A stretch of DNA of 64,000 nt from Comamonadaceae bacterium (lineage in GTDB: Bacteria > Pseudomonadota > Gammaproteobacteria > Burkholderiales > Burkholderiaceae_C), in the NCBI GenBank assembly GCA_007280205.1, contig QYPX01000081.1, forward strand, positions 1 through 64,000. The letters run 5' to 3'. Positions 1 to 64,000 of the stretch are shown here, in pieces; position 1 is the stretch's first letter; every line of letters begins with the position of its first letter. Below the pieces are notes generated by a model. That model was not told the DNA's origin and did not search any database. It saw only the letters and a list, made by a program, of their open reading frames with translations. A program made the position numbers and the translations under genes.

Positions 1-497
1 CACCATCTTCCCAAAAACACAAACTTACGGATTCCAAAAATTTCAACCGGCTCATGCGCCTGGTGAGTGATTCCATGCTCATCTACCGAGCCAGACTTGC
101 GTGTGACCCGCACTAAAACTGTTTTTACACGGCCTGGACCAGGAGCGGTAGTAGGTCAATGTCTGTTTTGGAATGGTTGGGATTTTTTGACGTCAGCGAC
201 GTACGGTTGCTGACGTCCTGTGCGGTGTTGGCAAGATTTTAGGGAAATCCCCCATGTTCAATGCGCGCAGGCACAAATAGTTGTACACCGGCGAACAAAC
301 CGCAATCTCCGCAACTCGGAGAATCCTAGTGCACAGTGTTTAGGTTAGGTTGATGGAAGATGCTGAGGCGAACTTGACGCCAATCTCGACGAGACTTGAC
401 CAATTTACGCGCTCGATGGGAACACCATGGCCACCGCCTTGGCTTGCATTTAAAGCTGTGTATGTTCAAAAAATTCTTGATTTGATATTGGAGTGAT
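1..497. other. Intergenic region upstream of the aminotransferase gene
   Basis: No gene is supported in the first 497 bases. The only listed ORF here (326-634, minus) overlaps the start of the aminotransferase gene and has no recognisable content. The region holds a 9-bp inverted repeat (listed separately) and becomes A/T-richer just before the gene. It probably carries the promoter of the 498-2091 gene pair, but I cannot name convincing -35/-10 boxes. The gene that precedes it lies outside the window. Confidence 0.6.
189..217. promoter_or_regulatory. Inverted repeat gacgtcagc-N11-gctgacgtc
   Basis: Two perfect 9-base arms are separated by 11 bases. The left arm and the preceding base form the perfect palindrome tgacgtca. 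It lies about 280 bases upstream of the aminotransferase start. Neither strand has a T-run after the hairpin, so it does not look like an intrinsic terminator. A protein-binding operator is possible, but function is inferred only from symmetry. Confidence 0.3.
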
Positions 498-1796
498 ATG
501 CACCGCGAACCGCAACTCAACAATGCCGCCCTGATGGCGCGCCGCCAGACCGCCATCCCCCGCGGCGTGGGCCAAAGCCACGAAGTCTTCATCGCCCGCG
601 GAGAGAACGCTGAGGTTTGGGATGTCGAGGGCAAGCGCTACATCGATTTTGCCGGCGGCATCGCCGTGCTAAATACCGGGCACCGCCATCCGGCCATCAT
701 TGCCGCCGTCAAGTCACAGCTCGACCTCTACACGCACACCTGCTTCCAGGTGCTGGCCTACGAGCCCTACGTTGAACTGGCCGAGCGCATCAACGCGCTG
801 GCACCGGGTAACTTTGCCAAGAAAACCATGTTCCTGAGCACCGGCGCCGAAGCGGTGGAGAACGCCGTCAAGATTGCGCGCTCCTACACCAAGCGCAGCG
901 CCGTCATCGCTTTCACCAGCGGCTACCACGGGCGCACCCTGCTGACGCTGGGCCTGACCGGCAAGGTCGCGCCCTACAAGACCGGCTTTGGCCCGTTCCC
1001 GGGCGAGATCTTCCACGCGCGCTTCCCCGATGCGCTGCACGGCGTGAGCGTCGATGATTCGATCGCCTCGGTCGAGTCGCTGTTCAAGAATGACGTCGAA
1101 GCCAGTCGTGTCGCGGCCATCATCGTTGAGCCGGTGCAGGGCGAAGGCGGCTTCAACGTCGCGCCACCCCAGTTCCTGCAGCGCCTGCGCGCGCTGTGCG
1201 ACCAGCACGGCATCGTCATGATCGCCGACGAAATCCAGACCGGCGCCGGACGCACTGGCAGCTGGTTTGCGATTGAGCAAAGCGGCATCGCACCCGACCT
1301 GATCACCATGGCCAAATCGATGGCCGGCGGTTTCCCGATCTCGGCTGTCGTCGGGCGCGCCGAAGTTATGGATGCACCGGCGGCGGGCGGACTCGGTGGC
1401 ACCTACGCCGGCAGCCCGATGTCGTGCGCAGCGGGTCTGGCCGTGCTCGACATCTTCGAGAAAGAAAACCTGCTTGAGCGCAGCCGGAAGTTGGGCGTGC
1501 GCCTGATGGCCAGCCTCAAAGCCATGGCGACGAAGAACCGCTGCATCGTCGATGTGCGTGGACTCGGTGCCATGGTGGCGATTGAGCTGTGCAAGAACGG
1601 CGACCTGCAGCAACCCGATGCCGACACGACCAAGCGCCTGTGCGCCGAAGCCACGAAGCGCGGTCTGATCCTGCTGTCCTGCGGCACCTACGGCAACGTC
1701 ATCCGTATTTTGGTGCCACTGACCGCCAGCGACGCTATCGTCGATGAAGGCCTGGCCATCATCGATGCGGCGCTCGGCGCGATACAGGAAAACTGA
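498..1796 (+). CDS. gabT: Class III omega-aminotransferase, 4-aminobutyrate aminotransferase type
   Basis: A PLP-dependent fold-type I aminotransferase that moves the terminal amino group of GABA or a similar omega-amino acid to an oxo acid such as 2-oxoglutarate, giving a semialdehyde. At 432 residues it matches the usual GabT length (about 425). Visible class III features are GAEAVENAVKIAR, the cofactor-contacting aspartate in MIADEIQTGAGRTG and the PLP lysine in ITMAKSMAGGFP. The start has a GGAG box seven bases upstream. The cupin gene begins one base after its stop, so the two are probably co-transcribed. A HyuBA pair, an importer and an aldehyde dehydrogenase downstream suggest it acts on omega-amino acids released from lactams. 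A 5-aminovalerate, 6-aminohexanoate or beta-alanine transaminase is equally possible from sequence alone. Confidence 0.88.
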   Translation: MHREPQLNNAALMARRQTAIPRGVGQSHEVFIARGENAEVWDVEGKRYIDFAGGIAVLNTGHRHPAIIAAVKSQLDLYTHTCFQVLAYEPYVELAERINALAPGNFAKKTMFLSTGAEAVENAVKIARSYTKRSAVIAFTSGYHGRTLLTLGLTGKVAPYKTGFGPFPGEIFHARFPDALHGVSVDDSIASVESLFKNDVEASRVAAIIVEPVQGEGGFNVAPPQFLQRLRALCDQHGIVMIADEIQTGAGRTGSWFAIEQSGIAPDLITMAKSMAGGFPISAVVGRAEVMDAPAAGGLGGTYAGSPMSCAAGLAVLDIFEKENLLERSRKLGVRLMASLKAMATKNRCIVDVRGLGAMVAIELCKNGDLQQPDADTTKRLCAEATKRGLILLSCGTYGNVIRILVPLTASDAIVDEGLAIIDAALGAIQEN

Positions 1797-1797
1797 T

Positions 1798-2091
1798 ATG
1801 ACTACCAGCGATCGCCCGCAGGCTGTCCCGACGCAGCAATTGTCGAATGAGCACTTTATCGTCACCGAATGGCGCTTTGCGCCTGGCGCCGAAACCGGCT
1901 GGCACACGCATGGACACAACTATGTCGTCGTCCCGCAAACCAACGGTGAACTGCTGTTGGAAACACCCGACGGACATATCACAGCGCCGCTTGTCGCCGG
2001 GCAGTCGTATGCCCGCACCATTGGTGTGCGGCACAACGTCATCAACCCGAGCAGTCAGGAGGTGGTGTTCATCGAGATTGAAGCGCGCTAA
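1798..2091 (+). CDS. Small single-domain cupin protein
   Basis: A 97-residue protein made of one cupin beta-barrel. The metal-binding motif is visible as GWHTHGHNYVVV followed by a later histidine in GVRHNVINPS. The ORF track begins it at 1744 inside the aminotransferase gene. The ATG at 1798, one base after that gene's stop, is the better start because it gives a protein beginning just before the cupin fold. Small cupins of this kind accompany class III transaminases in beta-alanine-type catabolic operons (BauB is an example), where their role is not well defined. Translational coupling to the aminotransferase is likely. Whether it is an enzyme or a small-molecule sensor cannot be told. Confidence 0.8.
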   Translation: MTTSDRPQAVPTQQLSNEHFIVTEWRFAPGAETGWHTHGHNYVVVPQTNGELLLETPDGHITAPLVAGQSYARTIGVRHNVINPSSQEVVFIEIEAR

Positions 2092-2250
2092 GGTCCGCGC
2101 GCCAGGCTGGCCATTGCGCTGGCACAGCAGGCGACGGTAATTAATAGGCGATCGGCTAGGGAAAACCCGCTGCCTCGGGCATGATTTTTGCTGCATGATG
2201 GGCGGCCCCGAGTCAACCCATTTTTTTGCACCAATTAAAACCAACTAGCG

Positions 2251-3198
2251 ATGTTCAAGCACTACCAAACAACAGAAGTGCCGCAACACCATGAATATGG
2301 CTTCTGGCGGGAAGTGATCGCCAAGAATTACTTCAACCTGCAACTCGATTTTCGGAACAACCAACTTTTCAAAGGCTCGCTTTCGGCTTGGGAACTGGGC
2401 ATGGTCTCGCTCTCCAAACTTGAGTGCAGCGCCTTGCGCTACCAGCGCCTGCGCCAGCATTGTCAGGCTGATGCACCTCAGATTCTTGTGACCGTTCCGC
2501 TGCACAGCGAGGTTGAGTTCTCGCAACTCGGGCGCACCACACGTTGCGCACCGGGTCAGTTCATTCTGGAACACAGTGACGAACCCTATGAATTCAGTCA
2601 CGGCGCCGAAAACGACATGTGGGTCATCAAGGTGCCTGAGAGTGCACTCAAAGCGCGCGTTGGCAACACCAGTCGCTTCTGTGCGCAACACTTCGATACC
2701 ACCCAGGGCATGGGGCTTCTTTTTAGCGACTACCTGCAGCTGATCTCGCGTCACTGCGACAAGCAGCCCAGCGAAGCCGCGCTGGCGCTGATGGGTGTCC
2801 AATTGATCGAACTGCTCGGAACCACTCTGAGGGAAGATTCTTCGGTGCTGCAGTCCTCTGTTTCCGTCGTGCGCAGCGCCCACCTGGCGCGAATTGATGC
2901 CTATGTGCGCGAGAACCTGAGCGATCCGGATCTGACACCTGAACTGCTGGCCGCGCGCCATGGCATATCGGTGCGCTACCTGCATACGTTGTTCACGGAA
3001 ACCGGGCAATCAGTTGCCCAGTGGATTCGTGATCTGCGCCTGCAGCGCGCGCATGAAAAGTTGGTGACAGCGCTGCCTGGCACGTCCATTTCGCAGATCG
3101 CCTATGCCTGTGGCTTCAACGACCAAAGCCAATTCAATCACGCTTTCAAACGCCGTTTCGAGCACTCGCCCGGCGAGCTGCTCAAGCCCCGGCACTAG
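2251..3198 (+). CDS. AraC-family transcriptional regulator
   Basis: A 315-residue cytoplasmic regulator. Residues about 1-200 form an N-terminal effector-binding domain of the kind seen in FeaR-like AraC proteins. The C-terminal 100 residues are the double helix-turn-helix, with typical AraC signatures such as ISQIAYACGFNDQSQFNHAFKRRF. It sits 193 bases upstream of hyuB on the same strand. An AraC regulator beside an ATP-dependent oxoprolinase/lactamase pair is the arrangement of the lactam sensor OplR and oplBA in Pseudomonas putida. By that analogy it would activate the HyuBA and transporter genes in response to their substrate. The 7-bp palindrome 48 bases before hyuB is a candidate target, although AraC proteins more often bind direct repeats. 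Confidence 0.9.
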   Translation: MFKHYQTTEVPQHHEYGFWREVIAKNYFNLQLDFRNNQLFKGSLSAWELGMVSLSKLECSALRYQRLRQHCQADAPQILVTVPLHSEVEFSQLGRTTRCAPGQFILEHSDEPYEFSHGAENDMWVIKVPESALKARVGNTSRFCAQHFDTTQGMGLLFSDYLQLISRHCDKQPSEAALALMGVQLIELLGTTLREDSSVLQSSVSVVRSAHLARIDAYVRENLSDPDLTPELLAARHGISVRYLHTLFTETGQSVAQWIRDLRLQRAHEKLVTALPGTSISQIAYACGFNDQSQFNHAFKRRFEHSPGELLKPRH

Positions 3199-3323
3199 CC
3201 CGACGACTCCGGTCGCGATCAGGGTAATCCCCGGTCTGCGGTGCACGCAGACGCAATAAATTGAGCATCCTGGGACAAAGCAAAAAGTCCCTCAAGCCCC
3301 AGAATTTCTCCTGTACAGAGCTT

Positions 3324-3343
3324 CGTTTCAATTGACTGAAACG
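3324..3343. promoter_or_regulatory. Palindrome cgtttca-N6-tgaaacg upstream of hyuB
   Basis: Two perfect 7-base arms are separated by attgac, ending 48 bases before the hyuB start codon, in the gap between the AraC gene and the HyuBA/transporter operon. Position and symmetry suit an operator for that operon. I saw no second copy in the window, so a role in regulation is inference only. Confidence 0.35.
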
Positions 3344-3391
3344 ACCCATGGATGGCACGCTGTTGGCTCGCGGCGCGCCGAGGAGAAACTG

Positions 3392-5140
3392 ATGGCGAAC
3401 CTGAAAAAAGTCGACCCGATCACGCTGGCTGTGGTGCGCGGTGCGCTGGAAACGACGCAACGCGAAATGACGCTAACGCTGGAGAAGACGGCGCGCTCCA
3501 GCGTCTTCAATGTCGCCCATGACTACAGCAATGCGCTGTTCAATCACCGCGCCGAAATGATTCTGCAGGGGCAGGATATTCCGATCCACCTGGGCAGCCT
3601 GATGCCCGCCATGAAGGCTGTGGCCAACTACTTTGGCGACGACATCGAAGACGGCGATGTGATCTACCACAACGACCCCGTCATGATGGGCAGCCACATT
3701 CTGGACTGCTGCATGTACAAGCCGGTGTTCTATCAGGGCAAACTGGTGTTCTGGAGCGTCTGCAAGGGCCATGTCTCCGACATCGGTGGGCCGGTGCCGG
3801 CCGGCTACAACCCGGACGCAAAAGAGATTTACGCCGAAGGCCTGCGCATACCGCCGGTCAAACTCTGGGCCGCTGGCAAACCGCGCAATGACGTGATCAA
3901 CTTCCTGATGTCCAACGTGCGCTCACGGCGCGACTGGGAAGGCGACCTGCGCGCGCAATACGGTGCCGTGTCGATTGGTGAACGCAATCTGATCGCCCTG
4001 CTCGACAAGTATGGCGTGGAGGAAGTGCAGGCCTGCATTGATGAGCTCCTGAACATGGCAGACCGCACCATGCGCGGCCTCTTCAGCAGCGTTAAGGACG
4101 GCACCTACGAGGCCAGCGCGGTTCTCGAAGACGCTGGCCACGGCCTGGGCGAACTCACCATCACGGCCACTGTCACGGTGCAGGGCGACAACTGCCACAT
4201 CAAGATTCAAAGCCCACCGCAGGTGCCTTACTTCATCAATTCCTACGAGGGCAATTCCTATTCTGGCGTTTACCTCGGCTTGATGATGTTTGCCCGCGTT
4301 GCGCCACCCTACAACGAAGGCCTGTACCGCTGCGTCAGCCTGGACCTCGGACCCAAGGGCACGTTGTGCAACGCAGCCGAACCTGCGCCGCACGTGAACT
4401 GCACCACAACGCCGATGGAGACACTGGCCGACGCCGTGCGTCTGGCGTTGGAGAAGGCTGCCCCGGAGCGTGCTGTAGGTTCCTGGTGTCACTCCAGCGG
4501 CATCAACATTGCCGGGCGCGACACGCGCAACAACGAAGAATACGTGACCATGATTCTGGCCTCGCTGATTGGCGGCGCCGGTGCCACACCGCACCTCGAT
4601 GGCTGGAACGCAGTCGGACCGCAATGCTGCTTTGGCGCTTTAAGCTCGGGCGACATCGAGATCATGGAGTACTCGTACCCGATCCAGATCCACCGCTACG
4701 GCCTGGTGCAAGACAGCGGCGGCGCCGGCTATCACCGCGGCGGTTGCGCCACGGTCTGGGAGGTTGAGCCGCTGGCACACGAGATGACCGCTATCACTTT
4801 CGGCGAAGGTCGCCACTACGGCGCCCTGGGTGCCAATGGCGCCGACAGTGCCCGTCCCGATCTGAAACTGGGCCGCATCGAACGCAAGCACGGCGCTGAG
4901 GTGGTCGATGTGATGCGCAGCAACGCGATTCTGACGATCAAGCCGGGTGACCGGGTCGCCACCACCAACCCTGGAGGCGGCGGCTGGGGCAAACCGCTGG
5001 CGCGCGAAATCGAACGCGTGGTTGATGACGTGCGCAACGGCTACGTTTCGCAGCAGGCAGCAGCCGACGAATACGGTGTGGCAGTGGACGCCAACACCTG
5101 GACCGGAACGCCCTGCGGGCCACGCCTGACCTCCGTCTGA
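3392..5140 (+). CDS. hyuB: Hydantoinase B / oxoprolinase beta-type subunit (HyuB), first copy
   Basis: The 582-residue catalytic partner of HyuA in ATP-dependent hydrolysis of cyclic amides (N-methylhydantoin, 5-oxoproline or lactams). The family hallmark is present as GHVSDIGGPVPAG near residue 130, followed by the conserved stretch EIYAEGLRIPPVKLW. The C-terminal half has the glycine-rich DSGGAGYHRGG and NPGGGGWG motifs. The ORF track starts at 3332, but the ATG at 3392 follows a strong aggagaa ribosome site and gives the usual family N-terminus (VDPITLAVVRGAL). hyuA follows after 46 bases. The same superfamily includes acetone and acetophenone carboxylases, but those usually come with additional subunits that are not seen here. 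Confidence 0.9.
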   Translation: MANLKKVDPITLAVVRGALETTQREMTLTLEKTARSSVFNVAHDYSNALFNHRAEMILQGQDIPIHLGSLMPAMKAVANYFGDDIEDGDVIYHNDPVMMGSHILDCCMYKPVFYQGKLVFWSVCKGHVSDIGGPVPAGYNPDAKEIYAEGLRIPPVKLWAAGKPRNDVINFLMSNVRSRRDWEGDLRAQYGAVSIGERNLIALLDKYGVEEVQACIDELLNMADRTMRGLFSSVKDGTYEASAVLEDAGHGLGELTITATVTVQGDNCHIKIQSPPQVPYFINSYEGNSYSGVYLGLMMFARVAPPYNEGLYRCVSLDLGPKGTLCNAAEPAPHVNCTTTPMETLADAVRLALEKAAPERAVGSWCHSSGINIAGRDTRNNEEYVTMILASLIGGAGATPHLDGWNAVGPQCCFGALSSGDIEIMEYSYPIQIHRYGLVQDSGGAGYHRGGCATVWEVEPLAHEMTAITFGEGRHYGALGANGADSARPDLKLGRIERKHGAEVVDVMRSNAILTIKPGDRVATTNPGGGGWGKPLAREIERVVDDVRNGYVSQQAAADEYGVAVDANTWTGTPCGPRLTSV

Positions 5141-5186
5141 ATTGCGCAAGCTCCCAGCCCTCACATTTTTGAAAGAGAAACTCATC

Positions 5187-7259
5187 ATGACTTACCGATT
5201 GGGCGTAGATGCCGGTGGCACTTTTACCGACTTTGTGCTGGCCGATGACAAGGGCAATGTGCACTTGTTCAAATCGACATCAACACCGGAAGACGGCACG
5301 CTGGCCATTGCCGACGGTTTTGCCCAGATTGCAGAGAAACTGGGCCGTCCGATGACCGACATCCTGGCGGAAACCGAACTCTGCGTGAACGGCACTACCG
5401 TGGGCCTGAACGCCTTGATCCAGCACAAGGGCGTCAAGACGGGCCTGATCTGCACTGAAGGCCATGAGGACTCGCTTGAAATACGCCTGGGCCACAAGGA
5501 AGAAGGCTACCGCTACGACGCAGAATACCCACCAGCCAAGATACTGGTCGACCGCCACCTGCGTGTGCCGGTGCGCGAGCGCGTACTGGCCGACGGCAGT
5601 ATCCGCACACCGATGCACGAAGAGGATGTGCGCGCTGCCTGCGAGTTGTTCAAGCGCGAAGGTGTGAAGGCTGTCGCCATCTCCTTCCTGTGGTCGGTGG
5701 CCAACGAGGCGCACGAGCGCCGCGCCGCTGAAATCGTGCGCCAGATGATGCCTGATGTCTACGTCTCGGTCGGCATTGAAGTCTTTCCGCAAATGCGCGA
5801 GTACACACGCACCTCGACCGCTGTCGTCAACGCCTATCTGGGCCCGGTCCTGCAGGCCTACGTTGACCGCATCGACCAGTTTTTCCGTGACAACGGCATC
5901 AAGGTTCCGGTGCGTTACTTTCAGTCCAACGGCGGCATGGCCGCACGCGCGGTGATGATCTCGCGCGCGGTCAACGCTATCAACTCGGGGCCGGCCTCGG
6001 CACCGATGGCCGGCGCGTATGTGACGCAGCCACTGGGTCTGAAGAACTTCATCACCATCGACATGGGCGGCACGTCCTTCGACATCACGCTCACGCACGA
6101 CGGCAAAACCAACATTAACAAGGACATTGATTTCCTGCGCTATCGCGTCGGCACACCGATGATCCAGGTCGAGACCCTCGGTGCGGGCGGTGGCTCGATC
6201 GCCTGGATCGACCAGATGGGTGTTCTCAACATGGGGCCGCAGTCGGCCGGCGCCACCCCCGGTCCGGCCTGTTACCTGCGCGGGGGCACGCTGCCCACCG
6301 TGACCGACGCCAATGTGGCGCTGGGCTACCTCAATCCGGAGTACCTGCTCGGCGGGCGCTTGCCGATCAATGCCGCGGCCTCGCGCCAGGCGATTACCAG
6401 CCACATTGCCGAACCGCTGGGCATCGGCGTGGCCAAGGCCGCTTACGGCATGTTTCAGATCGTCAACAACAACATGGTCAATGGCATCCGGCGCGTCTCG
6501 ATCGAGCGTGGCTACGACCCGCGTGACTTTGCCCTGATTGGCGCCGGCGGTGCCACCGGGCTGCACATCACGGCGCTGGCGCAGGAGATTGGCTGTCGCA
6601 CTGTGCTCGTGCCCAAGCTGGCATCCGGACTGTGCGCATTCGGCCAGATCCTGTCGGACGTGAAATACAACTACATGGCGGCCACGCCAACGCGGTTGGA
6701 CGAGCGCGCCAATCTGGACAAACTCGAAGAGCGCTTCAAAACGCTGGAGAACGAGGCCGTCACGGCCCTACTCGCAGAAGGCATCACACGCGACCTGATC
6801 GCATTCAAGCGCAGCTTGGACATGCGTTACGTGGGACAGGTCCACGAGTGCACGGTCGATATCGGCGACACCGTGGCCAATAGCGCCAACTTGCCGACGA
6901 TCAAACAGAAGTTTCATGACCTGCACAAGCAATTGTTCACGTACAACGAACCTGACAGCCTGGTTGAAATCGTCAACATTGAATCCACCGTTTATGGCAA
7001 GACAGCCTTGTTGCCGCCGCAACTACTGGCCAAGGGTGGCAAGCCCGAGGCAGCCATCAAAGCGCGCCGCGCGATGATATTCAGTGCCGATGGCGGGCCC
7101 ACCGACACGCCAGTCTATGACGGCGAAGCGCTCGGCGCCGGCGATCAGGTGCAGGGGCCAGCGGTAATTGAAGAGCCGACCACCACCATCGTCGTCAACC
7201 CGGGCTGGACTGCGCGCTTGGATGAGAGCGGCAGCTACGTCATCACGTGCGCAGCCTGA
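5187..7259 (+). CDS. hyuA: Hydantoinase A / oxoprolinase alpha-type subunit (HyuA), first copy
   Basis: The 690-residue ATP-binding subunit that activates the cyclic amide substrate by phosphorylation, working with the HyuB encoded just upstream. It begins with the ASKHA-type phosphate loop GVDAGGTFTDFVLAD. A second ATP-binding loop is seen as FITIDMGGTSFDITL, and later come GAGGGSIAWID and ATPGPACYLRGG. The ORF track's TTG at 5142 is rejected in favour of the ATG at 5187, which sits behind gaaagagaaa and places the ATP loop at the N-terminus as in other family members. It is followed 17 bases later by the transporter ATPase gene, so hydrolysis and uptake are probably co-expressed. Substrate could be a lactam, 5-oxoproline or hydantoin. 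Confidence 0.9.
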   Translation: MTYRLGVDAGGTFTDFVLADDKGNVHLFKSTSTPEDGTLAIADGFAQIAEKLGRPMTDILAETELCVNGTTVGLNALIQHKGVKTGLICTEGHEDSLEIRLGHKEEGYRYDAEYPPAKILVDRHLRVPVRERVLADGSIRTPMHEEDVRAACELFKREGVKAVAISFLWSVANEAHERRAAEIVRQMMPDVYVSVGIEVFPQMREYTRTSTAVVNAYLGPVLQAYVDRIDQFFRDNGIKVPVRYFQSNGGMAARAVMISRAVNAINSGPASAPMAGAYVTQPLGLKNFITIDMGGTSFDITLTHDGKTNINKDIDFLRYRVGTPMIQVETLGAGGGSIAWIDQMGVLNMGPQSAGATPGPACYLRGGTLPTVTDANVALGYLNPEYLLGGRLPINAAASRQAITSHIAEPLGIGVAKAAYGMFQIVNNNMVNGIRRVSIERGYDPRDFALIGAGGATGLHITALAQEIGCRTVLVPKLASGLCAFGQILSDVKYNYMAATPTRLDERANLDKLEERFKTLENEAVTALLAEGITRDLIAFKRSLDMRYVGQVHECTVDIGDTVANSANLPTIKQKFHDLHKQLFTYNEPDSLVEIVNIESTVYGKTALLPPQLLAKGGKPEAAIKARRAMIFSADGGPTDTPVYDGEALGAGDQVQGPAVIEEPTTTIVVNPGWTARLDESGSYVITCAA

Positions 7260-7276
7260 AGCGGGACCTTTAAAGC

Positions 7277-8050
7277 ATGTCTACCAGCCCGGTCGCCAAC
7301 TGCCTGCAGGCCGACGACGTGTCGGTCACCTTTGCCGGGCTGCGCGCGCTCAAGCACGTCAGCCTGCGCCTGGAGCGCGGGCAGATCGTGGGGCTGATCG
7401 GACCCAATGGTGCCGGCAAGACAACCCTGGTCAACGTGCTCACTGGATTCAACGCATTGAACACGGGGCGTGTCCTGCTTGATACAACCGTGCTGCATGG
7501 ACTCACTGCCGACGCCTTTCGGCGCCAGGGTGTGGCACGGACCTTTCAGGGTGGTCGACTGTTTCGCAACCTGAGCGTTCAGGACAACCTGGAGGTCACG
7601 GCAGTCGGCCTAGGCATGTCACGGCGCGCCGCCACGGCAGAGGCGCAGCGCGTTCTGCAGTGGATGGATCTGACGCATCTGGCGGATCGGTTGGCCGGGG
7701 TTCTGCCCTATACGGACGAGCGGCGCGTCGGCATTGCGCGCGCCATCATCGGGCGTCCGGCCTTCCTGCTGCTCGACGAACCGGCCGCCGGCATGAGCGA
7801 GCACGAGGCGGCTGATTTGCGCGCCATCATTGCCCGCATTGCGCAGGAGATTGGCTGCGGCGTTCTGTTGATCGAACACAACGTACGCCTCGTGCTGAGC
7901 ATTTGCAGCTACATCGTGGTGCTCGACACCGGCGAGGTAATCGAGCAGGGGGACCCGGACCGCATTCGCCAAAGCGAGCGCGTGCGTCACGCCTACATGG
8001 GAACGGCAGCCGAAACGGTCGCCGATCCACTGGCGGCGGAGGACGCATGA
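7277..8050 (+). CDS. Liv-type ABC transporter ATP-binding protein (LivG-like)
   Basis: A 257-residue ATPase of the branched-chain amino acid/amide importer class. Walker A is GPNGAGKTT. The LivG-specific segment VARTFQGGRLFRNLSVQDNL follows it, and Walker B is AFLLLDEPAAGM. The signature loop reads LPYTDERRVGIARAI rather than the usual LSYGxQRRLEIARAL, a mild departure. It overlaps the next ATPase gene by four bases (ATGA), which indicates tight co-translation. Both ATPases, both permeases and the binding protein lie in one run directly behind hyuBA, so the imported molecule is probably the HyuBA substrate rather than leucine. Confidence 0.93.
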   Translation: MSTSPVANCLQADDVSVTFAGLRALKHVSLRLERGQIVGLIGPNGAGKTTLVNVLTGFNALNTGRVLLDTTVLHGLTADAFRRQGVARTFQGGRLFRNLSVQDNLEVTAVGLGMSRRAATAEAQRVLQWMDLTHLADRLAGVLPYTDERRVGIARAIIGRPAFLLLDEPAAGMSEHEAADLRAIIARIAQEIGCGVLLIEHNVRLVLSICSYIVVLDTGEVIEQGDPDRIRQSERVRHAYMGTAAETVADPLAAEDA

Positions 8051-8787
8051 ATCTGCTCGAAATCCATGACCTGAACGTGCGCTATGGCGGCATCACCGCA
8101 CTGCACAAGCTCAGTCTCACGATCAAGGCCGGCGAGACGGTAATGGTCACCGGTCCGAACGGGGCCGGCAAGTCAACGCTGCTCAAGACCATTGCCGGGC
8201 TGGTAAAACCGCAACATGGCAGCGTGGTTTTTGATGGACAACTCATCACCGGTTGCGCGCCGGAAACCATTGCCGCTGCCGGTTTTTCAATGGTGCCCGA
8301 AGGGCGCCAGGTGTTCAACTCGCTAACCGTGCTGGAAAACCTGCGTGTTGGCACCGGTATGCGGCGCAACAAGCTCGCCGTCGCAGCCGATCTCGATTAC
8401 GTGATGGACGTCTTTCCCGTGTTGGGTGAACGCGCCCTGTCGCAGGCCGGCATGCTCTCGGGCGGCCAGCAGCAGATGCTGGTCATTGGCCGCGGCCTGA
8501 TGACAGCGCCCAGGCTGTTGGTCATCGACGAGCCCTCGCTGGGTCTGGCCCCGCTGGTCACCGATCAGGTCTATGAAGCGCTAATGCGCCTGCGTGTCGA
8601 GCGCGATCTGACGCTGCTGATCGTCGAGCAAAGCGCCAGCCGCGCCGTCATGACGGGCGGGCGCATGGTGATGTTGCGCGAGGGCCGCATCGTGCTCGAA
8701 GGCGATCCGCGCGAACTCACTGCGCACCAGATGCAACAGGCCTATTTTGGCTACGAAGATGAACCCGCTACTGAGAGCACGCCATGA
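8047..8787 (+). CDS. Liv-type ABC transporter ATP-binding protein (LivF-like)
   Basis: The second ATPase of the importer, 246 residues. Walker A is GPNGAGKSTLLKTIAGL, the LivF-type Q-loop region is VPEGRQVFNSLTVLENL, the signature is MLSGGQQQMLVIGRGLM and Walker B is LLVIDEPSLGLAP. The ORF track starts it 144 bases upstream at 7903, inside the other ATPase gene. The ATG at 8047 overlaps the previous stop in an ATGA junction and gives the standard N-terminus. It also overlaps the downstream permease gene by ATGA at 8784, so three genes are translationally coupled. Confidence 0.93.
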   Translation: MNLLEIHDLNVRYGGITALHKLSLTIKAGETVMVTGPNGAGKSTLLKTIAGLVKPQHGSVVFDGQLITGCAPETIAAAGFSMVPEGRQVFNSLTVLENLRVGTGMRRNKLAVAADLDYVMDVFPVLGERALSQAGMLSGGQQQMLVIGRGLMTAPRLLVIDEPSLGLAPLVTDQVYEALMRLRVERDLTLLIVEQSASRAVMTGGRMVMLREGRIVLEGDPRELTAHQMQQAYFGYEDEPATESTP

Positions 8788-9698
8788 CCGCCACGCTGCA
8801 ATACCTGTTTGATGCGCTGAGCCTTGGCAGTCTGTACGCCCTGGGCGCGCTGGGCATCGCGCTGATCTTCGGCGTCATGCGGTTGGTCAACTTCGCGCAT
8901 GGCGACGTCATGACCTTCGCCATCTTCATCCTGATCGCGCCCACCACCGAAGCCGTGGCGCCGCTGTGGGTCGGCGCTTGGTCGACACCACTGCTGGTGC
9001 TCACCGTGCTGGTCGCCGGCGCCGCGCTGTCAATCGTCTCTGAGTGGCTGGTATTTCGGCACCTGCGTCATGCCACACCAGCCACCACCATGATGGCGTC
9101 CTTCGCACTTGGCTTTGTGTTGCAAAACACATTGCTGGTACTGCACAGCAGCAGGCCCAAGGCCGTCAATCTGTGGCCGACGCTGAGCATGCCGATGAAC
9201 CTGTGGGGTGCACGCGTGCCGGGGCTGCAGATGCTGATGATCAGCATCACCATGTTGCTGCTGATCGGCCTGGCCTGGATGCTCAAGCGCAGTCGGGTCG
9301 GACTCGAAATGCGGGTCGCTGCCGAGAATTTCGACATGGCGCGCATGCTCGGCGTCAAGGCCAACCGCGTGATCCTAGTGGCGTTCGGTCTGAGCGGGAC
9401 GCTGGCCGCCTTGATCGGCCTACTGATGGTGAGTCAGACCGGCTTAGTCGACATTCGCATGGGCGGGCCGATGATGCTGGTGGCCTTCGTCGCCACTGTG
9501 ATTGGCGGCCTGGGCAGCCTCGGCGGTGCGGTGCTGGGCGGCTTTCTGATTGGCGCCGTCAGCACGGCGCTGCAGGCCTGGCTGCCGCTTGATGCGCGGG
9601 CCTTTCGCGATGCTTTCGTCTATCTGGCGGTGATTTTGCTGTTGCTGTGGCGCCCCGACGGCCTGTTCGTGACCAGTGCAGTCCGGCAACGCGTCTGA
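8784..9698 (+). CDS. Liv-type ABC transporter inner-membrane permease (LivH-like)
   Basis: A 304-residue polytopic membrane protein of the LivH permease family. The N-terminus LQYLFDALSLGSLYALGALG and the segment VMRLVNFAHGDVM are typical family signatures. The glycine-rich VIGGLGSLGGAVLGGFLIG near the C-terminus is the region that contacts the ATPase and pore. Several long hydrophobic segments are obvious by eye. It starts inside the stop codon of the LivF-like gene and is followed 17 bases after its end by the LivM-like permease. It forms the transmembrane pore together with that partner. Confidence 0.92.
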   Translation: MTATLQYLFDALSLGSLYALGALGIALIFGVMRLVNFAHGDVMTFAIFILIAPTTEAVAPLWVGAWSTPLLVLTVLVAGAALSIVSEWLVFRHLRHATPATTMMASFALGFVLQNTLLVLHSSRPKAVNLWPTLSMPMNLWGARVPGLQMLMISITMLLLIGLAWMLKRSRVGLEMRVAAENFDMARMLGVKANRVILVAFGLSGTLAALIGLLMVSQTGLVDIRMGGPMMLVAFVATVIGGLGSLGGAVLGGFLIGAVSTALQAWLPLDARAFRDAFVYLAVILLLLWRPDGLFVTSAVRQRV

Positions 9699-9715
9699 AC
9701 CCGGGTATCAAGGCC

Positions 9716-10768
9716 ATGAACTCATTTTTCCAACGCCATCGCTTGGCCACGCCTCTGGTTCTGTGCCTTGCCCTGCTACTGCTGACAGCGTTGTCGTTCA
9801 CCGGCTCCGCGGGCCTGCAACGAACCGTCACCGAAATGCTGATCCGAATGGTCATGGTGGTGGGGCTGTTCATCTTCGTCGGGCACTCGGGTGTCATGAG
9901 CTTTGGCCACATGGCCTTTGTCGGCATCGGCGCGTATGGCGTAGCTTGGACCACGATGGAGCCGTCCATGAAGCTGATGATGCTGCCGGGCCTGCCTACT
10001 CTGCTGCAGCAGGCCGATCTGCCCTGGGTTGTCGCCACGCTGCTGGGTGCCCTGCTGGCCGCGTTCGTTGCCCTGCTCGCCGGCCATGTGATCCTGCGCT
10101 TGAGTGGCATTGCCGCGTCGATTGCGACTTTCTCGCTGCTGGCCATATTTAACGTCGTCTATTCCAATTGGGACAGTGTTACCGCGGGCGCGAGCTCGAT
10201 TGTTGGCATTCCAACCCCGGTGGAGGGTTGGCAGGCGCTGGCCTTTGCGGTTGTGGCCATCGTGCTGGCGCACCTGCACAGCATTTCGCGCTACGGCCTG
10301 GGTCTGCGTTCGGTGCGAGAGGAACCGATCGCAGCCCTGAGTTGCGGCATCAATGCCTGGCGCCAGTTGCTGGTGGCGTTCGTGCTGAGCGCCTTTGTCT
10401 GCGGCTTGGGCGGCGGACTTGATGCGCAGTTTCTGGGCGTCGTCAACCCGGACGCCTATTACCTCAGCCGCACCTTTACTTGCCTGACCATGCTCGTGAT
10501 TGGCGGTAGCGCCAGCCTCAGCGGTGCAGTGACCGGCGTGATCGTGCTGTCAGCGCTGATCGAATTGCTGGTGCGCTTTGAAGCCGGCGTCACTTTCGGT
10601 GGCATCACGCTGCAACTGCCCACCGGCAGCCAGGAAATTGTGGTCGGTGTTGTCATGGTGCTGATGCTTATTCGTCGCCCGACCGGTTTGATGCGGGGGC
10701 GCGACTGGTTTTGGCCCGCACCCAACGCGAAAGCAAAGGCAAGCCTGAAGGCCCCAAGCAAAAACTGA
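9716..10768 (+). CDS. Liv-type ABC transporter inner-membrane permease (LivM-like)
   Basis: The second pore subunit, 350 residues. Recognisable family segments include IFVGHSGVMSFGHMAFVGIG near the N-terminus, YGLGLRSVREEPIAALSCGI in the cytoplasmic loop that couples to the ATPases, and a C-terminal half with the conserved tail RRPTGLMRGRDW. The ATG at 9716 is preferred to the upstream start in the ORF track (9647), which lies inside the LivH-like gene. A binding-protein gene starts 68 bases after its stop, completing the importer. Confidence 0.92.
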   Translation: MNSFFQRHRLATPLVLCLALLLLTALSFTGSAGLQRTVTEMLIRMVMVVGLFIFVGHSGVMSFGHMAFVGIGAYGVAWTTMEPSMKLMMLPGLPTLLQQADLPWVVATLLGALLAAFVALLAGHVILRLSGIAASIATFSLLAIFNVVYSNWDSVTAGASSIVGIPTPVEGWQALAFAVVAIVLAHLHSISRYGLGLRSVREEPIAALSCGINAWRQLLVAFVLSAFVCGLGGGLDAQFLGVVNPDAYYLSRTFTCLTMLVIGGSASLSGAVTGVIVLSALIELLVRFEAGVTFGGITLQLPTGSQEIVVGVVMVLMLIRRPTGLMRGRDWFWPAPNAKAKASLKAPSKN

Positions 10769-10836
10769 ATCCCCCCATCGATCCTGAAGGAATTCGGGAT
10801 CGGCTTTTCCTCAACCGTGACCCAGGAGTCTCCATC

Positions 10837-12045
10837 ATGCTCTCGCCCCGCCTCTTTCGCACCGCAGTGGTGCTAACAACTTTTTTCACTGGCGCAGTGG
10901 CCAGTTCCGTTGCTCTGGCGCAAGCCGGCAAAGATCTCGTCATCGGCTTTGCCAATGCCAAGTCGGGCTGGGTTGAAGCCTACGACACACCTGCGCGCCG
11001 AGCGGCGCTTATCCGCATCGATGAAATCAACGCCTCTGGCGGTCTGCTGGGACGACATCTCAAGGTGATCGAGACCGATACCAAATCGGACCGAGCACAA
11101 AGCGCAAAAGCGGGTCTGGAAGCGTTGGACCAAGGTGCCGAGTTGCTCGTTGTGAGCTGCGACTATGATTTCGGTAGCCCCGCCGCCCTGCAGGCACAGA
11201 AAAAAGGGAAACTCTCGTTCTTCCTGTGTGCCGAGGACGTCAAGGCTGGCATTCAGGGCGTCGGAAAGTATTCGTTTAGTTCTTCCGTGCTGGCCGCGGT
11301 CCAGGGCGCAACCATGGCGGAATGGGCCTATCAAAAACGCAACGTCCGTCAGGCTTATGTTCTGCTTGATACCACCATCGAATATGACAAAGGCATTTGC
11401 ACGGGATTCGACTGGATGGCAGAGCAACACAAGGGTCTGTCGATAGTGGGTCGCGACACTTTCAAGAATGGGGATGCCTCTATTGCTGCGCAGATTTCGC
11501 GGATCAAAGCATTGCCAAAGGAACCGGATGCGATCATGCTCTGTTCATATATTCCTGGGGCTGCCAGCGCGGTGCGCCAACTCCGTGCGGCTGGCGTTAA
11601 CTCACTTATTTTGAATGGTGCAGCGGTAGACGGTAACTACTGGCTCGATTCTGTCCCCGGCCTGTCGAACTTTGTAGTGCCAGTGCAAGGCTCAATTTAC
11701 GGTGATGACCCCAATCCAAAAGTCGAGGAATTCAACAAGACATTTACAGCACGTTATGGCGCCCGCCCATCCAGCACCTATGTCTACCCTGGCTATGTCC
11801 TGATTGATGTATGGGCTAAGGCAGTGGAACGCGCAAAGACTACCGACGCTGACAAGGTAACTGCAGAACTAGAAAAGATGCGCAACGAGCCAACGCTATT
11901 TGGGCCGCGGACCTTTACAAAGGACATTCATCACCAAAACCAAGCGCGGCTACTAATTTCCGAAATCAAGGGTGGAAAACCTGGCATCGTAGATGAATGG
12001 ACCATCAGTAAACCAGTTCCGCTTGAAGTATTGCTGAAGAAATAG
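10837..12045 (+). CDS. ABC transporter substrate-binding protein of the Liv/amide class
   Basis: A 402-residue periplasmic binding protein (periplasmic binding fold type I). A Sec signal peptide ends near ASSVALAQA, and the mature protein begins with a strand typical of the class (KDLVIGFANAKSGWVEAYD). The ATG at 10837 follows an aggag box; the ORF-track start 126 bases earlier lies within livM. It closes the hyuBA-ATPase-permease run and should deliver the substrate to the membrane complex. From about 11.1 kb onward the coding sequence becomes visibly lower in GC than the upstream genes, which may mean a different origin for this end of the operon. Ligand unknown; a lactam, hydantoin or other amide is inferred from context. 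Confidence 0.92.
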   Translation: MLSPRLFRTAVVLTTFFTGAVASSVALAQAGKDLVIGFANAKSGWVEAYDTPARRAALIRIDEINASGGLLGRHLKVIETDTKSDRAQSAKAGLEALDQGAELLVVSCDYDFGSPAALQAQKKGKLSFFLCAEDVKAGIQGVGKYSFSSSVLAAVQGATMAEWAYQKRNVRQAYVLLDTTIEYDKGICTGFDWMAEQHKGLSIVGRDTFKNGDASIAAQISRIKALPKEPDAIMLCSYIPGAASAVRQLRAAGVNSLILNGAAVDGNYWLDSVPGLSNFVVPVQGSIYGDDPNPKVEEFNKTFTARYGARPSSTYVYPGYVLIDVWAKAVERAKTTDADKVTAELEKMRNEPTLFGPRTFTKDIHHQNQARLLISEIKGGKPGIVDEWTISKPVPLEVLLKK

Positions 12046-12318
12046 AAACCGAAGCCAGCGTGCAGCGATCCGCATCAAATCTCTGACGGCGGAAACGACC
12101 AGCGTGAGGGTGTCTGTTCAGCGAGTGCTCAGCCGTTGAACAAGAGTCGCTTGGGGCATATGAAATTGAGATAGGACTACAGGCAACGCTCGTTCTCTTT
12201 GCCAAGATCGCCTTGCTGTGGGGGTCAAAGTCGACGAGGCACCCCACGGGCGGCCTAGTGATGGCACCGCACTCGCTGCGACAAGTGGTATGAGGCGGTC
12301 AAAACCCGAAAGAAACGG

Positions 12319-12759
12319 ATGAAGATAGACATTGCATACCTCGACGCCACTGACAAAACACAATGGTTTTCGCTCGCCCGCGGATATAAGGAGTTCTACA
12401 TGACGCCCACTTCCGACGTTGAGTATGAAGACGCGTGGGATCGCTTGTTAAACCGGGACCACGTATTTGGAATTGGTGCCAAACTTGACGGTGAACTTGT
12501 TGGATTTGCACATTACCTCTTCCACACAAGCGCATGGACACCTACTGTCTGCTATTTGCAGGATCTATTCACCGCTCCAGAGATGCGAGGAAAGGGCATT
12601 GCTCGTTCTCTGATAGAGAAGGTGGCTGAGAAGTCGACGAAACGTGGTGCGTCCCGCTTCTACTGGCTCACACAAGAAAGCAATGTTGTTGCACGTGGGT
12701 TGTATGAAAAGCTGGCTAAGCACAATGGCTTTATCCGTTATGACTACTCTCGTGCGTGA
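12319..12759 (+). CDS. GNAT-family N-acetyltransferase
   Basis: A 146-residue single-domain acyl-CoA-dependent acetyltransferase. The acetyl-CoA pyrophosphate-binding motif is seen as LFTAPEMRGKGIARSLIEKV, followed by the C-terminal pattern with NVVARGLYEKLAKHNGF. The substrate cannot be told. It lies in a lower-GC patch (about 12.0-13.0 kb), is separated from both neighbours by 200-270 bases, and has no obvious link to the transporter operon. It may be a transferred single gene with its own promoter. Confidence 0.85.
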   Translation: MKIDIAYLDATDKTQWFSLARGYKEFYMTPTSDVEYEDAWDRLLNRDHVFGIGAKLDGELVGFAHYLFHTSAWTPTVCYLQDLFTAPEMRGKGIARSLIEKVAEKSTKRGASRFYWLTQESNVVARGLYEKLAKHNGFIRYDYSRA

Positions 12760-12965
12760 TCTGAATCATTTTTGATAATGGTGATTCCGAATGGCGCTGC
12801 AGGGTGCTGCTTGAACAGATGTATTAGCGAGTGGAGTGCTTTGCTGCGATGTGGTGTGCCATCGTTTGACAAATCAAGCGGCAAATGCGTGGGGTTCAGA
12901 TAGCGTCCCACGATCTCTGTTCGCTTTTTCATGTAATTGAGTATTCGAATCGAAAGTAGAAGACT

Positions 12966-14408
12966 ATGGTGAATAGAAAGTATGACAACCTGATCAGCGG
13001 GCAATGGGTTGCAGGCGTCAAATATGCGCCCAACATTAATCCATCGAATATCAACGACGTAATAGGTGACTATGCTCAAGCTGATGCGGTGCAACTTGAT
13101 TTGGCAGTCCAGGCCGCGCAGGCGGCTTTTCCTGCCTGGTCAACCGGCAACATTCAGGCACGCGCCGATGCGCTGGACAAGATTGGCACCGAGATCCTGT
13201 CCCGACGTGAAGAACTGGGGACCTTGCTGGCACGCGAGGAAGGCAAGACCCGGCCTGAGGGCATAGGCGAAGCGACCCGCTCCGGCAACATCTTCAAGTT
13301 CTTCGCTGGTGAATGCCTGCGCCTGACCGGTGAAATTGTGCCTTCGGTCCGCTCTGGTGTCAGCGTCGAGATCACCCGCGAACCCGTAGGAGTAGTTGGT
13401 CTGATCACCCCGTGGAACTTTCCTATCGCCATTCCGGCCTGGAAGATCGCTCCTGCGCTGGCCTACGGCAACTGCGTGGTACTCAAGCCAGCAGACTTGG
13501 TGCCCGGTTGCGCCTGGGCTCTGGCTGAAATCATCGCTCGCTCCGGTATTCCGGCAGGAGTCTTCAACTTGGTCATGGGCCGCGGCAGTGTCATTGGTGA
13601 TCCACTGGTCAATCATCCTGGTGTCAACGCCATCAGTTTCACAGGCTCCCAAAGCGTGGGTGGTCGAATTGCCCAGCAATGTGTGCTCAACCTCAAGAAA
13701 GTACAGCTAGAGATGGGGGGCAAAAACCCCCAGGTCATACTCGATGATGCAAATTTGACGCAGGCGGTGGAATTATGCGTGCAAAGCGCCTTTTTTTCCA
13801 GCGGCCAGCGCTGCACGGCATCGAGCCGATTGATTGTTACCGACGGTATCTACGCCAAATTCATCGAAGGCGTCACCGCACGCATGGCCGGCATCAAGGT
13901 CGGTGATGCGCTTGAAGCGGGCATCGACATCGGTCCAGTGTCCTCTCTGTCGCAGTTGGAGCAAGACCTAAGCTATGTGGACATCGGTCAGGCCGAAGGG
14001 GCCATTCTAGTGACTGGCGGCGAGCGCCTGATGCGGGCGACGGATGGGTTCTATATGGCGCCGGCGCTGCTGACCGATACTACGGCTGACATGCGGATTA
14101 ACCGTGAAGAAGTGTTCGGCCCTGTGGCCAGCATCATCCGGGTCAAAGACTATGAAGCCGCTTTGGCCGAGGCTAACAACACGCCGTTTGGTCTTTCAGC
14201 CGGCATTGCCACCACATCACTTAAGCACGCCACGCACTTCAAACGCCACAGTCAAGCCGGCATGGTAATGGTGAACCTTCCGACGGCTGGTGTCGACTAC
14301 CACGTACCGTTTGGCGGGCGAAAGGGATCGAGCTACGGCTCGCGTGAGCAGGGGCGCTATGCGCAGGAGTTCTTCACGACAGTGAAAACAACCTATATCG
14401 CCAGTTGA
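12966..14408 (+). CDS. NAD(P)-dependent aldehyde dehydrogenase, 2-oxoglutarate semialdehyde / succinate semialdehyde type
   Basis: A 480-residue member of the aldehyde dehydrogenase superfamily. It oxidises a small semialdehyde to the dicarboxylate. The Rossmann region ITPWNFPIAIPAWKIAPALA, the general-base glutamate in VQLEMGGKNPQV and the nucleophilic cysteine in FFSSGQRCTASSRL are all intact. The FFSSGQRCTASSR block and the overall layout resemble 2-oxoglutarate semialdehyde (2,5-dioxovalerate) dehydrogenases, and succinate semialdehyde is also plausible. Together with the omega-aminotransferase at the start of the window it could complete oxidation of an omega-amino acid. It stands alone, with about 200 bases before it and a repeat-bearing spacer after it. 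Confidence 0.88.
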   Translation: MVNRKYDNLISGQWVAGVKYAPNINPSNINDVIGDYAQADAVQLDLAVQAAQAAFPAWSTGNIQARADALDKIGTEILSRREELGTLLAREEGKTRPEGIGEATRSGNIFKFFAGECLRLTGEIVPSVRSGVSVEITREPVGVVGLITPWNFPIAIPAWKIAPALAYGNCVVLKPADLVPGCAWALAEIIARSGIPAGVFNLVMGRGSVIGDPLVNHPGVNAISFTGSQSVGGRIAQQCVLNLKKVQLEMGGKNPQVILDDANLTQAVELCVQSAFFSSGQRCTASSRLIVTDGIYAKFIEGVTARMAGIKVGDALEAGIDIGPVSSLSQLEQDLSYVDIGQAEGAILVTGGERLMRATDGFYMAPALLTDTTADMRINREEVFGPVASIIRVKDYEAALAEANNTPFGLSAGIATTSLKHATHFKRHSQAGMVMVNLPTAGVDYHVPFGGRKGSSYGSREQGRYAQEFFTTVKTTYIAS

Positions 14409-15002
14409 GTTCTCGGAGTCAGCGCCCGAGGAGCAATTGCGCATTTCCAAAATTGACGATAAGCATGGTAGTTAACTGTCCGGCAGTGGAGGACCAACTT
14501 CGCTGGATGTTCCTGAAAGTCGGCTTGTCGGGACATTGCTGACGTTCTGGCGGGAACCTGTGCAGCAGCATTGTGGAATGCGAAGGCATCGTCCGAGCCA
14601 TCCTTCCGTGGACATTGAAGGGAGTGGTCAATGTCGGGTATCGGGCGGGCAGACAAGGAAAGCCATCGTCGGGAATGGGCACTTTGCGGGTCGCCACGAA
14701 CTGCCTGTTTACGGCGTTGAACTGGAGCGCCGGAAAGCCGACTGTGGTGAAGACCCGCAATTTGTCTTTAGGCGCCACTGAGTGCCATGTCGGCCTGCGG
14801 ATCCCACGAAGTATGTTGTATCCGCCACTGGATCCCGGGTCAAGCCCGGGATGACAAACTGTAGGCCGGGATGACAAACTGTAGGCCCGGGATGACAAAC
14901 TACTGGCCCTGGATGACAAACTACTGGCCCTGGGGGACAAACTGCTGGCCCGGGATAACAATTGTTGTTGGGAGGCCGTCATGACGGCCATGGGCGCTAG
15001 CG
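14409..15002. other. Intergenic spacer with no supported gene
   Basis: Nearly 600 bases separate the convergent aldehyde dehydrogenase and rsmI genes. ORFs on both strands (for example 14419-14991 minus and 14573-14854 plus) show no family features. The minus ORF gets its serine/arginine-rich heptads only from the tandem repeat described next. The first 400 bases hold nothing I recognise; the rest is a dispersed palindrome with a 21-bp tandem tail. A decayed gene remnant is possible but not demonstrable by eye. Confidence 0.6.
14828..14966. repeat. Palindromic dispersed repeat with six degenerate 21-bp tandem units
   Basis: The element starts with ctggatcccgg-gtcaag-cccgggatgac, an imperfect palindrome also seen at about 40.59 and 51.03 kb and, in shorter form, at 62.44 kb. 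It is followed by roughly six tandem units of 20-21 bp of the form gcccgggatgacaaactgta, drifting to ctggatgacaaactactg and cgggataacaattgttg. This copy lies between convergent genes, where REP-like elements are common and can end transcription or stabilise mRNA. The 21-bp period matches the tail of the copy inside putA. Confidence 0.85.
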
Positions 15003-15926
15003 CTAGCTTTTCTTCAGACTCAGCGCCAGTTCATACAAAGTGTTGCGCGCTTCGCCAGTGATTTCGGCGCAGAGTTTGACGGCAGTTTTCAGGGGCAGTT
15101 CGGCCAGCAGCAGCTTCAGGACGCGGTCGTCGGGCCCTGTGACTGCCTGATCCCGGATCGGGTGCAGCACCAGAACAAATTCGCCGCGCACACGGTTGGC
15201 ATCTGCCTGCAACCAGGCCGGCAGATCCTCTGCGCTGACGCTGGCAATTTCTTCAAACTGCTTGGTCAACTCGCGCCCGACGGTGACCGTGCGTGACCCC
15301 AAAGCAGCCAGCGCCCCGGCCAATGCTTCAATGCGGTGCGGTGCTTCGAGCAGCACCACGCTGCGCGTCTCCAGGCGCAGCGCCTCGACGGCCGTGGCAC
15401 GCTCGCTGCTCTTGCTCGGCAGGAAGCCGATGAAAACAAAGCTGCCCTCCTGCGCGCCATCGCCCGCAATGCCGGCCACACTGAGCGCGGTGGTCACACT
15501 GCTGGCGCCGGGCAACGGAATCACGGGCAAGCCGGCCACTCGCACGGCGGCCACGAGTCGCGCACCGGGGTCGCTGATGGCAGGCGTGCCGGCGTCGCTG
15601 GCGTAGGCAACGCGTTGCCCCTGGCGCAGTCGGTCGATGACGGTTTGCGCGGCTTCGGATTCATTGTGCTGATGCACGGCCAGCAGTTGCGCAGCCGGCT
15701 TGTCAATGCCATAGGCGCGCAGCAAAGTCTGGCTGTGGCGCGTGTCTTCGCAGGCCACGGTGTCGGCAATTTGCAGCAGGTGCAGCGCGCGCAAGGTGAT
15801 GTCGGCCAGATTGCCTATCGGTGTTGCCACCACATAGAGCGCGCCGGGCGGATAATTCTGGCCAGCTACCGCCTCGGACGCGGCGCGCAGGGCCAGGGCA
15901 TAAGCAACAGCATGAGCGGAATTCAA
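15003..15926 (-). CDS. rsmI: 16S rRNA 2'-O-ribose C1402 methyltransferase RsmI
   Basis: A 307-residue SAM-dependent methyltransferase of the tetrapyrrole-methylase fold that methylates the ribose of C1402 in the 16S rRNA decoding centre. Diagnostic segments are ALYVVATPIGNLADITLRAL at the N-terminus, ACEDTRHSQTLLRAYGI, YASDAGTPAISDPGARLV and PLPGASSVTTALSVAG. No ATG fits the N-terminus, so a TTG at 15926 is the listed start. This makes the divergent yraN ATG begin at the same base. In many proteobacteria rsmI is divergent from yraN, diaA and a BON lipoprotein gene; here only yraN remains adjacent. Confidence 0.93.
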   Translation of the reverse strand: MNSAHAVAYALALRAASEAVAGQNYPPGALYVVATPIGNLADITLRALHLLQIADTVACEDTRHSQTLLRAYGIDKPAAQLLAVHQHNESEAAQTVIDRLRQGQRVAYASDAGTPAISDPGARLVAAVRVAGLPVIPLPGASSVTTALSVAGIAGDGAQEGSFVFIGFLPSKSSERATAVEALRLETRSVVLLEAPHRIEALAGALAALGSRTVTVGRELTKQFEEIASVSAEDLPAWLQADANRVRGEFVLVLHPIRDQAVTGPDDRVLKLLLAELPLKTAVKLCAEITGEARNTLYELALSLKKS

Positions 15927-16312
15927 TGGTTCTTCCTCAGATCAAGACCGACACGGGTACCACCAAGCAGCTCGGCGACGCGGCAGAAGACGCTGCGCTG
16001 GCGCACTTGGGTGAGCGCGGCTTGCGCCTGCTTCAGCGCAATTATCGGACGCCGGGGCGTGGTGGCGGCGAAATTGACCTGATCATGCGCGCGAGCGATG
16101 GCACGGTGGTGTTTGTTGAGGTGCGCCGGCGCAGCGGCGCCAGCCATGGTGGCGCTGCGGCCAGCGTCAGTGCCTTGAAGCAGCGGCGCATTGTTTTTGC
16201 GGCGCGCCACTACTTGATGCCACTGCGTGAACCGCCACCCTGCCGCTTTGACGTGGTGACCGTGGAGCCTTCGGGCATCGAGTGGCTGCAGGCGGCGTTT
16301 GATGCGACTTGA
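15926..16312 (+). CDS. UPF0102 protein YraN
   Basis: A 128-residue protein of the YraN/UPF0102 family, which has an endonuclease-like (Holliday-junction-resolvase-type) fold but no firmly established role. The acidic/lysine-type core is visible as GGGEIDLIMRASDGTVVFVE followed by VRRRSG. In most members the last part reads VKxR, so the lysine-to-arginine change is worth noting. The ORF track starts it at 15821, inside rsmI. The ATG at 15926 gives the usual family length. The gamma-glutamyltransferase-like gene follows after 33 bases, whereas diaA would be the expected neighbour. Confidence 0.88.
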   Translation: MVLPQIKTDTGTTKQLGDAAEDAALAHLGERGLRLLQRNYRTPGRGGGEIDLIMRASDGTVVFVEVRRRSGASHGGAAASVSALKQRRIVFAARHYLMPLREPPPCRFDVVTVEPSGIEWLQAAFDAT

Positions 16313-16345
16313 AAAGCAGTTGACCGGAAATACGGAGAAGCAGTC

Positions 16346-18136
16346 ATGAAGATGAAAATGGTTTTGGGTCCCTGGCGCTTGCTATGGCCTACCGGCTTGC
16401 TGGCCCTGTTGACGCTGCTGGGCGCTTGTGCGACCCAGACGCCTCAGGCTCAGCAGGCCGAAAAATCCGCCTGGGCGCCGCGTCCGATTGTCAGCGTGCC
16501 GGCTCAACAGGCGGCAGTGACGGCGCATCCGCTGGCGACCCAGGCTGCTTTGACGATGCTGGAGCAGGGCGGCGGCCCGATTGACGCCGCCATTGCAGCC
16601 CAGATGGTGCTGGGTCTGGTTGAGCCCCAATCTTCCGGCATCGGCGGCGGCGCCCTCATCATGCATTGGGATGCAGCCAGCGCCAAACTGACCAGCTATG
16701 ACGGCCTGGCCGCTGCGCCAGCCCGTGTCACCGCGGCTCTGAACATCGATCTGGATGGCACGGTGCTGAAGAACGACGACGTGCAGCGCGGCGGGCGCAC
16801 GGTTGGGGTGCCCGGAACCTTGGCGGTGCTGAAGCAGGTGCACGAGCGCTATGGCAAGCTGCCCTGGGCCGCGCTATTCGCTCCGGCCATCGAACTGGCC
16901 GAAGGGGGTTTTGCCATGCCGGCTTACCTGCACACTGTGTTGTCCTCGGCCAGCGCAGCCAAAGACCATCCTGACATGGTGCCGCTGTACTTCGGTGTCG
17001 ACGGCAAGCTGCGACCCGTTGGCGCCATGTTGACCCATACCGCCTATGCCCGGACGCTGCGCCGCGTTGCACAGCACGGCCCGGCTGCCTTGTGGCAAGA
17101 CGGCGCGGGCAGTGCCCTGGTGGGCTCCGCGCAGCGCGGCTTTCGTCCAACGTTGATGACTGAGGCCGATCTGGCAGCCTACCGCAGCGAGCCGCGCGAT
17201 CCACTGTGCGTGCCCTTCCTGGTGTATTCGGTCTGTGCCATGGGTCCCTCCTCCTTTGGTGGCGTGGTGGTGCTGCAAATGCTGCAGATGCTTGAGTCGC
17301 GCCCACTGGCGGGCGGGGAGGGCCCGAGGTTCAGCTTTGACGATCCGGAGTTTGTTCACTTTTACGCAGAGGCAGGCCGGCTGGCGCAGGCCGATCGCCA
17401 GCAGTACATCGGAGACCCCGGCTTTGTGCGCGTACCCACTGCCGCCCTGCTGGCGCCGGCCTATGTGCGCCAGCGTTCCCAACTGATCCATCCACAGCGC
17501 ATGACCAAGGACGTGAATGCCGGTGTCGTGGGTGGGGCGACGGCTGTTTCGGAACTGATGGCTGCGCCGACATCCGAGGCGGCGGACGCGACCAGCCAGC
17601 TCGCCATCGTGGACGCTGCCGGCAACGCACTGAGCATGACGACCACCACCAACCTCAATTTTGGCTCGCGCCTGATGGTCGGGGGCTTCGTGCTGAACAA
17701 CGCCCTGACCAACTTTTCCACAGCGCCGCGTGCTGGTCAGACTGCGCCCAACCGGATGCAGGCCGGCAAGCGGCCCGTGACATCGATGGCGCCGACCATC
17801 GTCTTCGACCGCAGTGGCAAGCCGGTCGTCTTAGGTGGCTCGGCTGGCGGCGGGCAGATCGTTGACTACATCACAGCGAGTCTGATCGAGATGCTGGCGA
17901 ACCAGCGCAGCCCGGCCGAGGCGCTCGCGCGCGGCCATGTCTCTACCGCGGTACGCGGCAGGCTGCAACTGGAAAAAGGCAGCAGCGCAGCGTCGCAGGC
18001 TGGCGCCCTGGCTGCCAAGGGCCACGAGCTTGACATCGTTCCCATGACCAGCGGCCTGGGCTTCCTGATGCGCCGCGAGGGGGGTTGGCTCGGTGCCGCC
18101 GATCCACGGCGCGACGGGGTGGCGCTGGGGCGGTAG
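16346..18136 (+). CDS. ggt: Gamma-glutamyltransferase-family lipoprotein (Ntn-hydrolase)
   Basis: A 596-residue self-cleaving N-terminal nucleophile hydrolase. The N-terminus is a lipoprotein signal with lipobox LLGAC (cysteine near residue 28), so it should be anchored in the cell envelope. Family features include EPQSSGIGGGALIMHW and NLNFGSRLMVGGFVLNNALT. The likely autoprocessing threonine is in EAADATSQLAIVD, equivalent to the TTH threonine of E. coli Ggt, although the following His is replaced by Gln. The segment that normally reads DxRExAP, whose arginine binds the gamma-glutamyl carboxylate, is YDGLAAAP here, so the substrate may not be glutathione. It has a good ggagaag ribosome site. 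It stands at the start of the block that separates yraN from diaA. Confidence 0.87.
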   Translation: MKMKMVLGPWRLLWPTGLLALLTLLGACATQTPQAQQAEKSAWAPRPIVSVPAQQAAVTAHPLATQAALTMLEQGGGPIDAAIAAQMVLGLVEPQSSGIGGGALIMHWDAASAKLTSYDGLAAAPARVTAALNIDLDGTVLKNDDVQRGGRTVGVPGTLAVLKQVHERYGKLPWAALFAPAIELAEGGFAMPAYLHTVLSSASAAKDHPDMVPLYFGVDGKLRPVGAMLTHTAYARTLRRVAQHGPAALWQDGAGSALVGSAQRGFRPTLMTEADLAAYRSEPRDPLCVPFLVYSVCAMGPSSFGGVVVLQMLQMLESRPLAGGEGPRFSFDDPEFVHFYAEAGRLAQADRQQYIGDPGFVRVPTAALLAPAYVRQRSQLIHPQRMTKDVNAGVVGGATAVSELMAAPTSEAADATSQLAIVDAAGNALSMTTTTNLNFGSRLMVGGFVLNNALTNFSTAPRAGQTAPNRMQAGKRPVTSMAPTIVFDRSGKPVVLGGSAGGGQIVDYITASLIEMLANQRSPAEALARGHVSTAVRGRLQLEKGSSAASQAGALAAKGHELDIVPMTSGLGFLMRREGGWLGAADPRRDGVALGR

Positions 18137-19360
18137 CTAGTTTTTGGTACTGCCTACGACACCCTTGTCGTGCAGGCGTCCGAACTCGGCCGAGTCCATC
18201 CTCAGCAGCTCGTGGAGCACCTGTTCAGTGTGTTCACCCAGACGGGGCGCTGCGCCGGCGGGCATGCGGGCGACGGCCGAGAAGTCTAACGGGATAGCGG
18301 GTGCGAGGTACGGTCCGACGCCGGGCTGCTCAATCGTGTTGAACATCGGGTTGGCTGGCGAGCACGACGGATCCTTGTGCACCAGTTGGCCCACAGATTG
18401 GTAGCGGCCCCAGCAGACGCCGTGTCGGTCCAGTATGGTCGCCAACAGCGCCATGGTCTTGCTTCCGACCCATTGTTGGACCGCCGCCGCAATCTCGTGG
18501 CGGGCGCGAAAGCGGCTCCCTTCCAGGCCTAGGTCCAGTGCAAGACGCTGGCCCAGTTGCGCCATCTGTGCGTGCAGGTCCATCGCATCGCAAAGTGACC
18601 GCCATTGTTTGCCCGTCAGTCCAACCAGCATGATGCGTTCGCCATCGGCAGACACAAAATCGCGTCCGAAGGCGCCGAACAGGTAATTGCCATAACGTCC
18701 GCGCTGCTGGCCGAGTTGCGCTTCGGCGATGAAGCCAAGATGCCCCATCACTGCCAGCGCGACGTCTTCCAGCGCCAGCCGGACATGCTGACCCTCACCC
18801 CTGCGGCGACGGTGGCGTTCAGCGGCAAGCAGGCCCACGGCAGCCATCTGTCCGGTTATCAGGTCCCAGGCCGGCAGCACGTGGTTGACCATTTCTTCGC
18901 CGTCCTCCCGCCCCGTGAGGAACGGCAGACCGACCCGCGAATTCACTGTGTAATCAACCGCAGAGCCGCCATGGCGATCACCCTGAACGGTTAGCTGGAT
19001 CAGATCACTGCGCTGCTCGCGCAGTTTCTCGAAGGAAAGCCAGCCTCGTGGTGGAAAGTTCGTCAGCAGCATGCCGGCATCGTCGCCCGGAGCGCAGATC
19101 AAAGCCATCGCCAGTTCGCGACCCTCAGCCGATGCGATATCCAGTGCGACTGATCGCTTGGACTTGTTGAGTCCACACCAGAACAGGCTGACGTTGTCTG
19201 GCGTCACCGGCCAGCGCCGGTAATCCAGGCCGCCACCAAGTGCATCGATCCGGATCACATCGGCACCCAATTGGGCCAGTGTCATGCCGCCCAGCGGGGC
19301 GGCAACAAAGGCTGCGGCTTCGACGACGCGCAGTCCGGAAAGGATGTTGTCGTGGGACAT
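18137..19360 (-). CDS. Family III CoA-transferase (CaiB/formyl-CoA transferase type)
   Basis: A 407-residue CoA-transferase that moves CoA between carboxylic acids without ATP. The N-terminus ILSGLRVVEAAAFVAAPLGG is typical. The expected catalytic aspartate lies in GEGQHVRLALEDVALAV, aligning with the QDAVL aspartate of formyl-CoA transferase. The ORF track extends it to 19711 inside the upstream gene. The ATG at 19360 has a textbook aggagat ribosome site and starts two bases after the stop of the acyl-CoA dehydrogenase gene, so the two are coupled. It is the last gene of the long minus-strand row and probably activates the acid made by the upstream enzymes for oxidation by the neighbouring dehydrogenase. 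Its stop codon abuts that of the ggt-like gene. Confidence 0.88.
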   Translation of the reverse strand: MSHDNILSGLRVVEAAAFVAAPLGGMTLAQLGADVIRIDALGGGLDYRRWPVTPDNVSLFWCGLNKSKRSVALDIASAEGRELAMALICAPGDDAGMLLTNFPPRGWLSFEKLREQRSDLIQLTVQGDRHGGSAVDYTVNSRVGLPFLTGREDGEEMVNHVLPAWDLITGQMAAVGLLAAERHRRRRGEGQHVRLALEDVALAVMGHLGFIAEAQLGQQRGRYGNYLFGAFGRDFVSADGERIMLVGLTGKQWRSLCDAMDLHAQMAQLGQRLALDLGLEGSRFRARHEIAAAVQQWVGSKTMALLATILDRHGVCWGRYQSVGQLVHKDPSCSPANPMFNTIEQPGVGPYLAPAIPLDFSAVARMPAGAAPRLGEHTEQVLHELLRMDSAEFGRLHDKGVVGSTKN

Positions 19361-19362
19361 GT

Positions 19363-21057
19363 CTATCTCCTGTCGGTTGAGCTTGCACGGGTCTGCAGTG
19401 CGCTCTCGAGCAGGCTGCGCGCGATGACTTTGAGCGCCAGAGTCTCTTCCGCACCCTCGAAGATCGAAAGCACGCGCGCGTCGACGAAGTAGCGGCTTAC
19501 CGGCATCTCTTCGGCATAACCCATGCCGCCGTGGATTTGCAGTGCTTCGCGGGTGATCCACTCGGCCGAACGGCATGCCAGCAGCTTGACAAGACTGGCT
19601 TCGATGCGGCCACCACCTTGGTCCATCATGCGGCTGACTTTGTATGCAAGCTGCCGACAGGCGGCGAAACGGGCTGCCATCTTCCCCAGTTTCGCCTGCG
19701 TCAGCTGGCAATCGATCAAGGGCGCACCAAAAACCTTGCGATCAGTCGCATACTGCAGTGACGCGCGCAGTGCTGCACGCATCACACCGCAGGCACGCGC
19801 GGCAGTCTGCATGCGTCCGCCGACCATGCCGGCCATGGTGAAATAGAAGCCCTGTCCGAGTCCGTCTTCGCCGCCAATCACGTTGGCCTCAGGCACGAAG
19901 TAATCATCAAAGGCCAGATCAAACGAGTGCATGCCGCGGTAGCCGATCGTTGGAATCGCCTTGCCGACCAGACGACCACCGCCATTCTGCCGAAAGTCAA
20001 ATGCATGGCCGTCATACGCAGGCTTTTCCACGAGGAGCAAACTGAGTCCCTTGTGACCGAGCGACCGGTCGGGATTGGTGCGCACCACCACCATCAGCAG
20101 TTCCGCCCTGCCAGCGAATGTGCACCATGACTTGGCGCCGTTAAGCAGCCAGCCACCGTCGGTGGGGATGCCTCTAAGGGACAGGCTGGCCACGTCCGAT
20201 CCGAAATCGGGCTCGGTGATCGCTATGGCGCACAAGGTCTGCCCGGTTGCGATTTTGGGTAACCAGAGTGCCTTCTGCGCCTCAGTGCCGCCGGCCATCA
20301 GCGCACGGCTCAGAATCTCCGGGCGTGTGATCAGGCTGCCTGCGCCCGCCAAAGAAGCCTCTGATAGCGCTTCCGTGACAGCCACCATCGTCACTGTGTC
20401 GTCGTGGTCGTTGGGCGCGCTGCCGCCATATTGCTCGGGGATCGACAGGCCGAACACCCCCATGTCACGCAGTGACTGCAGCAGTGGTTCAGGAATCGTC
20501 ATGTCTTGGCGGTGAATAGCCTCGGCCTGTGGTGCGACGACCTCCTCCGCAAAACGGCGAAACGCCGCCTGCACTATCGCAAGCGGCTCGTCCAGCGCAA
20601 TGCAGCCGATCTCGCCGGCGGCCGACGACAGCGCATGGCCCGCACCTGCCAGAGCCCTGGCGCCGCCCGCCGATCGGCGCAGATTTGCCCAGCCGGACTC
20701 GGCCGCCAGCGCCTGCAGCGGGGCAAGATCGAGGTCAAGTTCAATGTAGAGCATCTCCATCCTCGCGAGCACCGATGCAATCGCTTCCACGGCGAAGATC
20801 AGCGCAAGTCCGCCGTCCATGGCGCTGCTGTGCGTGTCGAGCCCGGCCAGCACGGTGTCGGCCGCGAGCAGGTCTGCGCTTGCCCATGCCATCTCGAACA
20901 AGACCACCTGGTGCTCATCGAGCCGATCCGATCGTAGTCTGCCATCCTGCGCGCAGGATGCCGCCAGGGTGGCCGCGCCGATCTCAAACAGGTGGCGCAA
21001 GCGCCCGAGCAGTTCCTGCGCGTTAGCGGTGTCGCGTTGCTGCGGGTTGTCCATCAC
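19363..21057 (-). CDS. Acyl-CoA dehydrogenase with an extra N-terminal domain
   Basis: A FAD-dependent acyl-CoA dehydrogenase of 564 residues, about 180 longer than the usual 380. The C-terminal 400 residues form the standard fold, with GVFGLSIPEQYGGS, ITEPDFGSDVASL, QIHGGMGYAEEMPVSRYF and the catalytic glutamate in LSIFEGAEET. The first 155 or so residues are mostly helical and alanine/leucine-rich. They resemble a degenerate, truncated acyl-CoA dehydrogenase helical bundle rather than a known accessory domain. Start is a GTG at 21057 or the adjacent ATG at 21054; a gaaggaag box precedes both. It would introduce a double bond into the acyl-CoA formed by the downstream CoA-transferase. Confidence 0.88.
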   Translation of the reverse strand: MMDNPQQRDTANAQELLGRLRHLFEIGAATLAASCAQDGRLRSDRLDEHQVVLFEMAWASADLLAADTVLAGLDTHSSAMDGGLALIFAVEAIASVLARMEMLYIELDLDLAPLQALAAESGWANLRRSAGGARALAGAGHALSSAAGEIGCIALDEPLAIVQAAFRRFAEEVVAPQAEAIHRQDMTIPEPLLQSLRDMGVFGLSIPEQYGGSAPNDHDDTVTMVAVTEALSEASLAGAGSLITRPEILSRALMAGGTEAQKALWLPKIATGQTLCAIAITEPDFGSDVASLSLRGIPTDGGWLLNGAKSWCTFAGRAELLMVVVRTNPDRSLGHKGLSLLLVEKPAYDGHAFDFRQNGGGRLVGKAIPTIGYRGMHSFDLAFDDYFVPEANVIGGEDGLGQGFYFTMAGMVGGRMQTAARACGVMRAALRASLQYATDRKVFGAPLIDCQLTQAKLGKMAARFAACRQLAYKVSRMMDQGGGRIEASLVKLLACRSAEWITREALQIHGGMGYAEEMPVSRYFVDARVLSIFEGAEETLALKVIARSLLESALQTRASSTDRR

Positions 21058-21085
21058 TCTTCCTTCAGGTGTTCAGCGCCTGGCA

Positions 21086-22075
21086 TCAGGTCTCAAAAAG
21101 ACGCGTCAAGTCCGCTGGTGACGTTGTGCCGTGCTGCAGGGCCAGCATCAGCAGAATTCTGGCCTTCCAGGCCGACAAATCGGAGCTCAGAACCGCACCG
21201 GCCTGCACCAACTGCTGCGATGACCCGGCAAATCCGTAGCCAAGCCGGGTGCCGCCTCTGGGAATCCGGGTAGCGACAACGACCGGCACACCCTGCTGAA
21301 TGACTTTCACAATGGCGTCGAACATGGCAGCATTGACGTGGCCCGAAGCAACCGCCTGCACCACCAGTCCGTGCGCGCCATTGTCCGCAGCAGCCCTGAC
21401 CAACCCACCGCTGGCGCCCGCATACATGGAAACAATTTCCACCGACGGCAGGGTTGCTGCGCGCAGCGGCAAATGAAGCCGTCGCGTCGGCTTGCGATGA
21501 AAAACCACTCGCTCTTTCACCAGTGCGCCCAGATAACCCCACTCGCCGGACTGGAAGGTCTCGACATCGAGCGTGTGGGTCTTGGTCGCTTCCCGGGCCG
21601 CGTTGATGTGGTCGTTCAGCGCCACCAGAACACCCATGCCGCGCGCCGCGTCGCAGCGGCAGATGCGCAAGGCATTGAGCAGATTGCGCGGCCCGTCGAA
21701 ATCCATCTCCGAGGCATTGCGCTGTGCGCCGGTGATGACCACCGGCTTGTCGGTACGCAGCGTCAGGTCCAGAAACCAGGCCGTTTCCTCCAGCGTCGCG
21801 GTGCCATGCGTCAGCACCACGCCGGCGATGTCGTCGCGCTCAACCAGCGTCTGTATCAGGGCTTGCAGCCCGACCCAGTGGCTGGGTTCGATCTGCGGTG
21901 AGGCCAGCCGCACAAAATCGTGCACCTCGATGGCGGCAGCGTCGATGACACCCGGCAACAGCGCCAGCAGTGCATCACCGGACAACACCGGCATGGCCAG
22001 TCCGGTGGTGGCGTCGATCTGCGAAACAATGGTTCCGCCGGTGGTGATCAGCGCGCAGCGCGCCATCGTGCTCAC
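21086..22075 (-). CDS. L-asparaginase/glutaminase family amidohydrolase
   Basis: A 329-residue member of the bacterial asparaginase I/II fold (threonine amidohydrolase). Both catalytic signatures are visible: the first threonine in ALITTGGTIVSQID, and the second in GVVLTHGTATLEETAWFLD, followed by the lysine region VVITGAQRNASEMD. There is no signal peptide, so it is cytoplasmic. The listed GTG start lies one base after the stop of the Bug receptor gene upstream; an ATG nine bases further in is an alternative. It could release ammonia from asparagine, glutamine or a pathway amide. It is unrelated in sequence to the second asparaginase at 59.5 kb. Confidence 0.88.
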   Translation of the reverse strand: MSTMARCALITTGGTIVSQIDATTGLAMPVLSGDALLALLPGVIDAAAIEVHDFVRLASPQIEPSHWVGLQALIQTLVERDDIAGVVLTHGTATLEETAWFLDLTLRTDKPVVITGAQRNASEMDFDGPRNLLNALRICRCDAARGMGVLVALNDHINAAREATKTHTLDVETFQSGEWGYLGALVKERVVFHRKPTRRLHLPLRAATLPSVEIVSMYAGASGGLVRAAADNGAHGLVVQAVASGHVNAAMFDAIVKVIQQGVPVVVATRIPRGGTRLGYGFAGSSQQLVQAGAVLSSDLSAWKARILLMLALQHGTTSPADLTRLFET

Positions 22076-22076
22076 T

Positions 22077-23066
22077 TCACTCGACGGCGATGTTGGATTT
22101 TTGAATTACCTCGCGCCATTTCTGGATCTCGGCCTGCACGTAATCGGCGAACTGCTTGGGTGTACCACCCACGGCTTCGGCACCCAGTGTCTGCAGGCGT
22201 TTCTGTACATCGGGCATGGCCAGAATCTTGTTGATTTCCTGGTTGAGCCGGTTGATGATGGGCTGGGGCGTGCCGGCTGGCGCTGCCAACCCGTTCCAGG
22301 AACTCACTTCAAAATCGGGCAGGCCGGCTTCCGCCATTGTCGGCACGTTGGGCAGCTCTGGCAAACGCTTGGAGTAGGCCACGGCCAGCGGGCGCAACTG
22401 GCCGCTCTGCATCTGGCTTAGGGCACCCAGGGACGTCATGAACCCCATCGAAACATTACCCGACATGACGTCCATCATGGCCGGCGTGGCGCCCTTGTAG
22501 GGAACGTGCAGCATCTCGATACCTGCACGCAGTTTGAGAAGCTCGCCCGCCAGATGCGGTGAACCGCCTGTTCCGGATGAAGCAAAGGACAATTTGTCCG
22601 GCTGTGCTTTGGCCAGCGCAATCAGCGAACGCAAGTCCTTGACCGGCAAGGACGGACTCACCACCAGGACACTGGGCGAGGACATGAACTGGATGATCGG
22701 GCTCAGGTCGCGCACCGTGTCGTACTTGAGATTCTTGTAGACCGACATGTTGGTGGCGTTGGCGATGGTTTCCACCAGCAAGGTATAACCATCCGGCTTC
22801 GCACGAACCACCTGCTCGGAGCCGATGTTGGAGCCGGCTCCGGCCTTGTTCTCGACGATCACCGGTTTGCCAAGCGCCAAGGCGAGTTTGGTGGCCACGA
22901 GTCGCGCCATGATGTCGGTGGCGCCGCCCGGCACAAAGCCGACCACGATGGTGATTGGGCGCGACGGGTAGTTGTCGACCTCGTCCGCGGCAAATGCAGC
23001 CGAGGCTGTGGTCAGCAGGGACGCGCTGGCGAGCGCGCTGGCAAGCGTTCTTTTCAACAGATTCAT
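22077..23066 (-). CDS. Bug-family (TctC) tripartite tricarboxylate transporter receptor
   Basis: A 329-residue periplasmic solute-binding protein with a Sec signal peptide ending near ASAAFAADE. Family hallmarks are YPSRPITIVVGFVPGGATD at the start of the mature protein and VIVENKAGAGSNIGSEQVV. Bug proteins bind carboxylates or amides and feed TctAB-type membrane pumps, but no TctA or TctB gene is in the window. It is one of two Bug genes in the minus-strand catabolic row, with 240 bases separating it from the aminotransferase gene upstream; a separate promoter could lie there. Confidence 0.92.
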   Translation of the reverse strand: MNLLKRTLASALASASLLTTASAAFAADEVDNYPSRPITIVVGFVPGGATDIMARLVATKLALALGKPVIVENKAGAGSNIGSEQVVRAKPDGYTLLVETIANATNMSVYKNLKYDTVRDLSPIIQFMSSPSVLVVSPSLPVKDLRSLIALAKAQPDKLSFASSGTGGSPHLAGELLKLRAGIEMLHVPYKGATPAMMDVMSGNVSMGFMTSLGALSQMQSGQLRPLAVAYSKRLPELPNVPTMAEAGLPDFEVSSWNGLAAPAGTPQPIINRLNQEINKILAMPDVQKRLQTLGAEAVGGTPKQFADYVQAEIQKWREVIQKSNIAVE

Positions 23067-23306
23067 GGTGTCTCCGGGTGTGGCCTGTTCGTCGTAGACG
23101 GTGGCAGGCGCTTTTCTCTGCCCATGGCTGCAAGCCCTGGGCCCTTGCCATCAAATGGCTGACAGGAAATTTTAGTCAGATCAGGAAGCCAAGGGAGCGT
23201 AGTTTTCATTCTGCATTACCTAAGAAAAACTGATCAAGCGGCGCCTCTTGCGCGTGCCGTGCCCTTGTCGCAAACGATACTGGCCCAGTTCGCTTCACAA
23301 GGCGGC

Positions 23307-24218
23307 TCACACGGGCGTCAGCCAGTGGTGGCGGTCCGGCACCAGCTCGCGCACGGTCTCGAAATAGCTCTTTTGCAGCATGCGTGTGATCGGACCCACC
23401 GCGCCGTCGCCGACCGGCAGGCGGTCGATGCTGATGACGGGGATGATCTCCTGTCCGGTGCCGCAGAGGAAAGCCTCTTGAGCGAAATAGAGTTCGCTGC
23501 GGTCCACGTCGCGCTGAAGAACGGCCTTGCCAGTAGCCTCTTCGTAGAGAGTGATGATGGTATCGCGCGTGACGCTCTCCAGAATGCTGCTGCCCAGACC
23601 CGGCGTGATAAGACAGCCGTCGCGCACCATGAAGAAGCAGGCGATGGGTGCTTCCGAGACCTTGCCGGCGCTGGTGAGCATCAGGGCGCCGTCATAGCCG
23701 TCAGCCTTGGCTTGCAACTGGGTCAGGCGGGCGTTGTGGTAATTGGCCGTGGCCTTGATGCGCGGCGGGCTGGCGTTGTCCGACAAGCGGCTCCAGGAGC
23801 TCACGCCCAGGCTCATGCCGGTTTCTGCGAGCTTGGGGCGTTCGCGTGGCGACGCTGCCGCCGTGAAGCCGACCGGGCCGGTGGTAGCCATCAGTCCAAT
23901 GGCCTCGATGTAGACCAGCAGGCGTACGTAGACATCGTCGTCGGGCTCGTTGGCGCGGATCAAGCGCGTCAGATACTCCCGCACTTCCTCCAACTCGAAC
24001 TTACGGTCAAAGCGCATCACCTTCATGCCGGTCTGCATGCGCTGAACATGTGCGGCCAGACGAAATATCTTGAAAGCACCGGTCTGCGGGTTGCGGTAGG
24101 CTCGAATGCCCTCGAATACCGTGGTTGCGTAGGCCATGGCCAGTGACAGTGGATGGACACGGGCATTGGCGAACGGCATCAACTCGCCGTTTTGCATGAT
24201 CACAAGTGGTTGCCACAT
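23307..24218 (-). CDS. Branched-chain amino acid aminotransferase-like (fold type IV PLP enzyme)
   Basis: A 303-residue fold-type IV aminotransferase interconverting amino acids and 2-oxo acids. The N-terminal half has the IlvE pattern AMAYATTVFEGIRAYRNPQTG, and the PLP lysine is in PPRIKATANYHNARL. C-terminal features are the segment KVSEAPIACFFMVRDG, where housekeeping IlvE proteins have VSEGTGEN, and FLCGTGQEIIPV. That departure, and its place in a catabolic gene row between two Bug receptors, suggest a specialised transaminase for a pathway intermediate rather than the biosynthetic enzyme. The product 2-oxo acid would suit the TPP-dependent enzyme encoded further upstream. Confidence 0.87.
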   Translation of the reverse strand: MWQPLVIMQNGELMPFANARVHPLSLAMAYATTVFEGIRAYRNPQTGAFKIFRLAAHVQRMQTGMKVMRFDRKFELEEVREYLTRLIRANEPDDDVYVRLLVYIEAIGLMATTGPVGFTAAASPRERPKLAETGMSLGVSSWSRLSDNASPPRIKATANYHNARLTQLQAKADGYDGALMLTSAGKVSEAPIACFFMVRDGCLITPGLGSSILESVTRDTIITLYEEATGKAVLQRDVDRSELYFAQEAFLCGTGQEIIPVISIDRLPVGDGAVGPITRMLQKSYFETVRELVPDRHHWLTPV

Positions 24219-24224
24219 GTCGAT

Positions 24225-25196
24225 TCACTCCTTTTTCATTCCGAGCTCGGGCACCAGTCGGCCCATCTGACGATAGACGCCAACGACTGAGGCGCTGAAA
24301 TCGGTCGGACCCATGTAGGCCGGTGTACCTTTGAGCTTGGCCACCAGATCGACAAAGGCGGGTGAACGCGTCATGTCGCTGGCGGCCTGCTCCCACTGGC
24401 GGACCACGTCAGGTGGCATGGCAGCCGGGCCTGCGATGCCGTAGAAGATCGGCACCGAAACCGGGAAACCGAGCTCTTTGTAGGTCGGTACGCGCGGGTA
24501 CTCGGGGATCTTGTCGGGACCACTTTCGGCGAGCAGGCGGATCGTTCCGGCCGCGGCGAAGGGCGGGAACTCGGCGGCAACCAGCGCCTGGATTTGACCT
24601 CCGAGCAGTGCGTTCATCGCGTCGGCGCCACCTTTGTAAGGGACATAGGTTGCCTCGATGCCGGCCGCCCGAAAAGCAGCCAGGGTCGAGATATGGGTAC
24701 CACCATTGGTAGCTGCTGTGGACCAGAACAAGCTGTTCGGCTTTGCCTGGGCCGCGGCCATGAATTCCTGAATTGTCTTGAACGGCGAATCCGACTTGAC
24801 GAACAGCGGTTGCGCGCTGACCAGGAACTGGAACAGATAGGTGAAGTCTTTGGCGGGATCGTAGGCGACTGTCTGAAAGTAGGGCGCGACCGTGAACGGA
24901 CTGGTTGTTGCCAGAGCCACCGTGTAGCCATCGGGCTTGGCGCGTGCCAATTGGGCGGCTGCGATGGTGGCACCAGCGCCCGGTTTGTTGTCCACCACTA
25001 CCGTCACCTTCCAGCGCTCACGCAGATAATCGGCGATCCAGCGCGCTGACATGTCGCCTGCGCCGCCAGCGGCGAAGCCGACGATGATGGTGACCGGTCG
25101 CGAGGGGAATTTCTCTGCCGGTTGAGCCATTGCTGTCGTTGCCATTGCCAGCGACGTGCAGATCAGTCCGGTTGCTCTTGTCCACAGTTTCAACAT
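24225..25196 (-). CDS. Bug-family (TctC) solute receptor
   Basis: A 323-residue periplasmic binding protein. The signal peptide ends around TTAMAQPAE, and the mature region starts FPSRPVTIIVGFAAGGAGDM, followed by VVDNKPGAGATIAAAQLAR. It differs enough from the neighbouring Bug protein (22077-23066) to suggest another ligand. Six bases separate its stop from the aminotransferase start downstream and 12 bases separate its start from the RraA-like gene upstream, so it is within the operon. No matching membrane pump genes are nearby. Confidence 0.92.
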   Translation of the reverse strand: MLKLWTRATGLICTSLAMATTAMAQPAEKFPSRPVTIIVGFAAGGAGDMSARWIADYLRERWKVTVVVDNKPGAGATIAAAQLARAKPDGYTVALATTSPFTVAPYFQTVAYDPAKDFTYLFQFLVSAQPLFVKSDSPFKTIQEFMAAAQAKPNSLFWSTAATNGGTHISTLAAFRAAGIEATYVPYKGGADAMNALLGGQIQALVAAEFPPFAAAGTIRLLAESGPDKIPEYPRVPTYKELGFPVSVPIFYGIAGPAAMPPDVVRQWEQAASDMTRSPAFVDLVAKLKGTPAYMGPTDFSASVVGVYRQMGRLVPELGMKKE

Positions 25197-25208
25197 GAAA
25201 TAGTCTCC

Positions 25209-25883
25209 TCAATAGTTAATGATGCCCGCGCGTTGCATGCTTTCTTCAAGCCACGCGGGAGACAAAACACCAGCGCGGATCGCAGCCATGCGTTGCGCTT
25301 CCTTCTCCAGCTTTTGGATAACCTGCAATGCGATCACTTCGGCGCGCGCGATTGGGATAACCACGACACCATCGTCATCACCCAGCAGAATATCGCCGGG
25401 ACTTACGAGGACGCCAGCGCAGCTCATGGGCAGCTTGAGCCACGCCGGGCCGTCCTTGCGGCATTGCTGCGCGAAGGCGCCTGTCGCAAAGATCGGCCAG
25501 CTCGATGCGCGCAACTTGTCGATGTCGCGCACCACCCCGTTCAGTACGATGCCAGCAAGTCCTTTGTGTTGCGCCGCCAGGGCCATGATTTCGCCCACAG
25601 GGGCACCCAGAGCGGCGCCCTCCTGATCGGCCAGGATCACATCACCGGGTTCGGCATCCTTTACAGCAGCATGCATGCCAAGGTTGTCGGTCGCTGGCAG
25701 CTTGAGTGTGTAAGCCGCGCCGAGCAGGCGCATGCCAGGGCGCAGCGGCTTGATGCAAGCGCTGAGCACATGGCCCGGGCCGAGCACGTCGCTCACGGTG
25801 GCGACCGGCAGCTCACGGTACAGCGCCAGCAGGGCGGCCTCAGGGCGTTTGAAGGCAGGTCCGAAAGACAGCATGGTTCTCAC
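25209..25883 (-). CDS. RraA-like protein (HMG aldolase / oxaloacetate decarboxylase superfamily)
   Basis: A cytoplasmic protein of about 221-224 residues with the RraA fold. Visible motifs are GAPVGEIMALAAQHKG, NGVVRDIDKLR and the C-terminal GDILLGDDDGVVVIP, which in this superfamily form the Mg2+ and pyruvate-enolate site of 4-hydroxy-4-methyl-2-oxoglutarate aldolases and oxaloacetate decarboxylases. True RraA (RNase E inhibitor) proteins are shorter, at about 160 residues. The length and the catabolic neighbours favour an aldolase or decarboxylase. The listed GTG overlaps the stop of the TPP-enzyme gene; the ATG at 25874 with the gagggtgag box is the likelier true start. Confidence 0.83.
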   Translation of the reverse strand: MRTMLSFGPAFKRPEAALLALYRELPVATVSDVLGPGHVLSACIKPLRPGMRLLGAAYTLKLPATDNLGMHAAVKDAEPGDVILADQEGAALGAPVGEIMALAAQHKGLAGIVLNGVVRDIDKLRASSWPIFATGAFAQQCRKDGPAWLKLPMSCAGVLVSPGDILLGDDDGVVVIPIARAEVIALQVIQKLEKEAQRMAAIRAGVLSPAWLEESMQRAGIINY

Positions 25884-27526
25884 CCTCGCATGGCCTTGAG
25901 TTGTTGTGGATAGCCGCTCGGATCAACCAGCACGTCGATCAGACACGGCAGCTGCGCGTCGAGCGCGCTTTCGAGCGCGCTCACGAACTCCGTTTCGTTG
26001 CTTGCCTGCAGACCCAGGCCGCCCAGCGCCTGCATGGTTGCGGCGAAATTGTGTTGTTGCCAGCGTACGCCGCGGGTTGGCAGATGACGGCTTTGCTGCT
26101 TGACGTCAATCAGTGACAAAGCGCTGTCGTTAAACACGATGACCACGATGCGTGCTCCGGTCTGCACTGCCGTGCTGAGCTCACCCAGGCACATCATCAG
26201 CCCGCCGTCGCCGGTGAAGCAAAAGACCGGCTGCGTTGGGTCATCAAGGCTGGCAGCGATCGCTGCTGGCAGTGCGAAGGCCATGGTCGCCAGTCCGTTA
26301 GAGATGAGTGTGTCGCCTGGCTCGGCGCTTGGGAAGAAGGCGGTCGCGGAGAACATGTGGGCACCCGCGTCGACCGACATTCGCGCGGAAATGCCGCGCT
26401 TCGCGCAGGCGGCGGCGGCAAGCTGGGCGACGCGGTCGGGTGCAACGCCGCACGTCACTGGGTGGTAGGCGAGCCTTTGTCGCACGTTGCTGCGCAGAGT
26501 CGCCATATCTTCTGGCCTCCAGTCACTGCGGTGTTGGCGCAGCCCTTCTTCGAGCGTGCTCAACATGGCGCCGAGCGGCCCGACGACAGCAACTTCCGGC
26601 CTGACGTAATGCACCGGGTGATGTGCAGCGCCGATGGCCACGGCCGGCCTTGCGTAACGCCAGGGTTGCAGGATCATCTCTACCGGATCCAGCCCCACCA
26701 GCACCAGCAGGTCGGCCTGCGCGATGCACTCTGCTTCCTGCAGACCACCGGTAAACAGGCACACTACCTGCGGGTCGGCGTCGGGTACCACGCCCTTGGC
26801 CTTGTAGGTCGGCAGCACCGGGCAGCCCAGCGTGGCAACCAGGCGGCGCACGGCCGTCGCATGCCGGCGTGCCTCCAGCCCCAGCAGCAGCACTGGGCGT
26901 CGTGCGGCGGCCATGCGCTGGCGGACTTTTTCCAGTTGCACGAGGTCCACGGCGTGCCGGTCCGGCGATGGCTGCGCCAGTGCTGCGACCAAAGCCGTCT
27001 GGGTTGGCGCGCCGGCAATCAGTCGCCGCGCGGCCTCGCTGGTGAGTTCAATATGCACCGGCCCGAATGGCGGCGTGCAAGCGAGCGCCAGCAGGCGCCT
27101 GATCTCCTCGTAGACATCGGCTCCATCAAGCCGGCTATGTCCCTTGACCAAGGGTGTCAGCAAGGCCTTCTGGTCGAATACCTGGTGCGTGATGTAGCCC
27201 AATTGCGTGGGGGTGAATCCGTCTGATACAACCAGCACCGGCGCGCGATCGAGCGCTGCGTAGGCCACGCCGTTGGTGCCGTTGGCCAGGCCGGGGCCCT
27301 TGGTCATGAGGGCGACGCCCGGTATGCCGGAGGTCTCAGCCAGGGCCCCCGCCATCATCACGGCGGCGTTTTCGGTCCGGGTCAGCACGAAGTCGATGCC
27401 CAGGGCGCCAGCGGCTTCGATCAGGTCAAGCGAAGACCCGCCGCCTGGCACACCGAATATGCGGCGTACGCCGACCTGGCTGAGTTCCCGGGCCAATGCC
27501 TGGGCGACGGTGATAGCTTCTGTCAT
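25880..27526 (-). CDS. Thiamine pyrophosphate-dependent enzyme (acetolactate synthase / benzoylformate decarboxylase family)
   Basis: A 548-residue TPP enzyme with the usual three domains. The N-terminal pyrimidine-binding domain carries the activating glutamate in VLTRTENAAVMMAGALAE, and the middle domain follows at about 190-320. The C-terminal domain contains the diphosphate/Mg motif GDGGLMMCLGELSTAVQTG ending in VFND. The ORF track adds 48 residues upstream; the ATG at 27526 gives the normal N-terminus (ITVAQALARELSQVGV). With a 2-oxo-acid-producing aminotransferase and an aldehyde dehydrogenase in the same row, a 2-oxo acid decarboxylase making an aldehyde is the most economical reading. 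Acetolactate synthase or a carboligase cannot be excluded. Confidence 0.87.
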   Translation of the reverse strand: MTEAITVAQALARELSQVGVRRIFGVPGGGSSLDLIEAAGALGIDFVLTRTENAAVMMAGALAETSGIPGVALMTKGPGLANGTNGVAYAALDRAPVLVVSDGFTPTQLGYITHQVFDQKALLTPLVKGHSRLDGADVYEEIRRLLALACTPPFGPVHIELTSEAARRLIAGAPTQTALVAALAQPSPDRHAVDLVQLEKVRQRMAAARRPVLLLGLEARRHATAVRRLVATLGCPVLPTYKAKGVVPDADPQVVCLFTGGLQEAECIAQADLLVLVGLDPVEMILQPWRYARPAVAIGAAHHPVHYVRPEVAVVGPLGAMLSTLEEGLRQHRSDWRPEDMATLRSNVRQRLAYHPVTCGVAPDRVAQLAAAACAKRGISARMSVDAGAHMFSATAFFPSAEPGDTLISNGLATMAFALPAAIAASLDDPTQPVFCFTGDGGLMMCLGELSTAVQTGARIVVIVFNDSALSLIDVKQQSRHLPTRGVRWQQHNFAATMQALGGLGLQASNETEFVSALESALDAQLPCLIDVLVDPSGYPQQLKAMRG

Positions 27527-27542
27527 GTCGGCTTTCCGTGGC

Positions 27543-29021
27543 CTAGCGGCGGATATAAGGGTTGCTGACCGGGTCGCCGGTATAGAACCACACGCTCTTG
27601 GTCTGCAGGTATTCGCGAATAGCGTCGATGCCGTTTTCCCGGCCCAGGCCAGAAGCCTTGTAGCCGCCAAAGGGCGTGGTGTAGCTGGTGGAGCGGTAGG
27701 TGTTCACCCACACGGTGCCGGCTGCCAGCCGGTTCGACATGTCCACGGCGCGGCGCAGGCTCTCGGTCCAGACGCCGGCGGCCAGACCGTAGCGGGTGCC
27801 GTTCGCAATGCGGATCGCGTCCTCGTCGTCCTTGAACCGGATGACACACAGTACCGGGCCGAATACTTCCTCCTGCGCAATCCGCATGTGGGGCTGCACA
27901 TCGGTGAAGATGGTGGGTTGCACGAAGCAGCCGCCGGCACCGGCAGGCTTCTCGGCCGCCGCGCCGCCCAGAACGCAGCGCGCGCCTTCTTTCTTCGCGA
28001 TCTCAATGTAGTCGAGTACCTTGCGGTACTGGAGCTCGGTGGTGATCGGGCCAATCTGCGTCTCGGGTGACATCGGATCGCCGATGCGGGCGCTGCGTGC
28101 CAGGGTCACGAGCCGCTCTACGAACTGATCATGAATGGATTCGTGCACCAGCAGGCGCGAGCCAGCGATACAGGTCTGGCCGCTGGCGGCAAAGATGCCG
28201 GAGATGGCGCCGGAGACGGCGTCGTCCATTCGCGCGTCCTGGAACACGATGTTGGCAGACTTGCCGCCGAGTTCCAGTGTGACGTGCTTGAAGTCCGCAG
28301 CCGCTGCAATGTTGACGTGCCGGCCGCCACTTTCTCCGCCGGTAAAAGCCACCTTGCGCACCAGCGGGTGCGAGACGAGCGGTTCACCGACTTCGCTACC
28401 GTATCCGGTGACCACGTTGATCAGGCCAGGTGGCAGGCCGGCTTCCAGCGTCAGCGCGGCAAATTCAAGCGTGGAAGCCGAGCTGAACTCCGAGGGCTTG
28501 ATTACCACGGCGTTGCCGGCAGCCAGTGCCGGTGCAACCTTCCACGCCATCAGTAGCAGCGGTGAATTCCAGGGCGTGATGCAGGCCGTGACGCCAATCG
28601 GCTCAAAACGGGTGAAGTTGAGCACGTCGGGCTTGTCGATCGGCGGTACCGTGCCTTGTACCTTGTCGGCCAGGCCGCCGTAGTAATGGAACCATTCCAC
28701 CAGGTAACGACACTGGTTGCTCATCTCGGCGTACAGCTTGCCGTTGTCGCGTACTTCGATGGCGGCCAGACGTTCGGCATGCCGGGCCAGCACGTCGGCG
28801 AAGCGCCGCAGCGCATGACCGCGTTGCGTCGGGTTCAGGCGCGACCACTCGCCATGGTGCATGGCGTGTTCGGCGGCCTGTACAGCGCGCGCTACATCGT
28901 CCTGGTTGCCGCGTGCGATGCGTGCCCAGGGCTGGCCGGTATAGGGGTTGACGCTGTCGAACCACTGGCCTGAGGCCGGGTCGACCCACGCACCATCGAT
29001 GAACAACTGGTAGTTTTGCAT
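27543..29021 (-). CDS. NAD(P)-dependent aldehyde dehydrogenase
   Basis: A 492-residue aldehyde dehydrogenase. The coenzyme-binding segment is ITPWNSPLLLMAWKVAPALA, the general base lies in VTLELGGKSANIVF and the nucleophilic cysteine in AASGQTCIAGSRLLV. The C-terminal segment TTPFGGYKASGLGRENG is typical of broad-range carboxylic-aldehyde dehydrogenases. Its stop is 16 bases from the TPP-enzyme start, and its own start lies 10 bases after hyuA, so it is well inside the operon. It probably oxidises the aldehyde produced by that TPP enzyme to an acid that the distal CoA-transferase could activate. Confidence 0.9.
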   Translation of the reverse strand: MQNYQLFIDGAWVDPASGQWFDSVNPYTGQPWARIARGNQDDVARAVQAAEHAMHHGEWSRLNPTQRGHALRRFADVLARHAERLAAIEVRDNGKLYAEMSNQCRYLVEWFHYYGGLADKVQGTVPPIDKPDVLNFTRFEPIGVTACITPWNSPLLLMAWKVAPALAAGNAVVIKPSEFSSASTLEFAALTLEAGLPPGLINVVTGYGSEVGEPLVSHPLVRKVAFTGGESGGRHVNIAAAADFKHVTLELGGKSANIVFQDARMDDAVSGAISGIFAASGQTCIAGSRLLVHESIHDQFVERLVTLARSARIGDPMSPETQIGPITTELQYRKVLDYIEIAKKEGARCVLGGAAAEKPAGAGGCFVQPTIFTDVQPHMRIAQEEVFGPVLCVIRFKDDEDAIRIANGTRYGLAAGVWTESLRRAVDMSNRLAAGTVWVNTYRSTSYTTPFGGYKASGLGRENGIDAIREYLQTKSVWFYTGDPVSNPYIRR

Positions 29022-29031
29022 GGGATTGTCT

Positions 29032-31164
29032 TCAGTAGGCCTTGACCGGCAGTTCGATCAACAGGTTGCGATAGGCGTCGACGGTGACGGTGGCCCCGTC
29101 CGGTACCACCACCGTCGATTCGCGCTCTTCGATGATGGCCGGGCCGTCGAGCCGGTCGCCCGGGGCCAGGCGGTAGCGGTCGTAGATCGGTGTAGCGGCG
29201 AAGTCGCCCTGTGCCACGCTGTAAACGCGGCGCTGGCCTTTCAGGGCGCCGGCGGCGTGCGCCAGCGAATCGGCAGAGGGGGCGTGCGCACTGGGGAGCG
29301 CGGGTGTCAGGTTCGGTGTCGGTCCCGACACCACGACGCGCCAGGAGACGATCTCGGCTGGCGTGTCCTTTTCGATGCGGCCATACAGGGCGATGTAGCA
29401 ACGATCGAATTCGGCGGCCAGGCGCTGGGGAAGGTCGCTGACCCCGTCCATCTGCGCGACGGGGACTTCGACCTCGTAGCCTTGTCCGATGTAGCGCATC
29501 GCCGCGCTGATTCGTACACGGCAATCGGCATCGGCGAGCCCCGAACTGACCAGCATCTGTCGGCCCTTGCGCTCCAGGCTCTGGATGAGTTGCTGCACGC
29601 CAGCGAGGTCGAGTTCGGCCAGCGTGGACATGGACGCCTGCACAAACTGGAAGGACATCGGCGAAGCCAGGAAGCCGAAGGCCGAGGCGACGCCCGCGCC
29701 TTGCGGGATGATGACGCGGCGCATGCCGAGCTTTTGCGCCACGTGGCAGGCGTGAACCGGACCGGCCCCGCCGATCGCCACCATCGCGTAGTCGGAGGCC
29801 TTCTTGCCTTTTTCCAGGGCGTAGATGCTGGCGGCCTGGGCCATGGTCTCGTTGACCGTCTCGTGAACGCCGAAAGCGGCCTCGGTCACGCTCAGGCCGA
29901 GCGCAGTGGCGATGCGTTCCTGCAGCACTTTTTGCGCAGCATGCTGGTCGAGCAACATGTCGCCGCCCAGGAAGTTGCTGGCGTCCAGATAGCCCAGAAT
30001 CAGGTCGGCGTCGGTCACGGTCGGGTCGGCACCACCCTGGCCATAGCAGGCCGGTCCGGGCACGGCGCTGGAACTGTCCGGACCGACCTGGATCAGTCCC
30101 ATCTGGTTGACGCGCGCGATGCTGCCGCCGCCCGAGCCGATCTCGATCATGTCTAGCGCGGGCACCTTGAGCGGGATGCCGCTGCCCTTCTTGAAGCGGC
30201 GCAGGCGTGCGACTTCGAAGTCGGTCGTGATGGTTGGTTCGCCCTGATCGATCAGGCAGGCCTTGGCGGTCGTGCCGCCCATGTCGAAGCACAGGACATC
30301 TTTCGCATCGGCCAGCCGGCCGATCAGCGAGGTGGCCTGAACGCCACCGGCCGGGCCGGACTGCACCAGGCGAATCGGGTATTCGAGGGCGGTGCTGTAG
30401 TGGGCCGTGCCACCGTCGGATTGCATCAGGTACAGGTCCTTGCTGATGCCCATGCGCTTGAGCCCGTCAATCAAGCCGGTGGTGTACTTGCGGAACAAGG
30501 GCTGCACGTAGGCATTGCAGACCGTCGTGGCGGTGCGCTCGTACTCACCAATCTCGGGCATGACCTCGCTGGAGACGCACACCGTGACGTGCGGCAGGCG
30601 CGCCCGCAGGATTCGCTTGGCTTGCAGTTCGTGTTCAGCGTACTTGAAGGAATGAAGAAAGCACACCGCCACCGCCTCGACGCCGCTGTGTCCGATCTGC
30701 AGTGCCACTTTCTCCAGGGCGTCGGTGTCAAGCGGTTCGATCACACCGCCGTCATGGCCGACGCGCTCCCTGACCTCGAAGCGCAGCCAGCGCGGCACCA
30801 GCGGCTCCACGGGCGTGAGGAACAGATCGTAGATGTCGTAGCGCCATTCGCGTGCAATTTCAAGCACGTCGCGAAAGCCCTCGGTGGTGAGCAGGGCGGT
30901 TGCGACACCCTTGCGTTCGATCAGCGCATTGGCCACCAGCGTGGTGCCGTGGATCACGTTGCTGACTTGCGCTGGTGCTACGCCGTTGTTTTTGAGGATC
31001 AACTCGATGCCCGTCAGCACGCCCTGCGAGGGGTCGTTGGGGGTGGTCAGCACCTTCTCGTTGAAGATCCGGCCGGTGGCGCTGTGCGCCATCACCAGAT
31101 CGGTGAAAGTGCCGCCGATGTCGACACCGATGCGATAGCCGCTGTTGCTGTTGCCCGCGCTCAT
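29032..31164 (-). CDS. hyuA: Hydantoinase A / oxoprolinase alpha-type subunit (HyuA), second copy
   Basis: A 710-residue ATP-binding subunit for ATP-dependent opening or carboxylation of a cyclic amide or carbonyl compound. The phosphate loop is YRIGVDIGGTFTDLVMAHS, the second loop is VLCFDMGGTTAKACLIDQGE, and later motifs are EIGSGGGSIARVNQMG and SSAVPGPACYGQGGADP. It overlaps the upstream hyuB by four bases (ATGA), so the two subunits are coupled. It differs clearly from the first HyuA (5187-7259) across the protein, so the two pairs are not a recent duplication. Being the second gene of the long minus-strand row suggests that the pathway begins with this reaction. Confidence 0.9.
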   Translation of the reverse strand: MSAGNSNSGYRIGVDIGGTFTDLVMAHSATGRIFNEKVLTTPNDPSQGVLTGIELILKNNGVAPAQVSNVIHGTTLVANALIERKGVATALLTTEGFRDVLEIAREWRYDIYDLFLTPVEPLVPRWLRFEVRERVGHDGGVIEPLDTDALEKVALQIGHSGVEAVAVCFLHSFKYAEHELQAKRILRARLPHVTVCVSSEVMPEIGEYERTATTVCNAYVQPLFRKYTTGLIDGLKRMGISKDLYLMQSDGGTAHYSTALEYPIRLVQSGPAGGVQATSLIGRLADAKDVLCFDMGGTTAKACLIDQGEPTITTDFEVARLRRFKKGSGIPLKVPALDMIEIGSGGGSIARVNQMGLIQVGPDSSSAVPGPACYGQGGADPTVTDADLILGYLDASNFLGGDMLLDQHAAQKVLQERIATALGLSVTEAAFGVHETVNETMAQAASIYALEKGKKASDYAMVAIGGAGPVHACHVAQKLGMRRVIIPQGAGVASAFGFLASPMSFQFVQASMSTLAELDLAGVQQLIQSLERKGRQMLVSSGLADADCRVRISAAMRYIGQGYEVEVPVAQMDGVSDLPQRLAAEFDRCYIALYGRIEKDTPAEIVSWRVVVSGPTPNLTPALPSAHAPSADSLAHAAGALKGQRRVYSVAQGDFAATPIYDRYRLAPGDRLDGPAIIEERESTVVVPDGATVTVDAYRNLLIELPVKAY

Positions 31165-32837
31165 TTCGTGGCCCTCCCGGCGGCCACGGCCGCTGTTGCC
31201 TGCGCCGCGCTGAGGCCGTAGTCACGCTGCGCTGCGCTGGCTGAAACGATCTCATCACGCAGGTCGCGCTGCAGCGCGGCGGGCTCGCGCTCGGCGGGCG
31301 TGTACATGCCGCCACCGCCCGGGGTGTCGAAGCTCAGCAGCTGTCCCTGGCGCAGCGTCATGACGGTCTTGCCTGGGATGCGCTCGCCGTCGACCCGGTC
31401 GACGCCAGGCGCGCCGGGCAGGCCCCCGAGGAAGCCACGCGGCGCATGTTGCACGCGCTCGTGGCGAATCATGAAGGTCAACGGGTCGGGCGAGAGCGAG
31501 CGAAACGACAGACGCTGTCCGAGTCCGCCGCGCAAACGCCCGGCGCCACCGCTGTCGGTGAGCAGACGCTTTTCAGTGACCAGCATCGGCGCCTGGTTCT
31601 CAAACTGCTCGATCGGGCTGTTGGCCACGTTGGTGGGAAAACTCAGACACGACGGACCGTCGCTTTTGCTGCGCGCGCCATAACCGCCACTCATAAAAAA
31701 CATCTTCACGAACTTGCGCCGCAGCCGGTCGGTACCCTTGAAGTAGACGTTCCATATCGGTGAGCCGCTGTCGGCGACGATACGTTCTGGGATGATTTTG
31801 GACAAAGCGCCGAAGATGGCGAACGGCAAATAGTGGCCCGAGAGGTGGCGGCCCCAGACCGGTGCCGGTCGCGTCGGATTGACCAGGCAGCCCTCGGGCG
31901 CCAGGATGGTCACCGGGCGCAGGCCGCCGTCGTTGTTCGGGGCACTGGGGTCGAAGGCGCACTTGATCGCGTAGGCACTGTAGGAAAAGGTGAAGTTCAT
32001 CACCGAGTTGATCGGCTTGTCCACTTGCGCATCGGTGCCGGCATAGTCCACCGTGATCTCTGAGCCGTGCTTGCGGATAGTGCAGCAGATGGTGAGCGGG
32101 TGGTCAAAGCCGTCGGCGATCACCTCGTCGCTGAATTCACCGTCAGGCACGGCCTCGAGCTTGGTGCGCATGCTGCGCTCGGAGCGTGCCAGGATCTGGT
32201 CGGTCACCAACTTGAGGTCGTCAATGCCTTCGTCCTGCAGCATGCCCAGCAACTTGCCCTGCGCCAGGTCGTAGGCGGCGAACTGGGCGCGTATGTCGCC
32301 CAGGGTTTCCTGGGGTTCGCGCAGGTTCTCTGCCAGAAAGGCAACGATATCGGCGTTCTCCTCACCACGGCGCACGATCTTCAGCGCCGGGATGCACAGG
32401 CCTTCCTCAAAGGAATCCTTGGCAAAAGGCGAGGGCGCGCCACCGATGTCCACGGTATGAAAAGTCGAGCCGACAAAGGCCACCAGCTCGGAGCCCCGGA
32501 AGATCGGGCGCACCATGGTGATGTCGTTCAGGTGCCCGGTGCCCATCCAGGGGTCGTTGGAGATCAGCACATCCCCCGGCTCCAGGCTGGACTTTGGATG
32601 GCGCTGCAGCATGGCGGCCAATGTGCGTGGCATGGTGCCAAGAAAGGATGGAATAGAACGCGATGACTGCGCGAAGACACGGCCCTCGGCGTCCATCAGT
32701 GAACAGGCCAGATCCCAGTTTTCGCGCACGACCACCGAGAAAGAAGTGCGCACGAAGGTCTGCGCCACCTCGTCCATCAGGCCGGTGAGCCGTTGCCAGA
32801 CGATGCCAAGCTGGATGGCGCTGATGCTTTTACTCAT
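31161..32837 (-). CDS. hyuB: Hydantoinase B / oxoprolinase beta-type subunit (HyuB), second copy
   Basis: The 558-residue catalytic partner of the downstream HyuA. The metal/catalytic segment is STFHTVDIGGAPSPFAKDSF, followed by EEGLCIPALKIVRRGE. The glycine-rich DSGGAGRLRGGLGQRLSF and DTPGGGGMYTPAE motifs occupy the C-terminal third. The ORF track starts at 32903; the ATG at 32837 is preferred as it gives the standard N-terminus (ISAIQLGIVWQRLTGLMDE). It is the first structural gene of the minus-strand row and lies 158 bases from a co-directional LysR gene, leaving room for a promoter and operator. Confidence 0.9.
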   Translation of the reverse strand: MSKSISAIQLGIVWQRLTGLMDEVAQTFVRTSFSVVVRENWDLACSLMDAEGRVFAQSSRSIPSFLGTMPRTLAAMLQRHPKSSLEPGDVLISNDPWMGTGHLNDITMVRPIFRGSELVAFVGSTFHTVDIGGAPSPFAKDSFEEGLCIPALKIVRRGEENADIVAFLAENLREPQETLGDIRAQFAAYDLAQGKLLGMLQDEGIDDLKLVTDQILARSERSMRTKLEAVPDGEFSDEVIADGFDHPLTICCTIRKHGSEITVDYAGTDAQVDKPINSVMNFTFSYSAYAIKCAFDPSAPNNDGGLRPVTILAPEGCLVNPTRPAPVWGRHLSGHYLPFAIFGALSKIIPERIVADSGSPIWNVYFKGTDRLRRKFVKMFFMSGGYGARSKSDGPSCLSFPTNVANSPIEQFENQAPMLVTEKRLLTDSGGAGRLRGGLGQRLSFRSLSPDPLTFMIRHERVQHAPRGFLGGLPGAPGVDRVDGERIPGKTVMTLRQGQLLSFDTPGGGGMYTPAEREPAALQRDLRDEIVSASAAQRDYGLSAAQATAAVAAGRATK

Positions 32838-32995
32838 GGTTTCACTTCGCTGCGGTTTGACTGTCAGAGTGTGCGCCCGCATTCGCTTTACTGCAATTTG
32901 CATTTGTCAAAGAGCATGTTAGGAGGTGGCTAACGCGCCGCGCGCCAAGGGTTGCGGCGCCCGCCGACAGGGCGTGCAGCGATGCACTATTAGGT

Positions 32996-33898
32996 CTACT
33001 TCTGCTGCGTCGCGGCGTCGACCAGATGACGGATCAGCGCCTCGCCGAACTGTGGCAGCAGTCGCTGGCGCTGGCGCACCAGGCTGATCGTACGTCGCGC
33101 CCAGCTGTCCTGCAGGGGGAGCAGGCGCAGATTGGCGCTGCGCGCGTAGCTTCTGGCGCAGGCTCCAGGGACGATAGCCACCCCTGCTCCGGCCTCGACC
33201 ATGCGGCAGACGGCGTCAAAACTTCCGACCTGGATGCGCAGGTTGACCCGCTTGCCCATGCCGTGCGCAATTCTGTCCAGGAAGGACTGAATTGAATTGA
33301 ACTGATTTAGGCCCACAAAGCGGCAGTCGTCCAGCATGTCTGCCAGACGCAGTGACATGAAGCGTGTGATCGGGTCGTTCGGGTGTGCGATCACGATCAG
33401 TTCGTCCGCGTACAGTGGCAGCACGTCGAGCTCTTCGGCCAGTACGCTGCCAGCCACGATGCCCAGATCGACGCTCCCCTTGGCCACTGAGGCAACGATG
33501 TCCTGCGAGGGATGTTCTTCGAGTTCGATGTCGATGTCTGTGTTGTCGTTGAGAAAGGCTGACAGCGCTTCAGCCAGGAAGGTGTTGGTGGCGGTGCTGT
33601 TGGCCTGAAGCCGGATGCGTCCCTTGATACCCTTCGCATAGGGTCGAAGGTCAGCGTGCAGGACCTCGAGTTGCTGCAGCACGATACGTGCGTGTTTTAA
33701 CAATACCTCTCCCGCCTGCGTGAGTTGCAGGCCTTTGGCCTGACGCAGCAGCAGGGGCGTCTGGAGGCTTTCTTCGAGCTGCTTGATGCGCAAGCTGGCC
33801 GAGGGGGCTGATAAGAAACATTTTTCCGCAGCGCGCGTGAGGTTCAGGGCCTCTCCCACATTAAGGAACAGGCGCAGATCAGTCAGGTCGTAATGCAT
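32996..33898 (-). CDS. LysR-family transcriptional regulator (hyuBA-operon proximal)
   Basis: A 300-residue LysR-type regulator. The N-terminal winged helix-turn-helix reads DLRLFLNVGEALNLTRAAEK and then PSASLRIKQLEESLQTPLLL. Residues from about 90 form the periplasmic-binding-like effector domain. It lies immediately upstream of and in the same direction as the second hyuBA row, and 33 bases downstream of another LysR gene. LysR proteins usually act on adjacent genes, so control of the hyuBA row is the first guess, with a pathway intermediate as co-inducer. Confidence 0.9.
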   Translation of the reverse strand: MHYDLTDLRLFLNVGEALNLTRAAEKCFLSAPSASLRIKQLEESLQTPLLLRQAKGLQLTQAGEVLLKHARIVLQQLEVLHADLRPYAKGIKGRIRLQANSTATNTFLAEALSAFLNDNTDIDIELEEHPSQDIVASVAKGSVDLGIVAGSVLAEELDVLPLYADELIVIAHPNDPITRFMSLRLADMLDDCRFVGLNQFNSIQSFLDRIAHGMGKRVNLRIQVGSFDAVCRMVEAGAGVAIVPGACARSYARSANLRLLPLQDSWARRTISLVRQRQRLLPQFGEALIRHLVDAATQQK

Positions 33899-33931
33899 GC
33901 TTCGCTTCTCGCAAGTGTCGTTGGGTGTGGC

Positions 33932-34819
33932 TTATGCACGCTCTGCGCCGGCATGGGCCGGCACGCTGTCGATGGCTTCGCGCAAGGCGATCAGTTTGCG
34001 TCCGTTGGCGTCGGCTTTACGCGCCACCAATGATATCTGTGTGAATGGTGCATGCGGTCCCAGCGGCAACGTGCGCACCGGGTAGGCCAGGCAGATCCGC
34101 CGGTCCGGCACCATGACCACGGACACCCCAAGGCCGGTGCTGACCATTGCCACCAGTGCCTGCACCGACTGCAGTTCGAGCGTGCCACGGGCCTGTGGCG
34201 CGTTTTTTTGCACGTAGCGCGCGGCTAAGCGCCCGGACTGCGTTTCGGGATCGAAACGGATCCAGTCGTAACGCGCGAACAGGGCGCGCAGATTGCTCTG
34301 CGTTGAATCGGGTGGCGCCACAAGCACCAGTTCGTTGCGCACCAGGGGCTGCCAGCTCAAGCGCTGGGAGCCCCCGGTGTCGGGCTGTACCACCACCGCC
34401 GCGTCGATGCTTCCAGCTTTCACGGCATTGACCAGTTCCACACTGCGACCGCGCACCGGGCGCAACTGCAGCAAGGGGTGGCGCTCGCGCAGGAACAGCA
34501 TGACACCGGGCAACAAGCCCGATTGCATGGTCTCGATCACACCGAGCCGGACGGTTCCTTCCAGCGCGAGGGAGCTACGCTGGCGCAGCGCCTCGAGTTG
34601 CTGCATTGGCTGACGTGCGACCTCGGCGATTTCGCGCGCCAGCGGCGTCGCCCGGACCCTCAGACCGGAACGGTCGAACAGGGGTTGGCCAAAGTAAAGC
34701 TCAAGCTGCTTCATCTGCATGCTGACCGCACTGGCTGTGACGTTCATCTCGACAGCAGCTTTGGCCAGGCTGCCTGTGCGAAGCACTGCATCGAGTGTGT
34801 CCAAGAAATGCAGCTTCAT
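33932..34819 (-). CDS. LysR-family transcriptional regulator (divergent from the acyl-CoA synthetase gene)
   Basis: A 295-residue LysR-type regulator, not closely similar to the adjacent one. The helix-turn-helix segment is FLDTLDAVLRTGSLAKAAVE followed by TASAVSMQMKQLELYFGQPL, and the effector domain follows. Its start is 134 bases from the divergently transcribed acyl-CoA synthetase gene, the classical LysR arrangement, so it probably controls the 34954-39209 operon and itself from the shared region. It may also read into the second LysR gene, 33 bases downstream. Confidence 0.9.
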   Translation of the reverse strand: MKLHFLDTLDAVLRTGSLAKAAVEMNVTASAVSMQMKQLELYFGQPLFDRSGLRVRATPLAREIAEVARQPMQQLEALRQRSSLALEGTVRLGVIETMQSGLLPGVMLFLRERHPLLQLRPVRGRSVELVNAVKAGSIDAAVVVQPDTGGSQRLSWQPLVRNELVLVAPPDSTQSNLRALFARYDWIRFDPETQSGRLAARYVQKNAPQARGTLELQSVQALVAMVSTGLGVSVVMVPDRRICLAYPVRTLPLGPHAPFTQISLVARKADANGRKLIALREAIDSVPAHAGAERA

Positions 34820-34953
34820 CAGATTTCCTTAGGTGGCGTGCAACAAAATATCGCCTTTGCCTGATTATCGCGGCCGCTAGAATTTCCTCGCTTGCGTCAG
34901 GTACTGTGGACAGTGCCTCAAAGAAGATGCGGGGTCTTTGCGGAACACTCACT

Positions 34954-37044
34954 ATGAAACTTGCCGATGCCTTGTTCGCACCACGTGCGGTAGCCCTTAT
35001 TGGCGCGTCTGCTGATCCCGGGAAGAACACGGCCCGGCCGCAGCGCTTCATGCGCAAGCACGGTTACGACGGGCGCATCGTACCGATCAACCCGGCGCGC
35101 ACCGAAGTGCTGGGCGAGCGCGCCTACCCCAGCCTGCTGGAGGCGCCAGGCGACATCGACCACGCGTTCATCATGGTGCCGGCAGCTCAGGTCGGCGCGG
35201 CGCTGGAGCAATGCGCGGCGCGCGGTGTGCCCGTGGCCACCGTCTACAGCGATGGCTTCGCCGAGATGGGGCCCGAGGGGGCGCAGCGCGAACGCCTGCT
35301 GGTGGCGCGCGCCCGCGAGTTGGGGGTGCGGCTGCTTGGACCGAACAGCATCGGCCTGGTTAATGTCGCCAATGGCGCCGCACTGACGGTCAACGCTGTA
35401 CTCGAGATGGACGCGTTGCCTCGAGGCGGCGCCAGTGTGGTATCGCAGAGCGGCACCATCATTGGCACACTGCTGTCGCGCGGCGCGGCGCGGGGCCTGG
35501 GTTTTGCCAAACTGGTGTCGGTCGGCAACGAAGCGGACATTGGCGTGGGCGAACTGGTGGACATGCTAGTGGCTGATGACGACACGCGCGTGATCCTGCT
35601 GTTTCTCGAGACCATTCGCGACGCCGGTGCCCTCGCGCGAGCGGCAGCACGCGCGCATGCGGCGGGCAAACCCATCGTCGCCTACAAGCTCGGTCGCTCA
35701 GCGCTGGGCCAAGCCCTGGCCCACTCGCACACCGGCGCGCTCGCTGGCAGTGATGCCGCTGTCGATGCTTACCTCCGACGCGCCGGGATCATGCGGGTAG
35801 AAATGTTGGAAACCCTGATCGAAATCGCGCCGCTGGTGGCTGGCCGCAAGCCGCCGGCGGCGCTCGGGCGCCCACCCCGGGTTGCCGTGGTCACCACCAC
35901 CGGCGGCGGTGCTGCCAGTGTGGTTGATCGACTCGGAACGCTTGGCATAGAGACGCTCACGCCCGATCCGGCCTTCATCGCTGCGATGAAGGCGCAGGGC
36001 ATCCCGGTGAAATCGGCACCCATCATCGATCTCACGCTTGCCGCCACCGCCGACAAATACCGCGCAGTGCTTGAGGCGCTGCTGGCGCATCCGGATTGCG
36101 ATGCGGTGCTGGCGGTGGTTGGCTCCTCAGCCCAGTTTCACCCCGAGCTGGCGGTCAAACCCATCGTCGGAATTGCGAAAAGCGCCAAGCCCTTGGCGGT
36201 CTTTCTTGCACCACACGCCGAGGCTTCACTGAAGTTGCTGGCGCAGGCTGGCGTTCCCGCATTCCGCACCCCTGAAGCCTGTGCCGATGCGCTCAGCACC
36301 TACCTTGGCTGGCGCGCCCCGCGTCCCTGCGATGCGTCGGCGGCGATTGCGCTGTCCGATCTGATTCCGGCCGGGGCACTGGCCAACGGTGGCGCGCTCG
36401 ACGAGGCACAGGCACTGACGCTGTTTGCTGCGCTCGGCGTACCCACGGTGGCCTGGAGCATTGCGCAGGCGCCGACGTACAGCCACGCCATCGCCTATCC
36501 GGTTGCCGCCAAGGTGCTGTCCTGCGATATTGCGCACAAGACCGAGGTCGGTGGTGTGACGCTCAATCTGGGGGATGGGCGCGCGTTCGACGCCAGCGTG
36601 CCGACGGTGCTGGCGGCGGTGCACCGCGCTGCGCCCGAGGCCAGGATCGAAGGTGTTCTGGTGCAGTCGATGGCACACGGACTGGCCGAGGTGATCGTCG
36701 GTTACCGCCATGACGCACTGGTCGGACCAGTCGTGATGGTGGGCATGGGCGGTCGACTCGCCGAGATCTACAAGGACATCTCGCTGCGCTGCGCGCCGGT
36801 GGATGAAGCGCAGGCGCTGGAAATGATCGCTGCGGTCAAGGGCCTGGCGCTGATTCGCGGCTACCGCGGACTGCCACGTGGCGATACGGCCGCGCTGGTG
36901 CGCGCCATTGCGGCCCTGTCGCGCCTGGCCCTTGTCGAAGGACAACCGGTCCTCGAAGCCGAGATCAATCCGCTCCTGGTGCGTGCCGAAGGCGTGCTGG
37001 CGCTGGACGCCCTGGTGCTGCTCAGGCTGGCGCCGCAGCAATGA
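34954..37044 (+). CDS. NDP-forming acyl-CoA synthetase (acetate-CoA ligase family)
   Basis: A 696-residue single-chain acyl-CoA synthetase that joins an acid and CoA through an acyl-phosphate and phosphohistidine, using ATP to ADP. Domain order is a CoA-binding Rossmann domain (about 1-130, ALIGASADPGKNTARPQ), a succinyl-CoA-ligase-like domain with LLGPNSIGLVN and SQSGTIIGTLLSRG, and a C-terminal ATP-grasp domain with YPVAAKVLSCDIAHKTEVGG. The phosphohistidine is expected in SHTGALAGSDAAVDA. The ORF-track start at 34795 lies in the divergent LysR gene. The ATG at 34954 gives the standard N-terminus. The dehydrogenase and SDR genes that follow suggest activation of an acid for beta-oxidation-like degradation. 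Confidence 0.9.
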   Translation: MKLADALFAPRAVALIGASADPGKNTARPQRFMRKHGYDGRIVPINPARTEVLGERAYPSLLEAPGDIDHAFIMVPAAQVGAALEQCAARGVPVATVYSDGFAEMGPEGAQRERLLVARARELGVRLLGPNSIGLVNVANGAALTVNAVLEMDALPRGGASVVSQSGTIIGTLLSRGAARGLGFAKLVSVGNEADIGVGELVDMLVADDDTRVILLFLETIRDAGALARAAARAHAAGKPIVAYKLGRSALGQALAHSHTGALAGSDAAVDAYLRRAGIMRVEMLETLIEIAPLVAGRKPPAALGRPPRVAVVTTTGGGAASVVDRLGTLGIETLTPDPAFIAAMKAQGIPVKSAPIIDLTLAATADKYRAVLEALLAHPDCDAVLAVVGSSAQFHPELAVKPIVGIAKSAKPLAVFLAPHAEASLKLLAQAGVPAFRTPEACADALSTYLGWRAPRPCDASAAIALSDLIPAGALANGGALDEAQALTLFAALGVPTVAWSIAQAPTYSHAIAYPVAAKVLSCDIAHKTEVGGVTLNLGDGRAFDASVPTVLAAVHRAAPEARIEGVLVQSMAHGLAEVIVGYRHDALVGPVVMVGMGGRLAEIYKDISLRCAPVDEAQALEMIAAVKGLALIRGYRGLPRGDTAALVRAIAALSRLALVEGQPVLEAEINPLLVRAEGVLALDALVLLRLAPQQ

Positions 37045-37072
37045 CATTTCAACTTGACAAAAGGGAATCGAC

Positions 37073-38221
37073 ATGAATTTTCAATTCACGCCTGAGCAGG
37101 AAGAGTTCCGGGTGGCAGTGCGCCGCTTTGCCGAGCGCCATCTGAAGGCCGGCGCACGCGAGCGTGCCCATAGCCGCGACTATCCGTGGGATGTGGCCAG
37201 GTTGATGGCGGGGCAGGGGCTGCTGGGCATCACCATGCCCGAGGCCGTCGGCGGCCAGGGCGGCACGCTGATGGATGCGGTGATCGCCATCGAGACCATC
37301 GCCTCGGTCTGCCCGCGCAGCGCGGACGTGGTGCAGGCCGGCAATTTCGGGCCGGTGCGCGTGCTCGCCGAGTACGGCAGCCCGCTGCAACAAGAGCGTT
37401 ACCTGAAGCGGATACTGTCTGGCGAAGGCGTGATTTCGGTCGGCATGACCGAGCCCGAGGCCGGCTCGGCGGTGACCGACCTGACGACTACCGCTACCCC
37501 CGATGGCGCAGGATTTCTCATCAATGGCAGCAAGGTGTTCACTTCCCACGCGCCCTACGCTGACGTGATCCTGGCCTATGTGCGCTTTGGGCCCGGCGTG
37601 GGCGGCATCGGCTCGGTGCTGATTGACACCAAGGCCGAAGGCCTGCGTCTGGGCCAACCCTCGACGTTCATGTCGGGTGAAGAATGGGCACAGTTGTATT
37701 TCGACAATGTGTATGTGGCGCCGGACATGGTGGTCCTCAAGGAAGGCGGTTTCAAGAAACAGATTGCCGGCTTCAACGTCGAGCGCATCGGCAACACCGC
37801 TCGCTCGCTCGCGCTCGGTCGCTACGCCTTCGAGCAGGCGCGTGAGTGGGCGCTGCAGCGCAAGCAGTTCGGGCGTCTGCTGTGCGAGTTCCAGGGCCTG
37901 CAGTGGAAATTTGCCGACATGAAAATCAAACTCGATGCGGGGCAGCTCCTGCTCTACCGTGCGGCCGCCAATGCGGACCGCGGTTTTCCTTCGGCCGAAG
38001 AGACCGCCATTGCCAAGGCCTTTTGCAACCAGGCCGGTTTTGACCTCGCCAACGAAGCCTTGCAGGTCATGGGTGGCATGGGCTACAGCCAGGAGGCGCT
38101 GGTTGAATACTGCCTGCGCCGCTGCCGCGGCTGGATGATAGCGGGCGGCTCGATTGAAATTCTGAAGAACCGGATTGCCGAGACGGTGTTTGAGCGCAGC
38201 TTCTCGCAGCGCCCTTCCTGA
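37073..38221 (+). CDS. Acyl-CoA dehydrogenase
   Basis: A 382-residue FAD-dependent dehydrogenase of standard length. It begins FQFTPEQEEFRVAVRRFAER and carries ISVGMTEPEAGSAVTDL and QVMGGMGYSQEALVEYC. In the C-terminal region, where many family members have the catalytic glutamate in the pattern YEGTSEI, this protein reads MIAGGSIEIL. As in isovaleryl-CoA-type enzymes, the base would therefore have to come from another position. It lies 28 bases after the acyl-CoA synthetase gene and 64 bases before the SDR gene, making a three-gene acyl-CoA oxidation operon. The substrate is not evident. Confidence 0.9.
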   Translation: MNFQFTPEQEEFRVAVRRFAERHLKAGARERAHSRDYPWDVARLMAGQGLLGITMPEAVGGQGGTLMDAVIAIETIASVCPRSADVVQAGNFGPVRVLAEYGSPLQQERYLKRILSGEGVISVGMTEPEAGSAVTDLTTTATPDGAGFLINGSKVFTSHAPYADVILAYVRFGPGVGGIGSVLIDTKAEGLRLGQPSTFMSGEEWAQLYFDNVYVAPDMVVLKEGGFKKQIAGFNVERIGNTARSLALGRYAFEQAREWALQRKQFGRLLCEFQGLQWKFADMKIKLDAGQLLLYRAAANADRGFPSAEETAIAKAFCNQAGFDLANEALQVMGGMGYSQEALVEYCLRRCRGWMIAGGSIEILKNRIAETVFERSFSQRPS

Positions 38222-38285
38222 AACGTGTGGCAAGCTGGTGCCAACAAGATGTTCACAATCAATTCAAACGGGGTAGGAGATCGCA

Positions 38286-39209
38286 ATGAATGACAACAAG
38301 GGTATGGTCGAAGGGCAGGTGGTCGTGGTGACCGGCGCAGGTGGCGGCATTGGCCGCGACATCGCGCTGGCGATGGCACGCGAGGGCGCCAGGGTGGTGG
38401 TCAACGACATCGGTGCCTCGCTTGCTGGCGAAGGCAATGACGCCGGACCGGCGCAGGCTGTGGTCAACGAAATCAAGGCCTTCGGCGGCGAGGCTGTGGC
38501 CAATACCGACAGTGTCTCGGAGGCGCCGAGCGCCGCGCGCATCGTTCAGACCGCGATTGACAGCTTCGGCCGCATCGACGTGGTGGTGAACAACGCCGGC
38601 ATTCTGCGCGACCGCTTCTTCCACAAGATGAGCCTGGACGAGTGGGACGCGGTGATCAAGGTCCACCTGTACGGCGCGTTCTACATCAGTCGCGCGGCCG
38701 CACCGCATTTCAAGGAGCAGGCCTCGGGCAACTACATCCACATGACGTCGACCTCGGGCCTGATCGGCAACTTCGGTCAGGCCAACTATTCAGCCGCCAA
38801 GCTGGGCGTGGCCGCGCTGTCCAAATCGATTGCGCTGGACATGCAGAAGTTCAACGTGCGATCCAACTGCATCGCCCCTTTTGCCTGGAGTCGCATGATC
38901 AGTTCCATCCCGACCGACACGCCCGAGGAGCAGGCGCGAGTCAACCGTATCAAGCAGATGACACCGGCCAAGATTGCGCCCCTGGTGGTCTGTCTGGCCA
39001 GTGACCAGGCGGGCGACGCCAATGGACAGATTTTTGCCGTACGCAACAACGAGATCTTCCTGATCAGCCAGCCGCGACCGGTGCGCTCGGTGCAGCGCAG
39101 CGAAGGCTGGACACCCCAGAGCGTTGCCAGCCATGCCTTGCCGGCACTCAAGGCCAGCTACTTTGACCTCGATCGCTCGGCCGACGTGTTCTGCTGGGAT
39201 CCGATTTGA
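38286..39209 (+). CDS. Short-chain dehydrogenase, 3-hydroxyacyl-CoA dehydrogenase-like
   Basis: A 307-residue NAD(P)-dependent SDR. The cofactor loop is VVVTGAGGGIGRDIALAMA, the NNAG motif is VVVNNAGILRDRFFHKM, and the catalytic Ser and Tyr-Lys are in MTSTSGL and NYSAAKLGVAA. It is longer than FabG-type enzymes because of a C-terminal extension of about 60 residues. With the RDRFFHKM segment, this resembles the dehydrogenase unit of peroxisomal-type multifunctional enzyme 2, so a 3-hydroxyacyl-CoA substrate is likely. It ends the operon that starts with the acyl-CoA synthetase; an enoyl-CoA hydratase is missing from the cluster. A gtaggaga ribosome site precedes the start. Confidence 0.88.
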   Translation: MNDNKGMVEGQVVVVTGAGGGIGRDIALAMAREGARVVVNDIGASLAGEGNDAGPAQAVVNEIKAFGGEAVANTDSVSEAPSAARIVQTAIDSFGRIDVVVNNAGILRDRFFHKMSLDEWDAVIKVHLYGAFYISRAAAPHFKEQASGNYIHMTSTSGLIGNFGQANYSAAKLGVAALSKSIALDMQKFNVRSNCIAPFAWSRMISSIPTDTPEEQARVNRIKQMTPAKIAPLVVCLASDQAGDANGQIFAVRNNEIFLISQPRPVRSVQRSEGWTPQSVASHALPALKASYFDLDRSADVFCWDPI

Positions 39210-39284
39210 TCTGCCGGGTTGCCTGCTTGGAACGGCGTCACCGCTTGCTTCATGGACAGAGCAGCGCCCGGGTATCATCCGCCC

Positions 39285-39884
39285 ATGCTTGAGCAACGAA
39301 TAGAACAACACTTTATCGACAGCGCCGACCTGAAGTACCAGGCTGCCCAGCTGCTGAGCAAACCGATTGCGGCTGCCGTGCAGGCGATGCTGAGTTGTGT
39401 CACCAGCGGCAACAAGGTGCTGGCCTGCGGCAATGGCGGCTCCGCTGCCGATGCGCAACATTTTTCAGCCGAATTTGTCGGTCGCTACGAGCGCGAGCGG
39501 CCCGAACTGGCGGCCATTGCGCTGACCACCGACAGCTCCATCATCACGGCGATTGCGAACGACTACGACTTCGATGTCATTTTTTCGCGTCAGGTGCGTG
39601 CCTTGGGCCAGCCTGGCGACGTGCTGCTGGCGATCTCGACCAGTGGCAATTCAGCCAATGTGCTGGCCGCCATCGAGGCCGCGCATGAGCGTGAAATGGT
39701 AGTGGTCGGTTTGAGCGGACGCGGCGGTGGCAAGATGAGCCACGCGCTGCGCGACACCGACGTTCACATCTGCGTGCCCCATGAACGCACGGCGCGCATT
39801 CAGGAAGTTCATATTCTGGCGCTGCACTGCATCTGTGATGCGGTGGATGCCCAGTTACTCGGAGATCAGGAAAGTCAACCATGA
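39285..39884 (+). CDS. diaA: SIS-domain protein DiaA (GmhA-like)
   Basis: A 199-residue sugar-isomerase (SIS) domain protein. Characteristic segments are [20 protein letters not shown] and [20 protein letters not shown]. DiaA in E. coli tetramerises, binds DnaA and times replication initiation; GmhA is the related phosphoheptose isomerase. Position immediately before a BON lipoprotein gene, as in the E. coli yraN-diaA-yraP order, favours DiaA. The ATG at 39285 is chosen over the upstream start at 39219 because it matches the family N-terminus. It overlaps the next gene by ATGA. Its usual neighbour yraN lies 23 kb away in this window. Confidence 0.85.
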
Positions 39885-40519
39885 AAATTGCAAATCAAAA
39901 ACTGCTTGGCACCGTCCTGCTGACCGCCTGTCTGGGCGGCGCACTCAGTGCCTGTGCCCCCATGATGGTGGGCGGCGCTGTGATGGGCACGCTGATGGCT
40001 ACCGACCGCCGTACCTCGGGCATGCAGGTGGAAGATGAAGGCATTGAACTCAAGGGCGCCAGCCGCATCCGGGAGAACCTGGGCGAGCGTGGCCATGTCA
40101 ACGTCAGCAGTTACAACCGGCAGGTGCTGCTGACCGGCGAAGTGCCCAGCGCGCAGGACAAGCAGCTGGTGGAGCAGATCCTGTCCAAAGTCGAGAACGT
40201 GCGCAGTGTGGTCAACGAGCTAGGCGTCCTGGAGAACAGCACACTATCGCAGCGCTCCTCCGATGCGCTGGTGACCGGCAAGGTCAAGGCCAGCATGGTC
40301 GATGCGCAGGACCTCTTTGCCAATTCCTTCAAGGTCGTAACCGAGCGCGGCACCACCTATTTGATGGGACGGGTCACCCAGCGCGAAGCGAACCGGGCCA
40401 CGGACCTGGTGCGCAGCATTGACGGTGTGAAGAAAGTGGTTCGCGTGGTCGAACTCATCAGCGAAGAAGAGTTGCAGCGCCTGCAACCCAAGCCAGCGAC
40501 CACGGAACCGAAGAAGTAA
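39881..40519 (+). CDS. Outer-membrane lipoprotein with two BON domains (DolP/YraP-like)
   Basis: A 212-residue lipoprotein. The signal peptide ends in the lipobox LSAC, and two BON domains follow at about residues 65-130 and 140-205, each with the repeated strand/helix pattern (for example [20 protein letters not shown] and [20 protein letters not shown]). The E. coli homologue DolP binds anionic phospholipid and supports outer-membrane integrity and BAM function. It is translationally coupled to diaA by an ATGA overlap. The lysine/proline tail is common in this family. A palindromic repeat pair follows the stop and may end transcription. Confidence 0.9.
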
Positions 40520-40530
40520 GCCCCTGGTTT

Positions 40531-40642
40531 GTCATTGCGTCCCCGGATCAGGTCCGGGGTTTCAGCACCCGCAATCCAGTACGTGCGTGGCACTGGATCC
40601 CGGATCAAGTCCGGGATGACAGCCAAGCGAGTCCGGGATGAC
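40531..40642. repeat. Composite palindromic repeat downstream of the BON lipoprotein gene
   Basis: Two palindromes in opposite orientation: gtcattg followed by a ccccggatcaggtccgggg hairpin, then about 30 bases, then ctggatcccgg-atcaag-tccgggatgac, with one extra partial unit (gtccgggatgac). The first palindrome and its flanks are identical over about 24 bases to the copy inside putA at 50.97 kb. The element sits between convergent genes, a typical place for a REP/BIME-like element. Confidence 0.85.
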
Positions 40643-40652
40643 GAATCCGTTG

Positions 40653-41575
40653 CTAGCGCAGTCTTTTTATCAGGCTGGAAGTATCCCAGCGCTGGCCACC
40701 CATGTGCTGCACATCCGCGTAGAACTGGTCCACCAGCGCGGTTACCGGTAGCCGCGCGCCGTTGCGTTTGGCTTCATCGAGCACCAGCCCCAGGTCCTTG
40801 CGCATCCAGTCCACGGCAAAGCCAAAATCAAATTTGTCGGCAACCATGGTCTTGCCGCGGTTGTCGAGCTGCCAGCTCTGCGCCGCGCCCTTGCCAATGA
40901 CATCAAGCACCTGCGGCATGTCCAGGCCAGCGAGCTGACCAAAGGCAATCGCTTCACTCAGGCCCTGCACCAGGCCGGCAATGCAGATCTGGTTCACCAT
41001 TTTCGCCAGCTGCCCCGCGCCACTGTGTCCGAGCAGCGTGACGGCTTTGGAGAAGGCCATGGCCACGGGTTGGGCCAGTTCAAATGCTGGCGCGTCGCCG
41101 CCGCACATCACCGTCAGCAGGCCGTTTTGCGCACCGGCCTGACCGCCAGAGACGGGCGCATCGATGAAGGCCAGACCCAGCTTGGCCGCAGCGCCGTACA
41201 GCTCACGTGCCACGCTGGCCGAGGCAGTCGTGTGATCCACAAACACCGCGCCGGGTTTCATGCCGGCAAACGCGCCGTCAGCGCCGAGCGTCACGCTGCG
41301 CAGATCGTCGTCGTTGCCAACGCAGCAGAAAACAATGTCGGCCTGCTGCACAGCGAGCCTGGGCATGGGGGCGCTACGGTGAGCCTGGGTCGGCTGACTC
41401 GCATCGGCAAATTCAGCGCACCAGGCGCTGGCTTTGGCAGCGCTGCGGTTGTAGACCGTGACCGAGTGACCGGCACGAGCCAGGTGACCGGCCATGGGGT
41501 AGCCCATGACACCCAGACCCAGGAAGGCGACTTGACGTGCGGGAGTGGCTTGGTAGCTTTTGGCGTTGATGTTGT

Positions 41576-41579
<4 letters not shown>
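40653..41579 (-). CDS. 3-hydroxyisobutyrate dehydrogenase-family NAD(P)-dependent oxidoreductase
   Basis: A 308-residue beta-hydroxyacid dehydrogenase. The N-terminal Rossmann motif is VAFLGLGVMGYPMAGHLARA, the substrate-binding signature FIDAPVSGGQAGAQNG and the catalytic lysine region GAGQLAKMVNQICIAG. Related enzymes reduce tartronate semialdehyde or oxidise 3-hydroxyisobutyrate, and the sequence alone does not decide. It starts within a four-base overlap with the pilU stop (41576-41579), so it is probably the last gene of the pilT-pilU transcription unit even though it has no known pilus role. Confidence 0.9.
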
Positions 41580-42712
<1,133 letters not shown>

Positions 42713-42733
42713 GGCTTGCAGTGCTCCCCCGGG

Positions 42734-43360
42734 TCATTTCTTTTCGCTAAGGCGGGCGCTGACCACACGAAGCCGCATCGAAAGCCTGCGCGCCAGTATC
42801 GTGACCAGACTGGCGGTCAGCGCTGGATCAAAGGCCAGCATCTGATCCATGGCGTCGGCGCTCACGACGGCAATCTCGCAATCGGTCAGTGTGGTACACA
42901 CAGAAAACCTCGCCCCTCCGTCGAGCAGCGACATCTCGCCCAGCATCTCTCCCGGTACTGCTTCGGTCAGGTGCATCCGCTCGCCCCAGGGTTGCAGACG
43001 GTCCACCGCGATGCTGCCGGTGAGCAGAACGACCATGAAGTTGCCCTGCTCGTCCTGACGTATCAGCTCGCGTCCCGCAGCGACGCTGGCGTAATCAATG
43101 AAGGGCTCCATGCGGCTGACCGCATCCAGATCAAGCCGGGACATGTGTTTGTCTTTGGCCCAAAGTGCCTGCAGCAAGCGGGTGCCGCGTTCCGCATTCA
43201 AGCGCGTCGCACCGACCTCAACCGCGCGCGCCTCCCACGGCACCAGCAGACTGTTCTCGCCACCGCCGAGAAAGGTCGTGGTAAACAGCTTGGAGTCCAG
43301 ATGGCCTTCCACCGGATCGGTTTGAGTTTTTTGCTGGAGAAGTCCGAGGATTCCCTTCAT
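42734..43360 (-). CDS. Cyclic nucleotide-binding domain protein between pilT and pilU
   Basis: A 208-residue protein. Residues about 85-200 form a cNMP-binding beta-roll, with the phosphate-cassette-like segment VPGEMLGEMSLLDGGARFSV. There is no helix-turn-helix after it, so it is not a Crp-type regulator. The ORF track extends it to 43645 inside pilT; the ATG at 43360 is the natural start. cNMP-domain proteins are found between pilT and pilU in a number of betaproteobacteria, and a role in linking a nucleotide messenger to pilus retraction is plausible but unproven. Ligand unknown. Confidence 0.85.
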   Translation of the reverse strand: MKGILGLLQQKTQTDPVEGHLDSKLFTTTFLGGGENSLLVPWEARAVEVGATRLNAERGTRLLQALWAKDKHMSRLDLDAVSRMEPFIDYASVAAGRELIRQDEQGNFMVVLLTGSIAVDRLQPWGERMHLTEAVPGEMLGEMSLLDGGARFSVCTTLTDCEIAVVSADAMDQMLAFDPALTASLVTILARRLSMRLRVVSARLSEKK

Positions 43361-43404
43361 GGTGTGGTGTGCTCCGAAGCGTGTTTGTGGTGGCTGGACT
43401 GCGA

Positions 43405-44448
43405 TCAACCCGGGAAGTTCTCGGGGATCTTGGCTTTGGAGCGCGCCTCGGCCGGACTGATGATGTTGCGCTTGACCAGATCGGTCAGGTTCTGATCGAG
43501 TGTCTGCATGCCCACGCTGTTGCCGGTCTGGATGCTTGAATACATTTGTGCCACCTTGGCCTCGCGGATCAGGTTGCGGATAGCGCTGGTGCCCAGCATG
43601 ATTTCGTGCGCCGCCACGCGGCTCTGGCCGTCCTTGGTCTTGCACAGGGTCTGCGAAATCACGGCCTGCAGCGTCTCGGACAACATGGCGCGGATCATTT
43701 CCTTTTCTTCGCCCGGAAACACGTCAATGATCCGGTCAATCGTCTTGGCGGCGCTCGAAGTGTGCAGCGTCCCAAACACCAGGTGCCCGGTTTCTGCCGC
43801 AGTCATGGCGAGGCGGATCGTCTCGAGATCGCGCATTTCGCCCACCAGAATGGCGTCCGGGTCTTCGCGCAGCGCCGAGCGCAGGGCGGCCGAGAAGCTG
43901 AGCGTGTGGGGTCCGACTTCGCGCTGGTTGACCAGGCACTTCTTTGACTCATGGACAAACTCGATCGGGTCTTCAACCGTCAGAATGTGGCCAAACTCGG
44001 TCTCGTTGAGGTAGTTCACCATGGCGGCCAGCGTGGTCGATTTGCCCGAACCCGTGGGGCCGGTGACCAGCACCATGCCACGCGGCTTCAAGGCCAGCTC
44101 AGAAAAAATCTTGGGTGCGTTCAATTGCTCCAGCGTCAGGATCTTGCTGGGGATGGTACGGAACACGGCGCCGGCACCGCGTTGCTGGTTGTAAGCGTTG
44201 ACCCGAAAGCGCGCGAGCCCTTCGATCTCGAACGAAAAGTCGATTTCCAGGAACTCTTCATAGTTCTTGCGCTGGGTATCGTTCATGATGTCGTACACCA
44301 TGGCGTGCACCTGCTTGTGGTCCAGTGCCTCGACGTTGATGCGCCGCACATCGCCGTGGACACGGATCATCGGCGGCAGCCCGGCCGAGAGGTGCAGGTC
44401 GGACGCTTTGTTCTTGACGCTGAAGGCCAGTAGTTGGGTGATGTCCAC
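43405..44448 (-). CDS. pilT: Type IV pilus twitching motility ATPase PilT
   Basis: A 347-residue retraction motor, the usual PilT length. Walker A is VTGPTGSGKSTTLAAMVNYL, the aspartate box ILTVEDPIEFVHESK, Walker B region ILVGEMRDLETIRLAM, and the His box HLVFGTLHTSSAAKTIDRI. It powers depolymerisation of type IV pili for twitching, DNA uptake and surface sensing. It is divergent from yggS with only 36 bases between start codons, so the two promoters must overlap or lie within the coding ends. Confidence 0.95.
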   Translation of the reverse strand: MDITQLLAFSVKNKASDLHLSAGLPPMIRVHGDVRRINVEALDHKQVHAMVYDIMNDTQRKNYEEFLEIDFSFEIEGLARFRVNAYNQQRGAGAVFRTIPSKILTLEQLNAPKIFSELALKPRGMVLVTGPTGSGKSTTLAAMVNYLNETEFGHILTVEDPIEFVHESKKCLVNQREVGPHTLSFSAALRSALREDPDAILVGEMRDLETIRLAMTAAETGHLVFGTLHTSSAAKTIDRIIDVFPGEEKEMIRAMLSETLQAVISQTLCKTKDGQSRVAAHEIMLGTSAIRNLIREAKVAQMYSSIQTGNSVGMQTLDQNLTDLVKRNIISPAEARSKAKIPENFPG

Positions 44449-44484
44449 GGAGTTCTCTTGTGCTTTGTTACGCTTGGGCCAATT

Positions 44485-45177
44485 ATGACCATGATTGAGA
44501 AAAATTTACAAACCGTTCAGAGCCGCCTGGCTGCCGCCTGTCGCGAGGCCGGGCGAGCCGGCAGCGAAGTGGCCTTGCTGGCAGTTTCCAAGACCTTTGG
44601 CGCTGACGCGGTGACGCAAGCCCATGCTGCCGGCCAGAGTGCCTTTGGCGAGAACTACATCCAGGAAGCAGTGCAGAAAATCACCGCGCTGCGCCACCTG
44701 GGCCTGCAGTGGCACTGCATTGGCCCGATCCAGAGCAACAAGACCCGATTGGTGGCCGAGTACTTTGACTGGGTGCAAACCGTGGATCGCCTGAAAATTG
44801 CGCAGCGCCTGAGCGAGCAACGCCCCGGTCACTTGCCACCTTTGCAGGTTTGCATTCAGGTCAACGCCGATGGCGGCGCCACCAAGTCTGGCGTGCTGCC
44901 GCAGGAGGCGCTGGCGCTGGCTCAGCAAGTGGCAGCGCTGCCGAAGCTGCGCCTGCGCGGCATCATGAGCATCCCGGAGCCGGAACCGGACTTTGCCGCT
45001 GCCTGCGCCGTCTTTGCCAGCATCAAGGCGGTCTTCGACAGCCTGAACGCCGCAGGGTTGGCGCTCGATACCCTGTCGATGGGCATGAGCGCGGATCTGG
45101 AAGCGGCCATCCACTGCGGCAGCACCATGGTGCGGGTTGGGACGGCTATTTTTGGGGGGCGGGTGAAGATCCCGTAG
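44485..45177 (+). CDS. yggS: YggS-family pyridoxal phosphate homeostasis protein
   Basis: A 230-residue PLP-binding TIM-barrel protein (PLPBP family) that carries PLP and influences vitamin B6 and amino acid homeostasis but has no known enzymatic activity. The PLP lysine is in LLAVSKTFGADAV. Other signatures are FGENYIQEAVQKI, WHCIGPIQSNKTRLVAEYF and LSMGMSADLEAAIHCGSTMV. Start is the ATG at 44485 (another ATG lies six bases on); the ORF-track start at 44434 is in pilT. Its 3' end overlaps the convergent ATPase gene by 32 bases. The yggS-pilT neighbourhood is common in proteobacteria. Confidence 0.93.
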   Translation: MTMIEKNLQTVQSRLAAACREAGRAGSEVALLAVSKTFGADAVTQAHAAGQSAFGENYIQEAVQKITALRHLGLQWHCIGPIQSNKTRLVAEYFDWVQTVDRLKIAQRLSEQRPGHLPPLQVCIQVNADGGATKSGVLPQEALALAQQVAALPKLRLRGIMSIPEPEPDFAAACAVFASIKAVFDSLNAAGLALDTLSMGMSADLEAAIHCGSTMVRVGTAIFGGRVKIP

Positions 45178-46330
45178 AGCACGGCAGCATCGACCAAAGT
45201 GGTACAGCCTCTATCCCGTCGGCAAGTCTGAAGCGGTGCAGACCCGGGTAAACAACATACAGTGTGTCGAGCTTCAGGTCATTCATGGCAATGCGCATGC
45301 TGGCGGTCACACGCGGTACGTCGGCGCGCTTGAATTCGACACCTACGCGCTGGTTACCCTTGAACATCAGAAGATCGAGTTCGGCCCCCTGGTGCGTTGC
45401 CCAGAACCAGGCCTGATCGGGCTGGGCGATACGCAGCACTTGCTCCAGCGCAAAGCCCTCCCAGCTGGCGCCGCTGTGTGGATGGGCGAACAGTTCCGTC
45501 GCGGTCTTGATGCCCATCAGCGCATGCAGCAGTCCGGTATCCCGAAAATAGATCTTGGGTGCCTTGACCTGACGCTTGCCCAGATTTTCATGCCAGGGCT
45601 GCAACTGACGGATCATCAGTGTCTGCGTCAAGGTATCGAGGTAGCGGCGAATGGTGGGTTCGGAGACGCCCATCGATTGCGCAGATGGCGCGGCCGACCA
45701 GACTTGTCCGTGGTAGTGCGCAAGCATGGTCCAGAAGCGCAGCATCGCGGGTGCGGCGATGTTGATGCCAAACTGGGGCATGTCCACACGCACATGGTCC
45801 GCCACGGCATGGGCGCGCCAGACCATGCTGTCCTCATCCGAGGCTGCCAGATAGGATCGGGGAAAGCCGCCGCGCAACCACAGGCGTGTGCTTGCGTCTT
45901 CGTTGTAGCTGCCTTCATGGGAGATGACCTCTTCCAGGTCGAAGCCGCCTACTTCAACGGTCTCGACGCGACCCAGCAAGGACTCACCGGCCTGGCGCAG
46001 CAAGGCGGGTGAGGCGCTGCCAAGCAGCAGGTACTGGCCTGGTGCATCGGAGCGGTCCATCAACACCCGCAACAAGGGGAACAATTGAGGCTGAAGTTGC
46101 ACTTCATCAATGACGACCAGTCCCTTGAGTGACTCCAGCGTTTGCGCGGGCTGCTCGAAGCGCTGCGCATGCGGTGGGTATTCCAGATCGAAGTAGTTGG
46201 GCGACTGGCGGCTCAGAAACCTCTGGGCCATCGTGCTTTTTCCAGACTGCCGGGGACCGCTGAGCACGACGCCACGAGAGCGGCCAAGGGCTTTGTGGAT
46301 GGCGAGTTCAAGGGCGGTACGGTCCAGCAT
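45146..46330 (-). CDS. P-loop ATPase with C-terminal DUF4143
   Basis: A 394-residue protein of the widespread AAA_14/DUF4143 family. Walker A is VLSGPRQSGKSTMAQRF, Walker B is KGLVVIDEVQLQP, and a sensor-like LLLGSASPALLRQAGES follows. The C-terminal half contains a nuclease-like domain with ALMGIKTATELFAHPHSGAS and a late ELDLLMFKGNQRVGVEFKRA, which has the D-x(n)-E-x-K look of a PD-(D/E)XK active site. Function is unknown; members are often horizontally acquired and suspected of toxin-antitoxin or defence roles. The start is the ATG at 46330; it converges on yggS with an overlap. Confidence 0.85.
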   Translation of the reverse strand: MLDRTALELAIHKALGRSRGVVLSGPRQSGKSTMAQRFLSRQSPNYFDLEYPPHAQRFEQPAQTLESLKGLVVIDEVQLQPQLFPLLRVLMDRSDAPGQYLLLGSASPALLRQAGESLLGRVETVEVGGFDLEEVISHEGSYNEDASTRLWLRGGFPRSYLAASDEDSMVWRAHAVADHVRVDMPQFGINIAAPAMLRFWTMLAHYHGQVWSAAPSAQSMGVSEPTIRRYLDTLTQTLMIRQLQPWHENLGKRQVKAPKIYFRDTGLLHALMGIKTATELFAHPHSGASWEGFALEQVLRIAQPDQAWFWATHQGAELDLLMFKGNQRVGVEFKRADVPRVTASMRIAMNDLKLDTLYVVYPGLHRFRLADGIEAVPLWSMLPCSTGSSPAPQK

Positions 46331-46414
46331 GACCGAATGGTAGCACCAAACCATGAAAATCCAACATGCCATGTTCGAATTTCATGGTCGTTTGCCCGGC
46401 GTACCTCAGCTATA

Positions 46415-47359
46415 GTGACTCCCGTGCCCACCCAAAAACCCAAATCCGTCAGCCTGATCGGCGTCCCCACCGACGTTGGCGCCGGCACGCTGGGTGCCCG
46501 TATGGGGCCCGAAGCCTTGCGGGTGGCGGGTATTGCGCAGGCAATTGCGCGCTTGGGCCTGGATGTCAGGGATTGCGGCAACCTGGTGGGTCCGGCCAAT
46601 CCCTGGCAGGAAGCGGTCAATGGCTTTCGGCACCTGAGCGAGGTGGTGCAGTGGAGTCAGTTGTTGCACGACGCCACTTACGCCGAACTGCAGCAAGGGC
46701 GACTGCCCATCATGCTTGGCGGCGACCACAGTCTGGCCATCGGTTCCATCAGTGCGGTGGCACGCCATTGCCGCGACGTGGGCAAAAAGCTGCGTGTGTT
46801 GTGGTTTGACGCGCATGCTGACTTCAATACCGCCACACTCACGCCCAGCGGCAACCTCCATGGCATGCCGGTGGCCTGTTTGCTGGGCATCGGTCCGCAG
46901 CAACTGATTGAAATCGGCGGTCAGGTGCCAGCGCTGCGCCCGAAAGAGCTTCGCCAGATTGGCATCCGCAGTGTGGATGCCGGCGAAAAGCGTCTGGTGC
47001 ACGACATCGGCATCGAGGTCTTCGACATGCGTTACATCGACGAGATGGGCATGCGCAATGCGATGGAGCTGGCCTTGGCACTGGTGGACGCCAACACCCA
47101 TTTGCACGTGAGTCTGGATGTGGATTTTCTGGACCCCGATATTGCACCCGGCGTCGGTACCACGGTGCGCGGCGGCCCGACCTACCGCGAGGCGCAGCTG
47201 TGCATGGAGATGATTGCCGACACCGGTCATCTGGCGTCACTTGACGTGGTCGAACTGAACCCTGCGCTGGACCTGCGCAACCGCACTGCCGAGTTGGCGG
47301 TGGACCTGATCGAGAGCCTGTTTGGCAAGAGTACGTTGATGCGTCACGCTGGGGGCTAG
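46415..47359 (+). CDS. rocF: Arginase
   Basis: A 314-residue Mn2+-dependent ureohydrolase converting arginine to ornithine and urea. Metal-binding motifs are present: LGGDHSLAIGSISAV, VLWFDAHADFNT and HVSLDVDFLDPDIAPGVGT. The arginase-specific SGNLHGMPVACLLG separates it from agmatinase. The ORF track begins at 46142 inside the divergent ATPase gene. No ATG lies close to the conserved N-terminus (VSLIGVPTDVGAGTLG), so GTG at 46415 or 46424 is the likely start. Only three bases separate it from the EamA gene, and putA follows, so arginine and proline catabolism are grouped here. Confidence 0.9.
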   Translation: MTPVPTQKPKSVSLIGVPTDVGAGTLGARMGPEALRVAGIAQAIARLGLDVRDCGNLVGPANPWQEAVNGFRHLSEVVQWSQLLHDATYAELQQGRLPIMLGGDHSLAIGSISAVARHCRDVGKKLRVLWFDAHADFNTATLTPSGNLHGMPVACLLGIGPQQLIEIGGQVPALRPKELRQIGIRSVDAGEKRLVHDIGIEVFDMRYIDEMGMRNAMELALALVDANTHLHVSLDVDFLDPDIAPGVGTTVRGGPTYREAQLCMEMIADTGHLASLDVVELNPALDLRNRTAELAVDLIESLFGKSTLMRHAGG

Positions 47360-47362
47360 GGC

Positions 47363-48277
47363 TTGGCAACACGCCCTGAAACTTTGGCTGGGGCAGACTC
47401 GCATCGGCAGGGGCTGCTGGCACTGCTGCTGGTGACGCTGGTCTGGGGTACCACCTTCCCGGCCATGAAGCAGATCAGCGCGGATCTGGGCGCGCTGGAG
47501 ATCATTCTGCTGCGCTACCTGATTTCGAGCGTGGTTCTGCTGCCCTTGCTGCGCGGCCTGAGCTGGTCCGAACTGCGTTGGGGTGCGGCCATTGGCAGCG
47601 TTCTTTTCTGCGCCTTCTTCCTGCAGGTGGCCGGACTGGCGCTGACCAGCAGCAACCGCAATGCCTTTGTCACCGGCCTGAATGTGCTGTTTGTGCCGAT
47701 GCTGGCCTATTTTTTGGGTCAGCGCATGCGTTGGCCGGTGCTGCTGGGCGCGGCGCTGGCGGTGCTTGGGCTGGGCGGCATGTTTTATGAACAGACGCCC
47801 TGGTCCAACGGCGATACCCTGACCCTGGTCAGCGCCTTGGTTTACGCGGTTTACGTGCTGCTCTTTGAGTTCAGCGCCAAAGCCGCAACCAGACCGCGTC
47901 CGGAGCGACTGGCAGTGATGCAATCGCTCACCATGCTGGCACTTTCCGCGTTCGGATTCGTGTTGCTGGAACCGGCATCGCTGGGCAGTTTGTGGTCCCG
48001 CGCGCAGCTCCACAGCGCTTCCCTGATTTATCTGGGGCTGTTCGCCAGTGCCCTGATGGTCTGGCTGCAGGCCTGGGGACAGCACCGGGTGCGCGCCGTC
48101 GAAGCGGCTATCGTCTACGGCCTGGAGCCGGTGTTTGCTGCGATCGCCGCCGTCTGGTGGATTGGCGAAGTGCTGCAGGGTCGCGCGCTGCTCGGCGGTG
48201 CGCTGATTGTGCTGGGCGTGCTGATCTCGCAAATCGATCCGCGGTGGCGCCCCGGTGCAAAGTCGGCCAAAGAATAA
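47363..48277 (+). CDS. EamA/DMT-family transporter
   Basis: A 304-residue membrane protein with ten predicted transmembrane stretches in two EamA repeats. Typical segments are LLLVTLVWGTTFPAMKQIS at the N-terminus and VEAAIVYGLEPVFAAIAAVW in the second repeat. Members export amino acids, metabolites or drugs. It begins with a TTG three bases after the arginase stop, with a gggggctagg site just upstream, so it depends on translation of arginase. Between arginase and putA it may export or import an amino acid such as ornithine or arginine, which is a guess from position. Confidence 0.87.
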   Translation: MATRPETLAGADSHRQGLLALLLVTLVWGTTFPAMKQISADLGALEIILLRYLISSVVLLPLLRGLSWSELRWGAAIGSVLFCAFFLQVAGLALTSSNRNAFVTGLNVLFVPMLAYFLGQRMRWPVLLGAALAVLGLGGMFYEQTPWSNGDTLTLVSALVYAVYVLLFEFSAKAATRPRPERLAVMQSLTMLALSAFGFVLLEPASLGSLWSRAQLHSASLIYLGLFASALMVWLQAWGQHRVRAVEAAIVYGLEPVFAAIAAVWWIGEVLQGRALLGGALIVLGVLISQIDPRWRPGAKSAKE

Positions 48278-48364
48278 AACACCAGACAATGGCGAAATTT
48301 GGTGAAACATTCGCCAATCAAAGCCTGATGATTGCCAGTATTGTGAAATGTTTGGGAGATTGCC

Positions 48365-51300
48365 GTGCACTTGCCTGTTCCTTATCGCGTTGAGGCCGAC
48401 ATCGTTTCGGCTCAGCTGTTGCGCCTGGCGGGCGCGCTGGATTGGGCCGCGGTGGCCCGTGCTGCCACACCCTGGGTGCAGGCAGTGCGCAGCAACCCGC
48501 CGCCGTTCTGGGCGCTCGAGAGCCTGCTGCAGGAGTACCCGATTTCCAGCGCCGAAGGGCTGGCCCTGATGCGTCTGGCCGAAGCGCTGCTGCGCGTGCC
48601 CGACGCCGAGACCGCGATTGCGTTGACCGCCGATCAGCTGGGGCGTGCCGACTTTGACGGCGCTGGTGACAAGACGCTGGCACGACTGTCGAGTACCGCC
48701 ATTGCCATGAGCAAGAAATTTCTGCCCGACAGCGAAGCGCCGAGCGGCATGTTTGCCAAGCTCGGTGCACGTTCGGTGGTGGCTGCCACCCTGCGGGCCG
48801 TGCAGTTGCTGGGCCGCCAGTTTGTGCTCGGGCAGACCATCAACGAGGCGATGGCTGAAGCCGCATCGGCCAGGCGCAAGATGAAGAACTTGCGCTACAG
48901 CTATGACATGCTGGGCGAAGGCGCGCGCACCGATGTCGATGCGCTGGCGTATTTGGCCAGCTACCAGCACGCCATTAAGGCGATCGCCGCCAACAGTGAT
49001 AAGGCCGGTGCCTGCGAACCCAACGACGGCATTTCGATCAAGCTTAGCGCCTTGCATCCGCGCTTTGAGGAGGCGCAGAAAGAGCGTGTGCTGGCCGAAC
49101 TGGTGCCACGTGTCTGGAGTCTGTGCGAGCAGGCGGCACGCGCCAACATCAACCTGACGATGGACTCCGAAGAGGTGGACCGGCTGGAACTTTCGCTGGA
49201 TGTATTCGAGGCGCTCGTCAGTCAGGTGGCGCAGCATTTCCCGCAGTGGGGCGGCTTTGGCCTGGCGCTGCAGACCTACCAGACACGTTCGCTGGAACTG
49301 GTCGAGCACGTGATCGCAGTGGCGCGGCGCTACCAGGTGCGCCTGATGTGTCGGCTGGTCAAGGGCGCTTACTGGGACGCCGAGATCAAACGTGCGCAGG
49401 AACTGGGCCTGCCCGCCTATCCGGTGTTCACCCACAAGCAGCATACCGATGTGTCTTACCTGGCCTGCGCCCGCACCCTGCTTGATGCGCCGGATGCGGT
49501 CTACCCGCAATTTGCCACGCACAACGCCGGCACCATTGCTGCCATCCTGCAGATGGCGAGCATGGCCCCCACGCTTGCCGCTTCGCCTGCTGCGCTGCCC
49601 CCCGAGGGGGCCTTCGCGCCTTGGGGCGGCCCGGCGGCGCTCAAACGTGGCCCCCAATTCGAGTTGCAGCGCCTGCATGGCATGGCTGAAGGCGTTTACC
49701 GCGAGGTGCTGAAGAACCCCTTGGTCGCCTGCCGCATTTATGCTCCGGTCGGTGCGCACAAGGACCTGCTGGCCTACCTGGTGCGCCGCCTGCTGGAAAA
49801 CGGCGCCAATTCGTCCTTTGTGCACCAGCTGGCAGATGAGAGAGTCGCTCTGCCCGACCTGCTGATCTCGCCGCTGCGCCTGGAGCCACAGGCGTCGCTG
49901 CCGCTGCCGCCTGAACTGTTCGGTGCTGCGCGCAAGAACAGCGCTGGCCTGGATTTGACGGTCGAGGCCATGCGGGAACCACTGTTCAGCGCGTACCGGG
50001 AAGTGACGGTTCCGCTGGTGCCGCTGTTCGATCTCCGCCTGCTCGGTGCTGCGATGGAAAAAAGCGGTGCGAGTTTCAGGAAGTGGAGCAAGACCGATCC
50101 TGCCCTGCGCTGTGCGGCTCTGCGTCGTGCAGCGGACGCGCTGGAACAACAACTGCCGAAATTTTGCGCGTTGCTGGTGAAGGAAGCTTTCAAGACCTGG
50201 GGCGATGCGGTCAGCGAAGTGCGCGAAGCTGTGGATTTCCTGCGTTACTACGCCGTTGAGGCTGATCGCATCATGGCGCCGATCGCCATGCCCGGTCCCA
50301 CCGGAGAATCCAACGAACTGCGCCTCATCGCGCGCGGACCCTGGGTTTGCATCAGCCCGTGGAACTTTCCACTGGCCATTTTCATGGGCCAGGTGGCAGC
50401 AGCATTGGCCACCGGCAACACGGTGCTGGCCAAACCGGCCGAGCAGACGCCGGGTGTGGCGCTGGAAGCGGTCAAGCTGCTGCACGCCGCGGGTGTACCT
50501 GAGGCTGCGCTGCAACTGTTGCACGGCCCCGGCGAAACCGTGGGCGCTGCGCTGGTGGCGGCGCCGGGTGTGGCGGGCGTCGTGTTTACCGGTTCCACTT
50601 CGGTTGCCAAAATCATTCATCGGGCGCTGGCCGCCAAGGACGGACCCATCGTTCCCCTGATTGCGGAGACCGGTGGCATCAACGCCATGCTGGTGGACAG
50701 CACGGCGCTGCCCGAGCAGGTCAGCGACGCCGTCATGCAGTCGGCCTTTCGCAGCGCCGGCCAGCGCTGCTCGGCGCTGCGCCTGCTGTGCGTGCACGCC
50801 GAGATTGCCGACCATGTGATCGAAATGATTCAGGGGGCGGCGAAGGAACTGGTGATCGGTGACCCGGCTGATCTGGCGACGGACTTGGGGCCGGTCATAG
50901 ACAAGGAGGCTTTTGACAATATTCAGAAGCACCTTCAAAGATTGCGCGCCACAGCCAGGTGTTGTCATGCCGTCCCCGGATCAGGTCCGGGGTTACAACA
51001 TCCGGCATCCATGCAATTGAGCAAACCCTGGATCCCGGCTCAAGGCCGGGATGACAAATATCGGGACCGGGATGACCAATATCGGGACCGGGATGACCAA
51101 TATCGGGGCCGGGATGGCATGTATTTCGTCTCGCCGCAAGCTTTCGAACTCAACTCCATCGCCGAGTTGCAGCAGGAAATCTTCGGGCCGGTGCTGCACA
51201 TCGTGCGCTGGAGTGGCGACCCGCTGGCCTTGATCGACCAGATCAACGCCTTGGGCTTCGGTCTGACACTGGGCATCCAGACCCGCATCGACAGCCGGGC

Positions 51301-51517
51301 ACAAGCGATGGCGCGACGCGCCCACATCGGCAATGTTTACATCAACCGCAACCAGATTGGCGCGGTCGTTGGCGTTCAGCCCTTTGGTGGCGAGGGCCTC
51401 TCGGGCACCGGCCCGAAAGCCGGTGGCCCGCATTACCTGTACCGCTTTTGCGCGGAGCAGACCATCACCGTCAACACCACCGCAGCAGGTGGCAATGCCG
51501 CCCTGCTGGCGGGCTGA
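48365..51517 (+). CDS. putA: Bifunctional proline dehydrogenase / delta-1-pyrroline-5-carboxylate dehydrogenase PutA
   Basis: A 1,050-residue two-domain enzyme oxidising proline to glutamate, with FAD in the first half and NAD in the second. Proline dehydrogenase motifs are RYSYDMLGEGA, ISIKLSALHPRF, RLVKGAYWDAEIKRAQEL and ELQRLHGMAEGVYREV. The second half has ISPWNFPLAIFMGQVAAAL, the glutamate in IAETGGINAML and the cysteine in SAGQRCSALRLL. There is no N-terminal ribbon-helix-helix, so it is not a self-repressor. Start is GTG with a gggaga site. Two stretches are foreign to the family: residues about 401-429 (alanine/proline-rich) and about 867-918, which is a translated palindromic repeat with YRDRDDQ heptads. 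Both keep the frame and fall at variable loops, so activity may be retained. Confidence 0.95.
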   Translation: MHLPVPYRVEADIVSAQLLRLAGALDWAAVARAATPWVQAVRSNPPPFWALESLLQEYPISSAEGLALMRLAEALLRVPDAETAIALTADQLGRADFDGAGDKTLARLSSTAIAMSKKFLPDSEAPSGMFAKLGARSVVAATLRAVQLLGRQFVLGQTINEAMAEAASARRKMKNLRYSYDMLGEGARTDVDALAYLASYQHAIKAIAANSDKAGACEPNDGISIKLSALHPRFEEAQKERVLAELVPRVWSLCEQAARANINLTMDSEEVDRLELSLDVFEALVSQVAQHFPQWGGFGLALQTYQTRSLELVEHVIAVARRYQVRLMCRLVKGAYWDAEIKRAQELGLPAYPVFTHKQHTDVSYLACARTLLDAPDAVYPQFATHNAGTIAAILQMASMAPTLAASPAALPPEGAFAPWGGPAALKRGPQFELQRLHGMAEGVYREVLKNPLVACRIYAPVGAHKDLLAYLVRRLLENGANSSFVHQLADERVALPDLLISPLRLEPQASLPLPPELFGAARKNSAGLDLTVEAMREPLFSAYREVTVPLVPLFDLRLLGAAMEKSGASFRKWSKTDPALRCAALRRAADALEQQLPKFCALLVKEAFKTWGDAVSEVREAVDFLRYYAVEADRIMAPIAMPGPTGESNELRLIARGPWVCISPWNFPLAIFMGQVAAALATGNTVLAKPAEQTPGVALEAVKLLHAAGVPEAALQLLHGPGETVGAALVAAPGVAGVVFTGSTSVAKIIHRALAAKDGPIVPLIAETGGINAMLVDSTALPEQVSDAVMQSAFRSAGQRCSALRLLCVHAEIADHVIEMIQGAAKELVIGDPADLATDLGPVIDKEAFDNIQKHLQRLRATARCCHAVPGSGPGLQHPASMQLSKPWIPAQGRDDKYRDRDDQYRDRDDQYRGRDGMYFVSPQAFELNSIAELQQEIFGPVLHIVRWSGDPLALIDQINALGFGLTLGIQTRIDSRAQAMARRAHIGNVYINRNQIGAVVGVQPFGGEGLSGTGPKAGGPHYLYRFCAEQTITVNTTAAGGNAALLAG
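49568..49648. repeat. In-frame GC-rich palindromic insertion in the proline dehydrogenase half of putA
   Basis: About 80 bases coding for an Ala/Pro/Gly-rich segment (ALPPEGAFAPWGGPAALKRG) lie between conserved TIAAILQMA and FELQRLHGM, which are normally separated by only a few residues. At its centre is the near-perfect palindrome gccccccgagggggc, followed by ttggggcggcccggcgg. From general knowledge, GC-rich elements of this type are common between genes in Comamonadaceae; I see no second copy in this window. Confidence 0.6.
50964..51120. repeat. Composite palindromic repeat inserted in frame in putA
   Basis: The order is gtcatgc, a ccccggatcaggtccgggg hairpin, a 30-base spacer, ctggatcccgg-ctcaag-gccgggatgac, then three 21-bp tandem units of the form atatcgggaccgggatgacca. 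The layout matches the intergenic copy at 40.53 kb, including an identical run of about 24 bases, and the 21-bp tail matches the one at 14.83 kb in period. Because 21 is a multiple of three, tail changes keep the reading frame. It adds about 50 residues between HLQRLRATAR and YFVSPQAFEL. Confidence 0.9.
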
Positions 51518-51518
51518 A

Positions 51519-51551
51519 CAAAAAAGAGCGCCCTGTCATCCGACAGGGCGC
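51519..51551 (-). terminator. Intrinsic terminator, hairpin gcgccctgtc-atcc-gacagggcgc
   Basis: A perfect 10-bp stem with a 4-base loop (51528-51551) is flanked on the low-coordinate side by a run of A (aacaaaaaaga). Read on the minus strand this is a strong hairpin followed by TCTTTTTTG, the terminator of the small membrane protein gene at 51573-51947. It may also stop putA transcripts from the other side, though less efficiently because the plus strand lacks a T-run. Confidence 0.85.
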
Positions 51552-51572
51552 TGTGCGTTGGGGCTTGAGTGA

Positions 51573-51947
51573 TCAGGCAGCGTAGGCCGGGGTGGCTCTC
51601 ATGAGCGCCGGAACTTCAATCTTCGCCACGGTGGCGGTCAGGGCTTCAACCGCGGTCCAGAGCAGCATGGCGATCCCGACGAAGGGGAAAGTCACCGCAT
51701 AGACCAGACCGATGAAGGGAGCAGCAACCAGCAGGGCCACATTCTTCACGAGGCGTCCTGCATAAGCCAGCGCCCCAGCGGCGACGAGCGCCTTGGTACC
51801 AGTTACCAGCAGCATGGCCATACCGACGAAGGGCAGCAAGACGGCGTAGACCAGACCGATGAAAGGAGCTGCCAGGAAGAGCGCGACGTTCTTTGCTGTG
51901 TTTTCGTTGGCAACTGCTTCTGTGCGGGTGATGTTGGCGTTTGTCAT
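51573..51947 (-). CDS. Small membrane protein with an internal tandem duplication
   Basis: A 124-residue hydrophobic protein of unknown function. Two near-identical blocks lie 49 residues apart: KNVALFLAAPFIGLVYAVLL (from residue 19) and KNVALLVAAPFIGLVYAVTF (from residue 68). Each continues into PFVGMAMLL or PFVGIAMLL, so each block is a likely membrane hairpin. The similarity extends to the DNA, pointing to a fairly recent duplication. The N-terminal 18 residues are polar. It has a clear ggagaaaatc ribosome site and its own intrinsic terminator, so it is a single-gene unit. No family is recognised; a stress-induced or structural inner-membrane role would be a guess. Confidence 0.8.
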   Translation of the reverse strand: MTNANITRTEAVANENTAKNVALFLAAPFIGLVYAVLLPFVGMAMLLVTGTKALVAAGALAYAGRLVKNVALLVAAPFIGLVYAVTFPFVGIAMLLWTAVEALTATVAKIEVPALMRATPAYAA

Positions 51948-52355
51948 GATTTTCTCCAGTTGGATTTGCGATTCAGATGTCTTTAGCTACGCATAGCGCG
52001 TGCCAGGTTCTGACAAATCAGAAAAGTTGTTTGTAATCAACAGCTTGGAGAAACAGACGGTCCGGCGAGCGGGTTTTCCAGCGAGCCGATCAGCAGCCAA
52101 AGTACATGGGTTTTGTGCGCTTATTCGATGAATTTTAAAAACATCAACAAAATCAATGAGTTACGAATATTTATGGAAATAAGTTTTATATACATTCGTC
52201 CTCACCTTGATTGCTTTGGAAACGGCGGGGGATCTACACCTCGACCCTTTGGTCAAGGGTAAACACCTAATATTTCCCTCGAAATCCGTCTTTGTTTAAT
52301 TATTATTTATAACCATAATTCAGCAAAATACAAATGGTTTACAACAGGAGACAAC
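51948..52355. other. A/T-rich divergent intergenic region
   Basis: About 400 bases separate the divergent small membrane protein gene and the binding-protein gene. No gene is visible. From about 52.13 to 52.32 kb the sequence is strikingly A/T-rich for this genome and contains a perfect match to the IHF consensus. It probably holds promoters for both genes and may be bent or silenced by nucleoid proteins. Exact -10/-35 boxes are not called. Confidence 0.6.
52151..52163 (+). promoter_or_regulatory. Candidate IHF site aatcaatgagtta
   Basis: All defined positions of the IHF consensus WATCAANNNNTTR are matched, within an A/T-rich stretch about 190 bases before the binding-protein gene and 200 bases before the divergent membrane-protein gene. 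IHF sites in such positions bend DNA to bring distant regulators to a promoter. A 13-base motif can match by chance in A/T-rich DNA. Confidence 0.35.
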
Positions 52356-53495
52356 ATGAAATTGAAGAAGCTCGCGCTGGCGCAAGCCCTTGCATTGGTT
52401 TTGGCGACGGGGTCGGCTCTGGCCGATGTCACCATCGGCGTCATCGTTTCGGCCACCGGGCCGGCGGCCTCTCTGGGTATTCCGGAAAAGCAGACTTTTG
52501 CCCTGCTGCCGGCCACCCTGGGCGGCGAGAAGGTCAAGTACATCGTGCTGGACGACGCCACCGATCCGAGCACGGCCGTCAAGAACGCCCGCAAACTGAC
52601 TTCCGAAGACAAGGTGGACGCCATCATCGGCGCCACCGCCACGCCGACTTCAGCCGCCATTCTGGAAGTGGCATTTGAGAGCAAGACGCCGCAAATTGCC
52701 ATGGCGCCGACGGCACCCGCACCCGACAAGGCGCCCTGGGTCTTTATCACGCCGCAAAACTTCAAGCAGATGGCCATTGCGATTGTGGCGCACATGGCTG
52801 CCAACAATATCAAGACCGTCGGCTTCATTGGCTACGCCGACGCCTACGGCGAGCTCTGGCTCAAGGCCATGCAGGAAGCGGCTGCCGCCAAGGGCATCAC
52901 CTTGAGTGCAGTTGAGCGTTACCAGCGCAATGACACCAGCGTTGCCGGTCAGGCACTCAAGCTGCTGGCGGCCAAACCGGATGCGATTCTGGTTGCTGGA
53001 TCCGGTACGCCCGCCGTATTGCCGCAAGCCACGCTGATCGAGCGCGGCTACAAGGGCAAGTTCTACCAGACGCACGGCATTGCAAACCGCGACTTCCTGC
53101 GGGTTGGCGGCAAGAACGTCGAGGGCACGATATTTCCGGTGGGACCGATGTTGCTGGCAGAACAACTTCCCGACAGTCATCCTTCCAAAAAGCCGGCGCT
53201 GGAGTACGTCAAGTTGTTCGAGGCGACTAACGGCGCCCACAGTCGCTCCACTTTTGGTGGCCACGGCTGGGACGCTTACCTGCTGCTCAATCGGGCGGTC
53301 CCGGAAGCGATGAAGAAAGCCAAGCCCGGCACGGCCGAGTTTCGCGTTGCCTTGCGCGATGCGCTTGAGAACGTGAAGGAACTGCCCGCGGTGCATGGCG
53401 TGTTCAATATGTCGGCCACGGACCACAACGGCTTGGATGGCCGCGCGGCCATCATGGCCACTGTGGAAAACGGCGACTGGAAACTCGCCAGGTAA
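52356..53495 (+). CDS. Orphan Liv-type ABC transporter substrate-binding protein
   Basis: A 379-residue periplasmic binding protein of the branched-chain amino acid/amide class. The signal peptide ends near ATGSALADV; the mature protein begins VTIGVIVSATGPAASLGIPE and contains IVLDDATDPSTAVKNARKL, both family patterns. No permease or ATPase gene is adjacent, so it must serve a transporter encoded elsewhere (the one at 7.3-10.8 kb has its own binding protein). The start has a caggagac site. It ends 12 bases from the convergent SGNH gene. Confidence 0.92.
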   Translation: MKLKKLALAQALALVLATGSALADVTIGVIVSATGPAASLGIPEKQTFALLPATLGGEKVKYIVLDDATDPSTAVKNARKLTSEDKVDAIIGATATPTSAAILEVAFESKTPQIAMAPTAPAPDKAPWVFITPQNFKQMAIAIVAHMAANNIKTVGFIGYADAYGELWLKAMQEAAAAKGITLSAVERYQRNDTSVAGQALKLLAAKPDAILVAGSGTPAVLPQATLIERGYKGKFYQTHGIANRDFLRVGGKNVEGTIFPVGPMLLAEQLPDSHPSKKPALEYVKLFEATNGAHSRSTFGGHGWDAYLLLNRAVPEAMKKAKPGTAEFRVALRDALENVKELPAVHGVFNMSATDHNGLDGRAAIMATVENGDWKLAR

Positions 53496-53507
53496 GCAGC
53501 CCCTGAA

Positions 53508-54332
53508 TCAGGGCTTGAAGTACTCCTGCACCGTCTCCCAGGCGCTGCTCTGGAGGTGCTTGGCTGTCGCCTCATCGAGCCCGGCCGTGTAGCTCAAGCC
53601 GACCGGGGATTTTTTGAACAGCGACGCATAGACGGTGCAGGCAGCCAGATAAGTTCCGGCGACGCTGGGATGGCGCTTGTCTGGTACATAAAGATTGAGA
53701 TCGGGACGCTTGGCGATGGAACGCGCAAAAGCCAGCCCGGCCGGAATCACAAAAGCGTCGTTGTCGTTCGCCGCCTGGGTGTAGGCATCGGCCAGTTGCG
53801 CTGTCATTTCCGGCACATCGGAATAGGCCCAGGACATGAAGAACACCGGCTTGGTGCCATGCTTGCGCACCGTGTCGCTGTTCTTTTTTGCGTAATCGCG
53901 AAACACCGACTTGAGCTGCGGGTGAATCGGGCACTGGCTGCAGTCCATCATGATGGCGACGTCAAACAGGCGATCTACCTTGTTGAAGACGATATTGTTC
54001 CGGGAGTCGAATGAGTAGGCACTCACGGCGTTGGGCCGAAAGTAGGAATCGACGTCATGCCAGTCAAAGCCCGAGCCACTGATGGTGACCGAGACGCTGC
54101 GCAGGCGCTCCTTGCTGTCTGCCGCTCTGCGCAACTGACCGACATGATTGTGCAGACTGTTGTTGTAGTAAAAAAAGCTGTTGCCAACGTAGAGGATGGA
54201 CGCCGGGTTTTCCATGCCGAGCTCCAGTACCTTGGGCCTGGTTTGCGCAAGCAAGTCGCCCGACCACAGGAAGGCCAGCAGCAGTGAAAACAGCAGACTG
54301 GCGAGTCGGCCATTGCGGTGGTGTTTCAGCAT
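53508..54332 (-). CDS. Exported SGNH/GDSL-hydrolase-like protein
   Basis: A 274-residue protein with a signal peptide (LASLLFSLLLAFLWSGDLLAQ). The first SGNH block is ILYVGNSFFYYNNSLHNHV, where GNS carries the presumed nucleophilic serine, and the last block is PDKRHPSVAGTYLAACTVYA with the Asp-x-x-His pair. This pattern resembles DUF4886-like SGNH proteins, which are thought to be esterases or deacetylases acting on periplasmic or extracellular substrates. It is the last gene of a minus-strand set after the TonB-dependent receptor and an exported lyase-like protein, 44 bases from the latter, and may take part in processing the same compound. Confidence 0.75.
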   Translation of the reverse strand: MLKHHRNGRLASLLFSLLLAFLWSGDLLAQTRPKVLELGMENPASILYVGNSFFYYNNSLHNHVGQLRRAADSKERLRSVSVTISGSGFDWHDVDSYFRPNAVSAYSFDSRNNIVFNKVDRLFDVAIMMDCSQCPIHPQLKSVFRDYAKKNSDTVRKHGTKPVFFMSWAYSDVPEMTAQLADAYTQAANDNDAFVIPAGLAFARSIAKRPDLNLYVPDKRHPSVAGTYLAACTVYASLFKKSPVGLSYTAGLDEATAKHLQSSAWETVQEYFKP

Positions 54333-54376
54333 CGAGATACTCCTTTACTGTGTTTGCGTATCGGTCAGAACAGGGT

Positions 54377-55963
54377 TCATTGTCCAAGATACTTGAAAAA
54401 TGCGCTGTTGAGTTTGGCTTCGGCGTCGATCAGGCTGACGTTGCGAGCGGCCAGCCAGGCCTTGTCTCGGTTAACAGAGTCGCGCGCCAGGCCGAGCATG
54501 CGTTTGACTTCAGCCGGTTGCGGGCCGCCAATACCGACCCGGCTGCGCACCATGTCGTCGGGTGACAGCGTCGCGCGGAACACCTGCTCGCTCAAAGGAA
54601 ATTTGCCGTCGGTCAAACCGTCCTGCTTGATCGCTTCGGCGTACAGCTCAACTGCCCTGGCATAGGGAAACTGGCTCGGGCGCAGGTCCTTCTTGCGGGC
54701 ATCGGTCACGACCAGACTGGCAAAGTGATGGCCAATGCGAAACGGTACCTGGTGCAGACGTTGCAGTGTCTCGGCCAACTCCATGGAGGTGGTCCAGTCG
54801 CTGTTGAGTTCATCCAGCGAACGCTTCGGGTCCACCCGCAGCGCCTTGAGCACAGTGACGAACTGACTGAGCATCTCTACGGCCGAAACATAGGTGCCGG
54901 GTACCAGTTCCTTGTAGTCGGTCATGCCCGGCGTCACATTGTGCGCGTGCAAGGTCGCCCATTGCGCCAGCGCCACCACATCCGTCGCCTTGGTGCGGGC
55001 GCCCATGATGAGCCCAGGATTCTGCTTTTGCGGCATTGCGCTGCTGGTGTAGGTCTGGCTGGTGTCAAGCAGGATCCATGGCTTGCTTTGGTGGTACTGC
55101 GTATGCAGGTCCTGCATCATCGCGCCGACCCGGATCGCGGTGGAACTGACGATGCTGGCAGCTTCAATCGGCACATCGTAGGAGATGACCTGGCCGGAGT
55201 CGTAGGAGTTGAGCACCAGGCCGTCAAAGCCGAGCAGCTCAGCGAGCCGGTTGCGGTTCAGCGGCCAGCTTGAATTGGCCAGCACGGCCGTGCCCATCGG
55301 GCTCAGGTTCAGCCGCGCGTACAGCTCCTTGAGGCGCTGGCTGTCACGCGCAAACGAATCGGCAAAGGCCAGCAGGTAATGTGCGTAGCTCACTGGCTGC
55401 GCTTGTACGCCATTGGTATAGGCCGGCACAAAAGTTTCGGTGTTCTTGTCGGCAAAATCGATCAAGGCCGAGCGCGCAAGCAACAGTGCGTCCGCCGTGT
55501 CAAGCACTGCTGTGCGCAACTGGGCTACCCGGAAGGTAGCCAGCATGTCTTGCCGGCTGCGTCCGGAATGGATCAGCGTGGCCTCGGGACCGGCTTTTTC
55601 GGAAATGATTTTCTCGATCTGCAGCACGTCCTTGGGGCGCTTGCCCTTGGGCTCATCCGCCTGACGGATCGAATAGATCACGCCTTCGGCAATCGGCCTG
55701 GCCAGCTTGGCAGGAATGATGCCCTCTTCAAGCAGCATCGCGGTCGAAGCCATGTTGATCCGGCCCAGCCAGTAAAACTGATCCTGCGCCTTGGCCCGTG
55801 CGCTGGTTGCATCCTTGGTCACGGTGCCGCGCAGACGGTCGGCTTCGGCCTGGCATTCTGCCGTGGTCTTGCACGCGGTATCCCGAATATCGGCTGCGTG
55901 GCTGAAGCCAGACGCCAGAGCCATTGCCAGCAGCGCCAGCGGTTTCAGGGCGAAAGCTTTCAT
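54377..55963 (-). CDS. Exported argininosuccinate-lyase-like enzyme
   Basis: A 528-residue member of the fumarase/aspartase/argininosuccinate lyase superfamily that begins with a Sec signal peptide (LALLAMALASGFSHAADI), unlike ordinary cytoplasmic ArgH. Superfamily regions are visible: IHSGRSRQDMLATFRVAQL, TAVLANSSWPLNRNRLAELL, and the mobile catalytic loop YTSSAMPQKQNPGLIMGAR, matching GSSxMPxKxNP except for Thr at the first glycine. The family cleaves C-N bonds to release fumarate; one branch (EDDS lyase) degrades aminopolycarboxylate chelators. Being exported and next to a TonB-dependent receptor, it may cleave an imported compound in the periplasm. The substrate is unknown. Confidence 0.85.
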   Translation of the reverse strand: MKAFALKPLALLAMALASGFSHAADIRDTACKTTAECQAEADRLRGTVTKDATSARAKAQDQFYWLGRINMASTAMLLEEGIIPAKLARPIAEGVIYSIRQADEPKGKRPKDVLQIEKIISEKAGPEATLIHSGRSRQDMLATFRVAQLRTAVLDTADALLLARSALIDFADKNTETFVPAYTNGVQAQPVSYAHYLLAFADSFARDSQRLKELYARLNLSPMGTAVLANSSWPLNRNRLAELLGFDGLVLNSYDSGQVISYDVPIEAASIVSSTAIRVGAMMQDLHTQYHQSKPWILLDTSQTYTSSAMPQKQNPGLIMGARTKATDVVALAQWATLHAHNVTPGMTDYKELVPGTYVSAVEMLSQFVTVLKALRVDPKRSLDELNSDWTTSMELAETLQRLHQVPFRIGHHFASLVVTDARKKDLRPSQFPYARAVELYAEAIKQDGLTDGKFPLSEQVFRATLSPDDMVRSRVGIGGPQPAEVKRMLGLARDSVNRDKAWLAARNVSLIDAEAKLNSAFFKYLGQ

Positions 55964-56005
55964 ATCGATCTACTCCTTGAAAAGAATTGTTATGACGTGG
56001 CAAGC

Positions 56006-58261
56006 TTACAGCTTGAGCTCCAGCCGCAACTGCAGACTGCGCCAGGACGGTGACGTGTTGGTGACGCTCTCGCGCAGCGCCTGAGCGGAGGCGTTGCTCG
56101 AATCCAGCGTGTTGCTCGTTACATAATCGCGCGCTGCCAGATTGCCCAGCGAGAAGCGCAACTGGCTGGTCGGATTCAGCACCCAGAGCACGAAGGCGTC
56201 GAGTACCAGTTTGGCGCTTTGCACCACGCGCTGGTCGTCACTCAGGCGCGTGGTGTAGCCCGGCGTCCAGTTGAGGTTGCCACCAAAGCTCAGTGGCATG
56301 TCGCGCAGCCGGTAATCGGCGCCCAGGTTGGCCGTGCCATTGGGCTGCTGCGAGAGTCGGTTGTCGGGCGCCGGCACGCCTTGCACGCGCGAAGTGAACA
56401 GGCTGATGTTGCTGCGCACGTCAACGCGTGGTGCCTCTGGCCACAGGTCGCTGGCGCGGAACTTGGCTTCCAGTTCCAGACCCTGGGTAATGGCATCACC
56501 GATGTTTTGCAGTCGTGCCACCCAGCGCGGCGAATCGGCCCAGGAGACCGTCTCCAGCGTTGTCTGGCTGCGCATCAGGTTGCTGATGTGGCGGTAGAAC
56601 AGGTTGGCGCTGAGCATGCCGCTGCCGGGCAGGAAGCGCTCCATTGCAATGTCCAGACCGCTGGCCAGTTCCGGCTTGAGCTCCGGATTGCCGCCACGAT
56701 CCGGGTGCAATTCGTCATTGGGGCCGCGTCCGGGGAACATGCCGGAGATGCGTGGCCGCGCAATCAGGTCCTGCAAACCGGGTGAGCGGTAGCTGCGCGT
56801 CAGGCTGGCGCGCAACTGGTCCCGGTAGGGCGAATCGAACTTCCAGACCGCATGCAAGAGCGGTGTCCAGACACTGCTCTGGTTGCGTGCTTCGGGCATA
56901 CCCGTGGCAGTGCTGCCCTGGGTGCTGATGCCTTCCCAGCGCAAGCCGGCGTGCGCAGCCAGCTGGCGTGTCACCGACCATTCGTCCTGCGCGTAGAGGG
57001 CTGCACGCAGACTCGACGCCGTGAGATTGCCATCGAACTCCGTCAGGGGCGACTCACCATCCTGCAAGGTCGTCGCAACTTCGCGGCGGCGGTTGCTTTG
57101 CAACTCGGCGCCGGTTACCAGGTTGTGGTCGTTGGCCAGCGTCTTGGTCAGTTTGGCACTGGCGCTGAAGTTGAGGTCATGCTGCTCGGAGCGGTTGTCC
57201 GATTGGCCGACGGTAGGACTGGAGCCAAAGTACTGACGCAGCGAAGCATTGTCCCAATCGCTTTGTCCCAGCGTGGCGCGCAGTTGCCAGTTGCCGCCGT
57301 CCGGTAGCCGGTGCATCCATTGGGCACCCAGGCGCAGGCTGCTGAAGCGGTTGGCGCCGGAGCCGCTGGCGCTGTCAAAGGGTGCCGTACCACCGATTTG
57401 CGTCAGGCTGCTGCTGCTCAGGCTGGAACTCTGTGATTGCACCAGCATGGGCGTCAGCACCAGGGTGTCGCCCTGTTCACCGCGCCACTGCAGGCGGCCA
57501 TTGGCCTGGATGGCGTCGCGCTGGCTGGATGACTGTGTGCGTTCAAGCCGGTCAATCAGCTCGCCGCTGTCCAGGTTTTCTATGGTGGTGTGGCTGCTGC
57601 TGTCGTTGCTGCGCTCGCCGTGCTGGGCCGACAGCGAGACGTTGTAGATCCAGTTGCCTGCCACTTCGTTGTGGATCCAGGAGACGCCGGGCTGCTGGTT
57701 GCCGTTCTCCAGGCCCAGCCCCAGGCGCAGATCATTGAGCCGCTTGCTGTAGCCGCCGCGCGTCACGATGTTGATGGTGCCGCCGATGGCGCGGGCACCG
57801 GTTTCGGCCGTGGGTGCGCGCAGGATTTCGATGCGCTCAATCTGCTCGGGCGAGAGTTCGTCGAGCGAGAAGCCACGCGGCGCCGGCTCGCCGTCAATCA
57901 GGATCTGGGTGTAGCCGCCGCCCAGCCCACGCATGCGGGGTGCGCCGCCGCGCCCAGGCCTGCCGGGCATGGTGACGCCCGGCAGGCGTTTGAGCAACTC
58001 CCCCACGGTGCTGTCGCCAAAGCGTTCGATTTCGTCACGCCCGACAATGATCTTGCTGGCGGTGGACTGACGTCGCGCTTCGGTGTCGTCGATTGCTGCG
58101 CCGACGATGGTGACTGGTTTGAGTTCGCCGGTACTGCGTTGGGGCGACGCGGGGCGGCCTGATTCCATCAGAGCAGGGGCAGAGTCCGGCGTCTGGGCCT
58201 GCGCCGACAGGGTTGCGGCGAGTATCAACGGGCCGAGCCAGCGCTTGACTGCACTCATCAT
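56006..58261 (-). CDS. TonB-dependent outer-membrane receptor
   Basis: A 751-residue receptor. A signal peptide (LGPLILAATLSAQAQ) is followed by a short linker and a plug domain at about 60-170, with VGELLKRLPGVTMPGRPGRG, ILIDGEPAPRGFSLDELSPE, IERIEILRAPTAETGARAIG and GTINIVTRGG. The rest is the 22-strand barrel. The last residues are LQLRLELKL, ending in leucine rather than the usual phenylalanine. It is the first gene of a three-gene minus-strand set with the exported lyase-like enzyme (42 bases on) and the SGNH protein, so it likely imports their substrate: a metal chelate or other compound too large for porins. No Fur-box-like sequence is obvious before it. Confidence 0.92.
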   Translation of the reverse strand: MMSAVKRWLGPLILAATLSAQAQTPDSAPALMESGRPASPQRSTGELKPVTIVGAAIDDTEARRQSTASKIIVGRDEIERFGDSTVGELLKRLPGVTMPGRPGRGGAPRMRGLGGGYTQILIDGEPAPRGFSLDELSPEQIERIEILRAPTAETGARAIGGTINIVTRGGYSKRLNDLRLGLGLENGNQQPGVSWIHNEVAGNWIYNVSLSAQHGERSNDSSSHTTIENLDSGELIDRLERTQSSSQRDAIQANGRLQWRGEQGDTLVLTPMLVQSQSSSLSSSSLTQIGGTAPFDSASGSGANRFSSLRLGAQWMHRLPDGGNWQLRATLGQSDWDNASLRQYFGSSPTVGQSDNRSEQHDLNFSASAKLTKTLANDHNLVTGAELQSNRRREVATTLQDGESPLTEFDGNLTASSLRAALYAQDEWSVTRQLAAHAGLRWEGISTQGSTATGMPEARNQSSVWTPLLHAVWKFDSPYRDQLRASLTRSYRSPGLQDLIARPRISGMFPGRGPNDELHPDRGGNPELKPELASGLDIAMERFLPGSGMLSANLFYRHISNLMRSQTTLETVSWADSPRWVARLQNIGDAITQGLELEAKFRASDLWPEAPRVDVRSNISLFTSRVQGVPAPDNRLSQQPNGTANLGADYRLRDMPLSFGGNLNWTPGYTTRLSDDQRVVQSAKLVLDAFVLWVLNPTSQLRFSLGNLAARDYVTSNTLDSSNASAQALRESVTNTSPSWRSLQLRLELKL

Positions 58262-58401
58262 GGTTCAGACCTGGCTTTTTCGATGATGAATCAGGAACGG
58301 GGGTTGAATTGCCGGATTATCGATGCAATGACGACGGCTTGCGCTGAGGTGGGTATTGCAAGGTCCGCCGCGCTTGGACGCCAGACAAGAGCCGTTTTCA
58401 T

Positions 58402-58415
58402 TTGACTTGGATCAA
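58402..58415 (+). promoter_or_regulatory. Candidate FNR/ANR box ttgacttggatcaa
   Basis: This matches TTGATNNNNATCAA in nine of ten defined positions (TTGAC in the left half). It lies in the 251-base divergent region between the TonB receptor and the Bug receptor gene, about 98 bases before the latter's start. If centred at -41.5 it would place transcription start near 58450. Control by oxygen is possible, but the left half also reads as a plain -35 box (ttgact). Confidence 0.3.
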
Positions 58416-58512
58416 CAACTGCCAAACCTGCAGTCCATCTAGGTAGTTACCACATTGTTAAGCATTTGCTTCTTCGGTAGTCTGACGTCACATATTTTTC
58501 AGGAGTTGTGCG

Positions 58513-59496
58513 ATGAAACGTTTATTGGTTCTGGCCGCCGCCGTAACGGCGTTGTTTGCGAATGCACAGAGTTTTCCGGGCAGCAAGCCGATCACCTTCG
58601 TGGTTCCGTTTGCTGCCGGGGGTCCCACCGACCGGGTCGCACGTGACTTGGCGGAAGCCATGCGCAAGACCCTGCCCGGCGGCAATTTTGTGGTGGAAAA
58701 TGTCAATGGTGCAGGGGGCACGATCGGGTCAACCAAAGTCGCCAAAGCCAGCCCCGATGGGCATACCCTGCTGTTGTGGCATATCGGCATGGCTGCCACA
58801 GCGGGCTTGTACCGCAAGCTGCAATACAAGCCGCTGGAAGACTTTGAATACCTTGGTATGGTCAACGATGTGCCCATGACCCTGATTGGCAAGCCTCAAT
58901 TGCCAGCCAACACTTACCGTGATTTTGAGAACTACATCAAGGCCAATAGCGGCAAGCTCAACATTGCGCACGCCGGTCTGGGTTCGGCCTCCCACCTGTG
59001 CGGCCTGATGTGGCAGTCGGCAGTCAACGCCAAAGAGGCGATGACGACCATTCCTTACGGTGGAACAGCGCCCGCCATGACGGCCTTGATGGGTGGCCAG
59101 GTGGACGTGATGTGCGATCAGACCACCAACACGGTGACGCAGATTGAGGCGGGGCGGGTCAAGGCCTTTGCCGTGACGACCCCAACGCGCCTGTCATCGC
59201 ACAAAGTCCTCAAGGACTACCCGACACTCGACGAGATGGGGATGCGGGGCTTCAATCTGACGATCTGGCATGGACTGTACGCGCCCAAGGGTACACCGGC
59301 GCCGATACTCAAACAGCTCAATGACGCCATGAAGCTGGCGCTCAAAGACCCGGACTTCATCAAGAAACAAGAAGGTCTTGGTGCGGTTGTGGTGACCGAC
59401 GCTCGCATGGAGCCAGCGGGTCACAAAGCCTTTGTCGCCGCTGAAATCGCGAAACTCAAACCCGCCATTGAAGCTGCAGGAAAGTTTGCCGACTAA
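58513..59496 (+). CDS. Bug-family (TctC) solute receptor
   Basis: A 327-residue periplasmic binding protein. The short signal peptide ends LFANAQSF, and the mature protein has SKPITFVVPFAAGGPTDRVA and VVENVNGAGGTIGSTKVAK, typical Bug segments. The start follows an aggag box at good distance. It is divergent from the TonB receptor set and followed by a strong terminator, so it is a single-gene unit. No TctA/TctB pump genes are near, the third such orphan receptor in the window. Ligand unknown; if co-regulated with the receptor set it might bind a carboxylate product of that system. Confidence 0.92.
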   Translation: MKRLLVLAAAVTALFANAQSFPGSKPITFVVPFAAGGPTDRVARDLAEAMRKTLPGGNFVVENVNGAGGTIGSTKVAKASPDGHTLLLWHIGMAATAGLYRKLQYKPLEDFEYLGMVNDVPMTLIGKPQLPANTYRDFENYIKANSGKLNIAHAGLGSASHLCGLMWQSAVNAKEAMTTIPYGGTAPAMTALMGGQVDVMCDQTTNTVTQIEAGRVKAFAVTTPTRLSSHKVLKDYPTLDEMGMRGFNLTIWHGLYAPKGTPAPILKQLNDAMKLALKDPDFIKKQEGLGAVVVTDARMEPAGHKAFVAAEIAKLKPAIEAAGKFAD

Positions 59497-59517
59497 GGCT
59501 TGTCTGCGCGTCCCGAG

Positions 59518-59548
59518 AAGGCCTGAGCTGCGGCTCAGGCCTTTTTTT
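59518..59548 (+). terminator. Intrinsic terminator aaggcctgagc-tgcg-gctcaggcctt followed by T-run
   Basis: An 11-bp perfect stem with a 4-base loop is followed by a T-run (ccttttttt). It ends the Bug receptor transcript 22 bases after its stop codon. The hairpin overlaps the last codons of the convergent asparaginase gene. Confidence 0.9.
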
Positions 59549-60545
59549 GTAGCTTGAATACCGGCAGCCGTTCCCCGACCGGCAAGCCGCGCACGTTGAG
59601 GATGGTCTGCGCCCGCCAGGGCTTGAGTTCCTCGCGCTGCGCGTCGTCGAGCCAGCCCAGTTGCTCCAGCACTTCGACACTGGCGGCGAACAGCGCGTCC
59701 TTGTTGGCATCGATGATCTTGATGGTAAAGGCTTCGCCCCGGCTCTTGCTGCCCAGCACCTGCACGCCGTCAGCGCCGACCTTGCTGACCCAGTCGCCGC
59801 GTCCGGCACGCATGAAAGCCAGGTCGTTGCGGCCAGTACCCGAGACCAGATCCGGGTGCGCTGTCATGGCTTCACTGAGCGCCGTGAAGCTCTCGCCAAA
59901 TTCACTGTCTCGTGGCCCGCTGGCCAGCCGCGCATAACCGTAAGCCAACCTTGAGAGCGGCATGGCGTAGTTGGGTGCAGAACAGCCATCGATGCCCATC
60001 TTGAAGTCGTTGGCGTCCATGCCGACCGCGCGTGCCACGTCACGTCGTATCGCCTGCTGCACCGGGTGCTGCGGGTCCGTGTAGTCGTCCAGGCTCAGTC
60101 CGTGCTGCACGCAGTAGGCCAAAAAACCGGCGTGCTTGCCGCTGCAGTTGTTGTGCCGGTCATCAAACACGGCGTCGGCCGGCGGTGTTTGCCCGAACAG
60201 GCTGTAAAAACGTGGCACGTGGCAGCCGCAGCGCAGCGCCTTGTAAGTCAGACCCGCCTGATCCAGCATGCCCTGCACCTGGGTGATGTGTGCTTCCTCG
60301 CCGTTGTGACTGGCGCACATCAGGGCAATCTGCTCTGGCGAAAAACCAAACTGCTTGGGGCCCTGCGCCTGCATGAAGGGCAGCGCCTGCAAGGCCTTCA
60401 GGGTTGAGCGAGAAAAGGTCAGCCAATGCGGGTCGCCGCTGTGCGCCAGCAGTTTGCCCTGGGCGTTGACAACGGCCACGGCGCCGAAGTGCAGGCACTC
60501 CAAAGTGCCGCCGCGATTGAGTTGGATCAGAGGTGCAAGGTTCAT
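59535..60545 (-). CDS. L-asparaginase II family protein (Rhizobium-type, serine/lysine amidohydrolase)
   Basis: A 336-residue member of the asparaginase II (PF06089-type) family, unrelated to the threonine asparaginase at 21.1 kb. Features are FSRSTLKALQALP, which supplies the Ser-x-x-Lys pair, MCASHNGEEAHITQVQGML, NNCSGKHAGFLAYC and GIDGCSAPNYAMPLSRLAYG. The ORF-track start (60587) lies across the divergent gene; the ATG at 60545 gives the usual N-terminus. It hydrolyses asparagine to aspartate and ammonia in the cytoplasm in characterised relatives. It is divergent from the biotin-carboxyltransferase gene with 40 bases between starts. Confidence 0.9.
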   Translation of the reverse strand: MNLAPLIQLNRGGTLECLHFGAVAVVNAQGKLLAHSGDPHWLTFSRSTLKALQALPFMQAQGPKQFGFSPEQIALMCASHNGEEAHITQVQGMLDQAGLTYKALRCGCHVPRFYSLFGQTPPADAVFDDRHNNCSGKHAGFLAYCVQHGLSLDDYTDPQHPVQQAIRRDVARAVGMDANDFKMGIDGCSAPNYAMPLSRLAYGYARLASGPRDSEFGESFTALSEAMTAHPDLVSGTGRNDLAFMRAGRGDWVSKVGADGVQVLGSKSRGEAFTIKIIDANKDALFAASVEVLEQLGWLDDAQREELKPWRAQTILNVRGLPVGERLPVFKLQKKA

Positions 60546-60585
60546 GCGGCTATTGTGCCGCAGGCTTTTGTCGCAAAATCCGGCC

Positions 60586-62418
60586 ATGATTGAAATCCGC
60601 TCACCCCTGCAAGCCCAGATCGTTGCCTGGCATGTTCACACCGGTGCTGATGTCAAGGCGGGCGACCTGCTGCTCGTTCTGGAAGCCATGAAAATGGAGC
60701 ACGAAGTGCGGGCCGAACACGACGGTCGGCTCGCCGAATTTTTCCTGGAAGCGGGCGCGCTGGTGGCGGAAGGCGAGGTCCTGGCTACGCTGCAGCGAAT
60801 GGCGCCGGGTGCTCTGTCGGACTCGACGCCAGCGAGCGACGCCATCAGACCGGCGGCCAGCGCAGCAACCGTGCGCGCGGACCTGCAGCGTGTGCTGGAC
60901 CGTCATGCGCCCACGCTCGACGCCAACCGGGTAGAGGCGGTGAGCAAGCGCCACGCTCTGGGTCAGCGCACGGCACGCGAGAACATCGCCGACCTGTGCG
61001 ATGCCGGTTCCTTCATGGAATACGGCGCGCTCGCCGTGGCAGCGCAGCGCACTCGGCGCTCCGAAGAAGACCTGATCAAGAACACGCCGGCTGACGGCAT
61101 GGTGACCGGCATTGGCAGCATCAACCAGGGCTTGTTTGCAGCGGAGCGCAGTCGCGCGGTCGTCATGGCTTACGACGCGACCGTGCTGGCCGGAACGCAG
61201 GGCATGCGCAACCACCAGAAGACGGACCGGCTGCTGGGCATCGCCTTGCAGCAGAAACTGCCTGTCGTGCTGTTTGCCGAAGGCGGCGGTGGTCGTCCGG
61301 GTGATGTGGACATGCCCATCGTGGCTGGCCTGCATGTTTCAAGCTTTGCCAGCTTTGCGCGCCTCAATGGCCAGGTGCCGGTGCTCGGCATCGTCGCCGG
61401 GCGCTGTTTTGCCGGCAATGCGGCCTTGCTGGGTTGCTGCGACGTCATCATCGCAACAAAGAACAGCAACATCGGTATGGGCGGCCCGGCGATGGTGGAG
61501 GGCGGCGGACTCGGCGTTTACAAGCCGGAACAAATTGGTCCGAGCGACGTACAACATGGCAACGGCGTGATCGATATTCTGGTGGCTGATGAGGCTGCAG
61601 CGGTAGCTGCAGCAAGGCACTACCTTTCGTTCTTTCAGGGAAGTGTCAAGGACTGGCAGGCGCCCGATGCCCTGGCCTTGCGTGACCTGGTGCCGGAAAA
61701 CCGCCTGCGCGTTTACGACACGCGCGCCGTCATGGCCGGACTTGCCGATCAGGGCAGCCTGCTGGAACTGCGCAGCGGTTTTGGCAAAGGCATCCACACG
61801 GCTTTGGCGCGCATCGAAGGTCGCCCGGTGGGCTTGCTCGCCAACAACCCGCTGCACCTGGGCGGCGCGATTGACGCCGACGCCGCTGACAAGGCGGCGC
61901 GTTTCATGCAGTTGTGCAACGCGCACGGGTTGCCGCTGGTGAGCCTGGTAGACACACCCGGCTTCATGGTCGGCCCGGAGATCGAAACCCAGGCTCAGGT
62001 GCGCCATGTGAGCCGCATGTTCCTGGCGGCGGCGCACCTGCGCGTGCCGTTCTTTAGCGTAGTGCTGCGCAAGGGCTACGGACTGGGTGCCATGGCCATG
62101 ACGGCGGGCGGTTTTCACTCGCCGCTGTTCACCGTGGCCTGGCCGAGCGGCGAGTTTGGCGCCATGGGGCTGGAAGGCGCGGTGCGCCTGGGTTACCGCA
62201 AGGAACTCGAAGCCCTGCCCGAGGGACCGCAGCGCGATGCCCTGTTCGAAAGCCTGGTCGCCACCGCCTACGAAAAGGGCAGTGCCCTCAACATGGCGGC
62301 CACGCTGGAGATCGACGCCGTCATCGATCCGGCCCAAACCCGTGACTGGTTGGTGCGCGGCTTGCAGACGCAGCGCGAGCTGCCGGGGGCTGGTGGTCTG
62401 GCGATTGACGCCTGGTAG
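60586..62418 (+). CDS. Biotinyl-domain / acyl-CoA carboxyltransferase fusion protein
   Basis: A 610-residue protein. Residues 1-75 form a biotinyl carrier domain with the biotinylation motif VLEAMKMEHEV. Residues from about 100 onward form a complete carboxyltransferase of the propionyl/acetyl-CoA carboxylase type, with FAEGGGGRPGDVDMP, GRCFAGNAALLGCCDVIIA and SNIGMGGPAMVEGGGLG. Biotin carriers are usually fused to the biotin carboxylase or stand alone, so this carrier-carboxyltransferase order is unusual. No biotin carboxylase gene is in the window; one must be supplied elsewhere. The ATG at 60586 is chosen over the ORF-track start, which lies in the divergent gene. The acyl-CoA substrate is not evident. 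Confidence 0.88.
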   Translation: MIEIRSPLQAQIVAWHVHTGADVKAGDLLLVLEAMKMEHEVRAEHDGRLAEFFLEAGALVAEGEVLATLQRMAPGALSDSTPASDAIRPAASAATVRADLQRVLDRHAPTLDANRVEAVSKRHALGQRTARENIADLCDAGSFMEYGALAVAAQRTRRSEEDLIKNTPADGMVTGIGSINQGLFAAERSRAVVMAYDATVLAGTQGMRNHQKTDRLLGIALQQKLPVVLFAEGGGGRPGDVDMPIVAGLHVSSFASFARLNGQVPVLGIVAGRCFAGNAALLGCCDVIIATKNSNIGMGGPAMVEGGGLGVYKPEQIGPSDVQHGNGVIDILVADEAAAVAAARHYLSFFQGSVKDWQAPDALALRDLVPENRLRVYDTRAVMAGLADQGSLLELRSGFGKGIHTALARIEGRPVGLLANNPLHLGGAIDADAADKAARFMQLCNAHGLPLVSLVDTPGFMVGPEIETQAQVRHVSRMFLAAAHLRVPFFSVVLRKGYGLGAMAMTAGGFHSPLFTVAWPSGEFGAMGLEGAVRLGYRKELEALPEGPQRDALFESLVATAYEKGSALNMAATLEIDAVIDPAQTRDWLVRGLQTQRELPGAGGLAIDAW

Positions 62419-62437
62419 GTCGATCGTCACACAAGTC

Positions 62438-62463
62438 GTCATCCCGGCGCAGGCCGGGATCCA
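62438..62463. repeat. Short copy of the palindromic repeat (atcccggcgcaggccgggat)
   Basis: Twenty bases of near-palindrome flanked by cgtc and ccatg lie 20 bases after the carboxyltransferase stop. On the minus strand it reads atggatcccggcc-tgc-gccgggatgac, the same core as the copies at 14.83, 40.59 and 51.03 kb but without the partner palindrome or the 21-bp tail. It could act as a transcript-end element. Confidence 0.75.
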
Positions 62464-62566
62464 TGTCTCCTTGCCAAATACGTTCTGGGCAGAGCCGCGG
62501 TACCTGACCATTAATGCATTACGGTCATAATCATCCGCAAACCATCTCAGGGACGGGATAACAACA

Positions 62567-64000
62567 ATGGCAACCCTCATTCCGGCGCTTGGCGCCTGCG
62601 TGTCGCGCATGACGGCGGGCGAGCGACGGCTGGCTGAGCGGCTGGAACAGAAGCTCGACGCCGACTACCTGCTTTGGTACGACGTGCCGATCGGCCCCAA
62701 GCAAACGCCCCCCGACTTTGTCGTGATGCACCCTCGGCGCGGCCTGCTGATTCTGGAAACCAAAGACTGGAAGCTCGAAACCATCCAGCGTGCCACGCGG
62801 CAGGTTTGGGACATCGCCCCTGACGGACAACCCAAGGTCGTGATCAACCCGCTGGCGCAGGCGCGGCATTGCGCCATTCAGGTGGTCAACGCGCTGGAAC
62901 GTGACCCGCAACTGGTGCAAGCTGCTGGCGCGCACCAGGGCAAGCTTGCGTTTCCGTGGGGTCACGGTGTGGTCTTTACCCGCATCACCCGCAAGCAGTT
63001 TGACGCAGCAGGATTGGGTGATGCCATCGAGTCGCACTACGTGATCTGCTCGGATGAAATGGAGAAGTCTGGGGACGCAGAAGAATTTCAGCAACGCTTG
63101 TGGAACATGTTTCCCCATGCGTTTGGCGGCGTCATGTCGCTACCGCAGCTGGACCGCGTGCGCTGGATCATGTTCCCCGAGGTGCGCGTGCAAACGCAGG
63201 GTTCCTTGTTTGACGACAGTGATGCCGAGGCGCAATTGCCCAGCATCATGCGCGTGATGGACTTGCAGCAGGAGCAACTGGCTCGGTCTTTGGGCGACGG
63301 CCACCGTGTGATTCATGGCGTGGCCGGTTCCGGCAAAACCATGATCCTGGGCTACCGCGCCGAGTACCTGGCCAAGGCCAGTACGGCCACAAGCAAACCC
63401 ATCCTCATCCTGTGCTTTAACGAACCGCTTGGCGTCAAGTTGCACAGTGTGATGGATGCCAAGGGCTTGAGCGACAAGGTGCATGTGCGGCACTTTCATA
63501 AGTGGTGCCGCCAGCAACTGGTCACCTTCGGTCAGAGCGTTCCGCAGCAAGGCCCGCACCTGTTTGACAAGATGGTGGACGGCGTCATCCGCGGCGTGGA
63601 GCGCCAGCAAATCCCCAGCGGCCAGTATCAGGCCGTTCTGATCGACGAGGGTCATGACTTTGCGCCCGAGTGGCTCCGACTGGTCACGCAAATGGTGGAC
63701 CCCCGCACCAACTGCCTCTTGTTGTTGTACGACGACGCGCAAAGCATTTACGAGCGAAGCCGAAGCAAACAGTTCAGCTTCAAGAGCGTGGGCGTGCAGG
63801 CGCAAGGTCGTACCACGATTCTCAAAATCAACTACCGCAACACACGGCAGATCCTGCAAACCGCCAGCCTGATTGCCGCAGACTTGTTGACGGCCGATGA
63901 GCAGGACGATGATGGCATCCCGTTACTCAAGCCGATCAGTGGCGGACGTGATGGTGAGCCACCTGTCATCATCAAACTGCCCAGCCTGCGCGAAGAGGCG
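62567..64000 (+). CDS. NERD-domain superfamily I helicase-like protein, 3' end beyond the window
   Basis: An open frame of 478 codons runs from the ATG at 62567 off the window end; the ORF track omits it because no stop is reached. The first 150 residues form a NERD (nuclease-related) domain, with DFVVMHPRRGLLILETKDWK giving the D-x(n)-E-x-K pattern. A P-loop follows at about residue 253 (VIHGVAGSGKTMILGYRAEY), then a Walker B-like VLIDEGHDFAPEW and helicase-like KINYRNTRQILQTASLIA. This combination is seen in DNA helicases of unknown cellular role, some suspected of phage defence or DNA repair. The upstream 100 bases contain A/T-rich possible promoter sequence. The C-terminal part is unseen. 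Confidence 0.87.
   Translation, partial: MATLIPALGACVSRMTAGERRLAERLEQKLDADYLLWYDVPIGPKQTPPDFVVMHPRRGLLILETKDWKLETIQRATRQVWDIAPDGQPKVVINPLAQARHCAIQVVNALERDPQLVQAAGAHQGKLAFPWGHGVVFTRITRKQFDAAGLGDAIESHYVICSDEMEKSGDAEEFQQRLWNMFPHAFGGVMSLPQLDRVRWIMFPEVRVQTQGSLFDDSDAEAQLPSIMRVMDLQQEQLARSLGDGHRVIHGVAGSGKTMILGYRAEYLAKASTATSKPILILCFNEPLGVKLHSVMDAKGLSDKVHVRHFHKWCRQQLVTFGQSVPQQGPHLFDKMVDGVIRGVERQQIPSGQYQAVLIDEGHDFAPEWLRLVTQMVDPRTNCLLLLYDDAQSIYERSRSKQFSFKSVGVQAQGRTTILKINYRNTRQILQTASLIAADLLTADEQDDDGIPLLKPISGGRDGEPPVIIKLPSLREEA

Follow-up and report, generated by a model that had tools for sequence, protein, structure and literature searches.

A signal-peptide-bearing clade of the aspartase/fumarase superfamily and its pairing with a TonB-dependent receptor in one genus of Comamonadaceae

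A member of the aspartase/fumarase superfamily encoded in the 64,000-nucleotide stretch of Comamonadaceae DNA analyzed here (hereafter, the window) carries, as judged by comparison with its relatives, a signal peptide and the mature features of an exported enzyme, and it falls within a clade of predicted exported lyases that is distinct from argininosuccinate lyase (ArgH) and the sampled cytoplasmic cousins. Members of this superfamily are textbook cytoplasmic enzymes that assemble into homotetramers with composite active sites and release fumarate. We favor a model, to which we assign a probability of about 60%, in which the lyase would cleave an imported succinyl-type compound in the periplasm to yield fumarate for scavenging of carbon and nitrogen, with a TonB-dependent receptor (TBDR) acting as the gate.

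The lyase is the second of three genes on the minus strand of the window. The first gene of the presumed transcript (56006–58261) encodes a TBDR of 751 amino acids that contains both the plug (PF07715; E = 2e-21) and the barrel (PF00593; E = 1.4e-41). The lyase gene (54377–55963) encodes 528 amino acids that match Lyase_1 (PF00206; E = 8.6e-22) with 79 bits against a cut-off of 27. The third gene (53508–54332) encodes an exported protein of 274 amino acids whose score for DUF4886 (PF16227; E = 3.9e-9) of 36.3 bits exceeds the Pfam cut-off of 26.7 and which displays the SGNH-type motifs GNS (residues 50–52) and DKRH (residues 218–221). Gaps of 42 bases (TBDR to lyase) and 44 bases (lyase to SGNH) separate the genes, each with a ribosome-binding-like AGGAG; open reading frames and Pfam matches thus bear out the arrangement that the original prediction described. 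A scan for promoters and terminators scored no better than shuffled sequences. The GC3 of the three genes (76–80%) is similar to that of their neighbors, so they show no mark of a recent foreign insert. Divergent from the TBDR gene lies a plus-strand gene for a TctC/Bug solute-binding protein (58513–59496; PF03401, 182 bits), a possible accessory to the system. The convergent plus-strand neighbor on the other side (52356–53495) encodes a Peripla_BP_6 solute-binding protein (PF13458, 155 bits) that we do not claim as part of the system.

The N-terminus of the lyase resembles a Sec signal peptide. The protein begins with MKAFALKPLALLAMALASGFSHA (residues 1–23; 55895–55963), and predicted cleavage after SHA would leave a mature protein starting at ADIRD (ADIRDTACKTTAEC). 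Comparison with eight close homologues reveals a step in identity at this site, from 4–10 of 23 residues before it to 21–31 of 37 just after it. A similar N-terminus is present in all ten orthologues found among 200 genomes of the family. A scan of bacterial genomes in which 80 loci were kept, of 336 confirmed relatives among the matches listed, refutes the idea that the lyase is a single odd gene; simple signal-peptide criteria (hydropathy and a cleavage motif) were passed by 72 of the 80, and most of the remaining eight were either borderline or missed because the motif anchor failed. The mature proteins are nearly devoid of cysteine. No cysteine follows residue 60 in 84 of 88 exported lyases, and the mean number beyond that residue is 0.06 in this group (n = 88), 4.5 in cytoplasmic cousins (n = 8), and 3.8 in ArgH (n = 14). 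Near the N-terminus, 69 of 88 exported homologues carry a C-x5-C pair, whereas none of 22 cytoplasmic relatives does, a combination that fits an oxidizing compartment. In the window lyase this pair, C31 and C37 (55853–55873), comprises the only two cysteines and likely forms a periplasmic disulfide. Signal peptides, the identity step, and cysteine loss together uphold the earlier proposal that the lyase is exported, insofar as sequence comparison can speak to location.

The same proposal held that a periplasmic member of the family would be new, a view that survives in part. In a proteomic study, three proteins named "argininosuccinate lyases" and predicted to bear signal peptides were identified by LC-MS/MS in the periplasmic fraction of Achromobacter xylosoxidans LC1373 (PMC11533796, Table 2). 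Location was partly pre-empted by that table, but recognition of the anomaly was not: the authors took the proteins to be enzymes of arginine biosynthesis and Tat substrates and passed over them without calling them anomalous. These proteins resemble the exported clade in their ArgH annotation and predicted signal peptides, a likeness that is by annotation only; members of the clade are present in other Achromobacter species. Beyond this table, our literature search returned nothing on an exported family of ArgH-like lyases, and we consider the periplasmic location partly pre-empted, glimpsed in a proteomic table and unrecognized in the literature searched.

In a maximum-likelihood tree, the exported lyases form a single clade with support of 100/100, all 35 of them lying on one side of the branch. 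ArgH forms a separate clade with the same support, and the cytoplasmic cousins and ethylenediaminedisuccinate (EDDS) lyase likewise stand apart. EDDS lyase falls outside the exported clade in the best tree, although a tree that joins the two is not rejected (p-AU of 0.18). Hosts of the clade include Acidovorax, Variovorax, Pseudomonas, Azotobacter, Bradyrhizobium, Bordetella, and Achromobacter, among others, and its members are usually annotated as argininosuccinate lyase. The ArgH model TIGR00838 gives the window lyase 198 bits, below the NCBIfam cut-off of 279.5, and its closest solved structure is EDDS lyase (6g3d; E = 8e-45 over residues 62–518). The phylogeny thus places the enzyme apart from ArgH, and EDDS lyase is its nearest solved relative, both in support of the original prediction. 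The genome contains a separate ArgH-like gene on another contig (C102), and contig C211 carries one more Lyase_1 gene, which we take from its sequence to be PurB. An ArgH with a mis-called start is refuted by the signal peptide, the loss of cysteines, the separate clade, and the separate ArgH-like gene; a viral origin was rejected as well, no relatives having been detected among viral contigs. A branch of a cytoplasmic superfamily appears to be periplasmic across Beta-, Gamma-, and Alphaproteobacteria while filed under arginine biosynthesis. If this is true, genome annotation and metabolic modeling are in error for hundreds of species.

We aligned 22 sequences to assess the active site. Within the catalytic loop TSSAMPQKQNP (residues 306–316; 55016–55048), S307, S308, K313, and N315 are invariant in this alignment and conform to the pattern SSxMPxKxN. 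S308 aligns with S281 of EDDS lyase from Chelativorans sp. BNC1 (PDB 6g3d/6g3h), which shares the serine loop, the lysine, and the asparagine. ArgH belongs to the same superfamily and lends its name to many homologues in databases, but the window lyase differs from it in more than export. GRSxQD stands in place of GRSRND. The Thr-His pair of ArgH, which EDDS lyase also lacks (Thr-Gln), is replaced by T183-N184, and the ArgH signature YNKDxQEDKE is lost: the window lyase reads MTDYKELV, and a clade-specific HN...GM..K motif is found instead. Substrate contacts in EDDS lyase are made by R112, N113, Q159, N288, D290, and Y320 (PMC12363623). The equivalents of R112 and N288 are kept in the window lyase, whereas N113, Q159, and D290 correspond to Q138, N184, and G317; the region of Y320 lacks a confident alignment. 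Because the serine loop is kept while signature positions are replaced, the lyase appears to be catalytically competent but to have a remodeled pocket, consistent with the original prediction of a catalytically plausible non-ArgH lyase. EDDS lyase differs in that no export is described for it in the literature searched. The window enzyme, by these comparisons, resembles an EDDS-lyase-type enzyme that has been moved to the periplasm; it fails membership in ArgH, and classification as EDDS lyase is not warranted either.

The genes surrounding exported lyases in other bacteria are of uptake types. In 18 of 27 Pseudomonas/Azotobacter-type loci listed, an OprD-family porin gene lies immediately upstream on the same strand with a gap of 17–99 bp, and in 19 of the 27 an SDF-family dicarboxylate symporter adjoins the lyase (one gene further away in one case); a LysR regulator usually lies beyond the symporter. 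Farther out, the flanking genes of many of these loci differ from one to the next. Two sampled genomes contain 31 and 12 OprD matches but only 4 and 8 SDF genes in all; with so few SDF genes per genome, the adjacency is not attributable to chance, with the caveat that related species do not count as independent cases. Recurrent neighbors among the Burkholderiales loci listed are TctC/Bug proteins, which occur at 13 loci overall, and trimeric porins, which occur at 7; these TctC-type neighbors match the window TctC as members of one family. Many lyases of the clade, above all those on plasmids, are solitary, and in one metagenome-assembled genome (MAG) the lyase ends an NMT1-type ABC transporter operon. 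Of 59 large proteins encoded within ~8 kb of the listed lyases, 5 are TBDRs, and none of the three TBDRs inspected is adjacent, which refutes a family-wide linkage to TBDRs.

Several of these neighborhoods merit individual description. The SDF symporters beside the lyase at L102 (9583–10830) and L070 (9747–10853) are divergent, scoring 206–236 bits compared with 343–412 for others in the same genomes, and may have a special substrate. In six related species of Bradyrhizobium, a homospermidine-synthase-like gene (saccharopine dehydrogenase fold) immediately precedes the gene for the exported lyase, and an ornithine/diaminopimelate-decarboxylase-like gene is nearby; these enzymes may act on a substrate derived from polyamines. 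In an Azohydromonas-like MAG (L061, 3497–9521), another TBDR is followed by a fumarylacetoacetate-hydrolase-family gene and then by an exported lyase. Signal-less cousins of the lyase (~31% identity; L045, 1157–3859, as well as L046 and L047) adjoin a TctC/Bug binding protein, whose gene in L045 is immediately downstream. This arrangement suggests that the cousins are cytoplasmic lyases fed by tripartite-type uptake.

Within the genus of the window, the TBDR-lyase pair is genuine but narrowly distributed, a conclusion that follows from comparison of congeners and from the contexts of the TBDR and SGNH genes across the family. Three of 89 genomes in the genus carry an orthologue of the window-type lyase at high identity, and all three contain the pair. 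One of them (G484; 90.5% DNA identity) retains the whole block from the Peripla_BP_6 gene through SGNH, lyase, and TBDR to TctC on two contigs that are broken inside the lyase, with proteins 95–100% identical to those of the window. In a more distant congener (G443), the TBDR and lyase (77% and 88% identity, respectively) are 45 bp apart with different genes on both sides, which refutes the view that the TBDR link is entirely unconserved. Between the window and G443, the lyase shows a dN/dS of ~0.13 and the TBDR one of ~0.24. Congeners with more distant exported lyases (47–58% identity) have neither a TBDR nor an SGNH gene beside the lyase. The proposed link between receptor and lyase accordingly holds for G484 and G443 but does not extend to other bacteria, where porins, the symporter, Bug/TctC proteins, and LysR are the usual partners. 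The SGNH protein, which had been assigned a part in the mechanism, fares worse: no homologue was detected in G443 and its orthologues in other genomes of the family are solitary, refuting it as a conserved partner. It is a weak associate that probably lies outside the core function.

These data bear on the possibility that the trio is an incidental neighborhood, in which a single transcript joins three accessory genes that are each useful on their own. TBDR orthologues occur in 116 of 399 genomes of the family (E ≤ 1e-100), where they adjoin liv-type ABC operons or unrelated genes; the TBDR and SGNH genes are thus widespread and apart, and the lyase is often solitary. Set against this are the survival of the pair at a spacing of 42–45 bp amid different flanks in G443 and the purifying selection on both genes, and we regard an incidental neighborhood as unlikely. 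At four loci (L183, L185, L186, and L197), orthologues of the window TBDR adjoin a complete liv-type ABC transporter operon, and three of these additionally have genes for a TctC protein and an acyl-CoA-synthetase-like protein in their vicinity; TBDR and liv-type operon may constitute a conserved uptake system without a lyase. Shared ancestry between the solute-binding proteins of the window and those beside TBDR orthologues elsewhere was considered and rejected, since TctC matches at the family level only and no Peripla_BP_6 counterpart was found.

The retained serine loop, the lost ArgH signature, and the context of OprD and dicarboxylate symporter lead us to favor periplasmic cleavage of a succinyl compound. 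The TBDR would admit an external compound bearing a succinyl group on nitrogen (or on sulfur or oxygen), a role that OprD or a trimeric porin would fill in other bacteria. The lyase would then catalyze β-elimination in the periplasm to generate fumarate and a free amine (or thiol or alcohol). The products would be taken up, fumarate through a C4-dicarboxylate carrier, and the pathway would serve to scavenge carbon and nitrogen; the SGNH gene would ride along without being essential to the unit. Lyases of this superfamily have low equilibrium constants, with values of 0.0046–0.0067 for the lyase 2SL (PMC9706529). Breakdown would consequently need low fumarate, a level that a neighboring dicarboxylate carrier would ensure; on the other hand, we noticed no gene of DctA type adjoining those of the window. 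Use of a TBDR suggests that in this genus the substrate is bulky, scarce, or metal-bound. TBDRs are rare around other members of the clade, and so the tie between receptor and substrate rests on three congeneric genomes. If the model is correct, there is a periplasmic route from succinylated compounds to fumarate, and the substrate is directly findable through the cultured hosts Pseudomonas, Acidovorax, and Azotobacter. The clade might also be a source of exported C-N lyases for use in biocatalysis.

Readings that involve metals receive less weight. TBDRs often carry metal chelates, and the one here is paired with a lyase whose closest solved relative is EDDS lyase. It is tempting to speculate that TBDR and periplasmic C-N lyase suffice as a unit for the import of an aminopolycarboxylate, possibly metal-loaded, and its breakdown outside the cytoplasm, and that they represent one variant of the gate in a wider, unrecognized family of exported fumarate-releasing lyases; we consider this unlikely. 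The fuller version in the original prediction, in which the TBDR imports a metal-loaded aminopolycarboxylate from which lyase and SGNH protein release metal and fumarate in the periplasm, gains from a study in which EDDS lyase served to produce toxin A, itself a precursor of aminopolycarboxylates found in nature (PMC10792612). It loses from the window itself, which contains neither a Fur-like nor a Zur-like site and whose TBDR scores 95 bits with the TonB-dependent siderophore receptor model TIGR01783 (NCBIfam cut-off 223.5), no curated siderophore-receptor model passing its cut-off. The replaced EDDS-lyase contacts, the porins and dicarboxylate carrier that are the usual partners elsewhere, and the failure of SGNH to be conserved with the pair count against it as well, making dismantling of a metallophore quite unlikely.

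Salvage from decaying matter of S-succinated thiols, for instance S-(2-succino)cysteine or peptides that carry the modification, would be a special case of the favored succinyl-cleavage model. By description, 2SL belongs to the same lyase class (class I), acts in the breakdown direction on S-succino bonds, and releases fumarate, as proposed for the window lyase (PMC9706529). However, 2SL strongly prefers an N-acetylated substrate and is described in yxe clusters with no mention of export, and no yxe-type acetylation genes were noticed near the window lyase; we give this special case a small probability. Finally, operation in the synthetic direction, with an amine added to fumarate outside the cytoplasm to make, for example, a secreted metallophore, is favored by the equilibrium of these lyases (PMC9706529) but highly improbable, given that periplasmic fumarate should be low and that the neighboring genes are of uptake types (OprD, SDF, TBDR, and TctC) rather than exporters.

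Elsewhere in the window, a putA-like open reading frame (48365–51517) contains an in-frame insert of a short repeat (WIPAQGRDDKYRDRDDQYRDRDDQYRGRD) at ~51020–51130. This insert resembles dispersed intergenic repeats that have landed within a coding gene.
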